Below, piece by piece: positions 1 to 64,000 of a stretch of DNA of 64,000 nt. Each line of letters opens with the position of its first letter. Position 1 is the first letter of the stretch. The position numbers were made by a program, and so were the translations under genes. The notes below the pieces were generated by a model. That model was given only the letters and a program-made list of their open reading frames with translations. It had not been told where the DNA came from and searched no databases. Source of the DNA: Haloarcula salina (GTDB lineage: Archaea; Halobacteriota; Halobacteria; Halobacteriales; Haloarculaceae). Location: contig NZ_WRXL01000004.1 of the NCBI RefSeq assembly GCF_010119195.1, positions 310,001 through 374,000 on the forward strand, in the 5' to 3' direction.

Positions 1-539
1 CGCTTCGAGTCGTGTTCCATGAACTCCTGGAGGAACGCGTGGCGGCCGCCGACCTGCGCGTTGACGGAGTTCTCGGTGTCGACCATCCACGTGCCGCCGC
101 CGTGGGTCCCGATGGCGGTCTTGTACACCGCGCGCTCGCCGAAACGGCCCCGGCGCTCGTTGAGCTGATCGTTCGACAGCGCCAGGACGGCGTCGGGAAC
201 GGGCACGTCGGCCTCGGCCAGCGCGGCGGCGCTCGCGAACTTGTGGAGCGCCGTCGTCGCGGCCATCGGCTCGTTCAGCATCGGTTCGAGCCGGTTCATC
301 GTCATCGCGAGCCCGATTCCCTCGGCCGGGTGTTCGTCGCTGGACAGGAGGAGTCGGTTCGCGACCACGTCGACCTCGGGTTCGAGGCGCATATCGCCGT
401 CTTCGACGGTGATGGCCGTGTTCTCGCTTCTGAGCCACTCCGTCCCGTACCCCATCTCGTCGACGGCGTTCAGGATGGCCTTCGACTCCTTGCTGGAGTG
501 GAGGCTCAGCACGCCGACAGTGATGTCTTGGTTGCTCAT
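1..539 (-). CDS. RimK-family ATP-grasp ligase, C-terminus missing (window edge)
   Basis: The reading frame starts at the ATG complementary to 537-539 and stays open to the left edge, giving at least 179 residues. The visible part has the RimK/LysX pre-ATP-grasp domain: an N-terminal VGVLSLHSSKES segment, then VVANRLLLSS, and a TTALHKFASAAALAEADVPVPD stretch (split here as TTALHKFAS and AALAEADVPVPD) that leads into the ATP-grasp lysine in AVYKTAIGTHGGG. RimK relatives attach glutamate or another amino acid to a protein or small-molecule carboxylate using ATP. The next gene, divergent, is a desuccinylase-like amidohydrolase, a common haloarchaeal pairing that suggests add and remove steps on one substrate. 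The substrate is unknown. Family confident, function inferred. Confidence 0.85.
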   Translation of the reverse strand, partial: MSNQDITVGVLSLHSSKESKAILNAVDEMGYGTEWLRSENTAITVEDGDMRLEPEVDVVANRLLLSSDEHPAEGIGLAMTMNRLEPMLNEPMAATTALHKFASAAALAEADVPVPDAVLALSNDQLNERRGRFGERAVYKTAIGTHGGGTWMVDTENSVNAQVGGRHAFLQEFMEHDSK

Positions 540-676
540 GCAGTCGCGTTCAGGGGGCCAGCTAAAAGAGGTAAGGATGTATTTCCCGTGTGCGAGGCGG
601 TCGCGACCACCGCACCGGCGCTTCCGGGACCGACGGACCCGGAGGGGTTTTACCTCGCGACCGCACTTGTCGGGGC

Positions 677-1717
677 ATGGAGGAGGCCGAGCCGTTCACG
701 TTCGACGGCGGACGCGTCGACCCGGGTGAGACGCGGAACGTCCGCTACACGGTCAGTGAGACGTACCTGGGCGACGCCATCCGAATTCCGGTCACCATCG
801 TCAACGGGGAGCGCCCCGGGCCGACCGCGTTCCTCACGGCGGCTGCACACGGCGACGAGCTGAACGGCATCGAAGTGGTCCGCGAGGTCGCCCACGAGTG
901 GGACCACGAGGGACTGGCCGGGACGCTGGTCTGCCTGCCGGTGTTGAACATCCCGGCGTTCCTGGCACAGGAGCGCTACCTGCCGATCTACGACCGCGAC
1001 CTGAACCGGTCGTTCCCGGGCGACCCGGACTCCACGAGCGCGAAGCGGATGGCCCACCAGATCTTCCGGAACTTCCTCGCGCCGTGTGACCTCGGACTGG
1101 ACTTCCACACGTCGACGCGGGGGCGGACGAACATGATCCACGCCCGGGCCGACATGGAGGACCCGGACGTGGCCCGCGTGGCGAACGCCTTCGCGACGAA
1201 CGTCATCATCTCCTCGGAGGGGCCGTCCGGGTCGCTCCGTCGGGAGGCGAGCCTCGCGGGCGTGCCGACGATCACCATCGAGATGGGCGAGGCTCACCGG
1301 TTCCAGCGGCCGCTCATCGACTCGGCGCTCGACAGCGTCCGGTCGGTCCTCGCGGAGTTCGGCCTCCGGGACTCGGACACCGTCAAGTGGCCCGGCTGGC
1401 GGACCGTCATCTCGGACAGCGACGAGAAGACCTGGATCCGCGCGGACTCCGGCGGGCTGGTCGACATGCACTACGAGCGCGGCGACCTCGTCTACGAGGA
1501 CGACGTGATCTGCACCATCACGAACCCGTTCAAGACCGACAACACGCTGATGCGAGCGCCCTTTACCGGCCTGCTCGTCGGCGTGCTGGAGAACCCGCTG
1601 GTGTACCCGGGGAACCCGCTCTGTCACCTGGTCCGACTCGACGACCGGACCCAGCGCGCCATCGAGTGGAACCGGCGCTCGGAGACGACGATTGGGGACG
1701 ACGGAACAGTCAATTGA
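677..1717 (+). CDS. Succinylglutamate desuccinylase/aspartoacylase family zinc amidohydrolase
   Basis: 346 residues from the ATG at 677; an upstream in-frame extension is unlikely because it reads through the divergent promoter region. Zinc-binding residues typical of the M14-like AstE/ASPA fold are visible: AAHGDELNG gives the H..E pair and DFHTS gives the second histidine. RDLNRSFPG supplies the substrate-binding arginines, and ITIEMGEAH the catalytic glutamate region. A C-terminal beta-barrel domain follows (about residues 240-330). The family hydrolyses N-acyl amino acids. Its position head-to-head with a RimK-like ligase suggests the two act on the same conjugate. The substrate cannot be read from the sequence. 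Confidence 0.88.
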   Translation: MEEAEPFTFDGGRVDPGETRNVRYTVSETYLGDAIRIPVTIVNGERPGPTAFLTAAAHGDELNGIEVVREVAHEWDHEGLAGTLVCLPVLNIPAFLAQERYLPIYDRDLNRSFPGDPDSTSAKRMAHQIFRNFLAPCDLGLDFHTSTRGRTNMIHARADMEDPDVARVANAFATNVIISSEGPSGSLRREASLAGVPTITIEMGEAHRFQRPLIDSALDSVRSVLAEFGLRDSDTVKWPGWRTVISDSDEKTWIRADSGGLVDMHYERGDLVYEDDVICTITNPFKTDNTLMRAPFTGLLVGVLENPLVYPGNPLCHLVRLDDRTQRAIEWNRRSETTIGDDGTVN

Positions 1718-1797
1718 CGAACGTCTTCGGCCGTCTTGCCGGTGCTTTCCGACCGTTGTAGAAACTACTATCTGTTATCGCGCTAAGCCCCCAATGT

Positions 1798-2193
1798 ATG
1801 AGTCAGTCTTACAACCGCGGCACCGTCGAGGACTTCGGACGGTGGCGAGACTTCTCGGCCGGGATGTGGGCCTGGATCTTCCACAAGTTCACCGGCTGGG
1901 TGCTCGTGGGCTATCTCTTCACCCACATCGCCGTGTTGAGCACGGCCCTCGGCACGGCCGACCTCTACACCAGCACGATCAGCGGACTCGAGGCGCTGCT
2001 GATCGTCCGGTTCCTCGAGGTCGGCCTGCTGGCCGTCGCCGTCTTCCACATCCTCAACGGGATCCGGCTCCTGATGGTGGACCTGGGTGTCGGACTCGAA
2101 TCGCAGGACAAGAGCTTCTACGCGTCGCTGCTGCTCACGGGTGCGATCGTCGTCGCCAGCGTGCCGACGTTCCTCGGGGGGGCACTCGTCTAA
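1798..2193 (+). CDS. sdhC: Succinate dehydrogenase cytochrome b subunit SdhC
   Basis: 131-residue membrane anchor of respiratory complex II. Three hydrophobic segments are visible (about 30-52, 65-87 and 105-127). Histidines in FHKFTGW, LFTHIAV and [10 protein letters not shown] are candidates for haem b ligation and quinone contact, as in SdhC proteins. The N-terminal [11 protein letters not shown] resembles the SdhC signature. The stop codon shares one base with the sdhD start, and sdhB follows, so the three form one transcription unit. The gene begins at ATG 1798 behind an AT-rich promoter region. sdhA is not next in line but about 2 kb downstream. Confidence 0.93.
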
Positions 2194-2558
2194 TGGCCGA
2201 GCACTACTCCTCGTTCGAGCGCGGCGGTCGCCGCTGGCTCTTCCAGCGGCTGACGGCGGTGTTCCTCATCGGCGTCCTGGCGTTCCACTTCATGCTGTTG
2301 CACTTCGTCAACCACGCCGCGGACATCACGTTCATGGGCACGCAGGCCCGGATGAGCCAGGTAGGCTACTTCGCGACGATGTGGCTGTTCCTCGTCACCG
2401 CGACGTTCCACGGCGTCAACGGCGTGTACAACGCGCTGGTCAATCAGGGCCTCACCGGGTCCCGGAAGAACGCGGTCAAGTACCTGCTCCTCGCGGCCGG
2501 CGTCCTGCTGGTCCTTCAGGGGACGCGGGTGTCGCTGGCCATGACGAACCTCGTCTGA
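2193..2558 (+). CDS. sdhD: Succinate dehydrogenase membrane anchor SdhD
   Basis: 121 residues with three membrane segments (about 20-42, 58-80 and 96-117). The ATG overlaps the last base of sdhC, which fixes the start and implies translational coupling. AFHFMLLHFVNHA carries the histidines expected for haem or quinone binding, and ATFHGVNGVYN matches the second SdhD helix. With SdhC it anchors the SdhAB dimer and passes electrons to menaquinone, as known for haloarchaeal complex II. The ORF is also open upstream in the same frame through sdhC, but that portion has no membrane-protein character. Confidence 0.92.
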   Translation: MAEHYSSFERGGRRWLFQRLTAVFLIGVLAFHFMLLHFVNHAADITFMGTQARMSQVGYFATMWLFLVTATFHGVNGVYNALVNQGLTGSRKNAVKYLLLAAGVLLVLQGTRVSLAMTNLV

Positions 2559-2561
2559 ACA

Positions 2562-3449
2562 ATGAGCACGCAAATCGAACAACAGGAAACCGAGACGGAA
2601 GCCGACGAAGAGGCGGAGCCCGAAGTCGAGTCCCCGGGCGATCGTCGGCGCGCACAGAAACGCGAACGCCAGGCCATCGAGGAGGCCCAGCGCGAGACCG
2701 AGGAAGCGACCCTCGACGACGAGGACACGATCACGCTGAAGGTGTTCCGCTACGACCCCGAGGTCGAGGGCAAGCAGGAACCCCGCTTCGACGACTTCAG
2801 CGTCCCCTTCCACAAGGGGATGACCGTCCTCGACGCGCTCATCTACGCGCGGGACCACTACGACTCGTCGCTGACCTTCCGGCACTCCTGTCGGCAGGCG
2901 GTCTGTGGCTCTGACGCCCTGTTCGTCAACGGGAGGCAGCGGCTGGGCTGTAAGACCCAGATGTCGGACCTCGACGACCCGGTCCGCATCGAGCCGCTCC
3001 CCCACCAGGAGGTCGTCAAGGACCTCGTCGTGGACATGGAGCACTTCTACGACCAGATGGAGTCCGTCGAGCCGTTCTTCGACGCGGACGAGACGCCCGA
3101 CGACCCGCTCGAAGAGCAGCGCCAGACCCGCGAGAACCGCGAGAAGGTCAAGATGTCCACGCGGTGTATCTGGTGTGGCGCGTGCATGTCCTCGTGTAAC
3201 ATCGCCGCCGGCGACAACGAGTACCTCGGCCCGGCCGCCATCAACAAGGCGTACCGGTTCGCGATGGACGAGCGCGAGGGCGAACAGCGCAAACAGGAAC
3301 GCCTCCGTATCATCGAACAGGAACACGGCGTCTGGCGCTGTCAGACCCAGTTCTCCTGTACCGAGGTGTGTCCGAAGGACATCCCGCTGACCGAGCACAT
3401 CCAGGAGCTCAAGCGGGAAGCCGTCAAGAACAACCTGAAGTTCTGGTAG
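2562..3449 (+). CDS. sdhB: Succinate dehydrogenase iron-sulfur subunit SdhB
   Basis: 295 residues. The plant-ferredoxin domain has ligands C110, C115, D118 and C130; the aspartate in CGSD replaces a cysteine, as it does in E. coli SdhB. The bacterial-ferredoxin domain has C202, C205, C208 and C212 (CIWCGACMSSC), then C260, C266 and C270 (CTEVCP), giving the [4Fe-4S] and [3Fe-4S] centres. An acidic N-terminal extension of about 55 residues precedes the conserved fold, a usual halophilic feature. It carries electrons from SdhA flavin to the quinone site. It starts 3 nt after sdhD. The usual next gene, sdhA, is displaced. Confidence 0.96.
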   Translation: MSTQIEQQETETEADEEAEPEVESPGDRRRAQKRERQAIEEAQRETEEATLDDEDTITLKVFRYDPEVEGKQEPRFDDFSVPFHKGMTVLDALIYARDHYDSSLTFRHSCRQAVCGSDALFVNGRQRLGCKTQMSDLDDPVRIEPLPHQEVVKDLVVDMEHFYDQMESVEPFFDADETPDDPLEEQRQTRENREKVKMSTRCIWCGACMSSCNIAAGDNEYLGPAAINKAYRFAMDEREGEQRKQERLRIIEQEHGVWRCQTQFSCTEVCPKDIPLTEHIQELKREAVKNNLKFW

Positions 3450-3528
3450 CGACCGACTCCGCTACGTCCTCTCGTCGCTGTGTTTCTCCCGCCGAACAGC
3501 GTCGCGTGTGCCACGACGCCTCCGTGAA

Positions 3529-3831
3529 TCAGCGAGACAGGAGGTCCTGGAGGCGGTCGGCGAGCGAGGCGTCATCTGTCCCGAGCCAGTGCATCTCGAA
3601 CGTCTGGTCCTTGCCGGCGCTCATGAACGGCACGGTGTGCTCCGGGTCCTCGCGGTAGGCCTGGACGGCGTACACGAGGTTCGTCCGGGCCGCCTGCTCG
3701 AAGTCGCCGACGCCGCGGCAGTCCGTCTCGGGGTCGGTGGCGATCCACTTCGTCTCGTCCGAGCCGCGGGGGAGGAGGTCTCCCGGTCGACGTGACACGT
3801 CCGCCCGCTCGAAGACGGTCTCGGGGTCCAT
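3529..3831 (-). CDS. Small conserved-looking protein of unknown function
   Basis: 100 residues from the ATG at 3831; five more codons are possible upstream (ATG 3846). I do not recognise a family. The sequence is compact and soluble, with KWIATDPET, GVGDFEQAARTNLVYAVQAYR and TFEMHWLGTD as the most structured parts. There is no signal peptide or membrane segment. It lies 48 nt downstream of the histidine kinase on the same strand, so the two may be cotranscribed. Both sit reversed between sdhB and sdhA. Codon use is like its neighbours, so it is probably a real gene. Confidence 0.6.
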   Translation of the reverse strand: MDPETVFERADVSRRPGDLLPRGSDETKWIATDPETDCRGVGDFEQAARTNLVYAVQAYREDPEHTVPFMSAGKDQTFEMHWLGTDDASLADRLQDLLSR

Positions 3832-3894
3832 GCGGAGTAGTAGCACTCGAACGGTAATGTCTCGTTCGCCGGAGCGGGTGCGCCGGCACGGGCC

Positions 3895-5250
3895 TCAGTC
3901 GTTCCGACAGACGAACTCGAAGCGCGCGCCGCCGCGCTCGCTCGCCGTGGCGATGACGTCCCAGTCGTGCGAGTCGACGATCTGTTCGACGATGCAGAGG
4001 CCAAAGCCCGTACCGTCGGTCGCCGTCGAGTAGCCCGGGTCGAACACCTCGTCGGTGCCGTCGGTGAATCCAGCGCCGTCGTCCTCGACGTAGAAGCCCC
4101 ACGGTTCCGTCCCGACGGTCACGGTCACGTCGCTGCCACCGTGCTCGACGGCGTTGCGAAAGAGGTTTTCGAGCAGTTCGAGCAGCGCGCCGCTGTCGGC
4201 GGTGACGGGGGTCTCGGCGTCGACCGCGAGGTCCGCGTCCCGCGTCTCGACCATCGACCACGCTCTGCGAGCGACGTCGCCGACGTCGATCGGTTCGACG
4301 TCTTCCGGGTCGACGCCCTGTTTCGCGAGGACGAGCAAGTCGTCGATGAGCGTGTACATCCGGTCGATGCTGCGCTCGGCGCGCTCGAAGTGCTCCTCCG
4401 CGCCGGTCTCGCGCGCGAGTTCGAGCGACCCGTCGAGCACGTCGAGCGGGTTTCGGAGGTCGTGGCTGATCGCGTCTGAGAAGCGCTCGAGGCGCTGATT
4501 CTGGCGTTCGAGTTCCTGCTCGTGGTGCTTCCGCTCGGAGATGTCGCGGGTGGTCACGAGTATCTGACCGGCGAGCGGTCCGGTGGTGATCTGCTTGCCG
4601 CGGGACTCGGTCCAGATCCATTCGCCGTCGGCTGTCCGGTAGCGGTGCTCAATGATGGCGTGATGCGACGAGTCCTCGATCATACGTCCGAACTGCTCGA
4701 TGGCCTCCGGGAGGTCGTCGGGGTGGACGTACTCGAAGAGATCCGCGTCCTGCATGGCGGACTGGTCGTAGCCGAGAACGCGCTCGACGGACGGGCTGAT
4801 GTACTGGACCGTTCCCTGACGGTCGAAGACGGTGAGCACGTCCGACGTGTGGGTGACGAACTGATTGAACTGGGCCTCGAAGCGCGGGCGCTCGCTCACG
4901 TCGCGCGAGGAGAACACGCGGTAGTCGAGTTCGCGCTCGGGACCGTCACCGGTGAACGACTCGATCCACACCCACTCTCCCTCGGCGTCGCGAAAGCGGT
5001 ACTCCGTCCCGGTGTCGGAGCGCGACCCGGGAGCGGCCAGCGCCGCACGAACGCGCTCTCGGTCCTCGGGATGGACGAAATCGAGCCAGTCGCTACCGAC
5101 GATGGAGTCGGCATCGTACCCGAGGATTCGCTCGACGGCGGGACTGGCGAACTGGACCGCGAGGTCGGCGTCCGTCACAGTCAGCACTGCCGGGGCGTCG
5201 GCGAGCAGCGATCGGAAATCGTCGGCAGTCTGGAAATGCGGGTCTGACAT
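3895..5250 (-). CDS. PAS-PAS sensor histidine kinase
   Basis: 451 residues from ATG 5250; the longer frame to 5412 runs into the sdhA promoter region and lacks domain character. Two PAS domains (about 8-118 and 128-240; both contain GYD and HPDD/HPED signatures) are followed by a HisKA-type helix pair with phosphoacceptor H263 in ISHDLRNP. The HATPase domain has N-box LFRNAVEHG, DDGAGF, and GTGFGLCIVEQ. No membrane segment is seen, so it should sense a cytoplasmic ligand or redox state. No response regulator is adjacent. Its position between sdhB and sdhA is unusual and could be incidental or linked to respiration. Confidence 0.9.
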   Translation of the reverse strand: MSDPHFQTADDFRSLLADAPAVLTVTDADLAVQFASPAVERILGYDADSIVGSDWLDFVHPEDRERVRAALAAPGSRSDTGTEYRFRDAEGEWVWIESFTGDGPERELDYRVFSSRDVSERPRFEAQFNQFVTHTSDVLTVFDRQGTVQYISPSVERVLGYDQSAMQDADLFEYVHPDDLPEAIEQFGRMIEDSSHHAIIEHRYRTADGEWIWTESRGKQITTGPLAGQILVTTRDISERKHHEQELERQNQRLERFSDAISHDLRNPLDVLDGSLELARETGAEEHFERAERSIDRMYTLIDDLLVLAKQGVDPEDVEPIDVGDVARRAWSMVETRDADLAVDAETPVTADSGALLELLENLFRNAVEHGGSDVTVTVGTEPWGFYVEDDGAGFTDGTDEVFDPGYSTATDGTGFGLCIVEQIVDSHDWDVIATASERGGARFEFVCRND

Positions 5251-5464
5251 CGGGGAACGGCGATGGAGCGGTCGTACCGATCCGCTGTGGTTCCGCCTGG
5301 AAGCCGCCGTAGTCCTTGTCTGGAATTCCAGTCCGGATGATATAATTCCATCGGCCGCCGTCCCATTTGCGTCGGAACGCACGCCCTCGAGGTCGAGCGC
5401 GACACGCCGCACGGGCCGCTCGTTGGGCGCAACAGGGAGGCTTAAGTTCGGGTACTCCTAAGCC

Positions 5465-5472
5465 GAATATAC
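5465..5472 (+). promoter_or_regulatory. TATA-like box of sdhA
   Basis: GAATATAC lies 20-27 nt before the sdhA ATG, the spacing expected for a leaderless or nearly leaderless haloarchaeal transcript. It implies that sdhA has its own promoter instead of depending on read-through from sdhCDB. Confidence 0.45.
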
Positions 5473-5491
5473 GCCAAGAGACATTCTACCA

Positions 5492-7318
5492 ATGTACGAA
5501 CACGACGTCATCGTGGTCGGCGCGGGTGGCGCTGGCCTCCGGGCTGCGATCGCAGCGGACGAAGAGGGCGCTGACGTTGCTCTCGTGACTAAACTTCATC
5601 CGGTTCGGAGCCACACGGGCGCGGCAGAGGGCGGCATCAACGCCGCCCTCCAGGAGGGGGACTCCTGGGACCTCCACGCGTACGACACGATGAAGGGGTC
5701 GGACTACCTCGGTGACGCCCCCGCCATCGACACGTTCGCGCAGGACGCCCCAGAGGAGGTCATCCAGCTCGAACACTGGGGGATGCCCTTCTCCCGCGAG
5801 GACGACGGGCGCGTCTCCCAGCGGCCGTTCGGTGGCCTCTCGTACCCGCGGACGACGTACGCGGGCGCCGAGACCGGTCATCACCTGCTGCACACGATGT
5901 ACGAGCAGGCGGTCAAGCGGGGCATCGAGGTGTACGACGAGTGGTACGTGACCCGCCTCGCGGTCACAGACCACGACGACCCCGAGGACCGCGTCTGTCA
6001 CGGCTGTGTCGCCTACGACATCAAGTCCGGCGAGATTCACGGGTTCCGCGCCAACAACGGCGTCATCCTCGCGACCGGCGGGCTGGGACAGGCGTTCGAC
6101 CACACGACGAACGCCGTCGCCAACACCGGCGACGGCTGCGCGATGGCCTACCGCGCGGGCGTCCCGATGGAGGACATGGAGATGATCCAGTTCCACCCGA
6201 CGACGCTCCCGTCGACGGGCGTGCTCATCTCCGAGGGGGTCCGCGGCGAGGGCGGCATCCTCTACAACGACAACGAGGAGCGCCTGATGTTCGAGTACGG
6301 CTACGCGAACAACGACGGCGAACTCGCCTCCCGGGACGTGGTCGCCCGCGCCGAACTGACCGAGGTCAACAACGGGCGCGGCATCGAGGACGAGTACGTC
6401 CACCTCGACATGCGCCACCTCGGCGAGGAGCGCATCATCGACCGACTGGAGAACATCCTCCACCTGGCGGAGGACTTCGAGGGCGTCGACGGCCTCGACG
6501 AACCGATGCCGGTCAAGCCCGGCCAGCACTACGCCATGGGCGGCGTCGAGTGCGACGAGAACGGCGAGACCTGCATCGAGGGGCTGTACGCCGCGGGCGA
6601 GACGGCCTGCGTCTCGCTACACGGCGCGAACCGCCTCGGCGGGAACGCCCTGCCGGAACTGCTCGTCTTCGGGGCCCGCGCCGGCCACCACGCCGCCGGC
6701 AAGGACATGAAGACCGCAGAGATCCAGACCGGCCCCTCGGCCAAGAGCGAGCCGGGCGACGTGGAACCGCCGGTCGAACCCGGTGCGGTCGACGCCGGCA
6801 GCGACGATGTGGCCGCCGACGGCGCTGCCGTCGAGCCCCAGTCGGTGCTCGAAAACGCCGTCGATCACGAGCGCCGGCGCGTCGAGGAACTGCTGGAATC
6901 CGACGGCATCAACCACGCCGAGGTCCGCGCCGACGTCCAGCAGACGATGACGGGTAACGTCAACGTGTTCCGCGAGGAAGACGGCCTGAAAGAGGCCCTC
7001 CGGGACATCCGCGAGGCCCGCACAGAGTACGAGAATGTCGCCGTCGAGGACCCCTCGCGCACGTACAACACGGACCTCATCCACACCATCGAGACGCGCA
7101 ACATCCTCGACGTGGCCGAGGCCATCACGCTCGGCGCGCTCGCCCGCGAGGAGTTCCGCGGCGCGCACTGGCGCGCGGAGCACCAGGAGCGCAAAGACGA
7201 CGAATGGATCAAGCACACGATGCTGGCCTGGAACGAGGGCACCCCCGAACTCTACTACAAGCCTGTGATCCTCGAGGGCGACGAGCAGACCTACGAGCCC
7301 AAAGAGCGCTCGTACTGA
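5492..7318 (+). CDS. sdhA: Succinate dehydrogenase flavoprotein subunit SdhA
   Basis: 608 residues. The FAD dinucleotide fold is VVGAGGAGLRAA (9-19). H41 in RSHTGAAEGG corresponds to the histidine that holds FAD covalently. HPTTLPSTGVLISEGVRGEG and ARAELTEVNNGRG are the substrate-binding and catalytic-arginine regions, and HGANRLGGNALPEL closes the FAD site. Between about 405 and 450 there is an acidic, alanine-rich insertion not found in bacterial SdhA. It oxidises succinate to fumarate on the cytoplasmic face with SdhB. It is separated from sdhCDB by two reversed genes and converges on a cupin gene whose stop codon abuts its own. Confidence 0.97.
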   Translation: MYEHDVIVVGAGGAGLRAAIAADEEGADVALVTKLHPVRSHTGAAEGGINAALQEGDSWDLHAYDTMKGSDYLGDAPAIDTFAQDAPEEVIQLEHWGMPFSREDDGRVSQRPFGGLSYPRTTYAGAETGHHLLHTMYEQAVKRGIEVYDEWYVTRLAVTDHDDPEDRVCHGCVAYDIKSGEIHGFRANNGVILATGGLGQAFDHTTNAVANTGDGCAMAYRAGVPMEDMEMIQFHPTTLPSTGVLISEGVRGEGGILYNDNEERLMFEYGYANNDGELASRDVVARAELTEVNNGRGIEDEYVHLDMRHLGEERIIDRLENILHLAEDFEGVDGLDEPMPVKPGQHYAMGGVECDENGETCIEGLYAAGETACVSLHGANRLGGNALPELLVFGARAGHHAAGKDMKTAEIQTGPSAKSEPGDVEPPVEPGAVDAGSDDVAADGAAVEPQSVLENAVDHERRRVEELLESDGINHAEVRADVQQTMTGNVNVFREEDGLKEALRDIREARTEYENVAVEDPSRTYNTDLIHTIETRNILDVAEAITLGALAREEFRGAHWRAEHQERKDDEWIKHTMLAWNEGTPELYYKPVILEGDEQTYEPKERSY

Positions 7319-7639
7319 TCAGGGCGCGCCGACGAGCACGAACGTGCTCTCGGTGTCGCCGTTTCGGATTGTCCGCTCCGACTCCGGCGGAATCCTGAGC
7401 GCGTCTCCCCCGGACAACTGGACGTCTTCTCCGTCGACTTCGACCGTGGCGTCGCCCTCGAGCAGGAGGTACACCTCCTCCTGTCCGTCCTCGGCGTGAT
7501 CGTGGGGTTTGCCCGTCCAGCCGGGGTCACACTCGAGAACGGTGACGCCCACCTGCTCGCAGTCCAGCGGTTCTCGGAGGAAGCGCATCGCGTCCGCGAC
7601 CGGTTCGACCTCGGTGGTGGAGACTTTGGAGTAACTCAC
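7319..7639 (-). CDS. Single-domain cupin protein
   Basis: 106 residues forming one cupin_2 barrel. Motif 1 is visible as GWTGKPHDHAEDGQEEVYLLLEG split around the metal ligands (HDH and E), and motif 2 as GGDALRIPPESERTIRN, where the usual histidine is replaced by the ERT segment. Such small cupins bind a metal or a sugar-like ligand; the substrate cannot be assigned. The stop codon directly abuts the sdhA stop, so the genes converge without a gap. Confidence 0.82.
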   Translation of the reverse strand: MSYSKVSTTEVEPVADAMRFLREPLDCEQVGVTVLECDPGWTGKPHDHAEDGQEEVYLLLEGDATVEVDGEDVQLSGGDALRIPPESERTIRNGDTESTFVLVGAP

Positions 7640-7733
7640 GGACGATTGTTCGGACCGATTTCAGTAATAGCTGTGGTCGATCGGACAGCGTGTTGGACAG
7701 AACGAATCCGGTTGCACTGGCCCACCCCGTCAC

Positions 7734-7740
7734 CTATTTG
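7734..7740 (+). promoter_or_regulatory. TATA-like box before the tRNA-like gene
   Basis: CTATTTG ends 28 nt before the 5' end of the tRNA-like fold at 7769. The position fits transcription starting a few bases upstream of the fold. Confidence 0.35.
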
Positions 7741-7768
7741 AGACACAGACCCGTACGTATCGGTGTCT

Positions 7769-7870
7769 GGAAGGGTGGCTCAGTGGTAGAGCGCTACCGA
7801 CCAATCGCCAGATTCCGGTCGGTAGTTACCCCGCAATGGGCTCCGCGTGGTTCGATTCCCGCCCCTTCCA
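7769..7870 (+). tRNA. tRNA-like gene with overlong anticodon arm; isotype not assignable
   Basis: A cloverleaf can be drawn over 102 nt. The acceptor stem GGAAGGG/CCCTTCC (7769-7775 with 7863-7869) is perfect and is followed by A as discriminator. The D arm GCTC-AGTGGTA-GAGC (7778-7792) is canonical. The anticodon arm is a perfect 9-bp stem CTACCGACC/GGTCGGTAG (7794-7802 with 7817-7825) enclosing 14 nt that can pair further as AATC-GCCA-GATT. The variable region is long, with a CCC/GGG mini-stem. The T loop TTCGATT (7851-7857) closes GCG(T)GG/CCCGC with one bulged T. CCA is not encoded. No ordinary 7-nt anticodon loop with U33 exists, so it could be intron-containing, a decayed tRNA, or a tRNA-like RNA. 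Confidence 0.5.
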
Positions 7871-7888
7871 TCCCGACGAACCACTCGT

Positions 7889-7934
7889 GAGTGGCGACTG
7901 GCGAAGGGGACTCGAACACGCGAGTGGCGACTGG
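7889..7934. repeat. 13-nt direct repeat, two copies
   Basis: GAGTGGCGACTGG occurs at 7889-7901 and again at 7922-7934, 33 nt apart, just downstream of the tRNA-like gene. Function unknown. Confidence 0.6.
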
Positions 7935-8028
7935 GGGCACAGAGTTACGCCTCGGGGGAGTCCCGCTCGAAAATCCGAGAGTCGGCCGGGGGGAACAGCA
8001 ACTCTCGGTCTGGAAAGGTAAGGAATGT

Positions 8029-8051
8029 GGGGGGGTGGGGGGTGGGGGTGG
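8029..8051 (+). other. G-quadruplex-like tract
   Basis: Runs of 7, 6, 5 and 2 guanines are separated by single thymines. The three long runs can supply at least four GGG tracts with one-base loops, a very strong quadruplex pattern. It lies in a gene-free segment between the tRNA-like gene and the start of AT-rich DNA. Confidence 0.7.
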
Positions 8052-8269
8052 TGCGGCACCAGAACGGTGCCTACTCTATGTAACGGTAGATTACTGTAAA
8101 AGCCTTGTGCCTGAATTATCATAGCTGATATTCTGGTGACGACGGTCAGACAGAAGCCTCTCGACGCTGTCGAAGTCGTCCGAATATCGGACACTCGATC
8201 TGACGGTTCAGATATGATATTCGATAGACGAGAAAACGGAGCGCTGCTCGAATCACGACCCGGAGCCGA

Positions 8270-8494
8270 TTATTTGTGGGTGAACAAGACGACGCTGTCG
8301 TCGTGGATAGCCGTACAGAGGTCCATCTCAAAGTCGAGATTCAGCGAGGTGAACTCCTGCTTGCAGACGACCATGTCGTCGAAGGGGTCTTCGCAGGCGG
8401 GACAGGCGACCGCGGTAGTGTTCTGGTAGGAGGCGATGGCCTCGTTGTCCTCGCGCGGGGTCAGCGACGAGACGAGTTCGTCGAAATCGTCCAT
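8270..8494 (-). CDS. Small cysteine-containing haloarchaeal protein, unknown function
   Basis: 74 residues from the ATG at 8494 (start MDDFDELVSS); a nine-codon upstream extension to 8521 is possible but less likely. The sequence is acidic and contains CPACEDPFDDMVVCKQE, where a CxxC plus a later cysteine and LC near the end could bind zinc. It resembles short haloarchaeal proteins of unknown function that I have no name for. It is divergent from cobT, with 87 nt between the two start codons holding both promoters. The body of the protein is well structured, so I take it as real. Confidence 0.72.
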   Translation of the reverse strand: MDDFDELVSSLTPREDNEAIASYQNTTAVACPACEDPFDDMVVCKQEFTSLNLDFEMDLCTAIHDDSVVLFTHK

Positions 8495-8549
8495 GTTCTG
8501 GCAAGCGTGACCGCGTGGCATAAATCACACGCCGGCGCGACCACCGATG

Positions 8550-8556
8550 TATTAAA
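8550..8556 (+). promoter_or_regulatory. TATA box of cobT
   Basis: TATTAAA lies 26-32 nt before the cobT ATG, as expected for a leaderless haloarchaeal transcript, and supports the start at 8582. Confidence 0.55.
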
Positions 8557-8581
8557 GTTTGCTTGTAGTAACTCAAATATA

Positions 8582-9598
8582 ATGGCCAGAATCGGGAGCG
8601 GAACGCGGTTCGTGCTCGTTGCAGGGACGACAGAGACGGCGACTCGGGACGGGATCAGCGCGGCCGGAGCCGATCCGGAACTGATGCCCGTCACGCCCGC
8701 CGCGGACGCCGAAATTCTGACCTACGGCGGCCCGGTCCGGACGGACGTGATTCCGGTCAGTCCGAGCGGCTGTCCGACCCCGGCGCTCGTGACGCGAGCG
8801 GTGCGGGAGGTGCTGGGAATGGACGTGACGGTGGTCGACGGCGGGCTGGCGGAGGCGACCGGCGCGCCGACGGTGACGGTCGGGGCGCGCCCGGGCAAGG
8901 ACATCGCCGAGCAGGACCCCGTATCGACGGCGCACGGCGCGTTCGCGGCGGCTCGGCAGTTCGGACAGTCGCTCCCGGCGGACGAACTGTGGCTCGGAGA
9001 GACGATTCCCGGCGGGACGACGACGGCGCTCGGCGTCCTGCGCGCGCTCGGCGAGGACGTGATGGTATCCTCGTCGCTGCCGGAGAACCCCACGGCGCGC
9101 AAGGCGGACCTGGTCGCGGAGGGACTGGCGGCGAGTTCGATGGACCCGGGCGACGCCGCCGGCGAGCCGAAGCGGGCGCTGCGCCGGATGGGGGACCCCG
9201 TGCTGGCGACGATGGCCGGACTGACCGCGGGGGCGGTCGAGACCGATACCGCCGTGACGCTGGCCGGGGGTAGCCAGTGCGTCGCCGTCGCCGCCCTGGT
9301 CCGCCACGGCGGCTACGAGGGCACGCTCGGGCTGGCGACGACGAGCTACGTGGCCGACGACGACAGCGCGGACCTCCGCGAGAGCGCCGACCGACTCGAC
9401 CTCGACCTGACCGTCACCGACCCGGGCTTCGACGAGGGCGACCACGTCGCGATGGAGCGGTTCGTCGCCGGCGAGGCCAAGGAGGGCGTCGGGATGGGCG
9501 GCGCGCTGGCGCTCGCCGACCGCGCCGGCGTCCCGATGGCCGAGGTCCGTGACCGCTTCGCAGAACTCTACGACGACCGCATCGGGGCCCTGGAATGA
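8582..9598 (+). CDS. cobT: Archaeal CobT, nicotinate mononucleotide-dependent phosphoribosyltransferase
   Basis: 338 residues from ATG 8582, supported by a TATA box; the frame is open upstream but over non-coding DNA. The protein belongs to the archaeal CobT group (UPF0284 type). It has LVAGTTETA near the N-terminus, VSPSGCPTPAL, VGARPGKDI, the glycine-rich GETIPGGTTTALGVLRALG, and LAGGSQ in the C-terminal half. CobT activates the lower base of cobalamin as its riboside phosphate for nucleotide-loop assembly. It precedes cobB by 13 nt on the same strand, which supports a corrinoid role. Confidence 0.92.
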   Translation: MARIGSGTRFVLVAGTTETATRDGISAAGADPELMPVTPAADAEILTYGGPVRTDVIPVSPSGCPTPALVTRAVREVLGMDVTVVDGGLAEATGAPTVTVGARPGKDIAEQDPVSTAHGAFAAARQFGQSLPADELWLGETIPGGTTTALGVLRALGEDVMVSSSLPENPTARKADLVAEGLAASSMDPGDAAGEPKRALRRMGDPVLATMAGLTAGAVETDTAVTLAGGSQCVAVAALVRHGGYEGTLGLATTSYVADDDSADLRESADRLDLDLTVTDPGFDEGDHVAMERFVAGEAKEGVGMGGALALADRAGVPMAEVRDRFAELYDDRIGALE

Positions 9599-9611
9599 AC
9601 GGGAGAGCGCG

Positions 9612-10934
9612 ATGAAGGGACTCGTCCTCGCGGGCACGCGCTCGGGCGTCGGCAAGACCGTCGCGACGCTGGCGACGCTGACGGCGCTCGACGAGGCCGG
9701 GTACGACCCACAGCCGGCGAAGGCCGGGCCGGACTTCATCGACCCGAGCCATCACGAGGCGCTCACGGATCGTCCCTCGCGAACGCTCGACCCGTGGTTG
9801 GAAGGCGAGGAGGGGATGCGTCGGACGTACTGGCGCGGCGAGGGCGACGTCTGCGTCGTCGAGGGCGTCATGGGGCTGTACGACGGGTCGAAGGCCTCGA
9901 CAGCCTCGGTGGCGGAAGGGCTCGACCTCCCGGTCGTTCTCGTCGTCGACGCGAAGGCCGGCATGGAGAGCGTCGCCGCGACGGCGCTCGGCTTCGCGCA
10001 GTACGCCGAGCGAACCGGCGCGGATATCGAGGTCGCCGGCGTCCTCGCCCAACGCGCCCACGGCGGCCGACACGCGGACGGCATCAGGGACGCGCTGCCC
10101 GAGGAACTGACCTACTTCGGGCGCATCCCGCCGATACCGGACCTGGAGATCCCGGACCGCCACCTCGGCCTGCACATGGGGTCGGAAACCGACCTCGACC
10201 GAGACGCGCTCTCGACGGCGGCCGAGACGATCCGCGTCGAGCGACTGGTCGAGGCGGCGCGAGAGCCGGCGGCCCCGCCGGCCACCGATTCGACCGACGC
10301 GACCGCACCGACTGCGCCGGGGGACCGGCGAGTGGCGGTCGCGCGCGACAGCGCCTTCTGTTTCGCCTACCCGTCGGTCCTCGACCGCCTGCGGGCGGGC
10401 GCGACCGTCGAGACGTTCTCTCCGGTCGCGGGCGATCCCGCGCCCGACGCCGACGCCGTCTACCTGCCCGGCGGCTACCCGGAACTCCACGCGGAGTCGC
10501 TGTCCCGCGGCGGGACCCTCGACGGCATCGCCCGCCTGGCCGCCGACGGCGTTCCGGTGTACGGGGAGTGCGGCGGGCTGATGGCGCTGTCCGAGTCGCT
10601 GACCACGACCGACGGCGACACCTACGAGATGGCGGGCATCTTGCCGGCCGATGTCGAGATGTGCGAGCGCTACCAGGCCCTCGATCACGTCGAACTGGCG
10701 GCCCGGACGAACGCGGTGACCGCGGCCGCGGGCGAGACGCTCAGGGGCCACGAGTTCCACTACTCGTCGGCGTCCGTCGCCGGCGACGCGGCGTTTGCCT
10801 TCGACGTGGTTCGGGGCGACGGCATCGACGGAGAGCGCGACGGCCTGACCGAGTACCGGACGGTCGGGACCTACTGCCACTGCCACGCCGAGAGCGGCGC
10901 GTTCGACAGCCTCCTGACAGGATCGTCCGAGTGA
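9612..10934 (+). CDS. cobB: Cobyrinate a,c-diamide synthase CbiA/CobB
   Basis: 440 residues from ATG 9612. The N-terminal P-loop domain has GTRSGVGKT (8-16), AKAGPDFIDPSHH and VVEGVMGLYDG. The C-terminal glutamine amidotransferase domain has the nucleophile cysteine in YGECGGLM and a histidine in YCHCHAESG. A proline/alanine-rich linker (about 225-245) joins them. It amidates the a and c side chains of cobyrinic acid with glutamine and ATP. It sits 13 nt behind cobT and probably shares its transcript. Confidence 0.95.
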   Translation: MKGLVLAGTRSGVGKTVATLATLTALDEAGYDPQPAKAGPDFIDPSHHEALTDRPSRTLDPWLEGEEGMRRTYWRGEGDVCVVEGVMGLYDGSKASTASVAEGLDLPVVLVVDAKAGMESVAATALGFAQYAERTGADIEVAGVLAQRAHGGRHADGIRDALPEELTYFGRIPPIPDLEIPDRHLGLHMGSETDLDRDALSTAAETIRVERLVEAAREPAAPPATDSTDATAPTAPGDRRVAVARDSAFCFAYPSVLDRLRAGATVETFSPVAGDPAPDADAVYLPGGYPELHAESLSRGGTLDGIARLAADGVPVYGECGGLMALSESLTTTDGDTYEMAGILPADVEMCERYQALDHVELAARTNAVTAAAGETLRGHEFHYSSASVAGDAAFAFDVVRGDGIDGERDGLTEYRTVGTYCHCHAESGAFDSLLTGSSE

Positions 10935-10985
10935 TTTTCCGCCGGGAGAGCGTCTGACACCTGTGCCACGCGCGGCTGACCGCCC

Positions 10986-10993
10986 ATAAACTT
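10986..10993 (+). promoter_or_regulatory. TATA-like box of dacZ
   Basis: ATAAACTT, 30-37 nt before the dacZ ATG, followed by a T run. It predicts a very short leader for the dacZ-mscS unit. Confidence 0.45.
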
Positions 10994-11022
10994 TTTTCCC
11001 GTCTGGCGGCGTGATACACGCA

Positions 11023-11832
11023 ATGAACGAGTTGCGCGACCTGCTCGGAGACCTGGTCGCAGACGTCGATTCCGTGTTCCTGTTCTCCCCGAACGCCTCG
11101 TTCTTCGAGGGGTTCGAGTCGCTCGACGACGAGGTGGTCGTCGTGGGGCCGGAGAACGCCCTCGACGCAGAGCCGTTCGTCGAACTCCCGCTTGACTTCA
11201 CCGACCTCGAGGGCCGCCTCCGATTCGGCATCGAGGGGGCGCTCGAACAGGGCATCGTCGACGAGGGCGAGGAGGTCCTCTGCGTGACCGAGGTACTGGA
11301 CGGGACCGAGAATACCCTCGTGCGCGTCCAGACCAACGACTTCTCGCCGTCGGGCGTCTACGACCTGTTCGTCAACTCCCGGGCGGAGGCCGGCGTCGTC
11401 CGCGACGTGTTCGAGGTCGCCATCGAACTGGGCAAGAAGGGCCAGAAGGGCAAGCCCGTCGGCGCGCTGTTCGTCGTCGGCGACGCCGGGAAGGTGATGA
11501 ACAAGTCCCGGCCGCTGTCGTACAACCCCTTCGAGAAGTCCCACGTCCACGTCGGCGACCCCATCGTCAACGTGATGCTCAAAGAGTTCTCGCGCCTCGA
11601 CGGCGCGTTCGTCATCTCCGACGCCGGGAAGATCGTCTCGGCGTACCGCTACCTCGAACCCTCCGCGGAGGGCGTCGACATCCCGAAGGGCCTCGGCGCT
11701 CGCCACATGGCCGCCGGCGCGATCACGCGCGACACCAACGCGACGGCAATCGTCCTCTCGGAGAGCGACGGCCTCGTCCGGGCGTTCAAGGGCGGCGAAC
11801 TCGTCCTGGAGATCGACCCAGAGGAGTACTGA
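11023..11832 (+). CDS. dacZ: Diadenylate cyclase DacZ (c-di-AMP synthase)
   Basis: 269 residues from ATG 11023; the GTG at 11011 is a less likely alternative. The C-terminal DAC domain shows GALFVVGD, DGAFVISDAGKI (the DGA motif) and LGARHMAAGAITR, the archaeal version of the RHR motif. An N-terminal domain of about 110 residues with alternating beta strands is typical of DacZ. It makes cyclic di-AMP from two ATP, a signal known to affect osmotic balance in Haloferax. An MscS-like channel gene follows after 3 nt, linking the second messenger to turgor control. Confidence 0.93.
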   Translation: MNELRDLLGDLVADVDSVFLFSPNASFFEGFESLDDEVVVVGPENALDAEPFVELPLDFTDLEGRLRFGIEGALEQGIVDEGEEVLCVTEVLDGTENTLVRVQTNDFSPSGVYDLFVNSRAEAGVVRDVFEVAIELGKKGQKGKPVGALFVVGDAGKVMNKSRPLSYNPFEKSHVHVGDPIVNVMLKEFSRLDGAFVISDAGKIVSAYRYLEPSAEGVDIPKGLGARHMAAGAITRDTNATAIVLSESDGLVRAFKGGELVLEIDPEEY

Positions 11833-11835
11833 GCC

Positions 11836-12630
11836 ATGCAGCCTGGCGAACAAATCTGGGAGTTCATCCGGTCAGTGTTCTCGCCGGAGGGGATCTTCAT
11901 CATCACCCTCGTCGTGCTGGCGCTCGGCCTCGTCCTCGGCTACCTCGTCTGGCGCTCCTCGCGGCGGTTCATGCGGGAGCTCGGCGTCCCCGAGGCCGTC
12001 GAGGGAACGCCCTTCGAGCGCACGGCACGCGGACTGGGCACGTCGACGGTCGGCATCATCTCGAACCTGGCCGCCCTGTTCATCTACATCACGACGGTCA
12101 CGGCCGTCCTCAACATCGCCCAGTTGACCGACCCAGAACTGTACTGGGCCCGCTTTACCTCCTTTCTCCCCGACCTCTTCATCGCCCTGTTCGCGGTCAT
12201 CATCGGTCTCATCGCCGGCGACAAGGCCAAGCTCGTCGTCTCCGAGCGGCTTCGCAGCGTCAAGATGCCCGAGGCGACGGTGCTGCCAGAGCTCGTCAAG
12301 TACAGCATCTTCTACCTGGCCGTCCTCATCGCGCTCGGGCAGCTCGGCGTCGCCACGCTGGCCCTGCTCATCCTGCTCGGCGCGTACGCGTTCGGGCTGG
12401 TCTTCGTCAGCGGGCTCGCGCTCAAGGACCTCCTGCAGGCGGCCGCGGCCGGCATCTACCTGCTGCTGACCGAGCCCTACAGCATCGGCGACGAGATCGT
12501 CATCGGCGAGCAACGCGGCATCGTCCAGGAAGTGGACGTCCTCGTCACGCGCATCGAAGACGACGGCGAGGAGTACATCATCCCGAACAAGCGGGTGTTC
12601 CAGACGGGCATCACCCGGATCCGGAACTGA
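11836..12630 (+). CDS. MscS-family mechanosensitive channel
   Basis: 264 residues with about four membrane helices (roughly 18-40, 75-97, 108-130 and 155-200). The last one, GLALKDLLQAAAAGIYLLL, is the pore-lining TM3-type helix. A small beta domain follows with YSIGDEIVIGEQRGIVQEVDVLVTRIE split as EIVIGEQRGIVQEV, and IIPNKRVF, the MscS signature. There is no large C-terminal chamber beyond the beta domain. It starts 3 nt after dacZ, so expression is coupled to c-di-AMP synthesis. Its expected role is release of solutes on hypo-osmotic shock. Confidence 0.92.
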   Translation: MQPGEQIWEFIRSVFSPEGIFIITLVVLALGLVLGYLVWRSSRRFMRELGVPEAVEGTPFERTARGLGTSTVGIISNLAALFIYITTVTAVLNIAQLTDPELYWARFTSFLPDLFIALFAVIIGLIAGDKAKLVVSERLRSVKMPEATVLPELVKYSIFYLAVLIALGQLGVATLALLILLGAYAFGLVFVSGLALKDLLQAAAAGIYLLLTEPYSIGDEIVIGEQRGIVQEVDVLVTRIEDDGEEYIIPNKRVFQTGITRIRN

Positions 12631-12647
12631 GCCGCGCCGCTCGCGTC

Positions 12648-13181
12648 TTAGGCCGCCTCGTCTGTCGAATCCGCTCCGTCCGTCTCCTCGTCGGAGAGCG
12701 GTTCAGCCGGGACGCCCGCGACCGTCGCGTCCGCGGGCACGTCCTCCGTCACGAGCGAGTTCGCCGCGACCTGCGCGCCGGGACCGATCTCGACGCCGGG
12801 CAGGACGATCGCGCCCGCCCCGATCATCGCGCGCTCCCCGACGACGACCTCGCCGGTTCGGTACTCCTCCTGTAAGAACTCGTGGCACAGCAGGGTCGCG
12901 TCGTAGCCGATGATCGCGTGGTCGTCGACGGTGATGAGCTCCGGCCAGAACACGTCGGGCGTCGACTCCAGCCCCCAGGCGACGCCGTCGCCGACGGTGA
13001 CGCCCAGCCGACGAAGGAGCCAGTTCTTCAGCGGGAGACTGGGCGAGATGCGACAGACGAGGATGACGGCGTAGTTGACCATCACCCGGAGCGGGTGCTT
13101 GGCGTCGGGCCACGGGAACAGCGAGTTGTGCGGGCCGGTCGTCGGGTGGCGGCGCAGTCGGTCGTGTCGTGGACCACTCAC
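12648..13181 (-). CDS. Left-handed beta-helix acyltransferase (maltose/galactoside O-acetyltransferase type)
   Basis: 177 residues. Hexapeptide-type repeats run from about residue 60: VGDGVAWG, VDDHAIIGYDA, VGERAMIGAGAIVLPGVEIGPGAQVAANSLV and VPADATVAGVPAEP. The closing AGVPA motif is typical of xenobiotic/maltose O-acetyltransferases that use acetyl-CoA as trimers. An N-terminal hydrophobic segment (about 33-45) may contact the membrane. The acceptor is unknown. It converges on the MscS gene. Confidence 0.85.
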   Translation of the reverse strand: MSGPRHDRLRRHPTTGPHNSLFPWPDAKHPLRVMVNYAVILVCRISPSLPLKNWLLRRLGVTVGDGVAWGLESTPDVFWPELITVDDHAIIGYDATLLCHEFLQEEYRTGEVVVGERAMIGAGAIVLPGVEIGPGAQVAANSLVTEDVPADATVAGVPAEPLSDEETDGADSTDEAA

Positions 13182-13258
13182 GCCTGCCGGTTACGCGGCC
13201 GCGGTAATCAAACCCGTCGACTCTCAGCGCCGCCGGAACTCCGGCGACACGAGCACGC

Positions 13259-14755
13259 TCACCGCCGCCAGAACGTCGGCGTCACGAGCACGAGCACCGG
13301 GACGATCTCGATGCGCCCGACCCACATCAGCAGGATCATCAGGAGCTTGCTCGACCGGGCGAAGCCCTCGTAGGTCCCGAACGGGCCGGCCCGTCCGAAG
13401 GCCGGGCCGATGTTGAAGAACATCGACGCGGCCGCGCTGAGCGCCTCGAACTCGGAGATCGGCGTGCCCGCTCGCTCCCCGTCGGCGACCAGCAGGACGG
13501 TCCCGAGGATGAAGAAGACGAGCGCGACCAGCGTGTAGGCGTACACGTCCCGCACCGTGTCTTCGCTGACCACCTCGTCGCCGAGACGGACCGGCCGGAC
13601 GCTGTTCGGGTGGGCCGAGACGTTCAGGTCCCGCCAGAACGACTTGGTGACGATGACCCACCGGAGCGTCTTGATCGAGCAGGTGGTGCTGCCGGCCATC
13701 CCGCCGACGAACATCAACACGAAGAGGACGTTCTTCGCGCCGGCCGACCAGGTGTTGAAGTCGGTCGAGGCGTAGCCCGTCGTCGTGACGATGGAGGCGA
13801 CCTGGAAGGCCGCGTGGCGGGCCGTCTCCTCGGCGCCGCCGGTGAATCCGGGGCCGAGCACGAGGAGGCCGCCGACGAGGACGGTGGCGGTGGCCAGGAT
13901 GCCGACGTAGAAGTGGAACTCCTCGCTGTCTCGCAGTCGTCTCACGTCGCCGCGCAGCAGCGCGTACAGCAACACGAAGTTCGTCGCGCCGACGACCATG
14001 AACGCGACGACGGCCCACTGGACGGCCGGCGAGAACGCGCCGACGCTCTCGGCCCGCGGGGAGAAGCCGGCGGTCGCGATGGCGGTGAAGGCGTGAGCGA
14101 CCGCGTCGAAGGCGGTCATGTTCGGGGCGAGACCGACCGCGCCGAGGAGGAACAGGATCAGCGCGGCGGCGGCGGTCAGCGCGAGGTACAGCGCGCCGAG
14201 AATCCGCGCCGTGTCCTCGATGCCGGGCGTGAGCTTCGTCACGTCCTTCGTCCGCGACTCGGTCTCCATGAGCTGTGCGCCGGCGACCGACAGCCGCGAG
14301 AGGACCGCCGTCGCGAGCAACAGGACGCCGAGGCCGCCGAGCCACTGGAGGACCTGCCGCCACATCAACAGCGCCTGCGAGTGGGCGTCGAAGTCGCGGA
14401 TGACCGTCGCGCCCGTCGTCGTGATGCCGCTCATGCCCTCGAACAGCGCGTTGACCGGGCTGGCGAAGACGCCGGTCCCCTCGACGTACAGCGGAATCGC
14501 GCCGACGACGGCGATTGACAGCCACGCCAGCGAGACGGTCAGGAACGCCTCGCGGTTGTGGATGCGGTCCCGCTCGAAGCGCGTGAAGAGCGTGCCGGCG
14601 GCCAGCGAGACGGCGATGGCGAGCAGGTACGGAGCCGGGGACTCGCTGTAGACGAGCGCGACGAGGACGGGGACCGCGAGCGGGACGGCCAGCCACTGGA
14701 GGATCGCGCCGAGGACGGAGAGCGACGAGCGGATGTCGACGGAGGTCAGCGCCAC
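13259..14755 (-). CDS. trkH: TrkH/KtrB-family potassium transporter
   Basis: 498 residues with four M1-P-M2 repeats. Selectivity-filter segments are visible as SGITTTGATV, IATAGFSP, TTTGYAS and NIGPAFG; each keeps the conserved glycine. It ends in a VTPTFWRR tail. No trkA gene is next to it; haloarchaea often keep trkA elsewhere. It takes up K+ to support the high internal potassium of a salt-in halophile. The c-di-AMP gene 2 kb away is suggestive because c-di-AMP controls K+ uptake in other microbes, but this is inference. Confidence 0.94.
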   Translation of the reverse strand: MALTSVDIRSSLSVLGAILQWLAVPLAVPVLVALVYSESPAPYLLAIAVSLAAGTLFTRFERDRIHNREAFLTVSLAWLSIAVVGAIPLYVEGTGVFASPVNALFEGMSGITTTGATVIRDFDAHSQALLMWRQVLQWLGGLGVLLLATAVLSRLSVAGAQLMETESRTKDVTKLTPGIEDTARILGALYLALTAAAALILFLLGAVGLAPNMTAFDAVAHAFTAIATAGFSPRAESVGAFSPAVQWAVVAFMVVGATNFVLLYALLRGDVRRLRDSEEFHFYVGILATATVLVGGLLVLGPGFTGGAEETARHAAFQVASIVTTTGYASTDFNTWSAGAKNVLFVLMFVGGMAGSTTCSIKTLRWVIVTKSFWRDLNVSAHPNSVRPVRLGDEVVSEDTVRDVYAYTLVALVFFILGTVLLVADGERAGTPISEFEALSAAASMFFNIGPAFGRAGPFGTYEGFARSSKLLMILLMWVGRIEIVPVLVLVTPTFWRR

Positions 14756-14805
14756 GTCGAATCACCGTCCCGCTGCTGTGAGTGAACCACGGCCGGAGCG
14801 TCCGC

Positions 14806-16155
14806 TCAGTCGCCGCCGCGGATGTCGGTCATGTGGTCGATGCGCTGCTGGACGAGGTCGGCTTTCCCGATGTCGTGGCGGACGCGGAGCCCCTCCGTGC
14901 CGGCGCGCTCCAGCGACTCCTCGGCGATGGCCTCCGCCGCCGCGATGGTGTCGGCGAGTCCGACGACGGCGTAGGATCGCGAGGTCGTGGTGTAGATGCC
15001 GTCGTCGCGGTCGTCGACGCTGGCGTAGAACAGCAGTGCTTCGGGGGCGGTGTCACCGGCGTCGCCGGACTGGTCTGCGTGCTCCTCGACGACGCTCGCG
15101 ATGACGTCGTCGTCGATGGTGACCTTCGCACCGGCGTCCGGGTCGGTCGGGTAGCCGTCCGGGACGGCGTACTTGCAGACGGTCGCGACCGGTCGGAAGG
15201 AGAGCTGCGGGAGCGGGTCGTCGTCGCGCGCGGCCGTCAGCACGTCGAGGAAGTCCGTGTTGAGGACCGGCAGCGTGTTCATCGCCTCGGGGTCGCCGAA
15301 GCGGGCGTTGAACTCCACGACCCGCGGACCGGTCTCCGTGAGCATGAACTGCCCGTACAGCACGCCCTTGTAGCCGTCGAGGGCGTCGACGGTCGCGCGG
15401 AGCACGTCGACGGCGTCCATGTAGTCGTCCTCGTCCATGAACGGCAAGTGGAGGCTGGCGTCGGAGTAGCTCCCCATGCCGCCGGTGTTCGGCCCCTCGT
15501 CGCCTTCGTAGGCGCGCTTGTGGTCCTGCACGGCGGGCGTCACCCGAAGCTGACCGTTGGCGACGAACGCCTGGACCGTGAACTCCTCCCCGACGAGTCG
15601 TTCCTCGAGGACGACGCGGTCGTAGTCGGAACTGCGGAGGTACTCTTTCGCCTCCTCGGCGGTGCACTGGTCGCCGATGACGCGGACGCCCTTGCCGCCG
15701 GTGAGGCCGGCGGGCTTCACGGCGAGGTCGCCGTCGTACTCGTCGATGTACTCGCAGGCGGCGTCCATGTCCTCGAACGTCTCGAAGTCCGGACAGCCGG
15801 GGATGTCGTGCTCCCGCATGAAGCGGCGCTGGAAGGCCTTGTCCGTCTCGATGCGGGCCTCCTGTTCCTGTGGCCCGAACGTGTAGACGTCTGCGTCGTC
15901 GAGCGCGTCCGCGACGCCCGCGGCGAGCGCGGCCTCCGGCCCGACGACGGCGAGCGTCGCGTCGACCGAGCGCGCGTAGGTCGTCACGGCCTGCGGGTTC
16001 GTCGTGTCGAGCGTCTCGAAGCCCTCGGCGAGGGCGACGATTCCCGGGTTCCGGTTGCCGGCACAGGCGTAGAGGTCCGCGGGCGAGTCCGCGAGCGCGC
16101 GAGCGATCGCGTGTTCGCGGCCGCCGCCACCCACGAGCAGCACTGTCTCAGACAT
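14806..16155 (-). CDS. purD: Phosphoribosylamine-glycine ligase PurD
   Basis: 449 residues. The N-terminal VLLVGGGGREHAIA is the PurD signature. The ATP-grasp region includes AVKPAGLTGGKGVRV, VLEERLVGEEFTV and ARFGDPEAMN, the metal-binding segment. It ligates glycine to 5-phosphoribosylamine in the second step of IMP synthesis. It stands alone, head-to-head with a TetR gene about 140 nt away. Length and motifs are complete. Confidence 0.96.
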   Translation of the reverse strand: MSETVLLVGGGGREHAIARALADSPADLYACAGNRNPGIVALAEGFETLDTTNPQAVTTYARSVDATLAVVGPEAALAAGVADALDDADVYTFGPQEQEARIETDKAFQRRFMREHDIPGCPDFETFEDMDAACEYIDEYDGDLAVKPAGLTGGKGVRVIGDQCTAEEAKEYLRSSDYDRVVLEERLVGEEFTVQAFVANGQLRVTPAVQDHKRAYEGDEGPNTGGMGSYSDASLHLPFMDEDDYMDAVDVLRATVDALDGYKGVLYGQFMLTETGPRVVEFNARFGDPEAMNTLPVLNTDFLDVLTAARDDDPLPQLSFRPVATVCKYAVPDGYPTDPDAGAKVTIDDDVIASVVEEHADQSGDAGDTAPEALLFYASVDDRDDGIYTTTSRSYAVVGLADTIAAAEAIAEESLERAGTEGLRVRHDIGKADLVQQRIDHMTDIRGGD

Positions 16156-16293
16156 ACCCGAAGGCCGGATGGGCTTTCACGTAAGTATTGTCTTTTCCGC
16201 GGTTCACGCCCGCTGGCGCGGCCGTCTCAGCGCTCACGCAGAGCCGGTCCGATGGAGAAACCGATTTGTGGCGCGCACGTCTATTCCCCCGTA

Positions 16294-16908
16294 ATGACCG
16301 GGTCGGACGGGGCAGTCGAGTCCGGAAGCACGCACGAGGAGATCATGGAGGCCACCTTCCGGGCGCTCAGCGAACACGGGTACAAGGACCTGCGCGTGCG
16401 CCACATCGGCGAGGAGATGGATCTGTCCCGGCAGGTGATCCACTACCACTTCGACGGGAAGTACGACCTGCTGTCGTCGTTTCTCGAGTACGTCATCGAC
16501 CAGTACGAGGGCAGCGTCGAGGTGGACGCGGAGACGGACCCGCGCGCGGAGCTCGACGCGCGAATCGACCGCTGCCTGTTCGGGCCGGAGTTCGACCAGT
16601 TCACGCACTGGGACCGCATGAAAGTGTACCACGAGCTGTACGCCTACGCCCAGCACGACGCGGAACACCGCGAGCGGTTCAACGAGCACTACGACCGCAT
16701 CCGCGGGAGCATCGTGTCCGTCATCGAGGACGGTATCGAGCAGGGCGCGTTCCGCGACGTGGACGCCCGGCGGATGGGACAACTGATCACGGACGCGATC
16801 CACGCGGCCAGGGAGCGCCGCATCGCCCTCGGTCACGAGGACGCCCCCCAGGAGACCAAGCGGGCGATAGACGAGTTCGTCCTCGACTCGCTGTCGCCGG
16901 AGAACTGA
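16294..16908 (+). CDS. TetR/AcrR-family transcriptional regulator
   Basis: 204 residues from ATG 16294; the frame is open far upstream but only as a shadow of purD. The N-terminal helix-turn-helix spans about 12-60: EEIMEATFRALSEHGYKDLRVR, shown here as EEIMEATFRAL and GYKDLRVRHIGEEMDLS, then QVIHYHFDGKYDLL, the TetR recognition helix. The C-terminal ligand domain is all-helical. The ligand is unknown. It lies next to a FAD-protein and pirin pair that share an inverted-repeat operator; no copy of that operator is visible at its own start. Confidence 0.9.
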   Translation: MTGSDGAVESGSTHEEIMEATFRALSEHGYKDLRVRHIGEEMDLSRQVIHYHFDGKYDLLSSFLEYVIDQYEGSVEVDAETDPRAELDARIDRCLFGPEFDQFTHWDRMKVYHELYAYAQHDAEHRERFNEHYDRIRGSIVSVIEDGIEQGAFRDVDARRMGQLITDAIHAARERRIALGHEDAPQETKRAIDEFVLDSLSPEN

Positions 16909-16982
16909 CGGCCGCGGCGGTCGAGCCCACGGTCGGTTCCGCGGCCGTCGAACGAGAAGCGCCGAGACGCCGGACGCCCGAA

Positions 16983-17543
16983 TTACAGTTCGGGAACGTC
17001 CGACGGCATGTCGAAGTCGTGGTAGTACTCGCCTTTTTCCTTCGAGAGGATGTCGAGGACGGCGGCCGCGCCGTCGCCGGCGGCGATGACGGCCTGCCAC
17101 TTCTCGGCGCGCCCCATCGCCCCGGTCGCGTAGACGCCCTCGACGGAGGTCTCCATGTCGAGAGTCACGTCGACCACGTCCTCCTCGGTGAACGCACAGC
17201 CGAGGTCCTCGGCCAGGTCGCGCGCGCCGCCGGTCGCCAGGACGACGTAGTCCGCGCCGTACTCGTCGTCGTCGGTCGAGACGACGAAGCCGTCGTCGGC
17301 CTGTTCCACGTCGGTCACTTCCGCGTCGTGGAGCGTCGCGCCGCGGTCGCGGGCCTGTCCGCGAGCGATTTCGAGGTACTCGTCGCCGCTGATGCTCCGC
17401 ACGGCGGGGTAGTTGAACAGGTGCGCCTTGTGCATCCACGACTCGTCCGTGTCGAAGACGACGGTTTCGAGGTCGTTTTTGGCCGCGTACAGTGCCGCGC
17501 TCAGGCCGGCGGGACCGCCGCCGACGACTGCTACGTCTACCAT
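16983..17543 (-). CDS. Short FAD-dependent oxidoreductase (thioredoxin-reductase-like, single domain)
   Basis: 186 residues. The FAD-binding fold begins VDVAVVGGGPAGLSAALYAAK and is shown as VVGGGPAGLSAALY; the second FAD motif is EGVYATGAMG. It resembles thioredoxin reductase but lacks both the CxxC pair and the separate NAD(P)H domain, at little over half the usual length. It must therefore use an unusual electron donor or act as a flavin carrier. Its promoter carries a perfect palindrome (17574-17591) whose core recurs before the pirin gene, so the two are probably co-regulated. No frameshift is seen; the short form appears natural in haloarchaea. Confidence 0.85.
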   Translation of the reverse strand: MVDVAVVGGGPAGLSAALYAAKNDLETVVFDTDESWMHKAHLFNYPAVRSISGDEYLEIARGQARDRGATLHDAEVTDVEQADDGFVVSTDDDEYGADYVVLATGGARDLAEDLGCAFTEEDVVDVTLDMETSVEGVYATGAMGRAEKWQAVIAAGDGAAAVLDILSKEKGEYYHDFDMPSDVPEL

Positions 17544-17573
17544 ACGTGACCGGTCGGACCGCTCGTCCTAATA

Positions 17574-17591
17574 TTTTACCATCTGGTAAAA
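17574..17591. promoter_or_regulatory. Palindromic operator before the FAD protein
   Basis: TTTTACCA-TC-TGGTAAAA is a perfect inverted repeat with 8-nt arms. It lies 31-48 nt upstream of the FAD-protein start and touches the TATA-like AATATTA on that strand, so a bound protein would block TBP/TFB. The core TTTACC-N4-GGTAAA recurs at 18369-18384. Confidence 0.75.
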
Positions 17592-17606
17592 CGAGCCGGT
17601 CGTCGC

Positions 17607-18356
17607 TCAGTACACGACGGGACCGCGCTGGCGGATGGGGTCTCCGTGTGGCCGGCCCGCGACGGCGACGACCCGGAGTCCGTCCTCGCTTCGGAGGTCG
17701 AGCGAGCGCGATTCGGCGACCGGCAGCACGTCCCCGCCGCCGAACTCCGCCCCGTCGACAGTCCCGTCGCCCTCGACAGCGTAGAGGAAGCCAGACCAGC
17801 CCTCCGGAATCTCCCACGTCCACGCCTCGGCGACGGACACGTCGAGATAGCGCATCGGCGTGACGAGGTCGAGGGGCGAGCCGTCACCCACGACGGTCCT
17901 GACGGTCGCTCCGTCACGCTCGTCGACGGGGGGGTCGTCGGCCGACGCGTCGGCGTAGCCCGGTTCGATGTCTTTCTCCGCTCGCGGGAGGTTCACCCAG
18001 AGTTGCAGGCCGGAGCAGGCCCGGCCGTCCGCCGGGAATTCGGAGTGTCTGATGCCCTCGCCGGCGGTGATTCGCATCGCGTCGCCCTCGGCGGCGGTGT
18101 CGACGACGCCCAGCGAGTCCTCGTGATCCATCCCGCCGTCGAGCATGTACGAGACGATCTCGAAGCCGCTGTGACCGTGCATCGGGAAGCCCTCGTCCGG
18201 GTCGATGTAGAACCGCTCGAACAGCACGAACGGGTCCAGGTGGTGCGGGTAGCCGTTCGTCGGGAACGCGCGGTTCGACTCGACGCCCGTCCCGTGACGG
18301 ACCCGCTCGCCGGCGATCGGACTGTCGACGGCCGCTCGGGACTCGTTGCCGTTCAT
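17607..18356 (-). CDS. Pirin-family bicupin protein
   Basis: 249 residues from ATG 18356; the longer frame to 18608 overlaps the divergent gene. The N-terminal cupin has the metal-site pattern HHLDPFVLFE and FPMHGHSGFEIVSYMLDG with HxH and E, followed by MRITAGEGIRHSE. The C-terminal cupin is less conserved, as in pirins. Pirins act as redox-sensitive iron proteins or quercetin-type dioxygenases. It is downstream of a TTTACC-N4-GGTAAA operator like that of the neighbouring FAD protein, consistent with a redox or electrophile response. Confidence 0.9.
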   Translation of the reverse strand: MNGNESRAAVDSPIAGERVRHGTGVESNRAFPTNGYPHHLDPFVLFERFYIDPDEGFPMHGHSGFEIVSYMLDGGMDHEDSLGVVDTAAEGDAMRITAGEGIRHSEFPADGRACSGLQLWVNLPRAEKDIEPGYADASADDPPVDERDGATVRTVVGDGSPLDLVTPMRYLDVSVAEAWTWEIPEGWSGFLYAVEGDGTVDGAEFGGGDVLPVAESRSLDLRSEDGLRVVAVAGRPHGDPIRQRGPVVY

Positions 18357-18368
18357 ACGCCCCAGTAG

Positions 18369-18384
18369 TTTACCGGGCGGTAAA
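18369..18384. promoter_or_regulatory. Palindromic operator before the pirin gene
   Basis: TTTACC-GGGC-GGTAAA lies 13-28 nt upstream of the pirin start. It has the same half-sites and the same 4-nt spacing as the site at 17575-17590. The divergent DUF255 gene starts 117 nt away and could also be influenced. Confidence 0.7.
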
Positions 18385-18500
18385 ACCGCTCGGGAAGCGG
18401 CCGAAACCGGCGGGCACCTCGCGACGACTTTCGGAGCCGAGGGACGGCCCCCGTCGCCGGCGTCGCGCCTCTTTTCCCCGCGGCGCACCGACTCCCGATC

Positions 18501-20741
18501 ATGAGCGATACCGCGCCCACAGAGCGGAACCGGCTGGACGAGGAGGAGAGCCCGTATCTCCGCCAGCACGCCGACAACCCGGTGAACTGGCAGCCCTGGG
18601 ACGACCAAGCCCTAGCGGCCGCCCGGGAGCGCGACGTGCCCATCTTCCTCTCCATCGGCTACGCCGCGTGTCACTGGTGTCACGTGATGGAAGAGGAGAG
18701 CTTCGCGGACGAGGACATCGCCGCGTTCCTCAACGAGAACTTCGTCCCGATCAAGGTCGACCGCGAGGAGCGGCCGGACCTCGACTCGGTGTACATGAGC
18801 ATCTGCCAGCAGGTGACCGGCGGTGGCGGGTGGCCGCTGTCGGCCTGGCTCACGCCCGAGGGCAAGCCCTTCTACGTCGGGACGTACTTCCCGCCCGAGG
18901 AGAAGCGCGGCCAACCGGGCTTCGGGGACCTGCTCCGACGGCTGGCGGACTCGTGGGCCGACCCCGAGCAGCGCGCGGACATGGAGACCCGTGCCCAGCA
19001 GTGGACCGACGCCATCGAGAGCGACCTCGAAGCGACGCCGGCCGACCCCGGGGACCCCGCGGACGACATCGTCCAGACCGCGGCGACCATCGCCCACCGC
19101 GGCGCGGACCGACAGCACGGCGGCTGGGGGTCCGGCGGCCCGAAGTTCCCGCAGAACGGGCGGCTCCACGCGCTCCTGCGCGCCGCTGCCGACAGCGAGT
19201 CGCCACGCGACTCGAAACGGGCTCGCGGGGCGGGCAACGACCCGCGAGACGGTGGTGACGACGACTACCTCGCCGTCGTCGAGGAGACGCTGGACGTGAT
19301 GGCCGACCGGGGGCTGTACGACCACGTCGGCGGCGGCTTCCACCGCTACGCCACGGACTCGAAGTGGGCCGTTCCGCACTTCGAGAAGATGCTGTACGAC
19401 AACGCCGAGATTCCGCGGGCCTTCCTCGCGGGGTACCAGGCAATCGGCTCCGAGCGCTACGCCGCGGTCGTCCGCGAGACCTTCGAGTTCGTTCAGCGCG
19501 AACTCCAGCACCCCGAGGGCGGCTTCTACAGCACGCTCGATGCGGAGAGCGCGCCGCATAGCGAGTCGCGGAGCGACTCGGAACAGTCGAGCGGGGGCAG
19601 CCCGCGAGACGACCCCCACGGCGAGACGGACGAGGGGCTGTTCTACGTCTGGACGCCCGAGCAGGTCCGCGAGGCCGTCGACGACGAGACTGACGCCGAC
19701 ATCTTCTGTGACTACTACGGCGTCACGGAGCGCGGGAACTTCGAGGGGGCGACGGTGCTCGCCGTCCGAAAGCCCGTGTCGGCGCTCGCCGAGGAGTACG
19801 ACCGCGGCGAGGACGCGATCACCGAGATCTTAGAGCGCGCCCTGAACCAGGCCTTCGCGGCCCGCGAGGACCGCCCGCGGCCGGCCCGCGACGAGAAGGT
19901 GCTGGCCGGCTGGAACGGCCTGATGATCCGGGCGCTCGCGGAGGGCGCGATCGTCCTCGACGACGCCTACGCCGACGTGGCCGCCGACGCGCTGGAGTTC
20001 GTCCGCGAGCACCTCTGGGACGCCGAGTCGGGGCGACTCAGCCGACGGTACAAGGACGGCGACGTGGCCATCGACGGCTACCTGGAGGACTACGCCTTCC
20101 TCGGGCGCGGCGCGCTGACGCTGTTCGAGGCGACCGGCGACGTGGACCACCTGGCGTTCGCGATGGACATCGGCAAGGCCATCACGGAGGCGTTCTGGGA
20201 CGACGAGCGGGACACCCTGTTCTTCACGCCGAGCGGCGGCGAATCGCTCGTGGCCCGCCCGCAGGAGCTGACCGACCAGTCGACGCCGTCGAGCACGGGC
20301 GTCGCCGTCGACCTCCTGCTGTCGCTGTCGCACTTCAGCGACGACGACCGCTTCGAAGACGTGGCCGAGCGGGTCGTCAGGACCCACGCCGACCGCGTCT
20401 CGTCGAACCCGCTCCAGCACGCCTCGCTCACGCTCGCCACGGACACGTACGAGCAGGGCGCGCTCGAACTCACGCTGGTCGGCGAGCGTGGGACCTATCC
20501 GGAGGAGTGGACGGAGACGCTGTCCGAGCGGTACCTCCCCCGTCGGCTCGTCGCCCACCGGCCGGCCGACGCGGACCGCCTCGAGGACTGGCTCGACGCG
20601 CTCGAACTGGACGAGGCCCCGCCGATCTGGGCGGGGAGAGAAGCGAAAGACGGCCGGCCGACCGCGTACGTCTGCCGGAACTTCGCGTGCTCGCCGCCGG
20701 CACACGACCTCGGCGAGGCGCTGGCGTGGGGCGAAGAATAA
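18501..20741 (+). CDS. DUF255/YyaL-type protein: thioredoxin-like domain plus six-hairpin glycosidase-like domain
   Basis: 746 residues. The N-terminal thioredoxin-like domain (about 10-180) has RLDEEESPYLRQHADNPVNW, here as SPYLRQHADNPV, and the active-site-like C57-HW-C60 in YAACHWCHVMEEESF. The large C-terminal part resembles the (alpha/alpha)6 barrel of N-acylglucosamine epimerases and includes GGFHRYATDSKWAVPHFEKM, shown as VGGGFHRYATD and VPHFEKMLYDNA. The family is widespread but its reaction is not established. Two low-complexity inserts, at 19194-19250 and 19560-19610, interrupt the conserved protein in frame and look like related palindromic elements. Confidence 0.9.
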   Translation: MSDTAPTERNRLDEEESPYLRQHADNPVNWQPWDDQALAAARERDVPIFLSIGYAACHWCHVMEEESFADEDIAAFLNENFVPIKVDREERPDLDSVYMSICQQVTGGGGWPLSAWLTPEGKPFYVGTYFPPEEKRGQPGFGDLLRRLADSWADPEQRADMETRAQQWTDAIESDLEATPADPGDPADDIVQTAATIAHRGADRQHGGWGSGGPKFPQNGRLHALLRAAADSESPRDSKRARGAGNDPRDGGDDDYLAVVEETLDVMADRGLYDHVGGGFHRYATDSKWAVPHFEKMLYDNAEIPRAFLAGYQAIGSERYAAVVRETFEFVQRELQHPEGGFYSTLDAESAPHSESRSDSEQSSGGSPRDDPHGETDEGLFYVWTPEQVREAVDDETDADIFCDYYGVTERGNFEGATVLAVRKPVSALAEEYDRGEDAITEILERALNQAFAAREDRPRPARDEKVLAGWNGLMIRALAEGAIVLDDAYADVAADALEFVREHLWDAESGRLSRRYKDGDVAIDGYLEDYAFLGRGALTLFEATGDVDHLAFAMDIGKAITEAFWDDERDTLFFTPSGGESLVARPQELTDQSTPSSTGVAVDLLLSLSHFSDDDRFEDVAERVVRTHADRVSSNPLQHASLTLATDTYEQGALELTLVGERGTYPEEWTETLSERYLPRRLVAHRPADADRLEDWLDALELDEAPPIWAGREAKDGRPTAYVCRNFACSPPAHDLGEALAWGEE
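19194..19250. repeat. In-frame palindromic insert, copy 1
   Basis: 57 nt inside the DUF255 gene with two adjacent hairpins: GCGAGTCGC/GCGACTCG and CTCGCGGG/CCCGCGAG. It encodes a Ser/Arg/Asp-rich linker (SESPRDSKRARG, then NDPRDGG). It resembles copy 2 in sequence and encoded peptide. Confidence 0.55.
19560..19610. repeat. In-frame palindromic insert, copy 2
   Basis: 51 nt in the same gene, with GCGAGTCGC/GCGACTCG and a partner of GAGCGGG/CCCGCGAG. It encodes SESRSDSEQSSGGSPRDD. The difference from copy 1 is 6 nt, so frame is kept. Confidence 0.55.
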
Positions 20742-20756
20742 GGACCGTCGACTCGC

Positions 20757-21146
20757 TCACTCCAGCGCGGCGTCGATCTTCTGTGCGAGGTGTACCGAGA
20801 TGGGGACCGGCTCCTCCTCGACGAAGCGGGCGATCTCCTCGCCGCCGCGCTCGACGACGACCGTCGGGATGTACTCGATGCCGTATTCCTCGACCTGCGG
20901 CCCGGTCTTCGAACCGTCGTCTTCCTTCTCGACCGGGTAGTGGTGGACGTTCGCGTCCGGGACGCCGGCGGCGTCCAGCGCCGCGCCGAAGTCGGGGAGC
21001 TGCGCCCGACAGTCCTTGCACCAGTCGCCACCCCAGATCTTGAACACGAGGTCCTGCGAGTGGCGCGTGAGCACGTCGACCGTGTCCGAGTACGCGTCTT
21101 TCACCCACACCGGGTTCGGTTCCATCGTCTCCAGAGTCTCGCTCAT
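20757..21146 (-). CDS. Thioredoxin-like protein
   Basis: 129 residues from the ATG at 21146 (two more codons possible). The active site is WGGDWCKDCRAQLPDFG, a C-K-D-C variant of the usual CGPC, followed by the cis-proline region IEYIPTVVVERGG. The acidic insert VEKEDDGSKTGPQ separates central strands. No signal peptide, so it works in the cytoplasm. It converges on the DUF255 gene, which also carries a thioredoxin-like domain. Confidence 0.88.
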   Translation of the reverse strand: MSETLETMEPNPVWVKDAYSDTVDVLTRHSQDLVFKIWGGDWCKDCRAQLPDFGAALDAAGVPDANVHHYPVEKEDDGSKTGPQVEEYGIEYIPTVVVERGGEEIARFVEEEPVPISVHLAQKIDAALE

Positions 21147-21243
21147 GGGCATCGCTACGGAGTCGGGGGGCTTGAAATCCTCGGCCGGGGCGTTTTCGCG
21201 TCAGCCGGCCGACAGGGACGGAATCGCGACCGCGGAGCGCCGG

Positions 21244-23421
21244 CTATCGCTCCAAGGTCGCCGTCCCTCGAACGTCTCGCGCGGAACGGCCGACTTCGAC
21301 GGTGTAGGATCCTGAATCGACCGTCCAGCCCTCGTCCGTGTCGTAGCGCGACAGCGCGAGGTCGTCGAGCGCGAGCGTCACCGTCCGTCGCTCGCCCGCG
21401 TCGAGGTGGACCGGTTCGACCGCCGCGAACTCCCGTTCGGGGCGCTCGACGCCGTCCACGTCCGGCGGCCGGACGTACGCCTGAACGACCTCCCGGCCCG
21501 GTCTGTCGGCGACGTTCTCGACGGTGACCGAGACGGTCTGGTCGTCGCCTGCCTCGACCGCGCCGTACTCGAACGCCGCGTACGAGTGGCCGTGGCCGAA
21601 GGGGTACGTCGGCTCCGCCTCGGCGGCGTCGAAGTGCCGGTAGCCGACGAACAGGCCCTCGTCGTAGTGGACCTCGCCGTCGACGCCGGGGAAGCGGCGG
21701 TCGTCGCCCGCCGTGGGGTACGCCCCCTCCGGCGCGAACGTGACCGGGAGTCGTCCACTCGGGTCTCTGTCGCCGTAGAGCACGTCGGCGAGTGCCTCGC
21801 CGTCGGCCTGGCCGGGGTACCACTGCTCGACCACTGCCGCCACGTCCTCGCGCCAGGGGAGCGAGACCGGGCCACCGGAGCGGACCACGACCACGGTGTC
21901 GTCGTTCGCGTCGGCGACCGCTTCCACGAGGGCGTCCTGCTCGCCGGGGAGGTCGAGGGTGTCGCGGTCCAGCGCCTCCGTGGTCGCGTCGCGGACGACC
22001 ACGACGGCCGCGTCGGCGGCCTCGGCGGCGGCGACCGCGTCGTCGAGCGACGGGTCGCGGTCGTCCGCCTCGGCCGTGTCGCCAGCGTCCCCCGTCTCGT
22101 CGTCCGCTTCGTCGCCGACGAACGGCAGCATGTCGAACAGCGAGACGGACTCGATTCGCGGGACGCCGAACGCCGACGCGACCGCGCCCTCGGCCCGCGC
22201 CTCGATGCCGTCGAGCGGCGAGACCGAGCGGAACGGCGTCGTCTCCGAGGACCCGCCGCCGCCCAGTTTCGCCTCGTCGACGTGGGGCCCGATGACGGCC
22301 ACGTCGGTCACGTCGTCCAGCGGGAGCAGGCCATCGTTGTCGAGGAGGACGGTCCCGCGGGCGGCGACGTCCCGGGCGAGGTCCCGGTGGCGCTGGCTGT
22401 CGAGTTCCCCGGCGTCACCCTCTCCGTCGTCGGTCCCGCGGTCCCCCGCACCCGCGCCGGCCTCGTCCAGCCGTCCGAACCTGGCCAACTGTCCGAGGAC
22501 GCGCCGGACCATGTCGTCGAGTCGCTCCGGCGGGACCTCGCCGGCGTCGATGGCCTCGGCGAGCGGTTCGCCGAACAGGCCCGCATGCGTCCCGTCGGGA
22601 ATGCCGTCGGGCCACTCGAAGTCGTCAAGTTCGCCGTCTCCGTCGCCGTCACCGCCCCAGACCTCCATGGAGACGCCGGGCATCTCCACGTCCAACCCCG
22701 CGTTGGCCGCGCCGACGGCCGTCTCCAGGCCGTACCAGTCCGAGACGGTGTAGCCCGAAAACCTCCACTCGCCCTTGAGCACGTCGCCGACGAGGTACTC
22801 GTGGTCGCTCATGTGCGTGCCGTTGACGCGGTTGTAGGCCGTCATCACCGAGCCGACGCCGGCGTCGACCGCCGCGCGGAACGGCGGCAGGTACAGTTCC
22901 CGAAGCGTCCGCTCGTCGACCTCGGCGCTGACGCTGGTGCGGCGGGTCTCCTGATTGTTGGCGACGAAGTGCTTGACGGTGGCGACGACCCCTTCGGACT
23001 CGACGCCGGAGACGAGGGCCGCACCGATGTCGCCCGACGCGACCGGGTCTTCCGAGAGGTACTCGAAGTTCCGCCCGCAGTGGGGGACGCGGATGATATT
23101 CACGCCCGGCGCGAGCAGCGCGTCCTGTCCCAGCGCCGTCGCCTCGCGAGCCATCGCCGCGCCCTGGCGGCGGGCCAGGTCGGTGTCGAACGCCGCCGCC
23201 GTCGCAATCGAAGCGGGGAAGGCGGTCGCTCGCTCGCCCTCGGCACGGATACCGAGCGGGCCGTCGACCAGTCTGAACGGCGGGACGCCGACTGAGTCGA
23301 CGCCCGGCAGGTAGCCGGTGGCCGTCCCCTCCGGATCGGGCGCGCCGCGGACCAGCGAGAGCTTCTGCTGTCGGGAGAGGCGCTCCAGTGTCGCCTCGAC
23401 GGGGTCGTCAGTCGTGGTCAC
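21244..23421 (-). CDS. Glycoside hydrolase family 3 beta-glucosidase
   Basis: 725 residues. The N-terminal TIM-barrel domain has the GH3 features LVDGPLGIR, GRNFEYLSEDP and KHFVANNQETRR. The nucleophile aspartate is in YTVSDWYG. The C-terminal half has the alpha/beta sandwich (VAVIGPHVDEAKLGGGGS) and a fibronectin-III-like domain ending VEVGRSARDV. Acidic inserts at about 330-350 and 440-470 are not usual for the family and fit halophilic adaptation. No signal peptide is seen, so it likely hydrolyses imported beta-glucosides in the cytoplasm. Confidence 0.93.
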   Translation of the reverse strand: MTTTDDPVEATLERLSRQQKLSLVRGAPDPEGTATGYLPGVDSVGVPPFRLVDGPLGIRAEGERATAFPASIATAAAFDTDLARRQGAAMAREATALGQDALLAPGVNIIRVPHCGRNFEYLSEDPVASGDIGAALVSGVESEGVVATVKHFVANNQETRRTSVSAEVDERTLRELYLPPFRAAVDAGVGSVMTAYNRVNGTHMSDHEYLVGDVLKGEWRFSGYTVSDWYGLETAVGAANAGLDVEMPGVSMEVWGGDGDGDGELDDFEWPDGIPDGTHAGLFGEPLAEAIDAGEVPPERLDDMVRRVLGQLARFGRLDEAGAGAGDRGTDDGEGDAGELDSQRHRDLARDVAARGTVLLDNDGLLPLDDVTDVAVIGPHVDEAKLGGGGSSETTPFRSVSPLDGIEARAEGAVASAFGVPRIESVSLFDMLPFVGDEADDETGDAGDTAEADDRDPSLDDAVAAAEAADAAVVVVRDATTEALDRDTLDLPGEQDALVEAVADANDDTVVVVRSGGPVSLPWREDVAAVVEQWYPGQADGEALADVLYGDRDPSGRLPVTFAPEGAYPTAGDDRRFPGVDGEVHYDEGLFVGYRHFDAAEAEPTYPFGHGHSYAAFEYGAVEAGDDQTVSVTVENVADRPGREVVQAYVRPPDVDGVERPEREFAAVEPVHLDAGERRTVTLALDDLALSRYDTDEGWTVDSGSYTVEVGRSARDVRGTATLER

Positions 23422-23445
23422 ACCGACCCTCGACGCCCCATCCCC

Positions 23446-25119
23446 TTATACTGCCGACCCGCCGGCGGCCGGGTCCGGTGTGGTGTGGCCGCCGACGACG
23501 AGCCGCGCGCCGCCGCCCTCGCTCTCGGCCATCTCGACCGTCCAGCCGTGGGAGTCCGCGACGTGCTCGACGATGGCCAGTCCGAGCCCCGTCCCGGCAT
23601 CGGTCCGCGACACGCCGTGTTCGAACACCGCCTCGCGCTCGGCTTCGGGGACTCCCGGCCCGTCGTCGGCGATGGCGAACCCGTCGGCGGTCCCCGTGAC
23701 GCGGATCGCGACGCCGTGGCCGCCGTGTTCGACGCTGTTCCGGTAGACGTTCTCGAACAGCTGGAGGAGCTGGTCGCGGTCGCCGACGATCACGCGGTCG
23801 TCGTCGACTTCGAGCGTCGCCTCCGCAGTGTCGACGTGGGCCCACGCGGCCTCCGCGACGGCCGAGAGGTCGAGGGGCTCCGCGTTCGTCGTCTGCTCGT
23901 CGCGGGCGAACGCGAGCACGTCGTCGATGATCCGACTCATCCGCTCGTGGGCCGCCTCGATCCGGTCGAACTCCGCGGGGTCGTTTCGCTCCCGGGCCAG
24001 CGCGAGCCGACCGCTCGCGACGTTCAGCGGGTTTCGCAGATCGTGGCTGACGACGGCGGCGAACTGGTCGAGCTGTCGGTTCCGGTGTTCCAGTTCCCGC
24101 TCGCGCTCCTTCTGCTCGGTGATCTCGTGGACGAGGAGCACGTGGCCCACCAGCGCGTCCCGCGAGTCGCGCAGCGGCGAGAGGTCGACGTCGAAGTACC
24201 GATCGCCGTGCTCGACGACCGTCCGCCGCGCCTCGTCGCCGTCGTCCCGTGCCCGGTAACACTCGACCAGTTCCGGCCAGTCGTCCAGCGCGTCCGCGAC
24301 CGGGCGGCCGACGAGGGCCTCGTCGCCGAAGAGACGCCCCCCGGCGTCGTTCACTTCGAGGACCGTCCCGGACGTGTCGACGATGACCACGGCGCTGTTC
24401 AGCGAGTCCACCACCTCGCGGTACGCGACGGGCGAGATGTCGAGCAGTCGCGCCTCGAAGACGGCCCACGTGAGGACGATTCCGGTCGCGCCGAACAGGA
24501 GCGGCGTAGGCGCGACCGGAAACGTGCTCAGCGTGTCGGCGACGCTCCCGACCCACGGAAGGACAATCGCGAGCAGGACCGCGTACACCTGCCGGCGGTA
24601 GAGGTCGCCGCCGACCAGCGCGAAGTGAACGAGGACGGCGCTCGACGCGGCGACGAGGAAGTACGAGTAGACCACGTGCGCCAGGAACACCGGCCCGTAG
24701 CCGAGCTCCCAGCCGTACATGACCGCCTCCGACTGACCGGCGATGCGATAGACCAGGCCGTCGGGACCCGCGACCATGACCGCGAAAAACGCGATCGGTT
24801 CGACCGCGAGCAGGCCGTAGGTCCGTGCGTCGAGGTATCGCTCGTGGCCGGCGTAGGCCAGCGCGAACACGAACAGCCCCGCGACGGCGGGCATGACGCC
24901 GACGAAGACCCCGTGAGCCCACAGCAGCGCCAGTTCGGTCCCGCGGGTGAGGACGCCGGCGGCCGCACAGAAACACCAGATCGAGACGCCGCCGAGCAGC
25001 ACCGCAAGGGCCCGTCCGCCGGCGTAGTCCCGCCGGTTCCAGGCGTACGCGACCAGCGAGACGAGGACCACCGTCACCAGCAGCAGCGCCATCGCGTACC
25101 CGACGAACAGCGCCTCCAT
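23446..25119 (-). CDS. Membrane sensor histidine kinase with seven-helix N-terminal domain and PAS
   Basis: 557 residues from the ATG at 25119, chosen because a TATA-like TTTACA lies about 28 nt upstream; ATG 25137 is the alternative. About seven membrane helices (1-225) resemble the 7TM sensor region of histidine kinases. A PAS domain follows (about 235-340: VVIVDTSGTVLEVNDAGGRLF), then the phosphoacceptor in AVVSHDLRNPLNVA. The HATPase has LFENVYRNSVEHG, DDGPGVP and GTGLGLAIVEHVADSHGW. The signal is unknown. It is divergent from the P-loop unit, with a palindrome between the two. Confidence 0.9.
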   Translation of the reverse strand: MEALFVGYAMALLLVTVVLVSLVAYAWNRRDYAGGRALAVLLGGVSIWCFCAAAGVLTRGTELALLWAHGVFVGVMPAVAGLFVFALAYAGHERYLDARTYGLLAVEPIAFFAVMVAGPDGLVYRIAGQSEAVMYGWELGYGPVFLAHVVYSYFLVAASSAVLVHFALVGGDLYRRQVYAVLLAIVLPWVGSVADTLSTFPVAPTPLLFGATGIVLTWAVFEARLLDISPVAYREVVDSLNSAVVIVDTSGTVLEVNDAGGRLFGDEALVGRPVADALDDWPELVECYRARDDGDEARRTVVEHGDRYFDVDLSPLRDSRDALVGHVLLVHEITEQKERERELEHRNRQLDQFAAVVSHDLRNPLNVASGRLALARERNDPAEFDRIEAAHERMSRIIDDVLAFARDEQTTNAEPLDLSAVAEAAWAHVDTAEATLEVDDDRVIVGDRDQLLQLFENVYRNSVEHGGHGVAIRVTGTADGFAIADDGPGVPEAEREAVFEHGVSRTDAGTGLGLAIVEHVADSHGWTVEMAESEGGGARLVVGGHTTPDPAAGGSAV

Positions 25120-25185
25120 TGTGGGGACTGTTTCCATGCCAGTGTAAATGGGTTCCGAAGGTTCGAGGGATTTACCCACCCCCTC

Positions 25186-25205
25186 GGCATACCGGGGGGT
25201 ATGCC
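25186..25205. promoter_or_regulatory. Palindromic operator over the start of the 25201 gene
   Basis: GGCATACC-GGGG-GGTATGCC is a perfect inverted repeat with 8-nt arms and 4-nt spacer. It covers the start codon of the 25201 gene and lies 67 nt from the divergent kinase start. Its core TACC-N4-GGTA matches that of the operators at 17575 and 18369. Confidence 0.6.
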
Positions 25206-25470
25206 AGTCGACAGAGACGAGTTCGAGGAGATCCGCCCGTTCGACCTCCACGAACCCGAAGACGTGCTCGACCCCGAGAAACTGTACACGATTCCGGAGC
25301 TCGCCCGCCTCCTGCAGGGCCTGCCCGCCGACGCCGAACTCAACGAGGCAAACGAGGCGGTGTTCATCGACTGGGCCATCCCGTGGATGATCTTCAATCA
25401 GGACGCCCTCGTGTTCGCCGAACCGGAGGCCGACGACCTGGTCGGGCTGTACGGGCTCGCCGACGCATGA
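25201..25470 (+). CDS. Small acidic protein coupled to a P-loop ATPase, unknown function
   Basis: 89 residues. I do not recognise a named family. It is acidic, with DPEKLYTIPELARLLQGLPADAELNEANEAVFIDWAIPW; short parts are LYTIPELARLL and VFIDWAIPWMIFNQD. No metal motif or membrane span. A TATA-like GATTTACC about 28 nt upstream and an ATG inside the palindrome suggest a leaderless, repressible transcript. Its last codons overlap the ATPase start (ATGA), so the two are translationally coupled and probably act together. Confidence 0.75.
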   Translation: MPVDRDEFEEIRPFDLHEPEDVLDPEKLYTIPELARLLQGLPADAELNEANEAVFIDWAIPWMIFNQDALVFAEPEADDLVGLYGLADA

Positions 25471-26291
25471 AGCTCCTCGTCGCCGGCGGCGACCGCGTGG
25501 ACGCCGGCAAGACCACGTTCAGCGTGGGCCTGCTGGAACGGACGAGCGCCGAGGGGTTCAAGCCCCGCGCCGGCAACAACTACTGGTTCGACCACGACGA
25601 CTACAAGCGATCGACCGCCGACGGGCGGCTGTACGGCAAGGACGCCAGACGGCTGACCGAGGCCGCACCGAACGACGTGGCTCCCGAGGAGATCAATCCG
25701 ATCCACCGGCTCTGGCACCCGTCGCCGGGGGCCGAAACGGGCCTGCTCGGCCGGGAGGACCAGCAGTTCGTGGTCGACCGCGTCGGCCGCCCGAGCGGGG
25801 ACGAGGGCGTCGAGTACGTCGTCAACGGCACCGTCGACCTCCCCGAGTCGGTCCGCGAGCGCCTCCCCGTCGAGAACGCGCCGCGGGTCACCTCGGTCGC
25901 CGACTTCAACGACCTGATGCGCGTGCTCCACGTCGAGGCGCTGGAATCGGTGGCCGCTGATATCGAGGCGGCCAACCGGGCCGTCGTCGAGTCCTACGGG
26001 GACGTGGCTCGCCCGCTGTCGGGGTTCGAGCCCGACGCCGTCGCCGTCGTCGAGCCCGGCCGCGCCCGAATCTACGACGGCGACCGCTACGCGAAGGCCT
26101 GCGAGATCGCGACCGGCGGCGCGGGCGTCGGCCAACTGGAAGAACGGGTCCCGAACGTCGTCGACCTCGTCGAGCGGGCCGCCGCGGTCAGGCTCCCGGC
26201 GCTCGACGCCGAGTCGCGGCGCGACCCGGCGGCCGTCGCCGACGCCTACGACCACGCCTACGACGCGCTGCTCGCCTGCGCGTTCGACTGA
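25467..26291 (+). CDS. P-loop ATPase/GTPase of unknown function
   Basis: 274 residues. The Walker A is GGDRVDAGKTTFS (7-19), of the type seen in dethiobiotin-synthetase-like and related SIMIBI proteins. Further motifs are RAGNNYWFDHDDY, VEYVVNGTVDLP and FEPDAVAVVEPGRARIYD. No transmembrane span. It overlaps the upstream 89-residue gene by 4 nt. The reaction is unknown; the dethiobiotin-like P-loop could indicate an ATP-dependent ligation of a small carboxylate, but this is inference. Confidence 0.82.
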   Translation: MKLLVAGGDRVDAGKTTFSVGLLERTSAEGFKPRAGNNYWFDHDDYKRSTADGRLYGKDARRLTEAAPNDVAPEEINPIHRLWHPSPGAETGLLGREDQQFVVDRVGRPSGDEGVEYVVNGTVDLPESVRERLPVENAPRVTSVADFNDLMRVLHVEALESVAADIEAANRAVVESYGDVARPLSGFEPDAVAVVEPGRARIYDGDRYAKACEIATGGAGVGQLEERVPNVVDLVERAAAVRLPALDAESRRDPAAVADAYDHAYDALLACAFD

Positions 26292-26432
26292 TAGAGGGTA
26301 TCGTAGAAGTCCATAGATTCTGTTTCATCAGAATCGACTCCCTCGGCCGGCAGAGGGTCTCCGGACCTCCGGCTGGCTACGATAATCCCTATGAGAGCGC
26401 CCCCGTCGCGGGCGGTGCCGAGAGGGAACGGA

Positions 26433-26440
26433 AGATATAG
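26433..26440 (+). promoter_or_regulatory. TATA box of the sugE-like gene
   Basis: AGATATAG, 30-37 nt before the ATG, predicts a leader of only a few bases. That leaves no room for a riboswitch in the transcript. Confidence 0.45.
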
Positions 26441-26469
26441 CCCGCCCGGCGACGGATGCGGGAGTCGAG

Positions 26470-26793
26470 ATGTCATGGTACGTTCTGGTGCTCGCGGGCC
26501 TGTTCGAGATCGCGTGGGCGGTCGGCCTCGAATACTCCGACGGGCTCTCGAAACCGGTGCCCACGCTGGGCACCGTCCTCGCGCTCGGTATCAGTATGGT
26601 GTTGCTGGCGCAGGCCGTCAAAGACCTCCCCGTGGGGACGGCGTACGCGGTCTGGACCGGTATCGGAGCCGTCGGGACCGCGTCGCTCGGAATCGTTCTC
26701 TTCGACGAGGCGGCGAGCCTCTCCCGCATCGCGTTCATCGGCGTGATAGTCGTCGGAATCGTCGGCCTCAATCTCACGTCGGCCGGTGGCTGA
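26470..26793 (+). CDS. sugE: SMR-family transporter of the SugE/Gdx (guanidinium exporter) subtype
   Basis: 107 residues, four membrane helices. The essential glutamate is in GLFEIAWAVGLEYSDG (E13). LPVGTAYAVWTGIGAVGTA is nearly identical to the E. coli SugE/Gdx signature and distinguishes it from EmrE-type multidrug pumps. As a Gdx-type antiporter it would export guanidinium in exchange for protons. It stands alone in front of a convergent hydrolase gene. No guanidine riboswitch motif is seen upstream. Confidence 0.92.
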   Translation: MSWYVLVLAGLFEIAWAVGLEYSDGLSKPVPTLGTVLALGISMVLLAQAVKDLPVGTAYAVWTGIGAVGTASLGIVLFDEAASLSRIAFIGVIVVGIVGLNLTSAGG

Positions 26794-26817
26794 CGGAGTC
26801 CGGGCCGACGGGCGCAC

Positions 26818-27393
26818 TCAGAACTTCGCGGCCTGCAGCGCGAGTTCGACGTCCTGGTACGGGCGGTCGGTCACGCTCGGCCCGTGGCCGGTGTGCATCT
26901 CGGCGAGGCCCTCGTCCGCGACCGAGAGGACGCGCTCGATGCTCTCGACGAGCAGATTCCGGTTCCCTTCCTCCAGGTCGGTCCGGCCGAAGCTCCCGTT
27001 GGCGAACACGAGGTCGCCGGCGAACAGGACGCCGGCCTGCGGCGAGTAGAAGCAGAGGTGGTCGTCCTTGTGGCCGGGCGTGTGCAGCGCCCGGTAGTCG
27101 TGGTCGCCCAACTGGACCGTCTCGTCGTCGCCGATAGCGTGCTCGATGCCGTCCTGGTCCGTGTCGAATCCCCAGACGGGCGCGTCGAAGGCGTCGGCGA
27201 CAGCGGCGAGGTTCCCGACGTGGTCGTAGTGGGTGTGGGTGACGACGAGGGCGTCGAGAGCCTCCACGTGGTCCTCGACGACGGAGACCACGTCGAACTC
27301 GTTGCCCGCGTCGACGAGGACGGTCCGGTCGCCGGTGACGAGGAAGGCGTTGCTCGTGAACACCTGCTGACCGCGAGCGAGATTGCGAATCAT
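26818..27393 (-). CDS. Metallo-beta-lactamase-fold hydrolase
   Basis: 191 residues from ATG 27393; ATG 27426 would add 11. The fold starts with FTSNAFLVTGDRTVLVDAG, shown as NAFLVTGDRTVLVDAG. The metal motif is THTHYDHVG, followed by HTPGHKDDHLCFYS, FAGDLVFANGSFGRTDL and MHTGHGPSV. This is the glyoxalase-II-like group that hydrolyses thioesters such as lactoyl-thiol conjugates. Its substrate is not shown. It is divergent from a response regulator. Confidence 0.88.
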   Translation of the reverse strand: MIRNLARGQQVFTSNAFLVTGDRTVLVDAGNEFDVVSVVEDHVEALDALVVTHTHYDHVGNLAAVADAFDAPVWGFDTDQDGIEHAIGDDETVQLGDHDYRALHTPGHKDDHLCFYSPQAGVLFAGDLVFANGSFGRTDLEEGNRNLLVESIERVLSVADEGLAEMHTGHGPSVTDRPYQDVELALQAAKF

Positions 27394-27528
27394 GGACCGT
27401 CGTTCGACCCCGTCACCAATGTGCATGTCGCTCTCGCACGGAGGTGTCGGCAGCCCTGAAACACGCCGCAATCGCGCACCCACAGGGCTATGTACGTGGA
27501 TATGCAAACGGGGACAGTAGAGACTATT

Positions 27529-28113
27529 ATGTCAAATTCGGACCTACCTGTCGTACTTATCGTCGAAGACGAACCGGATGTCGCCGAGACGTACAAGCTG
27601 TGGCTCCAGGAGGAGTACGAGGTCCGTATGGCACAGAACGGAGACGAGGGGCTCGACCTGCTCGACGAAGCGGTCGACGTGGTACTGCTCGACCGGATGA
27701 TGCCGGGCCTCTCGGGAGACGAGGTGCTCGAGCGCATTCGGGAGCGAGACCTCGGCTGTCGAGTGGCGATGGTCACGGCAGTCGAGCCCGATTTCGACAT
27801 TCTGGAGATGGGCTTCGACGCGTACCTCTCGAAGCCGATTCGCAGCGAACAGCTCCACGAGACGGTCGACAACCTGCTCGACCGCTCGGAGTACGACTCG
27901 CTGCTCCAGGAGTACTACGCGCTCGTCGAGAAGCAGGCGACGCTGGAGGCGACGAAGTCGAGCGCCGAACTGGCCGAGAGCGACCAGTACGACGAACTGA
28001 CCGAACGCGTCGCCGAGATGCGCGACCAGCTCTCGGACACGCTCGGCGGCATCGAAGACGACTCCGATTTCATCGCAACGCTTCGCGGACTGAGCGAAGA
28101 CGATAACAACTGA
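27529..28113 (+). CDS. HalX-type response regulator
   Basis: 194 residues from ATG 27529; the open frame begins earlier (27490) but this start lies about 28 nt behind a TATA-like GATATGC. The receiver domain (6-118) has acidic pocket E13/D14, phosphoacceptor D55 in VVLLDRMMPG and the lysine in LSKPI. The C-terminal 70 residues are the helical HalX domain (ALVEKQATLEATKSSAEL), found almost only in haloarchaea. No DNA-binding domain is present. A KaiC-like ATPase follows 10 nt later and is a plausible partner. Confidence 0.9.
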   Translation: MSNSDLPVVLIVEDEPDVAETYKLWLQEEYEVRMAQNGDEGLDLLDEAVDVVLLDRMMPGLSGDEVLERIRERDLGCRVAMVTAVEPDFDILEMGFDAYLSKPIRSEQLHETVDNLLDRSEYDSLLQEYYALVEKQATLEATKSSAELAESDQYDELTERVAEMRDQLSDTLGGIEDDSDFIATLRGLSEDDNN

Positions 28114-28123
28114 GCGACCAACA

Positions 28124-28777
28124 ATGTATGATCTCACCTCAGTACTGGAGTTCGACGCGCTCAGCCAGATCCGACCGGGATCCAGCATCCTGATCTCCGG
28201 CCCGGCGATGAGCGGGAAGCAACGGCTCGCGTACGACATCCTGGCGGACGGAATCGACGGTGGTGACGGGGCGGTCGTCGTGACGACCGGCGACGGGGCC
28301 GGCGACGTCGTCGAGGAGTTCCGCTCGCTCGTGCCCGACATGAACGACGCCCAGCTCGGCGTCATCGACTGCCGGGGCGACGGCGGCGATCAGGCGGTCG
28401 GCAACGCCCACGTCCACCACGTGTCCTCGCCGGGCGACCTGACCGGGATCGGGATCGGCATCACGAAGGCCCTCGAGGGCCTGCACAACGCCGGGAACGA
28501 ACGCGGTCGACTCGCGCTCATCTCGCTGTCGACGATGCTGACCTACACGGACAAGAAGACGGTGTTCAAGTTCTGCCACGTGCTGTCCTCGCGGCTGGAC
28601 TCAGCCGGCTACATCGGCGTGTTCACCATCGACTCCGGGGCCCACGACGACCAGACGCTCCAGGTCATCAAGCAGGCATTCGACGGGATGATCGACGTGC
28701 GCGACGCCGAGGGCGGCGGCCGGGAGGCCCGCGTCCTCGGTCTCGCCGGCGAGCCGACCGACTGGCAGCGAATCTGA
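28124..28777 (+). CDS. RecA/KaiC-like ATPase of signal-transduction type
   Basis: 217 residues, single RecA-fold domain. Walker A is SGPAMSGKQRLAYDIL (29-44) with a non-standard GKQ in place of GKT/S. The Walker B-like strand is GRLALISLSTMLTY and there is a hydrophobic beta strand YIGVFTIDSGAHDD. It belongs with haloarchaeal RecA-superfamily ATPases annotated as implicated in signal transduction. The gene is directly behind the HalX regulator in one apparent operon. Confidence 0.82.
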   Translation: MYDLTSVLEFDALSQIRPGSSILISGPAMSGKQRLAYDILADGIDGGDGAVVVTTGDGAGDVVEEFRSLVPDMNDAQLGVIDCRGDGGDQAVGNAHVHHVSSPGDLTGIGIGITKALEGLHNAGNERGRLALISLSTMLTYTDKKTVFKFCHVLSSRLDSAGYIGVFTIDSGAHDDQTLQVIKQAFDGMIDVRDAEGGGREARVLGLAGEPTDWQRI

Positions 28778-28810
28778 CAGCGACACCGAGGATCGCCGGC
28801 GGTTTGAGAA

Positions 28811-28819
28811 GTACTTTTC
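28811..28819 (+). promoter_or_regulatory. TATA-like box of thyX
   Basis: GTACTTTTC lies 24-32 nt before the thyX ATG, fitting a leaderless transcript starting at 28843. Confidence 0.4.
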
Positions 28820-28842
28820 ACGCTCGGCGTCACCCACCCGAT

Positions 28843-29586
28843 ATGGAAGTCACGCTGCTCGAAGCCACTTCGGACCCCGAGGACCTCATCTGCAAGGCGG
28901 CGCGCAACGACTACAGCGGCGAGTTCGTCGGCGGCCAGTCCCTCGAAGAGACGATGGCGACCGTCGACGGCGACACACTCGACGAGAAGAAGAAGACCCT
29001 CATCGCCCACCTCCTCGAACACGGCCACTTCGGGCCGTTCGAGCACGCCCAGGCGACGTTCGCCGTCGAGGGCGTCTCTCGATCGTGTATGGCCCAGATC
29101 ACCCGTCACCGCCACGTCTCCTTCGACGTGCAGTCGATGCGGTACGTCTCCTTCGACGACGTCGACCCCGAAGCGGTCCGGGAGGGCGAACTCGTCGTCA
29201 CGCCGCCGTCGGCGACGGACCCGGACTGGGTCGGTCGAAACCAGAAGCGCGCGTCGGTCTCGGACGAGGAGTTCGAGCGGCGCACGGAGATCTTCAAAGA
29301 CACCATCGAGCAGGCCGTCGAGTCCTACCAGGAACTGCTCGACCTGGGAATGCCGCCGGAGGACGCGCGATTCGTCCTGCCGATCGGCACGAAGGTCAAC
29401 ATCGTGATGTCGATGAACGCGCGGATGCTGATGCACGTCGCGGACATGCGCGCGGCCGCGGACGCCCAGTGGGAGATCCGCGAGATGACCGAGGAGATGC
29501 TCGACCTCGCGGCCGACTGGTGCCCGAAGACGTTCGAGTACTACGAGCGAGAGATGAAGGGACGGAAGAACCGGCTCGCGCCCTGA
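28843..29586 (+). CDS. thyX: FAD-dependent thymidylate synthase ThyX
   Basis: 247 residues from ATG 28843. The ThyX motif is TRHRHVSFDVQSMRYV: RHR-x7-S-x-R. LEHGHFGPFEHAQATF and VLPIGTKVNIVMSMNARML are the FAD and dUMP regions. It methylates dUMP with methylenetetrahydrofolate and FADH2, replacing ThyA. It stands alone with its own promoter. The length is usual for the family. Confidence 0.96.
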   Translation: MEVTLLEATSDPEDLICKAARNDYSGEFVGGQSLEETMATVDGDTLDEKKKTLIAHLLEHGHFGPFEHAQATFAVEGVSRSCMAQITRHRHVSFDVQSMRYVSFDDVDPEAVREGELVVTPPSATDPDWVGRNQKRASVSDEEFERRTEIFKDTIEQAVESYQELLDLGMPPEDARFVLPIGTKVNIVMSMNARMLMHVADMRAAADAQWEIREMTEEMLDLAADWCPKTFEYYEREMKGRKNRLAP

Positions 29587-29798
29587 CCGCAGTCGGTCGT
29601 CTACGGAGGTCACCCCGGAACGGCCCCATGGGCGTCGTCCGTGGCATCCAATCGACCCGACAGGCCGATACGGCTCGGTTTTCACGAGGGAAATAGACGG
29701 ACTGAGAGCGGGTACGAAGCCCCGTCATCGGCTCTCACAGTATCAAAAGACGAAACCAGTCCGACACATTCATACTACCACAACCTGAATGAACAATC

Positions 29799-29972
29799 GT
29801 GTCCTACGAGGTGGAACATCCCGACCGGCGGTCGGGAACGGCGTCCGAGGTGATGTGTTCGGTCGACGAAGTCGACGGTCAGCGACGACTCGTCATCGCA
29901 GATATCGCCCGGGACGACGCCTGGATTTCCACCATCACGGCGACCACTTGCCACCTCGACGAGTGGCAGTAA
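29799..29972 (+). CDS. Small acidic protein with GTG start, unknown function
   Basis: 57 residues from GTG 29799; an in-frame TGA sits at 29790-29792 and the next possible start is the ATG at 29853. The product is acidic and ordered, ending RLVIADIARDDAWISTIT then HLDEWQ. It resembles short haloarchaeal proteins with a VxIADxxxDDAW pattern, whose function is unknown. Codon use is haloarchaeal and no competing frame is convincing. The stretch before it (29587-29798) holds only an inverted repeat TGAGAGC/GCTCTCA at 29703-29737. Confidence 0.6.
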   Translation: MSYEVEHPDRRSGTASEVMCSVDEVDGQRRLVIADIARDDAWISTITATTCHLDEWQ

Positions 29973-30109
29973 GCGGGTCGGCGGCCTGCCGAGACCCCGC
30001 ACGTCGTCGCTCGACGGCGACTCACGACCGCACGCGGCGATGAGATACGCCGCGTGCACCCGGCGATGGCCCTGAAAGATTTTTGTTCGGCGCCCCGCCA
30101 GACCCTTGT

Positions 30110-30514
30110 ATGGAGTACGACGAGATGCTCGACCGGGCGATCGAGGAGACGCCCGAGATCGACGGGACCAGCGAGCGCTTCGAAGTGCCCGACCCCGAGG
30201 TTCGCCAGGAGGGGAACGCGACCGTCTACGAGAACTTCCAGGCGACGTGTTCGCGCCTCGGTCGGGAGGACGACCACGTGATGAAGTTCCTGCAGAACGA
30301 CCTCGGAACCAGCGGCCACATCGACGAGAGCGGGCGGGCGCGCCTGACCGGTGAGTTCGGCGCGGACCGAATCGCCGCGGCGCTCGACGAGTACGTCGAG
30401 GAGTTCGTCATCTGCTCGGAGTGCGGCCTCCCCGACACGAAACTCGAACGCGAACAGGGCGCGCTGTTGCTGCGCTGTGAGGCGTGCGGAGCCCGTTCGG
30501 CGACCAGCGAGTGA
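30110..30514 (+). CDS. tif2b: Translation initiation factor aIF2 subunit beta
   Basis: 134 residues from ATG 30110; a TATA-like AAAGATTTTT lies about 30 nt upstream. The core has YDEMLDRAIEETPEI, NFQATCSRLGREDDHVMKFLQNDLGTSG (as HVMKFLQNDLGTSG) and a C-terminal zinc ribbon CSECGLPDT...CEACG. It forms the aIF2 trimer that brings initiator tRNA to the ribosome. The convergent next gene is a tiny zinc-ribbon protein. Confidence 0.94.
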   Translation: MEYDEMLDRAIEETPEIDGTSERFEVPDPEVRQEGNATVYENFQATCSRLGREDDHVMKFLQNDLGTSGHIDESGRARLTGEFGADRIAAALDEYVEEFVICSECGLPDTKLEREQGALLLRCEACGARSATSE

Positions 30515-30515
30515 G

Positions 30516-30695
30516 CTACTGCAAGCCCTTCAGCGTCTGGAGGTCGCGGTCGGTCCTGGTGAACACCGCGAGCCGATGGCTCGCGTGGCAGTTCGGGCAG
30601 TGATAGGTCGTATCGTGGCGCGGCAACTCGGTCGGCGTCGACTCCCAGTCCTTCTTACACTCCGGACAGAGCAACCGAACGTACGCTTCCTCCAT
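30516..30695 (-). CDS. Small zinc-ribbon protein
   Basis: 59 residues from ATG 30695 (five more codons to 30710 possible). Two CxxC knuckles, CPECKKDW and CPNCHASH, about 22 residues apart, give a four-cysteine zinc ribbon with additional histidines. The rest is short and basic for a haloarchaeal protein (KKDW, SHRLAVFTRTDRD), suggesting RNA or protein contact. Its stop is 1 nt from the aIF2-beta stop. Function unknown. Confidence 0.75.
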   Translation of the reverse strand: MEEAYVRLLCPECKKDWESTPTELPRHDTTYHCPNCHASHRLAVFTRTDRDLQTLKGLQ

Positions 30696-30766
30696 GTATG
30701 GTATTGACACACATTAGCTACGGACAAAAAAGTTCGCGTCTCCCCACCGGGCTGCCTTCACCCGGC

Positions 30767-31738
30767 TCAGGCCGGGATGTCCTCGGCTTCGAGGAGTTCC
30801 TTGTACCGGTTGCGGATGGTGACCTCGGAGATGTCGGCCACGTCGCTGACCTGGCTCTGGGTCACCTTCTCGTTGGTCAGGAGCGCGGCGGCGTACACCG
30901 CGGCGGCGGCGAGGCCGACCGGTGACTTACCCGAGAGCATCCCGGCCTGGCGCGCGCCCTCGATGAGGTCGCGAGCCTGGCGCTGAGTCTCCTCGGAGAG
31001 GCCCAGGTCGGAGACGAACCGCGGGAGGTAGTTCTCCGGGTCGGCCGGCTGGACTTCGAGGCTGAGTTCGCGGACGATGTAGCGGTATGTCCGGGTCAGT
31101 TCCATCTTCTCGACGCGGGAGACGCGCGACATCTCGTCGAGCGACCGGGGGTTGCCGGCCATGCGAGCCGCGGCGTACAGCGCCGAGGTCGCGACGCCCT
31201 CGATGGAGCGGCCCGGGAGCAGGTCGTCCTTCAGCGCGCGGCGGTAGATGACGCTGGCGGTCTCGCGGACGTTCTGGGGGAGCCCCAGCGCGCTGGCCAT
31301 GCGGTCGATCTCGCCCAGCGCCTGCTTGAGGTTGCGCTCCTTGGAGTCGCGGGTGCGGAACCGCTCGTTCCAGGTGCGCAGGCGCTGCATCTTCTGGCGC
31401 TGCTCGCTCGACAGCGAGCGGCCGTAGGCGTCCTTGTTCTGCCAGCCGATGTTGGTCGACAGGCCCTTGTCGTGCATCATGTTCGTCGTCGGCGCGCCGA
31501 CGCGGGACTTTCGGTCCTTCTCGGCGGAGTCGAACGCGCGCCACTCGGGGCCGTGGTCGATTTCGTCTTCCTCGACGACGAGACCGCAGTCTTCACAGAC
31601 CGTCTCGCCGTGTTCCGCGTCCGTGACGACGTCGCCGCCACACTCCGGGCAGGCCTCCGTCGCCTCGTGCTCCGTCTCTCGTTCGGTAAGTTCCTCGTCT
31701 CGTTCTCGTGTGCTGGTTCGTGCTGATGATTCACTCAT
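30767..31738 (-). CDS. tfb: Transcription initiation factor TFB
   Basis: 323 residues. The N-terminal zinc ribbon is CPECGGDVV...CEDCGLV, followed by the B-finger/reader region EWRAFDSAEKDRKSRVG. Two cyclin folds occupy about 120-215 and 225-315, and the C-terminus has the helix-turn-helix VSQVSDVADISEVTIRNRY in part (SEVTIRNRYKEL) that reads the BRE. It recruits RNA polymerase to TBP-bound promoters. Haloarchaea have several TFBs; which paralogue this is cannot be decided here. Two TATA-like boxes lie upstream. Confidence 0.95.
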   Translation of the reverse strand: MSESSARTSTRERDEELTERETEHEATEACPECGGDVVTDAEHGETVCEDCGLVVEEDEIDHGPEWRAFDSAEKDRKSRVGAPTTNMMHDKGLSTNIGWQNKDAYGRSLSSEQRQKMQRLRTWNERFRTRDSKERNLKQALGEIDRMASALGLPQNVRETASVIYRRALKDDLLPGRSIEGVATSALYAAARMAGNPRSLDEMSRVSRVEKMELTRTYRYIVRELSLEVQPADPENYLPRFVSDLGLSEETQRQARDLIEGARQAGMLSGKSPVGLAAAAVYAAALLTNEKVTQSQVSDVADISEVTIRNRYKELLEAEDIPA

Positions 31739-32217
31739 GATTGGGGTCCTCTTCTGCCGGGTGCAGAAATTTTAAGTTCAGTTGGGGAAACTGTCTTACC
31801 CTATAGTTAGTCCGTAAAGTATTTAAATCTTTCGCCGACAGTGGCATCGAATCGCACGACGGGGCCGTGATAGCGTGTAGCATAGAAATCGATTCAGTTA
31901 TATATCGTGATCCGTCCACGCGCCTCCCCGTCGTCGGTACGTCCGGGAGACGGGCCGCCCATCTGCCCGACCGAGTCGCCGCCTCGGTCGTGACGTCGAG
32001 CGCGGTTGAGGTCGGCGGCGCACATGCGGAAGGACACAGATGTTATAAAAAACGATTTTCCCAGATAGCGACGTGATACACTATCGGTAACATCAGATAC
32101 GTACCAGTTACGTTCGATTGGTGATATCTGGCCCGTCGGTCCAGACGACAGCCGCGCTGTCGTCAGTCCGCCCCGCGTCTTCGAGGCGTGATCGGGACGG
32201 ACGACTGGTCAGCCGGT
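31739..32217. other. Gene-free stretch upstream of tfb
   Basis: No coding region I can support. It is AT-richer than its surroundings. On the minus strand it holds two TATA-like elements for tfb (31767-31776 and 31821-31828). Further left-to-right it has TTATATATC around 31900 and a TTATAAAAAACG run near 32043, which could be promoters, but no gene follows either. Confidence 0.5.
31767..31828 (-). promoter_or_regulatory. Two TATA-like boxes of tfb
   Basis: CTTAAAATTT (31767-31776) is 29-38 nt before the tfb ATG, and ATTTAAAT (31821-31828) is a further 50 nt upstream. The arrangement suggests a proximal and a distal promoter. Confidence 0.4.
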
Positions 32218-32502
32218 TCAGACGGTGAACAGGTGACCCTCGGTCGGGACGTCGAACAGACCGATTCGCGCGCCCGCGTCCAGCCAGGCGTGTCCGTACG
32301 AGAACGACGCGAGCGCGTTGACGAGGTCGTCGTCCTCCCTGAAGTGGCGGCCGTCTTCGAGGTACGACTCGGCCATCTCGGCACACTCCAGTGCGGCGTC
32401 GTGCATCGGGGTCCCCACCGGCGGCGCGACGGTGGCGGCGTCGAGCGCCTCCGCGAGCAGTCCCTCGTAGCGGTCGGTCTTCTCGTCGAGGTCGGCGGCC
32501 AT
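32218..32502 (-). CDS. DUF357-family helical protein
   Basis: 94 residues, almost wholly helical: EKTDRYEGLLAEALDAA, PMHDAALECAEMAESYLEDGRHF and NALASFSYGHAWLDAGARIGLF fit the archaeal DUF357 family, which is of about this length. No catalytic motif is evident. The family is conserved in archaea with no agreed function. It is divergent from the thioredoxin reductase gene. Confidence 0.85.
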   Translation of the reverse strand: MAADLDEKTDRYEGLLAEALDAATVAPPVGTPMHDAALECAEMAESYLEDGRHFREDDDLVNALASFSYGHAWLDAGARIGLFDVPTEGHLFTV

Positions 32503-32570
32503 GTCGCCAGAGAGCGGCGGGGCGGGCCTAAGCGTGTCGCTGTCGCGCGTTCGGCGTGCGACAACGCAAG

Positions 32571-32578
32571 CTAAATAC
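32571..32578 (+). promoter_or_regulatory. TATA-like box of trxB
   Basis: CTAAATAC lies 24-31 nt before the trxB ATG, as expected for a leaderless gene. Confidence 0.45.
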
Positions 32579-32601
32579 GGTCCGATAGACTAACACGGAC
32601 A

Positions 32602-33651
32602 ATGACAGAACCGGTCGAACACCGACGACTCATCATCGCTGGCACGGGTGCAGCGGGGCTGACTGCCGCCATCTACGCCGCCAGAAGCAACAACGAACCG
32701 CTCGTCCTCGAGGGGGACGAGCCGGGCGGCCAGCTCACGCTCACGAGCGAGGTCGAGAACTTCCCCGGCTTCCCCGAGGGCCTCTCTGGACCGGACCTCA
32801 TCAACAACATGAAGGAGCAGGCCAAGCGCTTCGGGACCGAGGTCGAACACGGCATCGTCGAGGCCGTCGACGACAGCGAGCGGCCGTTCCGCGTCGAACT
32901 CGCGAACGGCGACGTCTACACCGCCGACGCCTTCATCGCGGCCTCGGGAGCCAGCGCCCGCACGCTCGGCGTCCCCGGCGAGGACGACCTGATGGGCTAC
33001 GGCGTCTCGACGTGTGCCACCTGCGACGGCGCGTTCTTCCGCGGCGAGGACATGCTCGTCGTCGGCGGCGGCGACGCCGCCTTCGAGGAGGCCCACTTCC
33101 TCACGAAGTTCGCCGACACGGTGTACCTGGCCCACCGTCGCGAGGAGTTCCGCGCGGAGGACTACTGGATCGACCGCGTCCAGAAGAAGGTCGACGAGGG
33201 CGAAATCGAACTCCTGCGCAACACCGAACTGCTGGAGATCCACGGCTCGGCCGAGGAGGGCGTCGACCACGTCACGCTGGCCACCAACGACGAGGGCTAC
33301 CCCGCGGACAATATCGACGACCCGGACACCGAGACCTACGACTTCGACGTGGGGGCCGTCTTCGTGGCCATCGGCCACACGCCCAACACAGGATACCTCG
33401 AATCGACCGGCGTCGAGCTCGACGACACCGGCTACATCAGGACCCAGGGCGGGCACGGCGCCAACCAGACCGCCACAGACGTCGACGGACTGTTCGGGGC
33501 CGGCGACGTGGTGGACTTCCACTACCAGCAGGCCGTCACCGCCGCCGGGATGGGGACCAAGGCCGCCATCGACGCGGACGGGTACCTCGAATCGCAGGCC
33601 GAGGCCGCGGCCGAAGCGGAGTCCGAATCGCCCGCCGAAGCCGACGACTGA
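32602..33651 (+). CDS. trxB: Thioredoxin reductase
   Basis: 349 residues. FAD fold IIAGTGAAGLTAAIYAARS, redox pair C138-AT-C141 in VSTCATCDGAFF, NAD(P)H fold VVGGGDAAFEEAHFL, and the second FAD motif GLFGAGDVVD. The C-terminus carries an extra acidic Ala/Glu tail (about 328-349). It reduces thioredoxin with NAD(P)H in the cytoplasm. Full-length and complete, in contrast to the shortened homologue at 16983-17543. Confidence 0.95.
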   Translation: MTEPVEHRRLIIAGTGAAGLTAAIYAARSNNEPLVLEGDEPGGQLTLTSEVENFPGFPEGLSGPDLINNMKEQAKRFGTEVEHGIVEAVDDSERPFRVELANGDVYTADAFIAASGASARTLGVPGEDDLMGYGVSTCATCDGAFFRGEDMLVVGGGDAAFEEAHFLTKFADTVYLAHRREEFRAEDYWIDRVQKKVDEGEIELLRNTELLEIHGSAEEGVDHVTLATNDEGYPADNIDDPDTETYDFDVGAVFVAIGHTPNTGYLESTGVELDDTGYIRTQGGHGANQTATDVDGLFGAGDVVDFHYQQAVTAAGMGTKAAIDADGYLESQAEAAAEAESESPAEADD

Positions 33652-34052
33652 ACCGCTGGTCTCTCGGCGGTTCCGAACCGCCACCGAGATGCGTATCCTC
33701 GTACCAGTTCGACAGGAACTCGCTCACGCGAGCCGAAGGGCCGCGCTGACTCGTCGCCAGTATCAGTAGACACGTCTCCGAATTGACGTGACGTAGATAG
33801 CTATTGTCAGATTCGATAATATTAGCCAAAGATATTACTACGCGGCTGCGGGAACTACTTGATAGATACGGGGGCGGACTCGGACCGGACGGCCGACGAG
33901 CGGGGCGTGGTGTGACGGTGGCATCTGAAACCGGGCGTTCCGTCGGGGAGGCGGCGGCGGACGACCGACTCACTGACCCGTTCACGGCGAGCGGCGGACG
34001 AGATCGTCGGATCGGCGGCCCAGTCACCCCCGAGTCGCTACACTCGACAACA
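33652..34052. other. Gene-free stretch between trxB and a secreted protein
   Basis: No coding region I can support, although a TTG-started frame is open into the next gene. A hairpin GGCGGTT-CCG-AACCGCC (33666-33682) follows trxB. An AT-rich segment (about 33790-33860) with GATAATATTAG could hold the promoter of the downstream secreted protein, which would then have a leader of about 200 nt. Confidence 0.45.
33666..33682 (+). terminator. Possible stem-loop behind trxB
   Basis: GGCGGTT-CCG-AACCGCC starts 14 nt after the trxB stop. There is no T run behind it, so a termination role is only a guess. Confidence 0.25.
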
Positions 34053-35975
34053 ATGACACGTTCCACTCCGCGTACGCGAATCCAGGCGCTCGCGCTGTCA
34101 CTGATGGTGGTCGCGGCGGTGTTCGCGGCGACGGTGACGATCTCGGCCAGCGCCGCCGCCGCGGTGAACAGTTCGACGTTCGAGGTGACGGACGATCCCG
34201 TCACGCCGGACGGGACGATAACCGTCGAGGGGAACCTCGACTCCGCCGGCGACGTGACCTTCCTGGTCCAGGATCCGGACGACGACGACATCGCCACGGT
34301 GACGAAGAACGTCCAGAACACCGACTTCTCGGTGACGATTGACCTGAGTTCGATGAGCTTCGGCGACGGCCTCGACGACGGGGAAGCGAGGCTCTCTGCT
34401 GACTATGACAGCGGCTTCAAGTCGGCCGAGGCCCAGGACACGTTCGTCGTCGACAACGAGTATCCGACGGTGGACATCGACTCGCCCGACGACGGGGCGA
34501 ACCTCACCGGCGCGCCGACCATCAGCGGGACGGCCTCCGACGACGCCGGACTCGACACCGTCGAGGTGTCCATCCAGCGCAGCGACGGGAAGTACTACAC
34601 CGGTTCCGGCTGGCAGAGCTCGGAGACGTGGCTGAGCACGTCCGGGACGACCGACTGGAGCTACGACACGAGCGGGAACGGCATCAGCAGCGACGACGCG
34701 TTCACCGTCAGCGTCCGCGCCACGGACGAGGCGGGACAGACCCGCTCGTACTCGTCCGGCCCGCCGACGCCCGACGCGAACACGCTTCGGGCCGACTACA
34801 CCGTCGACACGACGAAGCCCTCCATCAGCGGCGTCACGGTCACGGAGAAGGACGGCGACGACACCGTCGAGGTCGGTGACACGGTCACGGTCTCGGCGAC
34901 GGTGACAGACGCGACGGCCGGCGTCGACACCGTCACGACCGACGCGTCGGCGCTAGGCGGCCCGGATTCGCTGACGCTGTCGCATACCTCAGGCGACACC
35001 TACTTCGACTCCTTTACCGTCTCGGACCCGTCGGCGAGCGACGGTTCGGTCACGCTGACGGTGACCGCGTCGGACTACTTCGGCTCGACGCGGACCGACA
35101 CCGATTCGGTGACGCTCGAAACCGCCATCGAGTCGGTCGACAGCCTCCGGGTCCACAGTGAGTTCGTCGGCGTCGTCGAGGACACGAACACCTCGATCAG
35201 GGTGACGGCCGACGGCGTGCGCGACGCCCAGGGGAACCTCGTCGCCAGCGGCGGCGCGGCGACCGAAACCGCGACGGTCGAAATCGCCGGAACCAGCTAC
35301 ACCGTCGACGTGGACGACGGGGCCGTCGAGGCGCGGATCGACCCGACGGAGATCACGGACGACGTGAGCACCGGGTCGACGACGGTCGAAATCGCCGAGG
35401 CCGACGCGCAGTCGGACACGGACGCGGTCAGGCTCGTCCACGAGGCCAACGGGCTGGACGAGGGGTACCAGGTCGAAGGCACGCCGATGGACACGTCTGA
35501 CGTGGTCTTCCAGAACGTCAGCGACGTGACGACGTACGACCCCACGGCGACGAACACGAAGTGGGTCTCGCCGAACGAGAACCAGGCCGGCGAGGGCTAC
35601 TACGTCTACGGGACCGATTCGAGCGCCCGTATCGGGTACACCTACGAGGAGACGGGCCAGCTCCACTCCCGATACCTCCACGAGGGATACAACCTCGTCG
35701 CCGCGACGCCCGACCTGAACTCGGGGTCGTCGGTGACGGTCGACAGCGACCTCGGCGAGGGCGTCACGGTGAGTGACAGCGACGTCACGGTCTACGTCCG
35801 CGACGAGAGCGAGGACCTCACCGATCCGTCCGGCGACGCGGACGTGTCGGCGTTCACCACCGCCTCCGGCTCGGAGACCCTCTCGGACTACGAGGGGTAC
35901 TTCGTCTACCTCGACTCCGGCGAGGAGATCCGGACCGTCGACGGGGAAGGCTACGACCCGAGCGAGGGGAGCTGA
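34053..35975 (+). CDS. Secreted surface protein with Ig-like repeats
   Basis: 640 residues from ATG 34053. A Sec-type signal peptide is visible: basic RTRIQ, then ALALSLMVVAAVFAATVTI and an AAAA cleavage region near 38. The rest is beta-rich and Thr/Ser/Asp-rich. Successive domains carry patterns such as TVDIDSPDDGANLTG, ISGTASDDAGLDTVEVSI and VDTTKPSISGVTV, typical of cadherin/Ig-like cell-surface domains. Several N-glycosylation sequons occur. There is no C-terminal anchor, so it may be secreted or held by partners. It is followed 66 nt later by another exported protein. No specific function can be named. Confidence 0.8.
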   Translation: MTRSTPRTRIQALALSLMVVAAVFAATVTISASAAAAVNSSTFEVTDDPVTPDGTITVEGNLDSAGDVTFLVQDPDDDDIATVTKNVQNTDFSVTIDLSSMSFGDGLDDGEARLSADYDSGFKSAEAQDTFVVDNEYPTVDIDSPDDGANLTGAPTISGTASDDAGLDTVEVSIQRSDGKYYTGSGWQSSETWLSTSGTTDWSYDTSGNGISSDDAFTVSVRATDEAGQTRSYSSGPPTPDANTLRADYTVDTTKPSISGVTVTEKDGDDTVEVGDTVTVSATVTDATAGVDTVTTDASALGGPDSLTLSHTSGDTYFDSFTVSDPSASDGSVTLTVTASDYFGSTRTDTDSVTLETAIESVDSLRVHSEFVGVVEDTNTSIRVTADGVRDAQGNLVASGGAATETATVEIAGTSYTVDVDDGAVEARIDPTEITDDVSTGSTTVEIAEADAQSDTDAVRLVHEANGLDEGYQVEGTPMDTSDVVFQNVSDVTTYDPTATNTKWVSPNENQAGEGYYVYGTDSSARIGYTYEETGQLHSRYLHEGYNLVAATPDLNSGSSVTVDSDLGEGVTVSDSDVTVYVRDESEDLTDPSGDADVSAFTTASGSETLSDYEGYFVYLDSGEEIRTVDGEGYDPSEGS

Positions 35976-36041
35976 GACACCTGCTCGCTCGCAGCCGACG
36001 AGTGACGGACCGACGACAGAGACCTGGCCGAACGTGATCGA

Positions 36042-37163
36042 ATGAATCCCAACGTCACAGCTACGACGCGCCGCCGACTCGTGGCGTCCGCCGCATTCCT
36101 CGTCCTGCTGGCCGCGACCGGAGTCGTCGCCGGCCCGACGCTCGGGCAGACCGCACCCCCGAACGCGTACTACGGCGCCGCGGTATCGAGCACGGGGACC
36201 GACGCGCCCGTGGGAACGACCATCGTCGCCGTGGCGAACGGCGAGATACAGGACTCGATCACGGTCGAGACGGCCGGTGAGTACGGCGGTTCGGACCCCA
36301 CCGCCGACAAACTGCGGGTCAGTAGCGACATCGACTCGACGGTGACGTTCCATGTCGACGACGCGAGCGGCCCGGAAGCGGCCGAGACTGACCCGAACCC
36401 CACCGGCGAGGTCGAGGAACTGGACCTGACGTTCCCGGGCGGGACGTTCGGCGGTCCCACGCCGACGCCGACACCGACCGAAACCGAGACGCCGACAGAA
36501 ACGGAGACCGCCACCGAGACAGGGACCGCGACGGAGACCGAGACGGAGACAGCGACGGGGACCGAAACGACCGCGACAGAAACGGAAACCGCCACAGACG
36601 CCGTGACGGAGACGACGACAGCGGACACCCGGCCGACTGAGTCGAGCGAGCCGGGGGGCTCGACGGGCGACGCGTCCGGCGATTCGGGCCCGGACCAACC
36701 GGCCACGGACGGGCCGGGAACGGAGCTCTCGACCGGCGCGGAGTCGGCCGACACGGGTGGTGGCGACGGACGGCGCGCCGCTCTCGTCGTGACGAACGCG
36801 ACGCTGAACCGGAGCCAGGTCCCCGTCGGCGGGGTCGTCGCCGTGAACGCGACCGTTCGCAACGAGGGGAACGCGACGGCGACGCGTCCGATCAGGCTCA
36901 CGGTCGCCGGCGAGCCCGCCGCCTCGCGGAACGTCACCGTCCGGGCGGGCGAGTCACGGAGCGTCCGCTTCCGGTACCGAGCCGCCGAGACCGGCGACCA
37001 CGCCGTTGCGGTCGGGTTCGCGTCCGCCGGGACGCTCAGCGTCGGCCAGAGCGGCGGCCTCGTGCCGTGGGGGCTGCTCAAGACGATCGCCATGTACGTT
37101 GCCGGCCTCGTCGTCGCCGTCTACGCGGTGCTGAAGGCGCTCGCCATCTACCTCGGGTACTGA
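36042..37163 (+). CDS. Membrane-anchored surface protein with Thr-rich stalk and CARDB-like domain
   Basis: 373 residues. Signal peptide RRRLVASAAFLVLLAATGVVAG at the N-terminus (core LVASAAFLVLLAATG), then a small beta domain (about 35-130). A low-complexity TE/TP stalk runs over about 140-205. A CARDB-like domain follows (about 245-335: VTNATLNRSQVPVGGVVAVNATVRNEGNATATR in part, e.g. VAVNATVRNEGNATA). A C-terminal helix LKTIAMYVAGLVVAVYAVLK anchors it. The layout suits a cell-surface sensor or adhesion protein. It is probably expressed with the upstream secreted protein. Confidence 0.8.
   Translation: MNPNVTATTRRRLVASAAFLVLLAATGVVAGPTLGQTAPPNAYYGAAVSSTGTDAPVGTTIVAVANGEIQDSITVETAGEYGGSDPTADKLRVSSDIDSTVTFHVDDASGPEAAETDPNPTGEVEELDLTFPGGTFGGPTPTPTPTETETPTETETATETGTATETETETATGTETTATETETATDAVTETTTADTRPTESSEPGGSTGDASGDSGPDQPATDGPGTELSTGAESADTGGGDGRRAALVVTNATLNRSQVPVGGVVAVNATVRNEGNATATRPIRLTVAGEPAASRNVTVRAGESRSVRFRYRAAETGDHAVAVGFASAGTLSVGQSGGLVPWGLLKTIAMYVAGLVVAVYAVLKALAIYLGY
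36461..36620 (+). repeat. Thr/Glu codon-repeat tract
   Basis: Irregular short repeats of ACC-GAG-type codons encode the TPTPTPTETET-like stalk of the surface protein. The tract is likely to vary in length between strains. Confidence 0.6.
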
Positions 37164-37269
37164 GTGCGACCGCGTCGCGTCCGCGGCGCGGATTCGGATC
37201 ACGGCGATCCGACGCGTCCCCCGGTCGCACATCCACAGACCCTTTAGGTCCGGCGACGGACACCTGTGC

Positions 37270-37557
37270 ATGGCAAACGAGACTGTCACGCTGACGATCG
37301 AGACAGACGACGAAACCGACGAGCTCACCGTCCCGGCCGAACTGCTGGAGATCCTCCGCGAGTCTCCCGACGAGACCGACCCGCAGGTCGTCGGTGACAT
37401 CGCGATGTTCGGCCTGGCCCAGCGCATCCACAGCGCCGTCCACCACGGCCAGGGCGAACCCGACGAGGACCTCGTCACGCTCGACGAGCAGACGAGCGAA
37501 CTGTTCGAGGAGCGCTTCGGGCAGACGTTCGCGGAACTGACCGGTCACGACCACTAA
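37270..37557 (+). CDS. Small acidic protein, unknown function
   Basis: 95 residues. A TATA-like CCCTTTAGG lies about 28 nt upstream and supports the ATG at 37270. The sequence is very acidic, with VTLTIETDDETDELTVPAEL at the N-terminus (in part TLTIETDDETDELTV) and helical segments later: IAMFGLAQRIHSAVHHG and TSELFEERFGQTFAEL. No cofactor motif or membrane segment. I do not recognise a named family; it looks like a conserved haloarchaeal protein. Confidence 0.7.
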   Translation: MANETVTLTIETDDETDELTVPAELLEILRESPDETDPQVVGDIAMFGLAQRIHSAVHHGQGEPDEDLVTLDEQTSELFEERFGQTFAELTGHDH

Positions 37558-37586
37558 GCGCCCGATCGCGCCGCCCGACCCGCGTC

Positions 37587-38252
37587 TCAGTTCTCCGCGG
37601 TCCAGTGGAGTACCACGCCGTCGTCGACCCGTTCGACGCCGGCCAGTTCGAGTTCGGGGAAGTCCTCGACGAAGCCGTCGCCGTCCGCCAGCGTCGGCGC
37701 GTCGCGGCCGCCGATGATCTTCGGGCCGACGTAGACGAACAGCTCGTCGACCAGCGACTCCTCGAACAGGCCGAAGATGAGTTCGCCGCCGCCCTCGACC
37801 ATGAGCCGGTCGATGCCCTCGCCTTCGAGCTTCGCGAGCGTCGTCGTCAGGTCGACGCGGTCCCGGCCGGCGGCGATGACGTACGCGCCGGCGTCTTCCA
37901 TCTCCTCGATGAAGTCCGGCGGCGCGGCCTCGCTGACGAGGAGGTACGTCTGCGCGCGGCCGTCGAGCACGGTGGCGTCCGGCGGCGTCCGGACGCGCGA
38001 GTCGGCGACGACGCGGGCGGGGTTCTCGGGGTCGCCACGCTCGGCCCGGGCGGCGCGCCGTTCCGGGTCGTCGATGGTCAGCGACGGGTCGTCGGCGAGC
38101 ACCGTGCCGACGCCGACCATCACCGCGTCGCTGTCGGCCCGGAGCTGGTCGACGCGGTCGAAGTCCGTCGGGCCCGAGATCTCGATCTGTTCGCGGCGGC
38201 GAGAGGAGAGCTTCCCGTCGGCGCTCATCGCGGCGTTGACGACGACGTGCAT
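37587..38252 (-). CDS. arfC: 2,5-diamino-6-ribosylamino-pyrimidinone 5'-phosphate reductase (RibD-C type)
   Basis: 221 residues. Starts HVVVNAAMSADGKLSS, the archaeal reductase signature. NADPH-binding elements are ADSDAVMVGVGTVLADDPSLT (as VMVGVGTVLADDP) and LMVEGGGELIFGLFE; VYVGPKIIGG follows. It reduces the ribosylamino pyrimidine intermediate of riboflavin synthesis with NADPH, as a stand-alone protein without the deaminase half found in bacterial RibD. It converges on the small acidic gene. Confidence 0.93.
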   Translation of the reverse strand: MHVVVNAAMSADGKLSSRRREQIEISGPTDFDRVDQLRADSDAVMVGVGTVLADDPSLTIDDPERRAARAERGDPENPARVVADSRVRTPPDATVLDGRAQTYLLVSEAAPPDFIEEMEDAGAYVIAAGRDRVDLTTTLAKLEGEGIDRLMVEGGGELIFGLFEESLVDELFVYVGPKIIGGRDAPTLADGDGFVEDFPELELAGVERVDDGVVLHWTAEN

Positions 38253-38304
38253 ACCCGTCCGTGTCGGCGGCCGCCAAACCGCTTTTCGGTTGCCGGCGAC
38301 CGAC

Positions 38305-38763
38305 TCAGGACGTGGCCCGCTCGGGCCGCTTCGAGAGCTTTCGCACGTCGAGCTTCTTCACGGTTCCGTCGGCGGTCCGCAGTTTCAGGACGGTCTTCTG
38401 CAGGACGAGTTCGTCCACGTCGAGCGTCGCTTCGGTGCTCCAGCCCCGCAGCCTGACCATCCCCTCCTCGTCGATCTCCAGGAACGTCCGCGGCTTGCGC
38501 TGTGTCCCCATCGTCCACTCCTCGTCGCCGACGGAGAGCTCCTGGCCGCCGGTTTTCGACCACCGAAACACGCAGGCGAACTGCTCGCGGGGTTCGTCCC
38601 CCCGGTCGTGGTCGACCCGGGTCCACTGCTCGAAGTCGACGCCGAAGTGCGCAGCCCACAGCTCCAGGTACTCGAAGTCGAACTTCTTTTTGCCGTCGTT
38701 GTTTCGACCGCTCCGCCAGATGACGTGGGCATCGGACGGTTTCGAACCGAAGATTCCGGGCAC
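38305..38763 (-). CDS. Hypothetical protein
   Basis: 152 residues; family not recognised. It has an N-terminal MPGIFGSKPSDAHVIWRSG, an aromatic-rich middle (FDFEYLELWAAHFGVDFEQW), RWSKTGGQELSVGDEEWTMG and a lysine-rich C-terminus VLKLRTADGTVKKLDVRKL. The last third looks like a beta-barrel or PH-like element. No membrane span. It stands just upstream of the reductase on the same strand (52 nt). Codon use is normal, so it is likely expressed. Confidence 0.68.
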   Translation of the reverse strand: MPGIFGSKPSDAHVIWRSGRNNDGKKKFDFEYLELWAAHFGVDFEQWTRVDHDRGDEPREQFACVFRWSKTGGQELSVGDEEWTMGTQRKPRTFLEIDEEGMVRLRGWSTEATLDVDELVLQKTVLKLRTADGTVKKLDVRKLSKRPERATS

Positions 38764-39006
38764 GTCAGGACACCGTCATCTCCGCCTTGTTTTCGTTACT
38801 GAAATTCTCTGAGTCGCGTCCAAGAGAGGCTCTATAACGGCAGTAAAGGGCGTATAAATCGGCGATGACGCGTTTCAGATCCATGATTGAATGTTCTCCC
38901 AGTATCGTAGATAAGAATTTTGGCCGTTTTTGCAGACGGAGCGAGTACTGGCAGCAGTGACGGTCGCAGACAACGCTTTTGAGTGGCCCCGTCGAACCGT
39001 CTGTCG

Positions 39007-40290
39007 ATGTCTCTCGAAGACCATGCCGAGGATCTCGCCTCCGACCTCGGCGTCGACAAAGAGGAGGTCAAACGCGACCTGGAGAACCTCGTCAACTACT
39101 CCGTGCCGATGGACGAGGCCAAGCAGAGCCTCAGACGGAAGTACGGCGGTGGCAGTTCGAGCGGCGGCGACGGCACGCCGTCGAGCAAGGCCATCAGCGA
39201 GGTCACGACCGGCGACTCGAACGTGACGGTCACCGCCGTGGTGCTCACGTCGGGCCGGCGATCCATCCAGTACAACGGGGAACAGCACGTCATCCGCGAG
39301 GGCGAACTGGCCGACGAGACCGGGAAGATCTCCTACACCGCGTGGGACGGCTTCTCCGGCGACCTCGAACCCGGCCAGACCGTCCGGCTCGGCAACGCCG
39401 GCGTCCGCGAGTGGGACGGCAAGCCCGAACTGAACCTCGGCGACAGCACCCAGCCGGAGGTCGTCGACGAGACGCTCGCCATCGACTACGAGGTCGGCGG
39501 CCGAGCGTCGCTGTCAGACCTGGAACCCGGGGACCGCGGCATCACCGTCGAGGTGCAGGTCCTCGAGTGCGAGCAGAAAGTCATCGACGGGCGCGACGGC
39601 GAGACGACCATCCTCAGCGGCGTGCTCGGCGACGAGAGCGGGCGGCTCCCCTTTACCGACTGGGAACCACACGGTGAGATCGAGGTCGGCGCGTCGGTCC
39701 GCATCGAGGAGTCGTTCGTCCGCGAGTTCCGCGGCGCGCCCTCGGTGAACGTCTCCGAGTTCTCGACGGTCACCGCGCTCGACCGGACCGTCGAGGTGGC
39801 CGAGGACGCCCCGCGGATTTCGGTCCACGAGGCCGTCGACAGTGGCGGCCTGTTCGACGTGGAACTGGTCGGCAACGTCATCGAGGTGCGCGACGGCTCC
39901 GGCCTCATCGAGCGCTGTCCCGAGTGCGGGCGCGTCATCCAGAACGGGCAGTGTCGCTCCCACGGGACCGTCGAGGGCGAGGACGACCTGCGGACGAAGG
40001 CGATCCTCGACGACGGCACCGGTACCGTCACCGTCGTCCTCGGCGACGAACTGACCGCGGCCGTCTACGGCGGCGACATCGACGACGCCCGCGAGCACGC
40101 CCGCAACGCCATGGACAAGGAGGTCGTCGCCGAGCGCATCGCCGACCGCATCGTCGGCCGGGAGTACGTCGTCCGCGGGTCGCTGTCGGTCGACGAGTAC
40201 GGCGCGAACCTCACCGCCTCGACGTTCGCCGAGGCCGACGACGATCCGGCGACCCGCGCGGAGACCCTCCTCCGGGAGGCGGAGGCATGA
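39007..40290 (+). CDS. rpa1: Replication protein A, multi-OB-fold ssDNA-binding subunit
   Basis: 427 residues from ATG 39007, with TATA-like GCTTTTGAG about 28 nt upstream. A short N-terminal helical domain (1-50) is followed by OB folds at about 65-160, 170-265 and 280-420, recognisable by VTVTAVVLTSGRRSIQ, ITVEVQVLECEQK and VELVGNVIEVRDGSGL. A zinc finger CPECGRVIQNGQCRSHG sits inside the last OB fold. It coats single-stranded DNA in replication and repair. It overlaps the next gene (RPA-associated protein) by 4 nt, the operon layout known from Haloferax rpa genes. Confidence 0.93.
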   Translation: MSLEDHAEDLASDLGVDKEEVKRDLENLVNYSVPMDEAKQSLRRKYGGGSSSGGDGTPSSKAISEVTTGDSNVTVTAVVLTSGRRSIQYNGEQHVIREGELADETGKISYTAWDGFSGDLEPGQTVRLGNAGVREWDGKPELNLGDSTQPEVVDETLAIDYEVGGRASLSDLEPGDRGITVEVQVLECEQKVIDGRDGETTILSGVLGDESGRLPFTDWEPHGEIEVGASVRIEESFVREFRGAPSVNVSEFSTVTALDRTVEVAEDAPRISVHEAVDSGGLFDVELVGNVIEVRDGSGLIERCPECGRVIQNGQCRSHGTVEGEDDLRTKAILDDGTGTVTVVLGDELTAAVYGGDIDDAREHARNAMDKEVVAERIADRIVGREYVVRGSLSVDEYGANLTASTFAEADDDPATRAETLLREAEA

Positions 40291-42056
40291 GCGAGTCCGA
40301 AGACAGCGGCGCGGGCCGGCGCGAGGTCGCTTACCGACTGTTCGCCGCGGAGTTCGACGACGCCGACTTCTCGTACTCCGAGTCCGACGAGGAGCGGGCC
40401 CCGAACTACGTCGTCACGCCGACCGGCGCGCGGGTCAACCGCCTGTTCCTCGTCGGCGTCCTCACCGAGATCGAGCGGGTCAACGACGACGTGCTGCGCG
40501 CCCGCATCGTCGATCCGACCGGACCGTTCGTCGTCTACGCCGGCCAGTACCAGCCAGACGAACTGGCCGTCCTCGAAGCGGCCGAACCCCCGATGTTCGT
40601 CGCCGTCACGGGCAAGGCCCGGACGTTCCAGCCCGAGGACAGCGACCGCGTGTTCACCTCCGTCCGCCCGGAGAGCATCAGCCAGGTCGACGCCGACACG
40701 CGCGACCGCTGGGTCGTCCAGGCGGCCGAGCAGACGGCGGCCCGCGTGGGACAGATGGCGAGCGCCAAGCAGACCGGCCTGACCGGCGAGGACCTCCGGA
40801 ACGCGCTCCTCGAACAGGGCGTCGACGAGAGCGCCGCGGCCGGCATCGCGCTGGCGCTCGACCACTACGGCACGACCGGGGACTACCTGGAGGCGCTCCG
40901 GGAGACGGCGCTCGACGCCGCCCGCGTCGTCGCCGGCGAGACGGGCGAGGCGGACCCGCTGTCGCTGTCGCCCGGCGACGGGACCGACGACCCGCTCCCC
41001 GTTCTGGCGACGACCGACATCGACGCGACGGCCACAGATGCGACGACCGCCGGGATGGCGGACGATTCGCCGTCCGAAATCGCGTCCGACGACACGACTG
41101 CCGACGAGTCGGACGAAACGGCGGAGCCGGTCGAAACAGGCTCCGCCGAGAGCGAACCGACGGCGGACGCCGATCCGGCCGAGGCGGCGGAGACGGGTGC
41201 GCCCGCCGAAGCCGCCGACGCCGAGCCCGCGACCGACTCGCCGGGCGCACCGGCCGGCGACGCGTCCGCCGAACCGAGCACCGATGCAGCCACGAGCGAC
41301 GCCCCGGCCGAGACCCCCGAGACCGCGACCGACGCCGGAGCCGACGAGACCACCGCCGGCGACTCCGCAGGCGAGGACGTCCCCTCGACGCCCGCACCGA
41401 GCGAGCCCGCGGAGACGTCGTCGGCGTCGAGCGAGTCGGCGACCGACGCCGACCCGACGGTGCAGGACGAGCCCGAATCGTCGTCCGAATCCGACGACGA
41501 CCTCGGCGACTTCGACACCGAGTTCGAACTGGACGAGGACGAGCGCGAGGAGATCGAACAGGAGTACGGCACGGCCTTCCAGAGCGGGGCCGAGGTCGAC
41601 GACCCCGGCGAGGCCGACATCGAGACGCCGGACCCCGACGACCTGGCCGAGGCGGCCGAGGAGGGCGCGCCAGCCGACGCCGCCGACGCCGAGCCCGCGC
41701 CCGACTCGTCCGGTGCGCCGGCCGGCGACGAGTCTCCCGAGCCGAGTACCGGCGCGGCGACGAGCGACGCGCCCGCCGAGACCCCCGAGACCGCGACCGA
41801 CGCCGGAGCCGACGAGACCACCGCCGGCGACTCCGCGGGCGAGGACGCGCCCGCCGAAGACGTGGACCTCGAAGACGCCGTCATGGAGGTCATGCAGGAC
41901 CTCGACGACGGCGGCGGGGCCGACCGCGAGGAACTTCGCTCGACGGTCGCGAGCCGCTACGGCGCGGACACCGACGCCGTCGAGGACGCGATCCAGGACG
42001 CGCTGATGGGCGGGCGCTGCTACGAGCCAGAGGACGGCAGGCTCACTCCGATCTGA
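40287..42056 (+). CDS. rpap1: RPA-associated protein (RPAP, COG3390 type) with long acidic linker
   Basis: 589 residues from ATG 40287, overlapping rpa by ATGA. The N-terminal OB-like domain (about 10-160) has VVTPTGARVNRLFLVGVL and VYAGQYQPDEL, the RPAP pattern; a helical part reaches about 225. From about 240 to 520 the chain is an Ala/Asp/Glu/Pro/Thr-rich linker, much longer than I expect for the family. It contains a 62-residue duplication (residues 304-365 and 460-521). The last 65 residues form a winged-helix-like domain (EDAVMEVMQDLDDGGG, then SRYGADTDAVEDAI). It forms a stable complex with RPA on ssDNA. Confidence 0.88.
   Translation: MSESEDSGAGRREVAYRLFAAEFDDADFSYSESDEERAPNYVVTPTGARVNRLFLVGVLTEIERVNDDVLRARIVDPTGPFVVYAGQYQPDELAVLEAAEPPMFVAVTGKARTFQPEDSDRVFTSVRPESISQVDADTRDRWVVQAAEQTAARVGQMASAKQTGLTGEDLRNALLEQGVDESAAAGIALALDHYGTTGDYLEALRETALDAARVVAGETGEADPLSLSPGDGTDDPLPVLATTDIDATATDATTAGMADDSPSEIASDDTTADESDETAEPVETGSAESEPTADADPAEAAETGAPAEAADAEPATDSPGAPAGDASAEPSTDAATSDAPAETPETATDAGADETTAGDSAGEDVPSTPAPSEPAETSSASSESATDADPTVQDEPESSSESDDDLGDFDTEFELDEDEREEIEQEYGTAFQSGAEVDDPGEADIETPDPDDLAEAAEEGAPADAADAEPAPDSSGAPAGDESPEPSTGAATSDAPAETPETATDAGADETTAGDSAGEDAPAEDVDLEDAVMEVMQDLDDGGGADREELRSTVASRYGADTDAVEDAIQDALMGGRCYEPEDGRLTPI
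41196..41381 (+). repeat. Linker duplication in the rpap gene, copy 1
   Basis: 186 nt that recur at 41664-41849. The 3' portion, encoding AETPETATDAGADETTAGDS, is almost identical at nucleotide level; the 5' portion has diverged moderately. Confidence 0.85.
41664..41849 (+). repeat. Linker duplication in the rpap gene, copy 2
   Basis: Second copy of the 186-nt unit at 41196-41381, 468 nt downstream and in the same frame. Confidence 0.85.
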
Positions 42057-42134
42057 GGCGGCCTGCCGTCCGACGGATCGCCGCCGCCAGTCGAGCCGCG
42101 GCCCTTTTCTCCGCAGGGACCCAACCGAGCGCCG

Positions 42135-42884
42135 ATGCGCGTCGAACCGCTGCCCGGCGTTCCGGCCGCGACGGTCGACACCGACGGCGAGCGCCTGCTG
42201 GCGGTCGCGGACTACCACGCCGGCATCGAGGCCGGCCTGCGCTACGAGGGCGTCGAACTCCAGTCGGCCGCCGAGGACCGCCGCGAGCGGCTGCTGGACG
42301 CGCTCGACCGTGCCCGCGCCGACCGGCTAGTGGTCGTCGGCGACCTCGGCCACGCCATCGGCGACCCTTTTCGGGCGGAGCGCGAGGAGCTGTCGGCACT
42401 CTTCGACGCTCTCGACGTGCCAGTGACAGTCGTGAAGGGGAACCACGACGGCGGCCTGGCGGACGTGGTGGCCGATCTCGCTCCCGACGTGACGGTGACG
42501 CCCGGGCACGGGGTTCGCATCGGCGACGTGGGCTTCGCCCACGGCCACACGTGGCCCGCGCCGGACGTGCTCGCCGCCGAGGTCGTCTGCGTTGGCCACG
42601 AGCACCCGGTCGTCAGACTGGAGGACAGCGTCGGGGGGTCGCGCAAGGAGCGGGCGTGGCTCCGCGGCTCGCTCGTCCCCGAGCCGTTCGCCGAACGGTT
42701 CGACGGCGATCTCGACGCGGACGCGGACCTCGTGGTCTTCCCGGCGTTCAACGACCGCTCGGGCGGGACGTGGGTCAACGTCGATGGACAGGACTTTCTC
42801 GCGCCGTTCCTGCCCGACGGGATGACTGGCTCGGAGGCGTTCCTGCTCGACGGGACGCGGTTGGGCGCGTACCGGCGGGTCTGA
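42135..42884 (+). CDS. rpe: Calcineurin-like metallophosphoesterase of the RPA operon
   Basis: 249 residues. Metal motifs in order: VADYHAG, VVGDLGH, VKGNHDGG, FAHGHTWP and CVGHEHPV. This is the archaeal YfcE/MJ0936-like group acting on phosphodiesters or nucleic-acid ends. It follows rpa and rpap on the same strand, as in Haloferax, where the equivalent gene is named rpe. A TATA-like CCCTTTTCTC about 28 nt upstream suggests it also has its own promoter. Confidence 0.93.
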   Translation: MRVEPLPGVPAATVDTDGERLLAVADYHAGIEAGLRYEGVELQSAAEDRRERLLDALDRARADRLVVVGDLGHAIGDPFRAEREELSALFDALDVPVTVVKGNHDGGLADVVADLAPDVTVTPGHGVRIGDVGFAHGHTWPAPDVLAAEVVCVGHEHPVVRLEDSVGGSRKERAWLRGSLVPEPFAERFDGDLDADADLVVFPAFNDRSGGTWVNVDGQDFLAPFLPDGMTGSEAFLLDGTRLGAYRRV

Positions 42885-42899
42885 GAGCGGTCTCGGCGA

Positions 42900-43745
42900 C
42901 TACTCGGCGAGCGCCGCCTCGAGTTCGTCGACCAGTTCCTCGTTCCCGAGGAACGTCGGCGTCCGGTCGTGGATTCCCTCGGGGTCTACGTCGAGCAGCG
43001 ACTGTTCGCCGTCGCTCGACGCGCCGCCGGCGGCCTCGACGAGGTAGGCCAGCGGCGCGGCCTCGAAGTGGATCCTGAGCTTGCCGCCCGGATACGTGGT
43101 CGTCGCCGGGTAGCCGAACAGGCCGCCGTATTCGAGCACCTGCGCCAGGTCGGCGACGGTCGCGCCGCCGTAGCGGAGCTTCAGGTCCCGCTCGAAGCGC
43201 TCGGCAGCGGCGTTGACCGCGTCGCTGCGCTCGCCCGTCTTGCCCGCGAGGCCGACCACAGTCGGCTCATCGGGGAGGCTGAACTGGCCCCAGCGCTCGC
43301 TGTGGCCATCCCGAAGCAGGTACTCCTGGACCACGTCGCGATCGGAGCGAGCGACGGTCAGCGTCGTGTACGGCCCGTACAGCACCATGATCGAGGCGAC
43401 CATCGACCGGCCGCTCGCGGGGAGCGGCGCGTCGTAGACCCCGATGATCGTCCCGACGGAGTTGTTCGACGCGAGGTTCGCGGAGCCGTCGAGCGGGTCG
43501 ATAGCGACGCTGTAGCCCTCGCCGCAGTCGACCACGTCGGCCCGTTCCTCGCTCGCGTACGCGCCGACCCCGTCGATGTGGGCGACCGCGTCGAAGAACA
43601 GGTCGTCGGCCCACACGTCGCCGCCGACCTGCGCCTCGCCGCTCGGGTTCTCGCCGGCGGAGCGGTCGGCATGGTTGGCGAGATTGCCGCTGACGTAGTG
43701 CGCCGTGTCCTTGACGGCCCGTTCGATCTCGTCGAGCGTGTTCAC
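42900..43745 (-). CDS. fbp: Fructose-1,6-bisphosphatase, class I
   Basis: 281 residues from GTG 43745; a GTG at 43790 would add 15, but the TATA-like CTTATG at about 43808-43813 predicts transcription starting near 43785. Metal and substrate residues are in [32 protein letters not shown] (as [10 protein letters not shown]), [13 protein letters not shown] and [18 protein letters not shown]. It removes the 1-phosphate from fructose-1,6-bisphosphate in gluconeogenesis. The start is uncertain; the rest is secure. Confidence 0.92.
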
Positions 43746-43874
43746 CGGCGACCACCCGCCGGGGAACGAGCGTCGATTGTCATACGCCACACTCCTCGTG
43801 GGAGGGGCATAAGGCTGTACCCGCGCCCACCGCGGACAACGTGTTTAACCCGACGTAGCCGCTAGGGAGGGGCG

Positions 43875-46709
43875 ATGACTGACGGGGTCGCTCGCGGCGA
43901 GGACGCCTTCACGGCGCTCGGGCCGGCGGTGCGGAACGCGCTCTCCGAGCGGGGCTTCTCGACGCCGACCGAGCCACAGCGAAAGGCCATCCCGACGCTC
44001 TCGACCGGACGGGACGCCCTCGTGGTCGCGCCGACCGGCACCGGCAAGACCGAGACGGCGATGCTGCCCGTCTTCGACGCGCTGGCCGAGGCCGACGACC
44101 GGTTCGGCATCGGCGCGCTGTACATCACGCCGCTCCGGGCACTGAACCGCGACATGCGCCAGCGCCTCGACTGGTGGGGTGAGACCCTGGGCCTCGACGT
44201 GGACGTTCGCCACGGCGACACCACCGACTACCAGCGCCAGAAGCAGGCCGACGACCCGCCGGACGTGCTCGTGACGACGCCGGAGACGCTGCAGGCGATG
44301 CTCACCGGGTCGAAGCTCCGCCGGGCGCTCGAAGACGTGGACCACGTCGTCGTCGACGAGGTCCACGAACTCGCCGCGGCGAAGCGCGGCGCACAGCTGA
44401 CGGTCGGCCTCGAGCGACTCCGGGAACTGTCGGGGTCCTTCCAGCGCATCGGTCTCTCGGCGACCGTCGGCGACCCGAGGGAGGTCGCCCGCTTCCTCAC
44501 CGCCGGCCGCGACTGTGCCATCGTCGAGGTCGACATCGGCAGCCGCCTCGACATCGAGGTCGTTCGACCGCAGATCACCGACCGCGACGAGACGCTGTCG
44601 AGTACGCTCGTCACCGACGCGGGGACCGCGAGCCACGTCCGCTACATCGCCGATCTCATCGACGACCACGAGTCCGTTTTGCTGTTCGTCAACACGCGTC
44701 AGACCGCCGAGGCGCTCGGCTCGCGGTTCAAGGAGCTCGGAACGGACCTGGGCGTCCACCACGGCTCGCTGTCGAAGGAGGCCCGCATCGACGTGGAGGA
44801 CCGCTTCAAGGCCGGCGACCTCGACGCCCTGCTGTGTACGTCCTCGATGGAACTGGGCATCGACGTGGGCCACGTCGACCACGTCGTCCAGTACGGCAGT
44901 CCGCGGCAGGTCTCGCGGCTCGTCCAGCGGGTCGGCCGCGCCGGCCACCGCCGCGACCAGGTCTCTTCGGGCACGGTCGTCACCACCGACGCCGACGACA
45001 CGCCGGAGGCGCTGGCCATCGCCAGACAGGCCCGAAACGGCGACGTGGAGCCCGCGGAGATCCACGACGGGAGCCTCGACACCGTCGCCAACCAGATCGC
45101 CGGCCTGGTGATGGACACCGGCGAGATTCGCGCGATGCGGGCCTACGAGATCCTGACGCGGGCCTATCCGTTCCGCGACATCGCCGAGGCGGAGTTCAAA
45201 GGAGTCGTCGAGGAACTGGCGGCCAACAACGTCGTCTGGCTGGACGAGGAGCGAGACACCCTGGAGAAGCGCCGCGGCACGTGGCAGTACTTCTATCAGA
45301 ACCTCTCGATGATCCCCGACGAGGCGACCTACGACGTGGAGGACGTGGCCTCCGGCCAGCAGGTCGGGACGCTGGACGAGCAGTTCGTCGTCAACTTCGC
45401 GACCCCCGGCGAGGTGTTCGTCCAGCGCGGCGAGATGTGGCGCATCACTACCATCGACGAGGAGGAAGAGGTCGTGACCGTCTCGCCCATCGAGGACCCC
45501 GCCGGCGAAGTCCCGTCGTGGGTCGGTCAGGAGATTCCGGTCCCGCGGGCGGTCGCGGCGGAGGTCGGCGAACTGCGGCGCGTCGCGGGCCAGCAGTTAC
45601 GGGCCGGCGCGGACGTGGGCGCGGTCGCCCGCGACGTGGCGACCCGCTACGACGCTGGCCGGACCACCGTCGCCGACGGGCTCTCGCAGGTGGAGAAGCA
45701 CGAGGGGCCGATCCCCGACGACGCGACCGTCGTCGTCGAGTTCCACGGGCGCGAGGTGATCGTCAACGCCTGTTTCGGTCACAAGATCAACGAGACGCTC
45801 GGCCGGGTGCTGTCGGCGCTGCTCGGCCAGCGCGCGGGGTCGTCAGTGGCGATGGACGTCGATCCCTACCGAATCACGCTCGAAGTCCCGCGGCGGATCA
45901 CCGCCGGCGACGTGATCGAGGTCGTCGAGGAGACCGACCCCGATCACCTGCCCGCGCTGGTCGAACTGAGCCTCAAGAACGCCGACGCGCTGAAGTTCAA
46001 GCTCGCGCAGGTCGCCACGAAGTTCGGATCGCTCAAGCGCTGGCGCGGCCGCGGATCGACCGACTTCGGCCGCGACCGCCTGCTGGCCGCGCTGGAGGAC
46101 ACGCCGATGTACGACGAGGCGCTCCGGGAGGTCCGCCACGAGGACCTCGCCATCGGGGAGACGGCCGACCTGCTCCGGGATATCCAGACCGGCGACGTGG
46201 CCCTCGAGACCGTCGGCGAGCACACGGCCATCGGGACCGGCGGCAGTTCGTCGGGCCGGGAACTGCTGTCGCCGGAGAACGCCGACGCCAGCGTCATCCA
46301 GACCGTGCGCGAGCGCATCCAGAGCGACCGCGTCATCCTCCTGTGCCTGCACTGCAAGGACTGGGACCGGAAACAGCAGGTCGAGCGCGTCCGCGACCAG
46401 CCGTCGTGTCCGCAGTGCGGGTCGACGCGCGTGGCCGCGCTGAACCCCTGGGCGGAGGAGGTCGTCTCGGCGGTCCGGGCCGACGAGAAGGACGCGGAGC
46501 AAGAGAAGATGACCGAGCGGGCCTACCGCTCGGGCTCGCTCGTCCAGAGCCACGGGAAGCGGGCCGTGGTCGCGCTCGCCGCCCGCGGCGTCGGCCCGCA
46601 CAACGCCGCCCGGATCATCAACCGCCTGCGGGAGGACGAAGACGAGTTCTACCGCGACATCCTCCGGCAGGAACGGGAGTACGCGCGGACGCAGTCTTTC
46701 TGGGAGTGA
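43875..46709 (+). CDS. lhr2: Lhr-family DNA/RNA helicase with C-terminal zinc site
   Basis: 944 residues. RecA1 has VVAPTGTGKTETAM (motif I), TPLRALNRDM, TTPETLQAML, VVVDEVHEL (motif II, DEVH) and LSATVGDP. RecA2 has LLFVNTRQTAEALG, TSSMELGIDVGHVDHVVQ and RVGRAGHR. The winged-helix/Lhr core covers about 400-700. The C-terminal CLHCKDWDRKQQVERV...CPQCG gives a four-cysteine zinc site. Lhr helicases unwind DNA:RNA and DNA forks in repair. A TATA-like TTTAACC lies about 28 nt before the ATG. It stands alone. Confidence 0.94.
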   Translation: MTDGVARGEDAFTALGPAVRNALSERGFSTPTEPQRKAIPTLSTGRDALVVAPTGTGKTETAMLPVFDALAEADDRFGIGALYITPLRALNRDMRQRLDWWGETLGLDVDVRHGDTTDYQRQKQADDPPDVLVTTPETLQAMLTGSKLRRALEDVDHVVVDEVHELAAAKRGAQLTVGLERLRELSGSFQRIGLSATVGDPREVARFLTAGRDCAIVEVDIGSRLDIEVVRPQITDRDETLSSTLVTDAGTASHVRYIADLIDDHESVLLFVNTRQTAEALGSRFKELGTDLGVHHGSLSKEARIDVEDRFKAGDLDALLCTSSMELGIDVGHVDHVVQYGSPRQVSRLVQRVGRAGHRRDQVSSGTVVTTDADDTPEALAIARQARNGDVEPAEIHDGSLDTVANQIAGLVMDTGEIRAMRAYEILTRAYPFRDIAEAEFKGVVEELAANNVVWLDEERDTLEKRRGTWQYFYQNLSMIPDEATYDVEDVASGQQVGTLDEQFVVNFATPGEVFVQRGEMWRITTIDEEEEVVTVSPIEDPAGEVPSWVGQEIPVPRAVAAEVGELRRVAGQQLRAGADVGAVARDVATRYDAGRTTVADGLSQVEKHEGPIPDDATVVVEFHGREVIVNACFGHKINETLGRVLSALLGQRAGSSVAMDVDPYRITLEVPRRITAGDVIEVVEETDPDHLPALVELSLKNADALKFKLAQVATKFGSLKRWRGRGSTDFGRDRLLAALEDTPMYDEALREVRHEDLAIGETADLLRDIQTGDVALETVGEHTAIGTGGSSSGRELLSPENADASVIQTVRERIQSDRVILLCLHCKDWDRKQQVERVRDQPSCPQCGSTRVAALNPWAEEVVSAVRADEKDAEQEKMTERAYRSGSLVQSHGKRAVVALAARGVGPHNAARIINRLREDEDEFYRDILRQEREYARTQSFWE

Positions 46710-46734
46710 GCGCGGGACCCTGCGGATGTGGCCC

Positions 46735-47472
46735 CTAGCTCAGATCGCGGACAGCGCTCGCGAGTCGCGGCCGGACAGCTTCGGCGTCTGCGTCCTCGAC
46801 CGTGAGCTTCGTGTGGCGCTCGTCCGTGTCGGTCACCTCGGCGAGCAGGCCGCCCCGGCGGTCGACCTCGACGTAGACGGTCAGCCGGTCGTCGTCGAAC
46901 ACGGGAACGACCTCGACCTCGTCCACGTCGCCGGCGAACTCGCCGCCCTGTGGCCGGAACTCGAACTCCTGGACGAAGCTCGCCGACGTGCCAAAGAGGC
47001 TCCCGCGCGTGGCCTGACACGACGACGAGCGGAGCGTGAAGCCGAGGTCGGACAGCGCGTCGAAGACGGCCTGCGTCCGGGGCGTCGGTTCGACCTCGAC
47101 GTGGTCCTCGTCCTCGGGGTCGACGGCCATCGAGATGTCGAGTCCGGTCTCGATCTCGACGGCCGTCGAGCGCGTCGTCACCGGCGTCCGACGGGGAACG
47201 TCGATGGTCGTTTCGAATCTGCGCTGTCCGTCGGCCTCGATGGTGAACGGCTCCGTCAGTTGCCACTGCTCGACGATAGCGTCTTTGAAGCCCTCGTCGG
47301 TCTTGTACTCCGTCTCGATGGCGAAGTAGACGGCGTCGATGTCCTGGTCGGTCGAACCGCCCTCGACACGGACCTCGGCGTCGACGGACTCGCCGGCGCG
47401 GACTGTGCTGGAGGGCAGGACGGTATCGACCGTCGCGGAGCCGATACCGATGCGAGAGAGGACGTCTTTCAT
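46735..47472 (-). CDS. Spo0M-like arrestin-fold protein
   Basis: 245 residues from ATG 47472 (GTG 47478 is possible). It begins KDVLSRIGIGSATVDTVLPSS; short core GIGSATVDTVL. It continues with AGESVDAEVRVEGGSTDQDIDAVYF and ETTIDVPRRTPVT in the pattern of the Spo0M arrestin-like beta sandwich. No membrane segment. In Bacillus Spo0M affects sporulation and cytoskeleton; in archaea its role is unknown. A TATA-like AGTTTTTACG lies about 28 nt upstream, and the divergent gene encodes a zinc-ribbon membrane protein. Confidence 0.88.
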   Translation of the reverse strand: MKDVLSRIGIGSATVDTVLPSSTVRAGESVDAEVRVEGGSTDQDIDAVYFAIETEYKTDEGFKDAIVEQWQLTEPFTIEADGQRRFETTIDVPRRTPVTTRSTAVEIETGLDISMAVDPEDEDHVEVEPTPRTQAVFDALSDLGFTLRSSSCQATRGSLFGTSASFVQEFEFRPQGGEFAGDVDEVEVVPVFDDDRLTVYVEVDRRGGLLAEVTDTDERHTKLTVEDADAEAVRPRLASAVRDLS

Positions 47473-47585
47473 GTCCACCGGGTGATGGGAACGCCATCGC
47501 GTAAAAACTTCGTGGTGGGCTGCGAGTGAGTGACGGCCCCGCCGACGGCGGGCAACTCAAGCCGCTGGGCGGCGAACGGGGGGCA

Positions 47586-48194
47586 ATGGCAGACTGGCGC
47601 GAGGCGTCGGACCCGACCTGTCCGGCCTGTGGAGAGGCGCTTGCGGCGACGGCGCTGCGCTGTCCCCACTGCGAGGAGTCGCTGCTCACCGAGGAGCAGG
47701 TCGAACTGCTGGACGAGCGGGCGGCGGAGGCGATTCCGGAGGTGAATCGCAGCGCACCCAGGTGGGCCGTCGCGCTCGCGGGCCTGTCGCTCGGAATCGC
47801 CGTCGCGCCGCTCGTCCTGTACGCCGTCGTCATCCTCGTCGGCGACCTCTCGCTGCCCGTCGCCGCGGCGGTCCTGCTCGCCGGGTGGCTCGGGCCTGCG
47901 GGGTACCTCTCGCGGCTTCGAAACCCCAGCGAGGCGCTCGCACGCGGGCTCTACCTCGTCGTCGCAGGCGTGGCCGCCGTCGTCCTCGCGGTCGGGTACG
48001 AGGTCCTGCTCGCCGACGGGCCGTCGGTCGTCTCCGAGGAGACGGCGCTCGTGTCGCTCTTGCTCGCCGTCCCGGCCGCGCTCGGTGCGCTCGTCGCGCG
48101 TCGCGCAGCGCGGCGGGCCGCCCGGCAGGCCCGCGGCGATCCGGGCCCGATACACGAGCGGTTCGGGCTGGACGACGACGGGCCGAACAACTGA
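47586..48194 (+). CDS. Membrane protein with N-terminal zinc ribbon
   Basis: 202 residues from ATG 47586. CPACGEALAATALRCPHCEESL (two CxxC, residues about 12-32; parts CPACGEAL and RCPHCEESL) forms a double-cysteine zinc ribbon. It is followed by four predicted helices (about 60-85, 88-108, 115-137 and 145-165) and a basic ARRAARRAARQARG tail. The ribbon-plus-membrane layout suggests a regulatory or assembly role, not enzymatic. It precedes the MutS-like gene by 35 nt and may be cotranscribed. Confidence 0.75.
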   Translation: MADWREASDPTCPACGEALAATALRCPHCEESLLTEEQVELLDERAAEAIPEVNRSAPRWAVALAGLSLGIAVAPLVLYAVVILVGDLSLPVAAAVLLAGWLGPAGYLSRLRNPSEALARGLYLVVAGVAAVVLAVGYEVLLADGPSVVSEETALVSLLLAVPAALGALVARRAARRAARQARGDPGPIHERFGLDDDGPNN

Positions 48195-48229
48195 AAACGC
48201 CTAAGCGGGGCCCCGCCATCCACACGCCC

Positions 48230-49987
48230 ATGCGACTGGAGGAGTACTGGGGTATCGGCCCGAAGACATCCGAACTGCTCACCGAGGAGCTGGGCGTCGA
48301 GCGGGCCATCGAGGCCATCGAGTCGGCGGACACGCGCGCGCTGACCGGGGCGGGGCTCTCTCGGGGCCGGGCGACGCGCATCCTCCGACGGGCGACGGGG
48401 GCCGAGTCGATGGATTTGCTCGCCACCCGCGACACCCGCGACGTGTACAAGGAGCTACTGGACCTCGCCGAGGAGTACGCCGTCACGGCGGACGCGGCCG
48501 ACAAGATCCGTGTGCTGACGCCGCTTCCCACGCGGGAGGCGATGGACGAGCGACTCGACGACGTGCTCGCGGCCCGCGACACGTGGGCCGACCTGTCGGA
48601 CGCGGACCAGCGCGCGGTGCTCGACGCCTTCGACGGCTACGACGCGAGCGGGGGCGAACTGGCCGCGGTGAAGGCGGCGCTGGCGCTCCAAGAGACCGGC
48701 GTCGAAGGGGGCGTGTTCGAGTCGGTGGCGTCGCTGGACGGCGATGCGCTTTCGGCCGCCAGGGCGGCGCTGGCCGGGCTGGCCGGCGACGGCGACTCGG
48801 TCGGCGAGGGAGCCGACGAGGAACTGGACCGCCTCCGCGACCAACTGGGCCAGGTCGAGGACCTCGCCGCCGCATCGATGTCGGTCGTCGAGGCCGTCCA
48901 GGAGGGGGCGCGCCGACCTGCAGAGTTCCAGGACGCGCTCGTCCGTCACGTCACCGACGAGACGGGTATCGACGCCGCGCGGGTCCGGGACGCGATGCCC
49001 CGGGAGGCGACTGACGCGCGGGACTTCGTCGACGCCGCCCTCCGGGACCTCCGAAGCTCGCTTCGGACGGACGCCCAGGAGCGCGAGCAGGCCGTCGCCG
49101 ACCGCCTCGAAGACGACCTCGCGGACGCGCGCGACGACATCGACGCGGCCGTCGCGGCGGTCGACGCCCTGGCGCTCTCGGTGTCGCTTGCCCGCTTCGC
49201 CATCGCGTTCGACCTGACGCGGCCGACGTTCGTCGAGGGCAGAAAGACCATCGCGGTCAAGCGGGCGCGGAACCTCGCGCTCTCGGACGTGGACAGCGTC
49301 CAGCCGGTCACCTACGCCGTCGGCGACCACTCGCTCGACCTCGACCGAGCGAACCGACCGCCCAGCGGCGACCGGGTGGCCGTGCTCACCGGCGCGAACT
49401 CCGGCGGGAAGACGACCCTGCTCGAGACGCTGTGTCAGGTCCAGTTGCTCGCGCAGATGGGACTGCCAGTGCCCGCCGAAGCAGCGGAGGTCGGGCTCGT
49501 CGACACGGTCGTGTTTCACCGCCGCCACGCCTCGTTCAACGCCGGCGTCCTCGAATCGACGCTCCGGTCGGTCGTCCCACCGCTGACCGAGAGCGACCGG
49601 ACGCTGATGCTCGTCGACGAGTTCGAGGCCATCACCGAGCCCGGCTCCGCCGCCGACCTGCTGCACGGACTCGTGACGCTGACCGTCGACCGCGACGCGC
49701 TGGGCGTGTTCGTCACCCACCTCGCGGACGACCTCGAACCGCTGCCCGAGGAGGCGCGGACCGACGGCATCTTCGCGGAAGGGCTGAGTCAGGACCTCGA
49801 CCTCCAGGTGGACTACCAGCCCCGCTTCGGAACGGTGGGCAAGTCGACGCCGGAGTTCATCGTCTCCCGGCTGGTCGCCAACGCAGCCGACCCCGTCGAG
49901 CGAAACGGCTTCGAGACGCTCGCGACCGCCGTCGGCGAGCAGGCGGTCCAGCGGACGCTGTCGGACGCGATGTGGACGGACGAATAG
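48230..49987 (+). CDS. MutS-like ATPase with N-terminal helix-hairpin-helix
   Basis: 585 residues from ATG 48230. The N-terminal EEYWGIGPKTSELLTEELGVE (in part YWGIGPKTSELL) is a helix-hairpin-helix DNA-binding unit. Helical core and clamp-like coiled segments (about 200-340) contain long acidic helices. The C-terminal ATPase has GANSGGKTTLLETL (Walker A), TLMLVDEFEAITEPGSA (Walker B) and FVTHLADDL. The mismatch-recognition domain I of MutS1 is absent and there is no Smr domain at the C-terminus, so this is not canonical MutS or MutS2. Its role is probably recombination or junction DNA handling. Confidence 0.85.
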   Translation: MRLEEYWGIGPKTSELLTEELGVERAIEAIESADTRALTGAGLSRGRATRILRRATGAESMDLLATRDTRDVYKELLDLAEEYAVTADAADKIRVLTPLPTREAMDERLDDVLAARDTWADLSDADQRAVLDAFDGYDASGGELAAVKAALALQETGVEGGVFESVASLDGDALSAARAALAGLAGDGDSVGEGADEELDRLRDQLGQVEDLAAASMSVVEAVQEGARRPAEFQDALVRHVTDETGIDAARVRDAMPREATDARDFVDAALRDLRSSLRTDAQEREQAVADRLEDDLADARDDIDAAVAAVDALALSVSLARFAIAFDLTRPTFVEGRKTIAVKRARNLALSDVDSVQPVTYAVGDHSLDLDRANRPPSGDRVAVLTGANSGGKTTLLETLCQVQLLAQMGLPVPAEAAEVGLVDTVVFHRRHASFNAGVLESTLRSVVPPLTESDRTLMLVDEFEAITEPGSAADLLHGLVTLTVDRDALGVFVTHLADDLEPLPEEARTDGIFAEGLSQDLDLQVDYQPRFGTVGKSTPEFIVSRLVANAADPVERNGFETLATAVGEQAVQRTLSDAMWTDE

Positions 49988-50095
49988 GGTCGCGCTGTTA
50001 CAGCCGTCTGGTGCGGCGAGACTGTGTTCGATTGTTCGAGTCGCGTCGCCGTCGGTCGATGACGGCGGCGAGATAGACGTGTTCCATCATGATCG

Positions 50096-50160
50096 TCGTC
50101 CCGACGGGAGTCGAACCCGCGCCGGGCGAGGCCCGGAGCCGCCTGCGGCTAACCGGGACG
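50096..50160 (-). ncRNA. Small tRNA-like fold
   Basis: On the minus strand 65 nt fold as a reduced cloverleaf. The 7-bp acceptor CGTCCCG/CGGGACG (5' end at 50160, 3' arm at 50097-50103) is perfect and followed by A at 50096. The T arm GCGGG-TTCGACT-CCCGT (50104-50120) keeps the conserved loop. Between them are two hairpins, AGCCG-CAGG-CGGCT and CCGGG-CCTCG-CCCGG, in place of D and anticodon arms. No normal anticodon is present. It lies 45 nt behind the stop of the minus-strand gene 50205-50516, so it could be the 3' end of that mRNA. It could be a decayed tRNA or chance. Confidence 0.35.
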
Positions 50161-50204
50161 GCGGGGCGGGACAGCGCGACAGCGGGAGAACGCGACCGGT
50201 TCGG

Positions 50205-50516
50205 TCACGCCTCGCGGTCGACCTCGACCCGGTTGACCGCCATGACGCCGAAGCCCTGCTGGAGGAGCGCGGTGCTCGCGTCGACCCGGTCGGACTCGTC
50301 GGAGATGCGGAGCGACAGTGACACGTCGGCGTCGACGCGGATGTCGGTCCCCGTCGGGCGGACGCTCGTCACCCGGTCGACGGTCACCGAATCGACGCCG
50401 TCGACGGCCGCGAGGACCTCGGCGACGCCCGCCTCGAGGGTCTCGGACCCGCCACGCGGGACGCGCAGTGATACGTCGGCCGATACCTCGGTCGGGGGAG
50501 TCGCCTGGAGCGACAT
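50205..50516 (-). CDS. Conserved-looking hypothetical protein
   Basis: 103 residues from ATG 50516; the open frame continues upstream to 50879 but that part is Pro/Arg/Ser-rich and looks non-coding. The protein has VSADVSLRVPRGG, LEAGVAEVLAAVDGVDSVTV, a possible beta-alpha-beta unit, and DIRVDADVSLSLRI, reminiscent of small ferredoxin-like or ACT-like folds. No family recognised. A possible tRNA-like fold lies 45 nt downstream of its stop on the same strand. Confidence 0.65.
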   Translation of the reverse strand: MSLQATPPTEVSADVSLRVPRGGSETLEAGVAEVLAAVDGVDSVTVDRVTSVRPTGTDIRVDADVSLSLRISDESDRVDASTALLQQGFGVMAVNRVEVDREA

Positions 50517-51177
50517 AACGCCGACGGCCGGGGTCGAACCGGGCCCGGTGGACGGACCGGCGTCCGTCGGGGAGGGCACTCGCCGAACGAGTCGCGTCGG
50601 TGGGGGGCTGCGCGTCGGTGGATGGAAACCGTGCGTCGGTGACGGGAGGGGCGTGCTTCCGGCCCGGAATTGGGCCGGCGCTGGATTCCACAGGGAACCC
50701 TTCGCTGGGCGACGATACGACGGGGGAACGACGCTCGGAGCGACAGCGTCACGCCGAGAGTGAACTGAGCGTGACGACGTGTCGGGGTCGGCCTCGGAGA
50801 GACTGGCCGACCGCTCGGGAGCGACGAGAGACGACGCGCCGGCGCAGTGCGGCGTCCGTGAGTGGGACGCCGGTCCCACGGCGGCGAAACGGCCTACCGT
50901 GCGGGAAGCGGCGGGGCCGTTCGACGGGCGTCCACGACCGCGTCCCGGCCCGGAAGAAGGGGCGTCGCACCGAGCGCACCTGCATTGGCGCGCTCGATGG
51001 CCGACCGCCCGCTGTAGAGCCAGCGGGCGAACGAGGTCGGCGCGGGTACGGGAATCGTATCGGTCATGGAGTCACACGTCGGCGTATTCGACGTATCTGA
51101 ACCCTGAACCGGTGATATGATAAATCTGTTTCAGACGTGGTACCACACGCCAATGTCCGGACGGTCGTCGGTGGCGC
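50517..51177. other. Sparsely coding patch with short repeats
   Basis: Apart from one candidate small ORF (50894-51067) I see no supported gene. The decamer GCGTCGGTGG occurs at 50594 and 50612, and the related GCGTCGGTGA at 50633. The segment around 51105-51130 is AT-rich, with TGATATGATAAATCTG, and could hold minus-strand promoters. Confidence 0.45.
50894..51067 (-). CDS. Candidate small ORF or gene fragment
   Basis: 57 residues from ATG 51067 to a TAG at 50894-50896. The start TDTIPVPAPTSFARWLYSG and the later LPGRDAVVDARRTAP look protein-like, and codon third positions are mostly G or C. A TATA-like element lies about 50 nt upstream. No family is recognised and it may be the 5' remnant of a longer gene. 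Confidence 0.3.
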   Translation of the reverse strand: MTDTIPVPAPTSFARWLYSGRSAIERANAGALGATPLLPGRDAVVDARRTAPPLPAR

Positions 51178-53574
51178 TCAGTCGGCCGCCGCCGGCTTGT
51201 TTCGGGGTGCGGGCGGGTCGGCGTCGCTCCCGTCCGCACGCGCCAGCGACGAGTCGCCGGCGAGCGTCCGCGTGGAGTTGCCGACGACGAGCAGGCTGCT
51301 CGCGGTCATCGCGAGCGCAGCGAACAGCGGGTTCAGCAGGCCCAGCAGCGCGAGCGGGAGCGCCACGGCGTTGTAGCAGAACGCCCAGGCGAGGTTCTGA
51401 CGGACCCGCGAGCGCGTCGCGGCCGTCACCGCGAACACGTCCGGGGCGGCACGCAGGTCGTCGCTGGTCACGACGGCGTCGGCCGCGTCGGCGGCCAGCG
51501 ACGTGCCGGAGGCCATCGCGATGCCGAGGTCCGCGGTCGCGAGCGCCGGCGCGTCGTTGCTCCCGTCGCCGACCATCGCGACGGTTCCGCGGGACCGGAG
51601 GCGCTCGACGACCTCGGCCTTCGCCTCCGGCGGGACGCCGGCGAACACCTCGTCGACGCCCTCGTGGCGCTCGAACGGGGTCGCCGCCGCCGGACGGTCC
51701 CCGGTGATGACGACGACCTCGCGGTCGCGCGAGAGCGTCGAGACGACGGCCTCCCAGCCCTCGCGGTGACGGTCGCCGGCGACGAATGCATCCTGTGCCG
51801 CGCCGTCCCAGCCGACGAGCGCCGGGACGCGGCCGTTCTCCGCGGCGCGCTCGCAGCGCTCGCGCAGTGGATCGGGGACCGCGAGTCCGAGGGATTCGAG
51901 CAGGTCGGGCGTGCCGACGGCGACGCGCTCGCCGTCGACCGTCGCGCTGACGCCCCGTCCCGGGTGCTGCTCGAAGTCGGTCACCTCGGCGTCGGGGACG
52001 GCCGTCGCGTCGGTCACCGCCGCGGCGACGGGGTGGTCCGCGAACCGCTCGACGGCGGCCGCCCGGGCCATCGCGTCCTCGTCGGCGCGCTCCAGCAGTT
52101 CCATCTCGCCGGTCGTCAGCGTCCCCGTCTTGTCGAAGGCCACCACGTCCACGTCGGTCGCCGTCTCGAACACCGAGTCGCCGGTGACGACGGTGCCGGC
52201 GTCGAGCGCCCGGCGGATTCCCGCGGCGGTCGCCAGCGGCGTCGCCAGCCCCAGCGCGCAGGGACAGGAGACGACGAGGACGGCGAGGCCGGTCAGCATC
52301 GCGTCGGTGGGGGTCGCGCCGACGAACAGGTGCGCGCCGGTAGCGATGACGGCCAGCACCACCACCAGCGGGACGAAGACGGCGGCGACCCGGTCGACGA
52401 GGCGCTGGACGCCGCCGCGACTGCTCTGGACCTCCCACAGCAGGTTCGTGAGGCGGTCGACCGTGCTCTCGGCGTCGGGGCCGACACGGACGACGACCCC
52501 GCCCTGCGTGGCCAGCGACCCGCCGATGACCTCGTCGCCGGCGGTCTTGCGGACGGCCAGCGACTCGCCGGTGACCAGCGACTCGTCGACGGCGGCGTCC
52601 CCCTCGACGACGGTCCCGTCGACCGGCACGCGGTCGCCGGAGCGGACGACCACCTCGTCGTCCGGGTCGAGGTGACTGACTGCGACCTCCTCGTGGCCGT
52701 CGGCGGTGCGCCGCCGGGCGCTGTCGGCTCGCTGGGTCGTGAACTCGGTGAGACGATCGAGGGCGGCCCGCCGGACCCGGTCCTGGTAGTAGTCGCCGAC
52801 GGAGACGGCCATCACGATGACCGTCGCCACGTCGAAGTACACCTCGGTGTGGCCGAGGACGACGGCGACGACGCTGTAGAGGAATGCGGTCGCGGCGGCC
52901 ATCGCCACGAGCAGGTCCATGTTCGGCCGGCCGGCCCGCAGGCTGACGTAGGCCCCGCGCAGCATCGGCCAGCCGGTGTAGCCGACGACGACGCCGGTCA
53001 TCACCGCCATGTTCCACAGCAGGTACGCCCCCGCCGTCCCGTTCGGGTCGAGCAGAAGCAGCGACGGGTCGACGCCGAGGTAAGCGGGATACAGGAACAG
53101 GACGTACCACAGCATCGTCATCATGCCGAAGAAGCCGCCGACGATGAGCCGACCCTCCGATTCGTACTCGTCGTCGCGCTCGGCGGTCTGGAGGCTTGCG
53201 CCGTAGCCGGTGCCGGCCACCACGTCGGGGAGGTCGTCTTCGCCGAGCACCGCGTCGTCGTAGGTGAGCCGCATCGTCCCGGTCGGGTAGCTGGCGGCGG
53301 CCGCCTCGACGCCCTCGTGGTCCGTCGCGCGGGCTTCGAGGAACGTCTCGCAGGTCGCACAGTGCATCCCGTCGACGGAGACGAAGGCCGTCTCGCCGTC
53401 GACCTCGTCGGGGTCCGCGCCGGTGTCGGCGTCCTCGCGGGTCTGTCTCGCGGGGTCGTCGAGCGTGCGCGCGACTTCCAGACAGCCCCGACAGCAGAAC
53501 GTCCCGTCGACGGCGTCGTCGGTGACGGGCGCGTCGACCGGCAGGTCACAGAGCGTGCAGTGAGTCACATCCAT
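51178..53574 (-). CDS. copA: Copper-translocating P-type ATPase
   Basis: 798 residues from ATG 53574. N-terminal cysteine pairs CTLCDLPV and FCCRGCLEV form a zinc-ribbon/TRASH-like metal site. An HMA domain with VDGMHCATCETF follows (about 68-140). The P1B core has the membrane motif VVSCPCALGLATPL (CPC), phosphorylation site AFDKTGTLTTGEM, nucleotide-domain HP in FADHPVAAA and hinge VAMVGDGSNDAPAL. The CPC motif points to Cu+. The C-terminal helices have FCYNAVALPLAL. It overlaps the upstream SafE-like gene by 10 nt and faces a copper oxidase operon. It may load copper into oxidase and halocyanin outside or export excess. Confidence 0.95.
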   Translation of the reverse strand: MDVTHCTLCDLPVDAPVTDDAVDGTFCCRGCLEVARTLDDPARQTREDADTGADPDEVDGETAFVSVDGMHCATCETFLEARATDHEGVEAAAASYPTGTMRLTYDDAVLGEDDLPDVVAGTGYGASLQTAERDDEYESEGRLIVGGFFGMMTMLWYVLFLYPAYLGVDPSLLLLDPNGTAGAYLLWNMAVMTGVVVGYTGWPMLRGAYVSLRAGRPNMDLLVAMAAATAFLYSVVAVVLGHTEVYFDVATVIVMAVSVGDYYQDRVRRAALDRLTEFTTQRADSARRRTADGHEEVAVSHLDPDDEVVVRSGDRVPVDGTVVEGDAAVDESLVTGESLAVRKTAGDEVIGGSLATQGGVVVRVGPDAESTVDRLTNLLWEVQSSRGGVQRLVDRVAAVFVPLVVVLAVIATGAHLFVGATPTDAMLTGLAVLVVSCPCALGLATPLATAAGIRRALDAGTVVTGDSVFETATDVDVVAFDKTGTLTTGEMELLERADEDAMARAAAVERFADHPVAAAVTDATAVPDAEVTDFEQHPGRGVSATVDGERVAVGTPDLLESLGLAVPDPLRERCERAAENGRVPALVGWDGAAQDAFVAGDRHREGWEAVVSTLSRDREVVVITGDRPAAATPFERHEGVDEVFAGVPPEAKAEVVERLRSRGTVAMVGDGSNDAPALATADLGIAMASGTSLAADAADAVVTSDDLRAAPDVFAVTAATRSRVRQNLAWAFCYNAVALPLALLGLLNPLFAALAMTASSLLVVGNSTRTLAGDSSLARADGSDADPPAPRNKPAAAD

Positions 53575-54338
53575 GGCATGGGGAGCGGTGGTTTCGGGAC
53601 GGCGATACCGAACGCCGCGAGGCCGTTCGAGAGCGGAACGAGCGCGAGGACGACGAAGATGGCACCGAGAACGCGGTGCAGCGCCGCCCGTCGAGACGGC
53701 GATAGCGACCCGAACGCCGTCCCGTAGGCGAACACGAGCGGGAACGTCCCCAGGCCGAGCGCGGCCAGCGAGAGCCCGCCGGTCAGGGCCGATCCGGTCG
53801 CGAAGGCGTACAGGAACGCCGGGTACAGCAGCGGACAGGGGAGCAGTCCGTGCATCGCGCCCAGCGCGACCATCCCAGGGCCCTCGACCCAGCGGTCGAC
53901 GCGGGCCACGAGCGCCGAGGAGACGCGGCGGAACAGTCCGCCGACCAGCGGGAGCGACGCGGCCACGTCGACCGCGCTCCCGCGCGAGAGGTAGCCGACG
54001 CCCACCGCGACGATGAACAGGCCCACGGCGACGCCGACGAGACCTCGGACGGCGGTACCGAGGCGCGCGACGCCGGCCGCGTCGTAGAGGACGCCGCCGA
54101 CCGCGCCCAGGGCCACGCCGACGAAGGCGTAACTGAGCGTCCGGCCCGCGTTGAACAGCGCGTGCTGGCGGATTTCCCGGCCCGACACCGGGCCGTCGTC
54201 GCCGAGTCGGTCGGCGTACGTCGTGACGAGCGGGCCGCACATGCCGAGGCAGTGGACGCTCCCGACGAGGCCGAGGCCGAAGAACGCGGCTAGCCCGGCC
54301 GCGTCGCCCGTGCTCAGTCCCGCCGTCCCCGGGTCCAT
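53565..54338 (-). CDS. SafE/UreH-like membrane protein of oxidase copper assembly
   Basis: 257 residues, six or more membrane helices. The N-terminal GLGLVGSVHCLGMCGPLV and the later AMHGLLPCPLLYPAFLYA are the paired conserved motifs of the sulfite-exporter TauE/SafE-like (UreH-like) family; their HCxGMCG and PCPLxY cysteines could bind copper. In bacteria such proteins neighbour cbb3 oxidase and CcoI/CopA genes. Its stop overlaps the P-type ATPase start by 10 nt, and it begins 1 nt after the tiny gene upstream, so the three form one operon. The role in copper supply is inferred from context. Confidence 0.88.
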   Translation of the reverse strand: MDPGTAGLSTGDAAGLAAFFGLGLVGSVHCLGMCGPLVTTYADRLGDDGPVSGREIRQHALFNAGRTLSYAFVGVALGAVGGVLYDAAGVARLGTAVRGLVGVAVGLFIVAVGVGYLSRGSAVDVAASLPLVGGLFRRVSSALVARVDRWVEGPGMVALGAMHGLLPCPLLYPAFLYAFATGSALTGGLSLAALGLGTFPLVFAYGTAFGSLSPSRRAALHRVLGAIFVVLALVPLSNGLAAFGIAVPKPPLPMPWM

Positions 54339-54339
54339 C

Positions 54340-54516
54340 TCAGGCCGCTCTCGACTCCGCTGTGGCTGTCATCAGGTACAGGCTTGCGGCGATGATGACG
54401 ACGCTGACCAGCGAGAGCGCGACGATGGTCCGCCCGGTCCCCTGCATGTAGTACGCGACGGGGGCCAGTCCGAGCAGCGCGAGCAGTGTGACGATTCGAG
54501 GGTTCGAGCCTGCCAT
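54340..54516 (-). CDS. Small two-helix membrane protein of the oxidase cluster
   Basis: 58 residues from ATG 54516; the TATA-like CTTTTTATACGC at 54537-54548 supports this start. Two membrane helices: IVTLLALLGLAPVAYYM and IVALSLVSVVIIAASLYLM. It is first in the operon with the SafE-like protein and the copper ATPase and divergent from the halocyanin/oxidase operon. Haloarchaeal ba3 oxidases are reported with small extra subunits (CbaC-type), which this could represent; that is a guess by size and context. Confidence 0.7.
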   Translation of the reverse strand: MAGSNPRIVTLLALLGLAPVAYYMQGTGRTIVALSLVSVVIIAASLYLMTATAESRAA

Positions 54517-54536
54517 GCGTGGCCGTAAGTTGGAGG

Positions 54537-54548
54537 GCGTATAAAAAG
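54537..54548 (-). promoter_or_regulatory. TATA box of the copper assembly operon
   Basis: CTTTTTATACGC on the minus strand, 21-32 nt before ATG 54516. Strong match to a haloarchaeal TATA box. Confidence 0.6.
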
Positions 54549-54617
54549 AATAGGGGCGTTCCTGACCGTTGAAAAACCGACGGTGCCTTTTTTGAATAGA
54601 GGGCTGTCCACTCGTGT

Positions 54618-54689
54618 ATGGCTCGACGAATAGCTGGACTGAACGGAGGGCTGTCGCCCGGTTCGACGGGGGAGCGAACATGGCACTGA
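54618..54689 (+). CDS. Possible 23-codon leader ORF overlapping the halocyanin start
   Basis: An ATG at 54618 lies about 28 nt behind CCTTTTTTGAAT, so it could be the leaderless first codon of the transcript. The 23-codon frame (MARRIAGLNGG at its start) ends in TGA at 54687-54689, 10 nt inside the halocyanin gene. A Shine-Dalgarno-like GGGGGAG precedes the halocyanin ATG at 54680. The layout allows translational coupling. The peptide itself has no recognisable feature and could be fortuitous. Confidence 0.3.
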   Translation: MARRIAGLNGGLSPGSTGERTWH

Positions 54690-55897
54690 ATCGTCGACAG
54701 TTCGTCGGAGCCGCGGCCGGCGCGGCGGCACTGGGCGCGGCCGGAACGGCATCGGCACAGGAAGAACCGGACTACGGCGGCTGGTTCGACGACGTCTCGA
54801 ACTTCGACGGGACGGTCGACAAGCGGGGCCAGGACACGGTCGAGATCACCGTCGGCGCGCAGGGCAACAACGGCAACTTCGCGTTCGGCCCTGCAGCGGT
54901 GATGGTCAACCCCGGCACGGAGGTGGTCTGGCGCTGGAACGGCAAGGGCGGCGGCCACAACGTCGTCTCCGACGGCGACGGCCCGCTCGACTCCGGCTCG
55001 GCCGTCGCCGAGGCCGGCACCACTTACAGCCACACCTTCGACTCCGAGGGCATCTACAAGTACGTCTGCGTGCCTCACGAGACCCTCGGCATGAAGGGGG
55101 CCGTCGTCGTCCGCCCCGGTGGCGGCAGCGGCGGTAGTGGCGGCAGCGGCGGCACGCCGGAAGGGCCGCCCGCGAATCCCGACTACGGCGGCTGGTTCGA
55201 GGGCGTCTCGAACTTCGACGGGACGACGGTCGACAGGACCGACCAGGACACGGTCGAGATCACCGTCGGCGCGCAGGGCAACAACGGCAACTTCGCGTTC
55301 GATCCGCCGGCGGTACGCGTCACGCCCGGCACGGAGGTAGTCTGGCGCTGGAACGGCAAGGGCGGCGGCCACAACGTCGTCTCCGACGGCGACGGCCCGC
55401 TCGACTCCGGCTCGGCCGTCGCCGAGGCCGGCACCACATACAGCCACACCTTCGAGGAGATGGGCATCTACAACTACGTCTGCGTGCCCCACGAGTCCCT
55501 CGGCATGAAGGGCGCCGTCGTCGTCGGCGGGCCGCTCGGCGGCAGCGGCGGTGGCAGTGGCGGCGGACGCGGCGCTGACATCGAACTGTCCGGCCCGCAG
55601 TGGCTGCTCTCCGGGTCGGTGCTGCTCGCGTTCTTCTCGCCGCTGCTGTTCGCGGCGGCGATGCGACGGCGCTACAGCGAACAACCGCCCGCGACGAGCG
55701 ACGACCTCACGCTCGCGACCGGGCCGGCACCGGTCGAAGAAGCGGCGGAGACGGAACCGGCGGTCGAGATCGGCCACGACGAGTACGACCCGAAGGGGAC
55801 GGCGGCGCTGGTCGCCTTCTACTTCGTGCTGATCGCCCTGCTGTGGGTGTTCATGTACTTCGTGGAGTTCCTCGGCCGCGTCACGGTGATCGGGTGA
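54680..55897 (+). CDS. Membrane-anchored double halocyanin (two blue-copper domains)
   Basis: 405 residues from ATG 54680, preceded by GGGGGAG. A twin-arginine signal (NRRQFVGAAAG) ends near AQEE at 27. Two halocyanin domains follow. Domain 1 has copper ligands H93, C130, H133 and M138; domain 2 has H231, C268, H271 and M276. They are joined by a Gly/Ser linker. Two membrane helices (about 305-327 and 372-398) with an acidic loop anchor the C-terminus. It carries electrons to the ba3 oxidase encoded next, outside the membrane. The two domains share long identical DNA stretches, showing a recent duplication or conversion. Confidence 0.93.
   Translation: MALNRRQFVGAAAGAAALGAAGTASAQEEPDYGGWFDDVSNFDGTVDKRGQDTVEITVGAQGNNGNFAFGPAAVMVNPGTEVVWRWNGKGGGHNVVSDGDGPLDSGSAVAEAGTTYSHTFDSEGIYKYVCVPHETLGMKGAVVVRPGGGSGGSGGSGGTPEGPPANPDYGGWFEGVSNFDGTTVDRTDQDTVEITVGAQGNNGNFAFDPPAVRVTPGTEVVWRWNGKGGGHNVVSDGDGPLDSGSAVAEAGTTYSHTFEEMGIYNYVCVPHESLGMKGAVVVGGPLGGSGGGSGGGRGADIELSGPQWLLSGSVLLAFFSPLLFAAAMRRRYSEQPPATSDDLTLATGPAPVEEAAETEPAVEIGHDEYDPKGTAALVAFYFVLIALLWVFMYFVEFLGRVTVIG
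54926..55023 (+). repeat. Halocyanin domain repeat, copy 1
   Basis: 98 nt identical to 55340-55437. A second identical block of about 59 nt lies upstream (ending in GGCAACTTCGCGTTCG at about 54887). Confidence 0.95.
55340..55437 (+). repeat. Halocyanin domain repeat, copy 2
   Basis: Identical to 54926-55023 at every base, 414 nt downstream and in the same frame. Confidence 0.95.
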
Positions 55898-55901
55898 TAC
55901 C

Positions 55902-56468
55902 ATGCAGGTTCATAGATTCGAAAAGGTCTGGCTCGGCGCAGCGCTCCTGCTCATCGTCGGCTTCATCGCCACGGTCGCCTACGGCAGCGTCGGCGTCGGC
56001 GTCGCGATGGTCGACGACTCGGGCGGGCAGATCAACGCGCAGGCGGTACAGAGCGGTAACACCGGAACGCAGTTCGACGACCCCGGCGTGGTCCGGGAGG
56101 GCGAGGACCACTACGCCGTCTACGTCGTCGCCCGGCAGTTCCAGTTCGTCCCCGGGTCCGGTGACGACCCGATTCGCGTGCCAGCGGACGCGAAGGTCAC
56201 GTTCCGCGTGACCAGCGCGGACGTGGTTCACGGCTTCGCCGTGGTCGAGACCAACATCAACACGATGGTCATCCCCGGGCAGGTCGCGGAGGTCTCGGCG
56301 CGCTTCGACGAGCCCGGCACGTACGGACTGGTCTGTCACGAGTACTGCGGAGCGGCCCACCACACGATGGGCGGTTCCGTCGAAGTCGTCCCACAGGACG
56401 AGTACGAATCCCAGCAACAACAGAGTATGAACGAGACACAGCTGCAATCCCCGGAGGTGGGTAACTGA
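55902..56468 (+). CDS. cbaB: ba3-type cytochrome c oxidase subunit II
   Basis: 188 residues. One N-terminal membrane helix (about 9-35: VWLGAALLLIVGFIATVAYG) is followed by a cupredoxin domain. The CuA site is visible as DVVHGFAVV (first His), then CHEYCGAAHHTMGG (two Cys, Glu, His, Met). The binuclear CuA takes electrons from halocyanin and passes them to subunit I. It starts 4 nt after the halocyanin gene and overlaps cbaA by one base. Confidence 0.93.
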   Translation: MQVHRFEKVWLGAALLLIVGFIATVAYGSVGVGVAMVDDSGGQINAQAVQSGNTGTQFDDPGVVREGEDHYAVYVVARQFQFVPGSGDDPIRVPADAKVTFRVTSADVVHGFAVVETNINTMVIPGQVAEVSARFDEPGTYGLVCHEYCGAAHHTMGGSVEVVPQDEYESQQQQSMNETQLQSPEVGN

Positions 56469-58156
56469 TGGTGTTCGTCGATTCCTATCCGAAAACGTCA
56501 AAACTCGTCAGAAGCGAGTTCATCGTCGCCTTCGTCGCGCTCGGTATCGGCGCGCTGTTCGGCGTGATCCAGGCGCTTCACCGGACCGGCGCGTTCCGCG
56601 GGTTCGTCAGTTCGGCCGACTACTACACCCTCCTGACGGCCCACGGCGTCCTCCTCGCGCTGGTGTTCACGACGTTCTTCATCGCGGGGCTGTTCGCGTG
56701 GGCCGTCTCCAGCAGTCTCGAGCGCGAACTGCCACAGCGCCTCGCCTGGCCGGCCTTCTGGATCATGCTCACCGGGACCGTGCTGGCCGCCGTGGCCATC
56801 CTCGGTGGCCTGTTCGGCGCGCCGTCGGTGTTCGGCCACTCGCTGAGCGCCGACGTGCTCTTCACCTTCTACGCGCCGATGAAGGCCCACCCCGCGTTCT
56901 ACATCGGGGCCGCGCTCATCATCGTCGGCTCCTGGATCGCCGGGGCCGCCTACTTCAAGGCACTCTGGGAGTGGCGCTCGGACAACCCCGACGAGCGCAT
57001 CCCGCTGCAGACGTTCATGGTGCTGACGACGATGCTGATGTGGTACATCTCCACCATCGGCGTCGCCGTCGAAGTCGTCGTCTTCCTGATCCCGTGGTCG
57101 CTCGGGCTCATCCAGAACGTCGACCCGCTGCTGACCCGGACGCTGTTCTGGTACTTCGGCCACCCGGTCGTGTACTTCTGGCTCATGCCGGCGTACCTCG
57201 TCTGGTACACGATCCTGCCGAAGCTCGCCGGCGGGCGACTGTTCAGCGACCCGCTCGCGCGCGTGGTCTTCGTCGCCTTCCTGTTGCTTTCGACCCCGGT
57301 CGGCTTCCACCACCAGTACGTCGACCCCGGCATCCCCGAGGGCTACAAGTTCATCGCGATGACGAACACGATGTTCCTGCTGTTGCCCTCGCTTCTGACG
57401 GCTTTCACCGTGGTCGCCTCGCTCGAACACGGAGCGCGCCAGAACGGCGGCTCCGGCTACCTCTCGTGGCTCAGGAACCTCCCGTGGGACGAACCGGCCT
57501 TCTCGGGCTGTGCGCTGGCCGGTCTGATGTTCGCCGCCGGCGGCTTCTCCGGCATGATCAACGCCGGGATGAACATCAACTACCTCATTCACAACACCAT
57601 CTGGGTGCCCGGCCACTTCCACCTCACCGTCGGCACAGCGTTCGCGCTGACGGCGATGGCGATCAGCTACTGGCTGGTCCCGCAGCTCACCGGCAAGCCG
57701 CTTCGCCAGCGCAGTCTGGCCGTCCTCCAGCCGTACGTCTGGTTCGTCGGCATGGCGCTGATGTCGAACGCGATGCACCGCGCCGGGCTGGCCGGCATCC
57801 CCCGGCGGACCGCCGAGCCGACCTACGACGAGTTCGCCTTCCAGGGCGTCGCCGGGACGGTCGCCGAGATGCGCCTCCAGATCGCTATCGGCGGCTTCCT
57901 GCTGTTCGTCGGCGCCGCGCTGTTCCTCGTGGTGATGGCGGACACGCTGCTCGCCCGCCGCGGCGGGACGCTGTCTGTCAACGGCAGCATCCCGGACCCG
58001 CTGTCCGGGCCGGAGCACAGCCCGCGCATCCTCGACAACTACAAGCTCTGGACGGCCATCGCCCTGCTGCTCATCGTCATCGCGTACGGCCCGCCGCTGG
58101 CCAGCATGGTCATCGACGGCATCTTCGCGCCCGGTAGCCCGCCGATCCCCGTCTAA
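56468..58156 (+). CDS. cbaA: ba3-type cytochrome c oxidase subunit I
   Basis: 562 residues, about 13 membrane helices. Haem-copper residues are seen in LLTAHGVLLALVF (low-spin haem His), WYFGHPVVYFWLMPAYLVWY (CuB His plus the cross-linked Tyr), GFHHQYVDPGIPEG (the two CuB histidines) and WVPGHFHLTVG (high- and low-spin haem ligands). The short form and HPVVYFW motif match the B-type (ba3) family. It reduces oxygen to water and pumps protons. TGATG overlap with subunit II. Confidence 0.95.
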   Translation: MVFVDSYPKTSKLVRSEFIVAFVALGIGALFGVIQALHRTGAFRGFVSSADYYTLLTAHGVLLALVFTTFFIAGLFAWAVSSSLERELPQRLAWPAFWIMLTGTVLAAVAILGGLFGAPSVFGHSLSADVLFTFYAPMKAHPAFYIGAALIIVGSWIAGAAYFKALWEWRSDNPDERIPLQTFMVLTTMLMWYISTIGVAVEVVVFLIPWSLGLIQNVDPLLTRTLFWYFGHPVVYFWLMPAYLVWYTILPKLAGGRLFSDPLARVVFVAFLLLSTPVGFHHQYVDPGIPEGYKFIAMTNTMFLLLPSLLTAFTVVASLEHGARQNGGSGYLSWLRNLPWDEPAFSGCALAGLMFAAGGFSGMINAGMNINYLIHNTIWVPGHFHLTVGTAFALTAMAISYWLVPQLTGKPLRQRSLAVLQPYVWFVGMALMSNAMHRAGLAGIPRRTAEPTYDEFAFQGVAGTVAEMRLQIAIGGFLLFVGAALFLVVMADTLLARRGGTLSVNGSIPDPLSGPEHSPRILDNYKLWTAIALLLIVIAYGPPLASMVIDGIFAPGSPPIPV

Positions 58157-58172
58157 CACCCCCTCTCACATC

Positions 58173-58727
58173 ATGTTCGAAGACGTCGACGGACCGGAAC
58201 AGAAGACGCTCATCCGCCTCCTCATCGTCATCGGCATCGGCCTGCCGATCCTCATCGAGGTGGCCACCTTCGGGAGCATGCTGGGCCACCACGTCGTCGG
58301 TGACGGCGGCGATGGCGGTGACGCAGCCACCGGAACGCCCACGGCCGTCGAGACGGGAGCCGTCGCCGGCGACGAGATTCTCGACGAGCCGAACCTGACG
58401 GCGCGAATCGCGTCGGCCTCGGTCGTCACAGAGAACGACGGCTGGCGGGTCACCCTCACGGTGAACGCCACGAACACCGGGCAGACACCTGCCGCCGTGC
58501 GCCTCGGTGGCGTCACCAGTCGGAGCGGGTCGACCGTCGACGGGGCCGCGTCGACGGACCGGATCCAGCCGGGCGAGTCGGCGTCGGTGACCGAATCGTG
58601 GCTCCTGCCGCCCGGCGAGCGGCCCGGCAGCCTCACCGTCACGACCGTGCGGTACCCGCCGGACGGCACGCCGGAAACGGAGACACACACCGTGACGCTC
58701 GGCGACATCCCGGTTTCCAACCGGTGA
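58173..58727 (+). CDS. Membrane-anchored extracellular protein of the oxidase operon
   Basis: 184 residues. One N-terminal helix (about 13-38: TLIRLLIVIGIGLPILIEVATFG) is followed by a short acidic linker and a beta-sandwich domain with VTLTVNATNTGQTPAAVRLGG, a CARDB-like or Ig-like pattern. No cofactor motif is evident. It begins 16 nt after cbaA, so it is probably part of the oxidase operon and may be an accessory subunit comparable to CbaE of other haloarchaea; that identity is a guess. Confidence 0.72.
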   Translation: MFEDVDGPEQKTLIRLLIVIGIGLPILIEVATFGSMLGHHVVGDGGDGGDAATGTPTAVETGAVAGDEILDEPNLTARIASASVVTENDGWRVTLTVNATNTGQTPAAVRLGGVTSRSGSTVDGAASTDRIQPGESASVTESWLLPPGERPGSLTVTTVRYPPDGTPETETHTVTLGDIPVSNR

Positions 58728-58775
58728 GATCCGTGGGAACCGTTTTTGCCTCCGGGGCGTGAACAATCCTGAAGG

Positions 58776-59084
58776 ATGACAGAACATCACCCGCGGAAGG
58801 GAATCGAACTGTACCGAGAAGACGACACCTACGTCGTGCTGTTCGATCTCCCCGACCACGATCCGTCGGACATCGAGGTCCGCTGGCGAAACGGGCGGCT
58901 TCACGTCGAGGCCGTCGAGGGAACGTCGGGGGAGCGACACCGGGTGTTCCACCGGAGCATCGGCCTCTCCAGTCCAATCGAGGGTCACGACATCTCGGCG
59001 TCGTACGAGGACGGCGTCCTCACGGTCACTGCGCCGATCAGCGACGAGACGCCGGAAGACCACCAGATCGACGTGGAGTACTGA
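58776..59084 (+). CDS. Hsp20/alpha-crystallin small heat-shock protein
   Basis: 102 residues. The alpha-crystallin domain is complete: LFDLPDHDPSDIEVRWRNGRL (in part DIEVRWRNGRLHVEAV), FHRSIGLSSPIEGHDISASYEDGVLTVTAP (key AxYxxGVLxVxxP-like ASYEDGVLTVTAP). It holds unfolding proteins in a folding-competent state as oligomers. A TATA-like TTTTTGCC lies about 28 nt upstream. It is short at both ends, as is usual for haloarchaeal Hsp20. Confidence 0.9.
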   Translation: MTEHHPRKGIELYREDDTYVVLFDLPDHDPSDIEVRWRNGRLHVEAVEGTSGERHRVFHRSIGLSSPIEGHDISASYEDGVLTVTAPISDETPEDHQIDVEY

Positions 59085-59112
59085 CGGCGGGCCAGACGGA
59101 CTGTTGCCGGAA

Positions 59113-60405
59113 CTACTCGCCTCGCGAGTCGCAGTTGGGGCAGCGACTCGCGCCGGGTGAGACCACTTCCCCGCAGTTCGGACAGTGTCGGTCAGGCGAC
59201 CCCGCTCGGCGCTCTGGCGTGAACACCGACGTGTCGTCGATCCACTCGTCCGAGTCCGCCGATTCGGACGGAGTCTCTACGCGTTCGGTCCGACTGGGGT
59301 CCGTCTCGGCCGTCACGGCTTCGTCCGTCACGGACTCATCGGCCCGAGCACCGTCGACCGCGGGCGCGTCGGTCGCCGATCCGTCACCCGGGGGCGACGG
59401 CTCAGCGGCCGCCGTCTCGCCCGGCGAATACACCCGCGTCCCGGTGTGTCGCGTCGCGTCCGAACCGCCGATATCGGCTGTCGATTCTTCTGGTTCCGCC
59501 GGCGGGCTCGAACGGTCCGATTCTTCTGTATCAGTCGGAGCACCCTCAGATTCGGCGTCGCGCGTCGCCACCGGCGGCATGATTGGGAATCGCTGGTCCG
59601 GCCGTCGTTGCGGGTCTGCGAGCGGGGCGCGCGATCGAACGACGGCCCCGACGGCGGACTGCACGACGAGATAGGCTGCTACCAGCGTCCCCGGAACGGC
59701 GACGGCGGCGGTGACCGCCACCGTCGGCGTGACGGCAGTCGCGTCGAGAACGGGACCGACCGTCCGGTCGACACCGGCCCGGGCCGGCCAGTCGACCGCC
59801 GTCGGAACGTCGAGGACGGTTGCCCGAGCAAGCCACCCGACGGCGAACGTGAGCGCCGTCAAGAACACGAGCACCGAGAGCGCCGCGGGTGACGAGAGGG
59901 TGTACACCCGGTGGCCGTAGGCGACGGTGCGTACGACGAGGTGTGCCGTCGCGGCCACAGCCAGGACCGTCAGCGCGCCGCTCCGACCGAGCGCCACGCT
60001 GAGAACGAGACAGCACGCGAGCGCGACGCCGGGAACGACCAGCAACAGGGCGGGGTGGTCGAACCGGTACGCGTCGGCGAGGTTGCCGTAGTCGTTTCGG
60101 AGCCGTCGGTTGACGAGCCAGACGGCCACCAGCGACGGGACCACGAGCCACGCGACGGCCGCGACGGCGACTGTCGCAGTGATCTCGACGCCACCGGCCG
60201 CGGCGAACGTCGTGCTATCGAGCTTCGGTGCGACGCGGCGCAGTGCGAGCCCGGTGGCGACGACCCAGGCGCCGTACGCGACCCATGCCAGAACCAATCC
60301 GAGAAACAGCCAGCGTTCAGCCCGCAGTACGGAGACGGATTCGCGGAGTTCCGTGACCAGTCGTCCGCGGGGGGACGACCGGCCCGTTCCCGACCGACCG
60401 CTCAC
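59113..60405 (-). CDS. Polytopic membrane protein with acidic tail and C-terminal zinc ribbon
   Basis: 430 residues. About six to seven membrane helices occupy 30-270 (e.g. WLFLGLVLAWVAYGAWVV, ALSVLVFLTALTFAVGWLA). A Glu/Asp/Ser/Thr/Pro-rich cytoplasmic tail (275-405) follows, ending in the double-cysteine zinc ribbon HCPNCGEVVSPGASRCPNCDS. It begins 6 nt after the FHA/zinc-ribbon protein upstream, so the two are one operon. Zinc ribbon and disordered tail are shared design features of this cluster. It may be a phosphorylation target or membrane effector; inferred from context. Confidence 0.8.
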   Translation of the reverse strand: MSGRSGTGRSSPRGRLVTELRESVSVLRAERWLFLGLVLAWVAYGAWVVATGLALRRVAPKLDSTTFAAAGGVEITATVAVAAVAWLVVPSLVAVWLVNRRLRNDYGNLADAYRFDHPALLLVVPGVALACCLVLSVALGRSGALTVLAVAATAHLVVRTVAYGHRVYTLSSPAALSVLVFLTALTFAVGWLARATVLDVPTAVDWPARAGVDRTVGPVLDATAVTPTVAVTAAVAVPGTLVAAYLVVQSAVGAVVRSRAPLADPQRRPDQRFPIMPPVATRDAESEGAPTDTEESDRSSPPAEPEESTADIGGSDATRHTGTRVYSPGETAAAEPSPPGDGSATDAPAVDGARADESVTDEAVTAETDPSRTERVETPSESADSDEWIDDTSVFTPERRAGSPDRHCPNCGEVVSPGASRCPNCDSRGE

Positions 60406-60411
60406 GCGTCG

Positions 60412-61629
60412 TCACCGAGCCCGAATGGCGATGGTGACCACGCCGGAGAGTTCGAGTTCGTCACCGGGTTCGACGCGCTCACGGTCACCTTTCTGGAGGG
60501 GCGTGCCGTTGAGCCGGGTCGGGTTGTCGCCCAGATCGACCAGGTAGTACCCGTCCTCCTCCCGGTCGAACCGGACGTGCTCGCGGTGGATCCGAACCGC
60601 CTCGTCCTCCGGCTGGCCGGCGTCGATGAGCGCTGCGCGGATCTCGCGGCCGACCCGGTCGCCGTCCGAAACGTCGATGTCGCGGCCCGCCACCGAGAGC
60701 ACGAGTCCGTCGGGGACGGTCGGTTCGTCCGACGACTGCGAGGACAGGGCCTCGACGGCGCCACCGGTCGGCGACCCGTCGGCGGCCGAGTCGTCGCCCG
60801 AACCCGTTTCGCTCGCGCCGTTCCGGTGGGCGTCGAGGTTCTCGCCGCAGTTGATACAGAAGCTCGCGTCGTCGTCGACGGCCGTGCCGCACTCCGGACA
60901 CGCGTCGAGCGGTTCGGGGCCGCCGGCCGAGATCTCCTGCACGTCAGCCCCGCAGTCGAGACAGAAGTTCGCGTCGGCGTCGAGTTCCCGCCCGCAGTCC
61001 GGGCAGTCGATAGTGTCCGGCTCGTTCACCGGTTCACCATCATCAGTCTGTTCGTCCGTGGGTTCGGCGTCGCCGGTCCGCTCGCCCGCCGGTTCGGCGT
61101 CGCCTGTCTGTTCCTCTGTCGGTTCAGCATCATCGGGCCGCTCGTCCGCCGGTTCGGCGTCGTTCGGGACTGAGTCGCCGTCGGTCGGGACGTCGTGCTC
61201 GGCGGCCGCTGGTGCCTTCGAATCGGCCTCGTGGTCGGGAGACGGTGTCGCGTCGTCGCCATCGTGGTCCGCTGATGCGTGTGCGTCCACCGCCCCGTCG
61301 GCCGTCGCATCGGCGGCCACTGCCGGGGTGTCGCGGCGCTGGTCGTCGACGGCCTCGGCCGGCACCGCCTCAACCGGAGTGTCGGCTTCCTCGGCGTGGT
61401 GACCGTTCGACGCTGGGCCGGGTGTCGAAGGCAGTCGTTCTGGCGACGCGGTGTCTTCGAGCAGTTCGACGTCGGCCGTCGTCCCCTCGCCGCCGGCGTC
61501 TCCCTCCTCGATATCGCCGTCGTACTGCCACTCGCCGCAATCTGGATTCGTACACCACCCGCCCGCGACGGCCGGGTCGAAGTCGGCGTCGCAGATGGGG
61601 CACTGTACGGTTCGGTCGGGTTCGGGCAT
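60412..61629 (-). CDS. Zinc-ribbon and FHA-domain protein
   Basis: 405 residues. N-terminal zinc site CPICDADF...CTNPDCGEW (10-32). A long acidic linker (40-200) ends in four to five 10-residue repeats (DAEPADERPD, DAEPTEEQTG and so on). Two more zinc ribbons follow, CPDCGRELDADANFCLDCG and CPECGTAVDDDASFCINCG. The C-terminal FHA domain (about 305-405) shows VGREIRAALID, IHREHVRFDRE and DLGDNPTRLNGTPL; FHA domains bind phosphothreonine. It sits after the PP2C gene behind its own promoter and could read the kinase output. Confidence 0.88.
   Translation of the reverse strand: MPEPDRTVQCPICDADFDPAVAGGWCTNPDCGEWQYDGDIEEGDAGGEGTTADVELLEDTASPERLPSTPGPASNGHHAEEADTPVEAVPAEAVDDQRRDTPAVAADATADGAVDAHASADHDGDDATPSPDHEADSKAPAAAEHDVPTDGDSVPNDAEPADERPDDAEPTEEQTGDAEPAGERTGDAEPTDEQTDDGEPVNEPDTIDCPDCGRELDADANFCLDCGADVQEISAGGPEPLDACPECGTAVDDDASFCINCGENLDAHRNGASETGSGDDSAADGSPTGGAVEALSSQSSDEPTVPDGLVLSVAGRDIDVSDGDRVGREIRAALIDAGQPEDEAVRIHREHVRFDREEDGYYLVDLGDNPTRLNGTPLQKGDRERVEPGDELELSGVVTIAIRAR
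61010..61155 (-). repeat. 30-nt tandem repeats in the FHA-protein gene
   Basis: Four to five copies of a 30-nt unit encode decapeptides of the form DAEPxxExxx. The units differ by several substitutions, so the array is imperfect. They extend the acidic linker. Confidence 0.65.
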
Positions 61630-61656
61630 GATATTCGTTTGGGAATAATTGGGGAG

Positions 61657-61670
61657 GAAATAAAATACTT
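61657..61670 (-). promoter_or_regulatory. TATA-like box of the FHA-protein gene
   Basis: AGTATTTTATTTCC on the minus strand, 28-41 nt before ATG 61629, shows that the FHA and membrane-protein genes have a promoter separate from the kinase/PP2C pair. Confidence 0.5.
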
Positions 61671-61690
61671 ACTCCCGCTAAACTTTCTCA

Positions 61691-63034
61691 CTATTCGTCT
61701 GTCATAATCACCGTGTCACGTTCGGAGATATCGATGTCGGGGTCGATGTCGCGGATCGGGATGCCGCCGTCATCCGGCGTTTCCGGAAGCGCGTCGTCGG
61801 CGAACAAGAGCACCGAAACGTTGTCTTTCCCACCGCGGTCGTTCGCCAGCGTGACGAGGTCGCGACTGGCGGCGTCGAGCGAGGCCGATTCGAGCACGAG
61901 GTCACGGATGTCGTCGTCCGTGACGACCCGCTCGCGGATCCTATCGGCGACCTCCTCGGAGCCGTCGGACTCGACGTACTCCTCGTACAGTTGGGGGGCG
62001 TCGGTCTGCGCGTCGATGAGGCCGTCGCTCGTCGTCACGACGGTGTCTTCGGCATACAGGCGGACGGTGCGCGTATCGACATCCACGGACGCGCGCTCCG
62101 GGTCTTCGTAGCCCGAGCCACCGAGCGCGCGCGTGATCTCGTTGCCGTTCGGGTGAACGTGGGCCTCCACGGGGTCGATCTCGCCGCTGTCTTCCCACTC
62201 CTGGACCACGGCGTGGTCACGGGTGAGCGCCGAGATCGTCTCGCGAGCGCCGTTGACGACGTACGCTCGGCTGTCGCCGACCCACCCGTAGTGGAGTTTG
62301 CCGTCGACGTAAATGCCCGCGACCACGGTCGTGTAGGACTGCGTCCCGGTCTCGTCGGCGTAGCGGATAATCTCGCGGTGCGCCGCCGTGATCGCCTCCG
62401 CCACGGCGTCTCGAATCTCGCCCTCACCGGGCGGATCCGGCAGGACCCCGCGGGCCACGTCGACGTCGAACCCGTTCGGGTAGCTCCGGGCCGTCCGAAT
62501 CGCCATCGGCGCGAGCTCCTCTGCCACGACCGTCGTGGCGATGTACGACGCCACGTCGCCCGCGTCGTGGCCGCCAGCGCCGTCTGCGACGACGAACACG
62601 GCGGCCGAACGGTTCATCGGCCGACCGCGATCGGACTCGGCGCCCTCGCCCGTGTCGTCCGCGTCGGTGGTACCGCTCGCCCCGAGCCCGGTCTGGGCCG
62701 CGGTCGCCGCGTCGTCGCCGTACTCCTCCTCGGCGTCGGATCCCGTGTCGTCGCGTTCTCCGTCCGTCTCTCCGGCCGCTCCCGAGTCGTCGTCCGCGTC
62801 GGAGGCTCCGACTTCGCCGTCGTCAACCGAGCCGAGTTCGCCGTCCTCGCCGTCCGTCTCGGCCGCTGGATTCAGGTCCGCGGCCGCTGCGTCTGCCTCC
62901 TCGTCGGCCGGTCGGTCCTGGCCGCGGTAGCCGTCGCGGTGGCCCTCCTCGAACACCGTCACGGAGACGCTGTCCTCGTTGATTCCCTGTCCTCGCTTCC
63001 GCTCGCCGATGTCGTAGTTGGTGCTGTATCTCAT
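61691..63034 (-). CDS. PP2C-family Ser/Thr protein phosphatase with acidic insertion
   Basis: 447 residues. Motifs: RGQGINEDSVSV (motif 1), AVFVVADGAGGHDAGDVAS (metal-binding DG), GWVGDSRAYVV, LTRDHAVVQEW, TSDGLIDAQ and GGKDNVSVLLF. Between motif 1 and the metal-binding DG there is an acidic insertion of about 110 residues (about 30-140), very unusual for the fold but low complexity. It needs Mn/Mg and removes phosphate from Ser/Thr. It overlaps the kinase gene by 4 nt (ATGA), so the two opposed activities are made together. Confidence 0.93.
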   Translation of the reverse strand: MRYSTNYDIGERKRGQGINEDSVSVTVFEEGHRDGYRGQDRPADEEADAAAADLNPAAETDGEDGELGSVDDGEVGASDADDDSGAAGETDGERDDTGSDAEEEYGDDAATAAQTGLGASGTTDADDTGEGAESDRGRPMNRSAAVFVVADGAGGHDAGDVASYIATTVVAEELAPMAIRTARSYPNGFDVDVARGVLPDPPGEGEIRDAVAEAITAAHREIIRYADETGTQSYTTVVAGIYVDGKLHYGWVGDSRAYVVNGARETISALTRDHAVVQEWEDSGEIDPVEAHVHPNGNEITRALGGSGYEDPERASVDVDTRTVRLYAEDTVVTTSDGLIDAQTDAPQLYEEYVESDGSEEVADRIRERVVTDDDIRDLVLESASLDAASRDLVTLANDRGGKDNVSVLLFADDALPETPDDGGIPIRDIDPDIDISERDTVIMTDE

Positions 63035-64000
63035 GACTCCTCCGGGTGGAACTCGAACGTGACGCCGTAGGTCGGGTGAACGAGCGATACCAGGTCGCCG
63101 TCCCTGAGCCGGATCGACTCCGGTGGAACGTTGCCGTGTCTGTCAGTCGGGTCCTCTCCCTCGGTCCGCAGTCGCTCGCGGCCCGGCGAGGAGAGCACGC
63201 GCTGCCAGCCGGCCCCCTTCTGGACGAAGGTGCCGTTGAGGCTCCGGTCGTGGAGGTACCAGTCGCCGTCCTCGGTGTCGAACTGGACCTGGACCGAGGA
63301 GATGTACTCGCCCTGCGGATCCTCGATGGTGATCGACGCGGACGGGCCGTTCGCGCCCTCGCGACCGATCGTGTCACCGGGCTCGACCGTGAACCGCGTC
63401 CCCGCCTGGATGTACGTGATCGAGGCGGTCGCCGGCGGTCCGGGGTCCTTGCGTTCGAGGACCTCCTTCAGGACGGTCGCGTTCCGGTACCGATCGCGGT
63501 AGTCGGTCTGCGTCGCGCGCTCGACGATTTCGGCCAGGTAGTCCTCGCAGTCCGCGCCGAAGGCCTGTGGATTCACGCCGTCTTTCTTCGGGACGCTCCC
63601 CTTGAGCAGGAAGAGCAGGATCTTCCCGATGGAGTACACGTCGGACCACGGCCCCTGGCGAACGTCGGTGCGGCTCGCTTCGGCCACTTCGCGGGGCTTG
63701 AACGGCCCCAGGATGGTCGTCCCGTTGTTCCCGGTCGAGGGATCGCCCGAGGCGTCGAAGCCGGTCGCCGTGTTGAAGTCGATGAGCGTGGGCGTGATGT
63801 CCGGCGTGAGCATCACGTTCTCCGGCTTCAGATCGCGGTAGACGATCTCGTTCTCGTGGAGGAACCCCATCGCGTCACAGAGGTCGATCCCGATCTGGCG
63901 CACCTGGTCGGTGTCCGCGATGGGACCGTGCTGGTCGATGACCTCGTCGAGTTCGATGCCGTCCGTGACGAGTTCGACCACGAGGAAGGGCACGTCGCGC
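63031..64000 (-). CDS. Ser/Thr protein kinase with C-terminal FHA domain, N-terminus missing (window edge)
   Basis: The visible 322 residues start inside the kinase N-lobe or hinge (LVVELVTDGIEL) and include catalytic loop VYRDLKPENVML, metal motif LIDFNTATGF (DFN in place of DFG), activation segment with GTTILGPFKPREV, and WSDVYSIGKILLFLL. The FHA domain (last 120 residues) has IGREGANGP, ISSVQVQFDTEDG and HDRSLNGTFVQKG. The frame remains open through the right edge of the window. The YRD and DFN variants leave the catalytic Asp residues intact, so activity is expected. It is cotranscribed with the overlapping PP2C gene. Confidence 0.92.
   Translation of the reverse strand, partial: RDVPFLVVELVTDGIELDEVIDQHGPIADTDQVRQIGIDLCDAMGFLHENEIVYRDLKPENVMLTPDITPTLIDFNTATGFDASGDPSTGNNGTTILGPFKPREVAEASRTDVRQGPWSDVYSIGKILLFLLKGSVPKKDGVNPQAFGADCEDYLAEIVERATQTDYRDRYRNATVLKEVLERKDPGPPATASITYIQAGTRFTVEPGDTIGREGANGPSASITIEDPQGEYISSVQVQFDTEDGDWYLHDRSLNGTFVQKGAGWQRVLSSPGRERLRTEGEDPTDRHGNVPPESIRLRDGDLVSLVHPTYGVTFEFHPEES

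Follow-up and report, generated by a model that had tools for sequence, protein, structure and literature searches.

A Conserved Free-Standing tRNA-Like RNA without an Anticodon Loop in Haloarchaea

INTRODUCTION

A few cases of tRNAs that do not decode have been described in bacteria and eukaryotes, and these are mostly local or lie within larger RNAs. The mascRNA/MEN-beta tRNA-like RNAs and the bacterial Y RNA-like (YrlA) RNAs are tRNA-shaped, do not decode, and are handled by tRNA-processing enzymes; they are parts or products of larger RNAs, and their hosts are unrelated to those of the RNA described in this study. The closest precedent for this RNA is the pseudo-tRNA tRNAOther of Bacillus cereus, which is likewise tRNA-shaped, stands outside translation, lies beside integration scars, and tolerates deletion (PMC3399842).

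In this study, we analyzed a window of 64,000 nucleotides from the 3.79-Mb genome of Haloarcula salina, in which positions 7769-7870 are the Haloarcula version of a tRNA-like RNA (TLR) that is conserved and free-standing and lacks an anticodon loop. TLR does not represent a tRNA with an intron or one in decay; it is an overlooked RNA gene of haloarchaea, present in about half of those sampled, for which we infer a job outside reading the genetic code. No published description of TLR was found in the open-access literature searched or in Rfam 15. The excerpted text of the Haloferax volcanii genome paper gives 51 tRNAs as the complete set and mentions no TLR-like RNA. We consider it fairly probable that TLR represents an undescribed family of the Halobacteria, i.e., a free-standing anticodon-less tRNA whose T-stem bulge excludes elongation factor 1A and which acts either as a mimic regulating tRNA enzymes or the ribosome or as an amino-acid carrier outside translation.

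RESULTS AND DISCUSSION

Overall fold of TLR

The elements of TLR and its neighboring features are listed in Table 1. The acceptor stem, D arm, T loop, variable arm, and discriminator A described in an earlier sequence-only reading of the window are all found at 7769-7870, with the TATA-like box upstream, and its account of the structure (a 9-bp stem, a bulged base in the T-arm, and a long variable region) is accurate. The H. salina copy folds with an energy of -46.9 kcal/mol (z-score of -3.5 against shuffled sequences). In the minimum-energy fold of this copy alone, the D-arm region is paired otherwise than in the cloverleaf; the cloverleaf therefore rests on comparison among relatives, and the fold is more than chance because it recurs in related genomes with compensatory changes.

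Table 1. Coordinates of TLR, its structural elements, and neighboring features in the window.
Feature	Position	Strand	Description	Evidence
TLR gene	7769-7870	+	Fold from the 5' end to the discriminator base; CCA not encoded	Rfam tRNA match; covariance model R1; 30/32 congeneric genomes
Acceptor stem, 5' strand (GGAAGGG)	7769-7775	+	Pairs with 7863-7869 (CCCTTCC, 7 bp); discriminator A at 7870	
D-arm (GCTC-AGTGGTA-GAGC)	7778-7792	+	Contains G15, G18, and G19; D-stem pairs invariant over 33 sequences	
Arm at anticodon-arm position	7794-7825	+	9-bp stem CTACCGACC/GGTCGGTAG, extension AATC-GCCA-GATT, 2-nt bulge; anticodon loop absent	
Variable-region hairpin (CCC...GGG)	7830-7840	+	CCC/GGG in most own-family copies; elsewhere length and sequence differ	
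T-arm (GCG[T]GG TTCGATT CCCGC)	7845-7862	+	Bulged U at 7848; C48 at 7844	
TATA-like box (CTATTTG)	7734-7740	+	29-35 nt upstream of the fold	
sdhA	5492-7318	+	TLR lies downstream in many families	tblastn positions in named loci
Small cupin-like gene	7319-7639	-	Intervenes between sdhA and TLR only in Haloarcula, in most loci	

The Rfam tRNA model (RF00005) matches TLR with 42.8 bits (E-value of 4.5e-7 in 3 kb; gathering score, 29), and the match runs from end to end, yet it passes over most of the anticodon arm and variable region. Apart from tRNA, no family of Rfam 15 credibly matches TLR. As judged from the Rfam score and the core residues, the acceptor stem and the D- and T-arms with their elbow residues are those of a canonical tRNA, whereas the 5-bp anticodon stem with a 7-nt U33 loop is replaced by longer or shorter hairpins in the distinct copies folded, and the T-stem is broken by a bulged pyrimidine. 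In all 41 ordinary tRNAs of the same genome, the acceptor is 7 bp long and the 5-bp T-stem is unbroken; TLR is the sole exception. ARAGORN with default settings did not call TLR in the window; with introns allowed, it forced a spurious "Gly(tcc)" with an 11-nt intron onto TLR, a call supported by no relative. Gene callers thus either overlook such RNAs or impose a false isotype. The other tRNA matches of the genome form a nearly complete decoding set without TLR, although the complement is not fully proven, as the search did not recover Trp, elongator Met, Gln(CTG), and Ala(TGC) and also missed Pro(CGG), which ARAGORN found in the window.

Conserved core and T-stem bulge

The acceptor stem GGAAGGG/CCCTTCC is present in 100 of the 102 distinct copies and the T-loop TTCRANT in all of them. 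Among the core residues, C48 is found in 102 copies, G15 in 101, U8 in 100, and A14 in 97. The pyrimidine bulged from the T-stem occurs in 102 of 102 TLR copies versus 0 of the 41 ordinary tRNAs of the H. salina genome. The T-stem takes the form GCG[T]GG in 89 copies and, in ten members of one family (f7, collected by the covariance model), GTGG[C]G, where the bulge is shifted by one position and the stem is changed in a compensated way. For most copies, the search pattern had demanded some of the acceptor and T-arm sequence, and all these fractions are therefore biased upwards. The discriminator N73 is variable (G in 53 copies, A in 47, and C and T in 1 each). The acceptor has A3:U70 and no G3:U70, and neither G-1 nor a conserved class II variable arm is present. 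In six Halomarina-type loci (L083, L084, L085, L107, L124, and L142), the D-arm is altered (e.g., GGAAGGGCATGCGTGGTAGAAGTC) and the acceptor and T-arm are kept.

Selection on the anticodon-position and variable arms

Covariation was evaluated in 33 distinct own-family sequences aligned to a second model (R2). Two-sided changes were observed in eight of the nine pairs of the stem at the anticodon position, with 59 covariation cells compared with 15.6 ± 4.1 in shuffles; when the 3' partners were slid by 1 to 3 columns, only 2 to 9 cells remained. These counts lean towards the structure, as the R2 alignment was fitted to it; nevertheless, the unaligned sequences display the same changes. The region from the D-stem to the T-stem has a mean fold z-score of -2.3 over the 82 distinct copies first collected, and a hairpin occupies the anticodon position in these folded copies as well as in most of 20 more divergent ones.

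The copies range from 78 to 132 nt in length, and the shortest are of 78 to 86 nt. In Halorussus and Haladaptatus, the arm at the anticodon position is a plain stem of 6 to 8 bp with a short loop, whereas two loci of another genus (L194 and L195) have long stems both here and in the variable arm, which reaches up to 9 bp in L194. The two arms vary in sequence and length and keep their helicity; a helical stub that lacks an anticodon loop is what remains throughout. Most own-family loops at the anticodon position (L042-L082) contain CCAG (TGCCAGA, CTCCAGCA) and are similar to the loop of tRNA-Trp; this motif is not retained in other families.

Promoter and neighboring genes

Over 88 distinct upstream regions, A+T content peaks at -34 to -27 and at -11/-10, and these peaks mark a predicted archaeal promoter just upstream of TLR. 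TLR lies downstream of sdhA and shares its strand in Haloferax, Halobellus, Halogranum, Halomarina, Halostella, and others, and the two often lie within 50 to 200 nt of each other. The sequence-only reading had proposed the locus next to sdhA for comparison among relatives; in this comparison, TLR stands after sdhA in many families, and compensatory changes are present. In Haloarcula, the cupin gene on the opposite strand usually separates the two. The position of TLR is conserved within families, and the neighbors differ from family to family: in family f7, TLR stands beside one shared gene in seven of the loci examined, and in Halorussus beside a different one. No partner gene common to all TLR families was present among the neighbors compared, and a universal partner was accordingly rejected.

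Two further features were observed near TLR. A second conserved and probably independent small RNA gene lies at 8015-8105 on the minus strand, convergent with TLR, and is found in 28 of 30 congeneric loci; a TATA-like box is followed after about 25 nt by a GGCACC-loop-GGTGCC hairpin and then by CCCCCACCCCCCACCCCC and ACATTCCTTACCTTTCC, and on the plus strand the stretch is a G-rich tract. In six loci (L056, L061, L062, L065, L073, and L079), the 3' end of TLR (TTCGAATCCCGCCCCTTCCA) is directly repeated one to three times within about 100 to 300 nt downstream. These repeats occur only beside TLR in the genomes checked and resemble attachment-site scars.

Distribution among genomes

By DNA search, 30 of the 32 congeneric genomes contain a full-length relative, and matches occur in five genera of the family. 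A two-part pattern run over 84,980 species genomes gave 68 stretches, all haloarchaeal by title, in Haloferax, Halobellus, Halogeometricum, Halogranum, Halorussus, Haladaptatus, Halorientalis, Halomicrobium, Halomarina, Halorarius, and others. A covariance model (R1) comprising only the acceptor, D-arm, and T-arm separates TLR from ordinary tRNAs: the H. salina copy scores 89.9 bits and the tested relatives 66 to 90 bits, against at most 35.9 bits for the ordinary tRNAs of the same genome. Of the 392 genomes searched within the order, 189 contain TLR by this model; they belong to 47 of 95 genera and to at least seven families, and some have two copies. Over the phylum, TLR was detected in 36 of 393 genomes, all within the same order; the phylum-wide search thus found no TLR outside the order. 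The matches listed in both searches score at least 57 bits. Carriage by viruses was considered and rejected, as neither of two patterns found TLR in viral contigs. Halorientalis contigs of 80 to 120 kb (L088, L091, L092, and L150), one of them an annotated plasmid record, carry a second and short type of TLR (90-91 nt).

The two Haloarcula genomes without a BLAST match (G006 and G015) have no TLR in the stretch after sdhA, and their tRNA matches of roughly 105 nt, tried as candidates, are ordinary intron tRNAs. One of them (G006) has a dense tRNA gene cluster on a 363-kb contig (L102, G006:C3:237000-243000). In six TLR-less genomes, sdhA is present and nothing TLR-like follows it, which indicates that loss, where it happened, was clean. 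Since half of the sampled haloarchaea have no TLR, it is not essential. That TLR is a real RNA family under selection is well supported; its function is proposed below from its structure.

Proposed role and rival explanations

It is nearly certain that TLR is a selected RNA family that does not decode. The best explanation overall, which we somewhat favor, is that it is a dedicated halobacterial non-coding RNA, non-decoding and probably an uncharged tRNA mimic; on the mimic mechanism itself, our judgment is evenly balanced. TLR would be derived from, or convergent on, a tRNA. Comparison among the copies shows that selection keeps the upper half and core of the tRNA, i.e., the acceptor stem, the elbow of the D- and T-arms, G15-C48, and U8-A14, and that the anticodon arm has been replaced by a helical stub that is free in sequence and length. 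It would be transcribed from its own TATA promoter and presumably trimmed and CCA-tailed by ordinary tRNA enzymes. Lacking an anticodon, it cannot decode. Elongation factor 1A grips aminoacyl-tRNA at the T-stem, where TLR bulges, and for this reason the bulge may help to bar TLR from translation. Alanyl-, seryl-, leucyl-, and histidyl-tRNA synthetases can do without the anticodon; TLR is nevertheless probably not aminoacylated, because its discriminator varies and an anticodon-independent identity set is lacking. By engaging proteins or ribosomal sites that recognize the elbow and acceptor of tRNAs, it would then act as a mimic. Its most likely role would be that of a decoy for, or regulator of, the tRNA-handling machinery, a step drawn from structure alone because no gene partner is common to all families.

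The near-constant acceptor, the constancy of which comes partly from the search pattern, is also compatible with a charged RNA or an integrase-kept site. Some non-proteinogenic tRNA-Gly species are amino-acid donors outside translation, and an aminoacylated TLR could similarly donate an amino acid in lipid, cell-surface, or peptide modification. The nearly invariant acceptor (100/102), the intact elbow and core, and a T-stem bulge that could bar elongation factor 1A would suit such a donor, but the variable discriminator (G 53, A 47, C 1, T 1), the absence of any known anticodon-independent identity set, and the absence of a shared transferase gene nearby make it unlikely.

A role as a tRNA-like processing signal or 3' element, which was proposed for tRNAOther of B. 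cereus (PMC3399842), would here mean that TLR punctuates the sdh operon or forms one domain within a larger regulatory RNA. The short distance to sdhA on the same strand agrees with this role; however, TLR has its own TATA signal, an opposite-strand gene usually intervenes in Haloarcula, the contexts differ elsewhere, and the length varies as that of a self-contained fold, and we regard it as improbable. Still less probable is a ribosome-associated regulatory RNA working like the 97-nt s194 of H. volcanii. The two are of similar size, and a tRNA-shaped elbow could conceivably dock on the ribosome, but s194 maps to HVO_2011s2 and not beside sdhA (PMC3956466), whereas TLR in Haloferax follows sdhA; they are therefore different genes, and the identity of TLR with s194, suggested by the 97-nt length and the TATA spacing, was rejected.

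The sequence-only reading had offered three options, of which a stable tRNA-like RNA with another function stands and an intron-containing tRNA and a decayed tRNA do not. For an intron-containing or otherwise disguised decoding tRNA, one may cite the intron-bearing tRNA Arg(TCT) of the same genome and the CCAG of own-family loops, as in the tRNA-Trp loop. This reading is scarcely credible, since none of the 102 distinct relatives has a 5-bp stem with a 7-nt U33 loop, no bulge-helix-bulge was seen in the copies inspected, copies of 78 to 86 nt have plain short hairpins and no room for an intron, the CCAG motif is not retained in other families, the ordinary complement covers nearly all isotypes (Trp and a few others were not recovered), and TLR-less genomes exist. 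The TTCGAATCCCGCCCCTTCCA repeats just downstream in some genomes are what attachment-site scars would leave, but a decaying pseudogene or integration scar is just as hard to credit, because the stems of relatives covary (two-sided changes in 8/9 pairs, and no loss of pairing without compensation), which refutes decay by the criterion that the sequence-only reading had itself set, the promoter and core are conserved over many genera, and the gene is cleanly absent from TLR-less genomes.

A compact anticodon-less tRNA that is kept throughout an archaeal order, to which the model organism Haloferax and its genus belong, would provide a clean system, open to genetics, for learning what the tRNA body does without decoding. 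A further question would be how cells prevent such an RNA from entering translation.

Comparison with known systems

TLR agrees with non-decoding tRNA-like RNAs in general in having a tRNA-shaped fold under selection, and its lack of decoding is deduced from the absent anticodon. Similar to TLR, the tRNA-like domain of bacterial tmRNA keeps the acceptor and T-arm and has a helix instead of an anticodon arm. TLR is archaeal and has no messenger part, and membership in the tmRNAs was rejected, as no messenger-like frame and no conserved G3:U70 were found in a self-contained RNA of 78 to 132 nt in all with A3:U70. The selC* tRNA-Cys and allo-tRNAs share an unpaired T-stem base (A51a in selC*) and an atypical architecture with TLR; however, they carry anticodons, their acceptor domains are of the 8/4 or 9/3 type, and they come from bacteria (PMC7609411). 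The ribosome-associated s194 RNA of H. volcanii is likewise haloarchaeal, of about 97 nt, with its own promoter (PMC6104027), but it is located at another locus (PMC3956466), is not described as tRNA-shaped, and is reported in Haloferax species only. Finally, tRNAOther has a Trp anticodon and occurs in some Bacilli (PMC3399842), whereas TLR lacks the anticodon loop, bears a bulge in the T-stem, extends over an archaeal order, and shows compensatory evolution.
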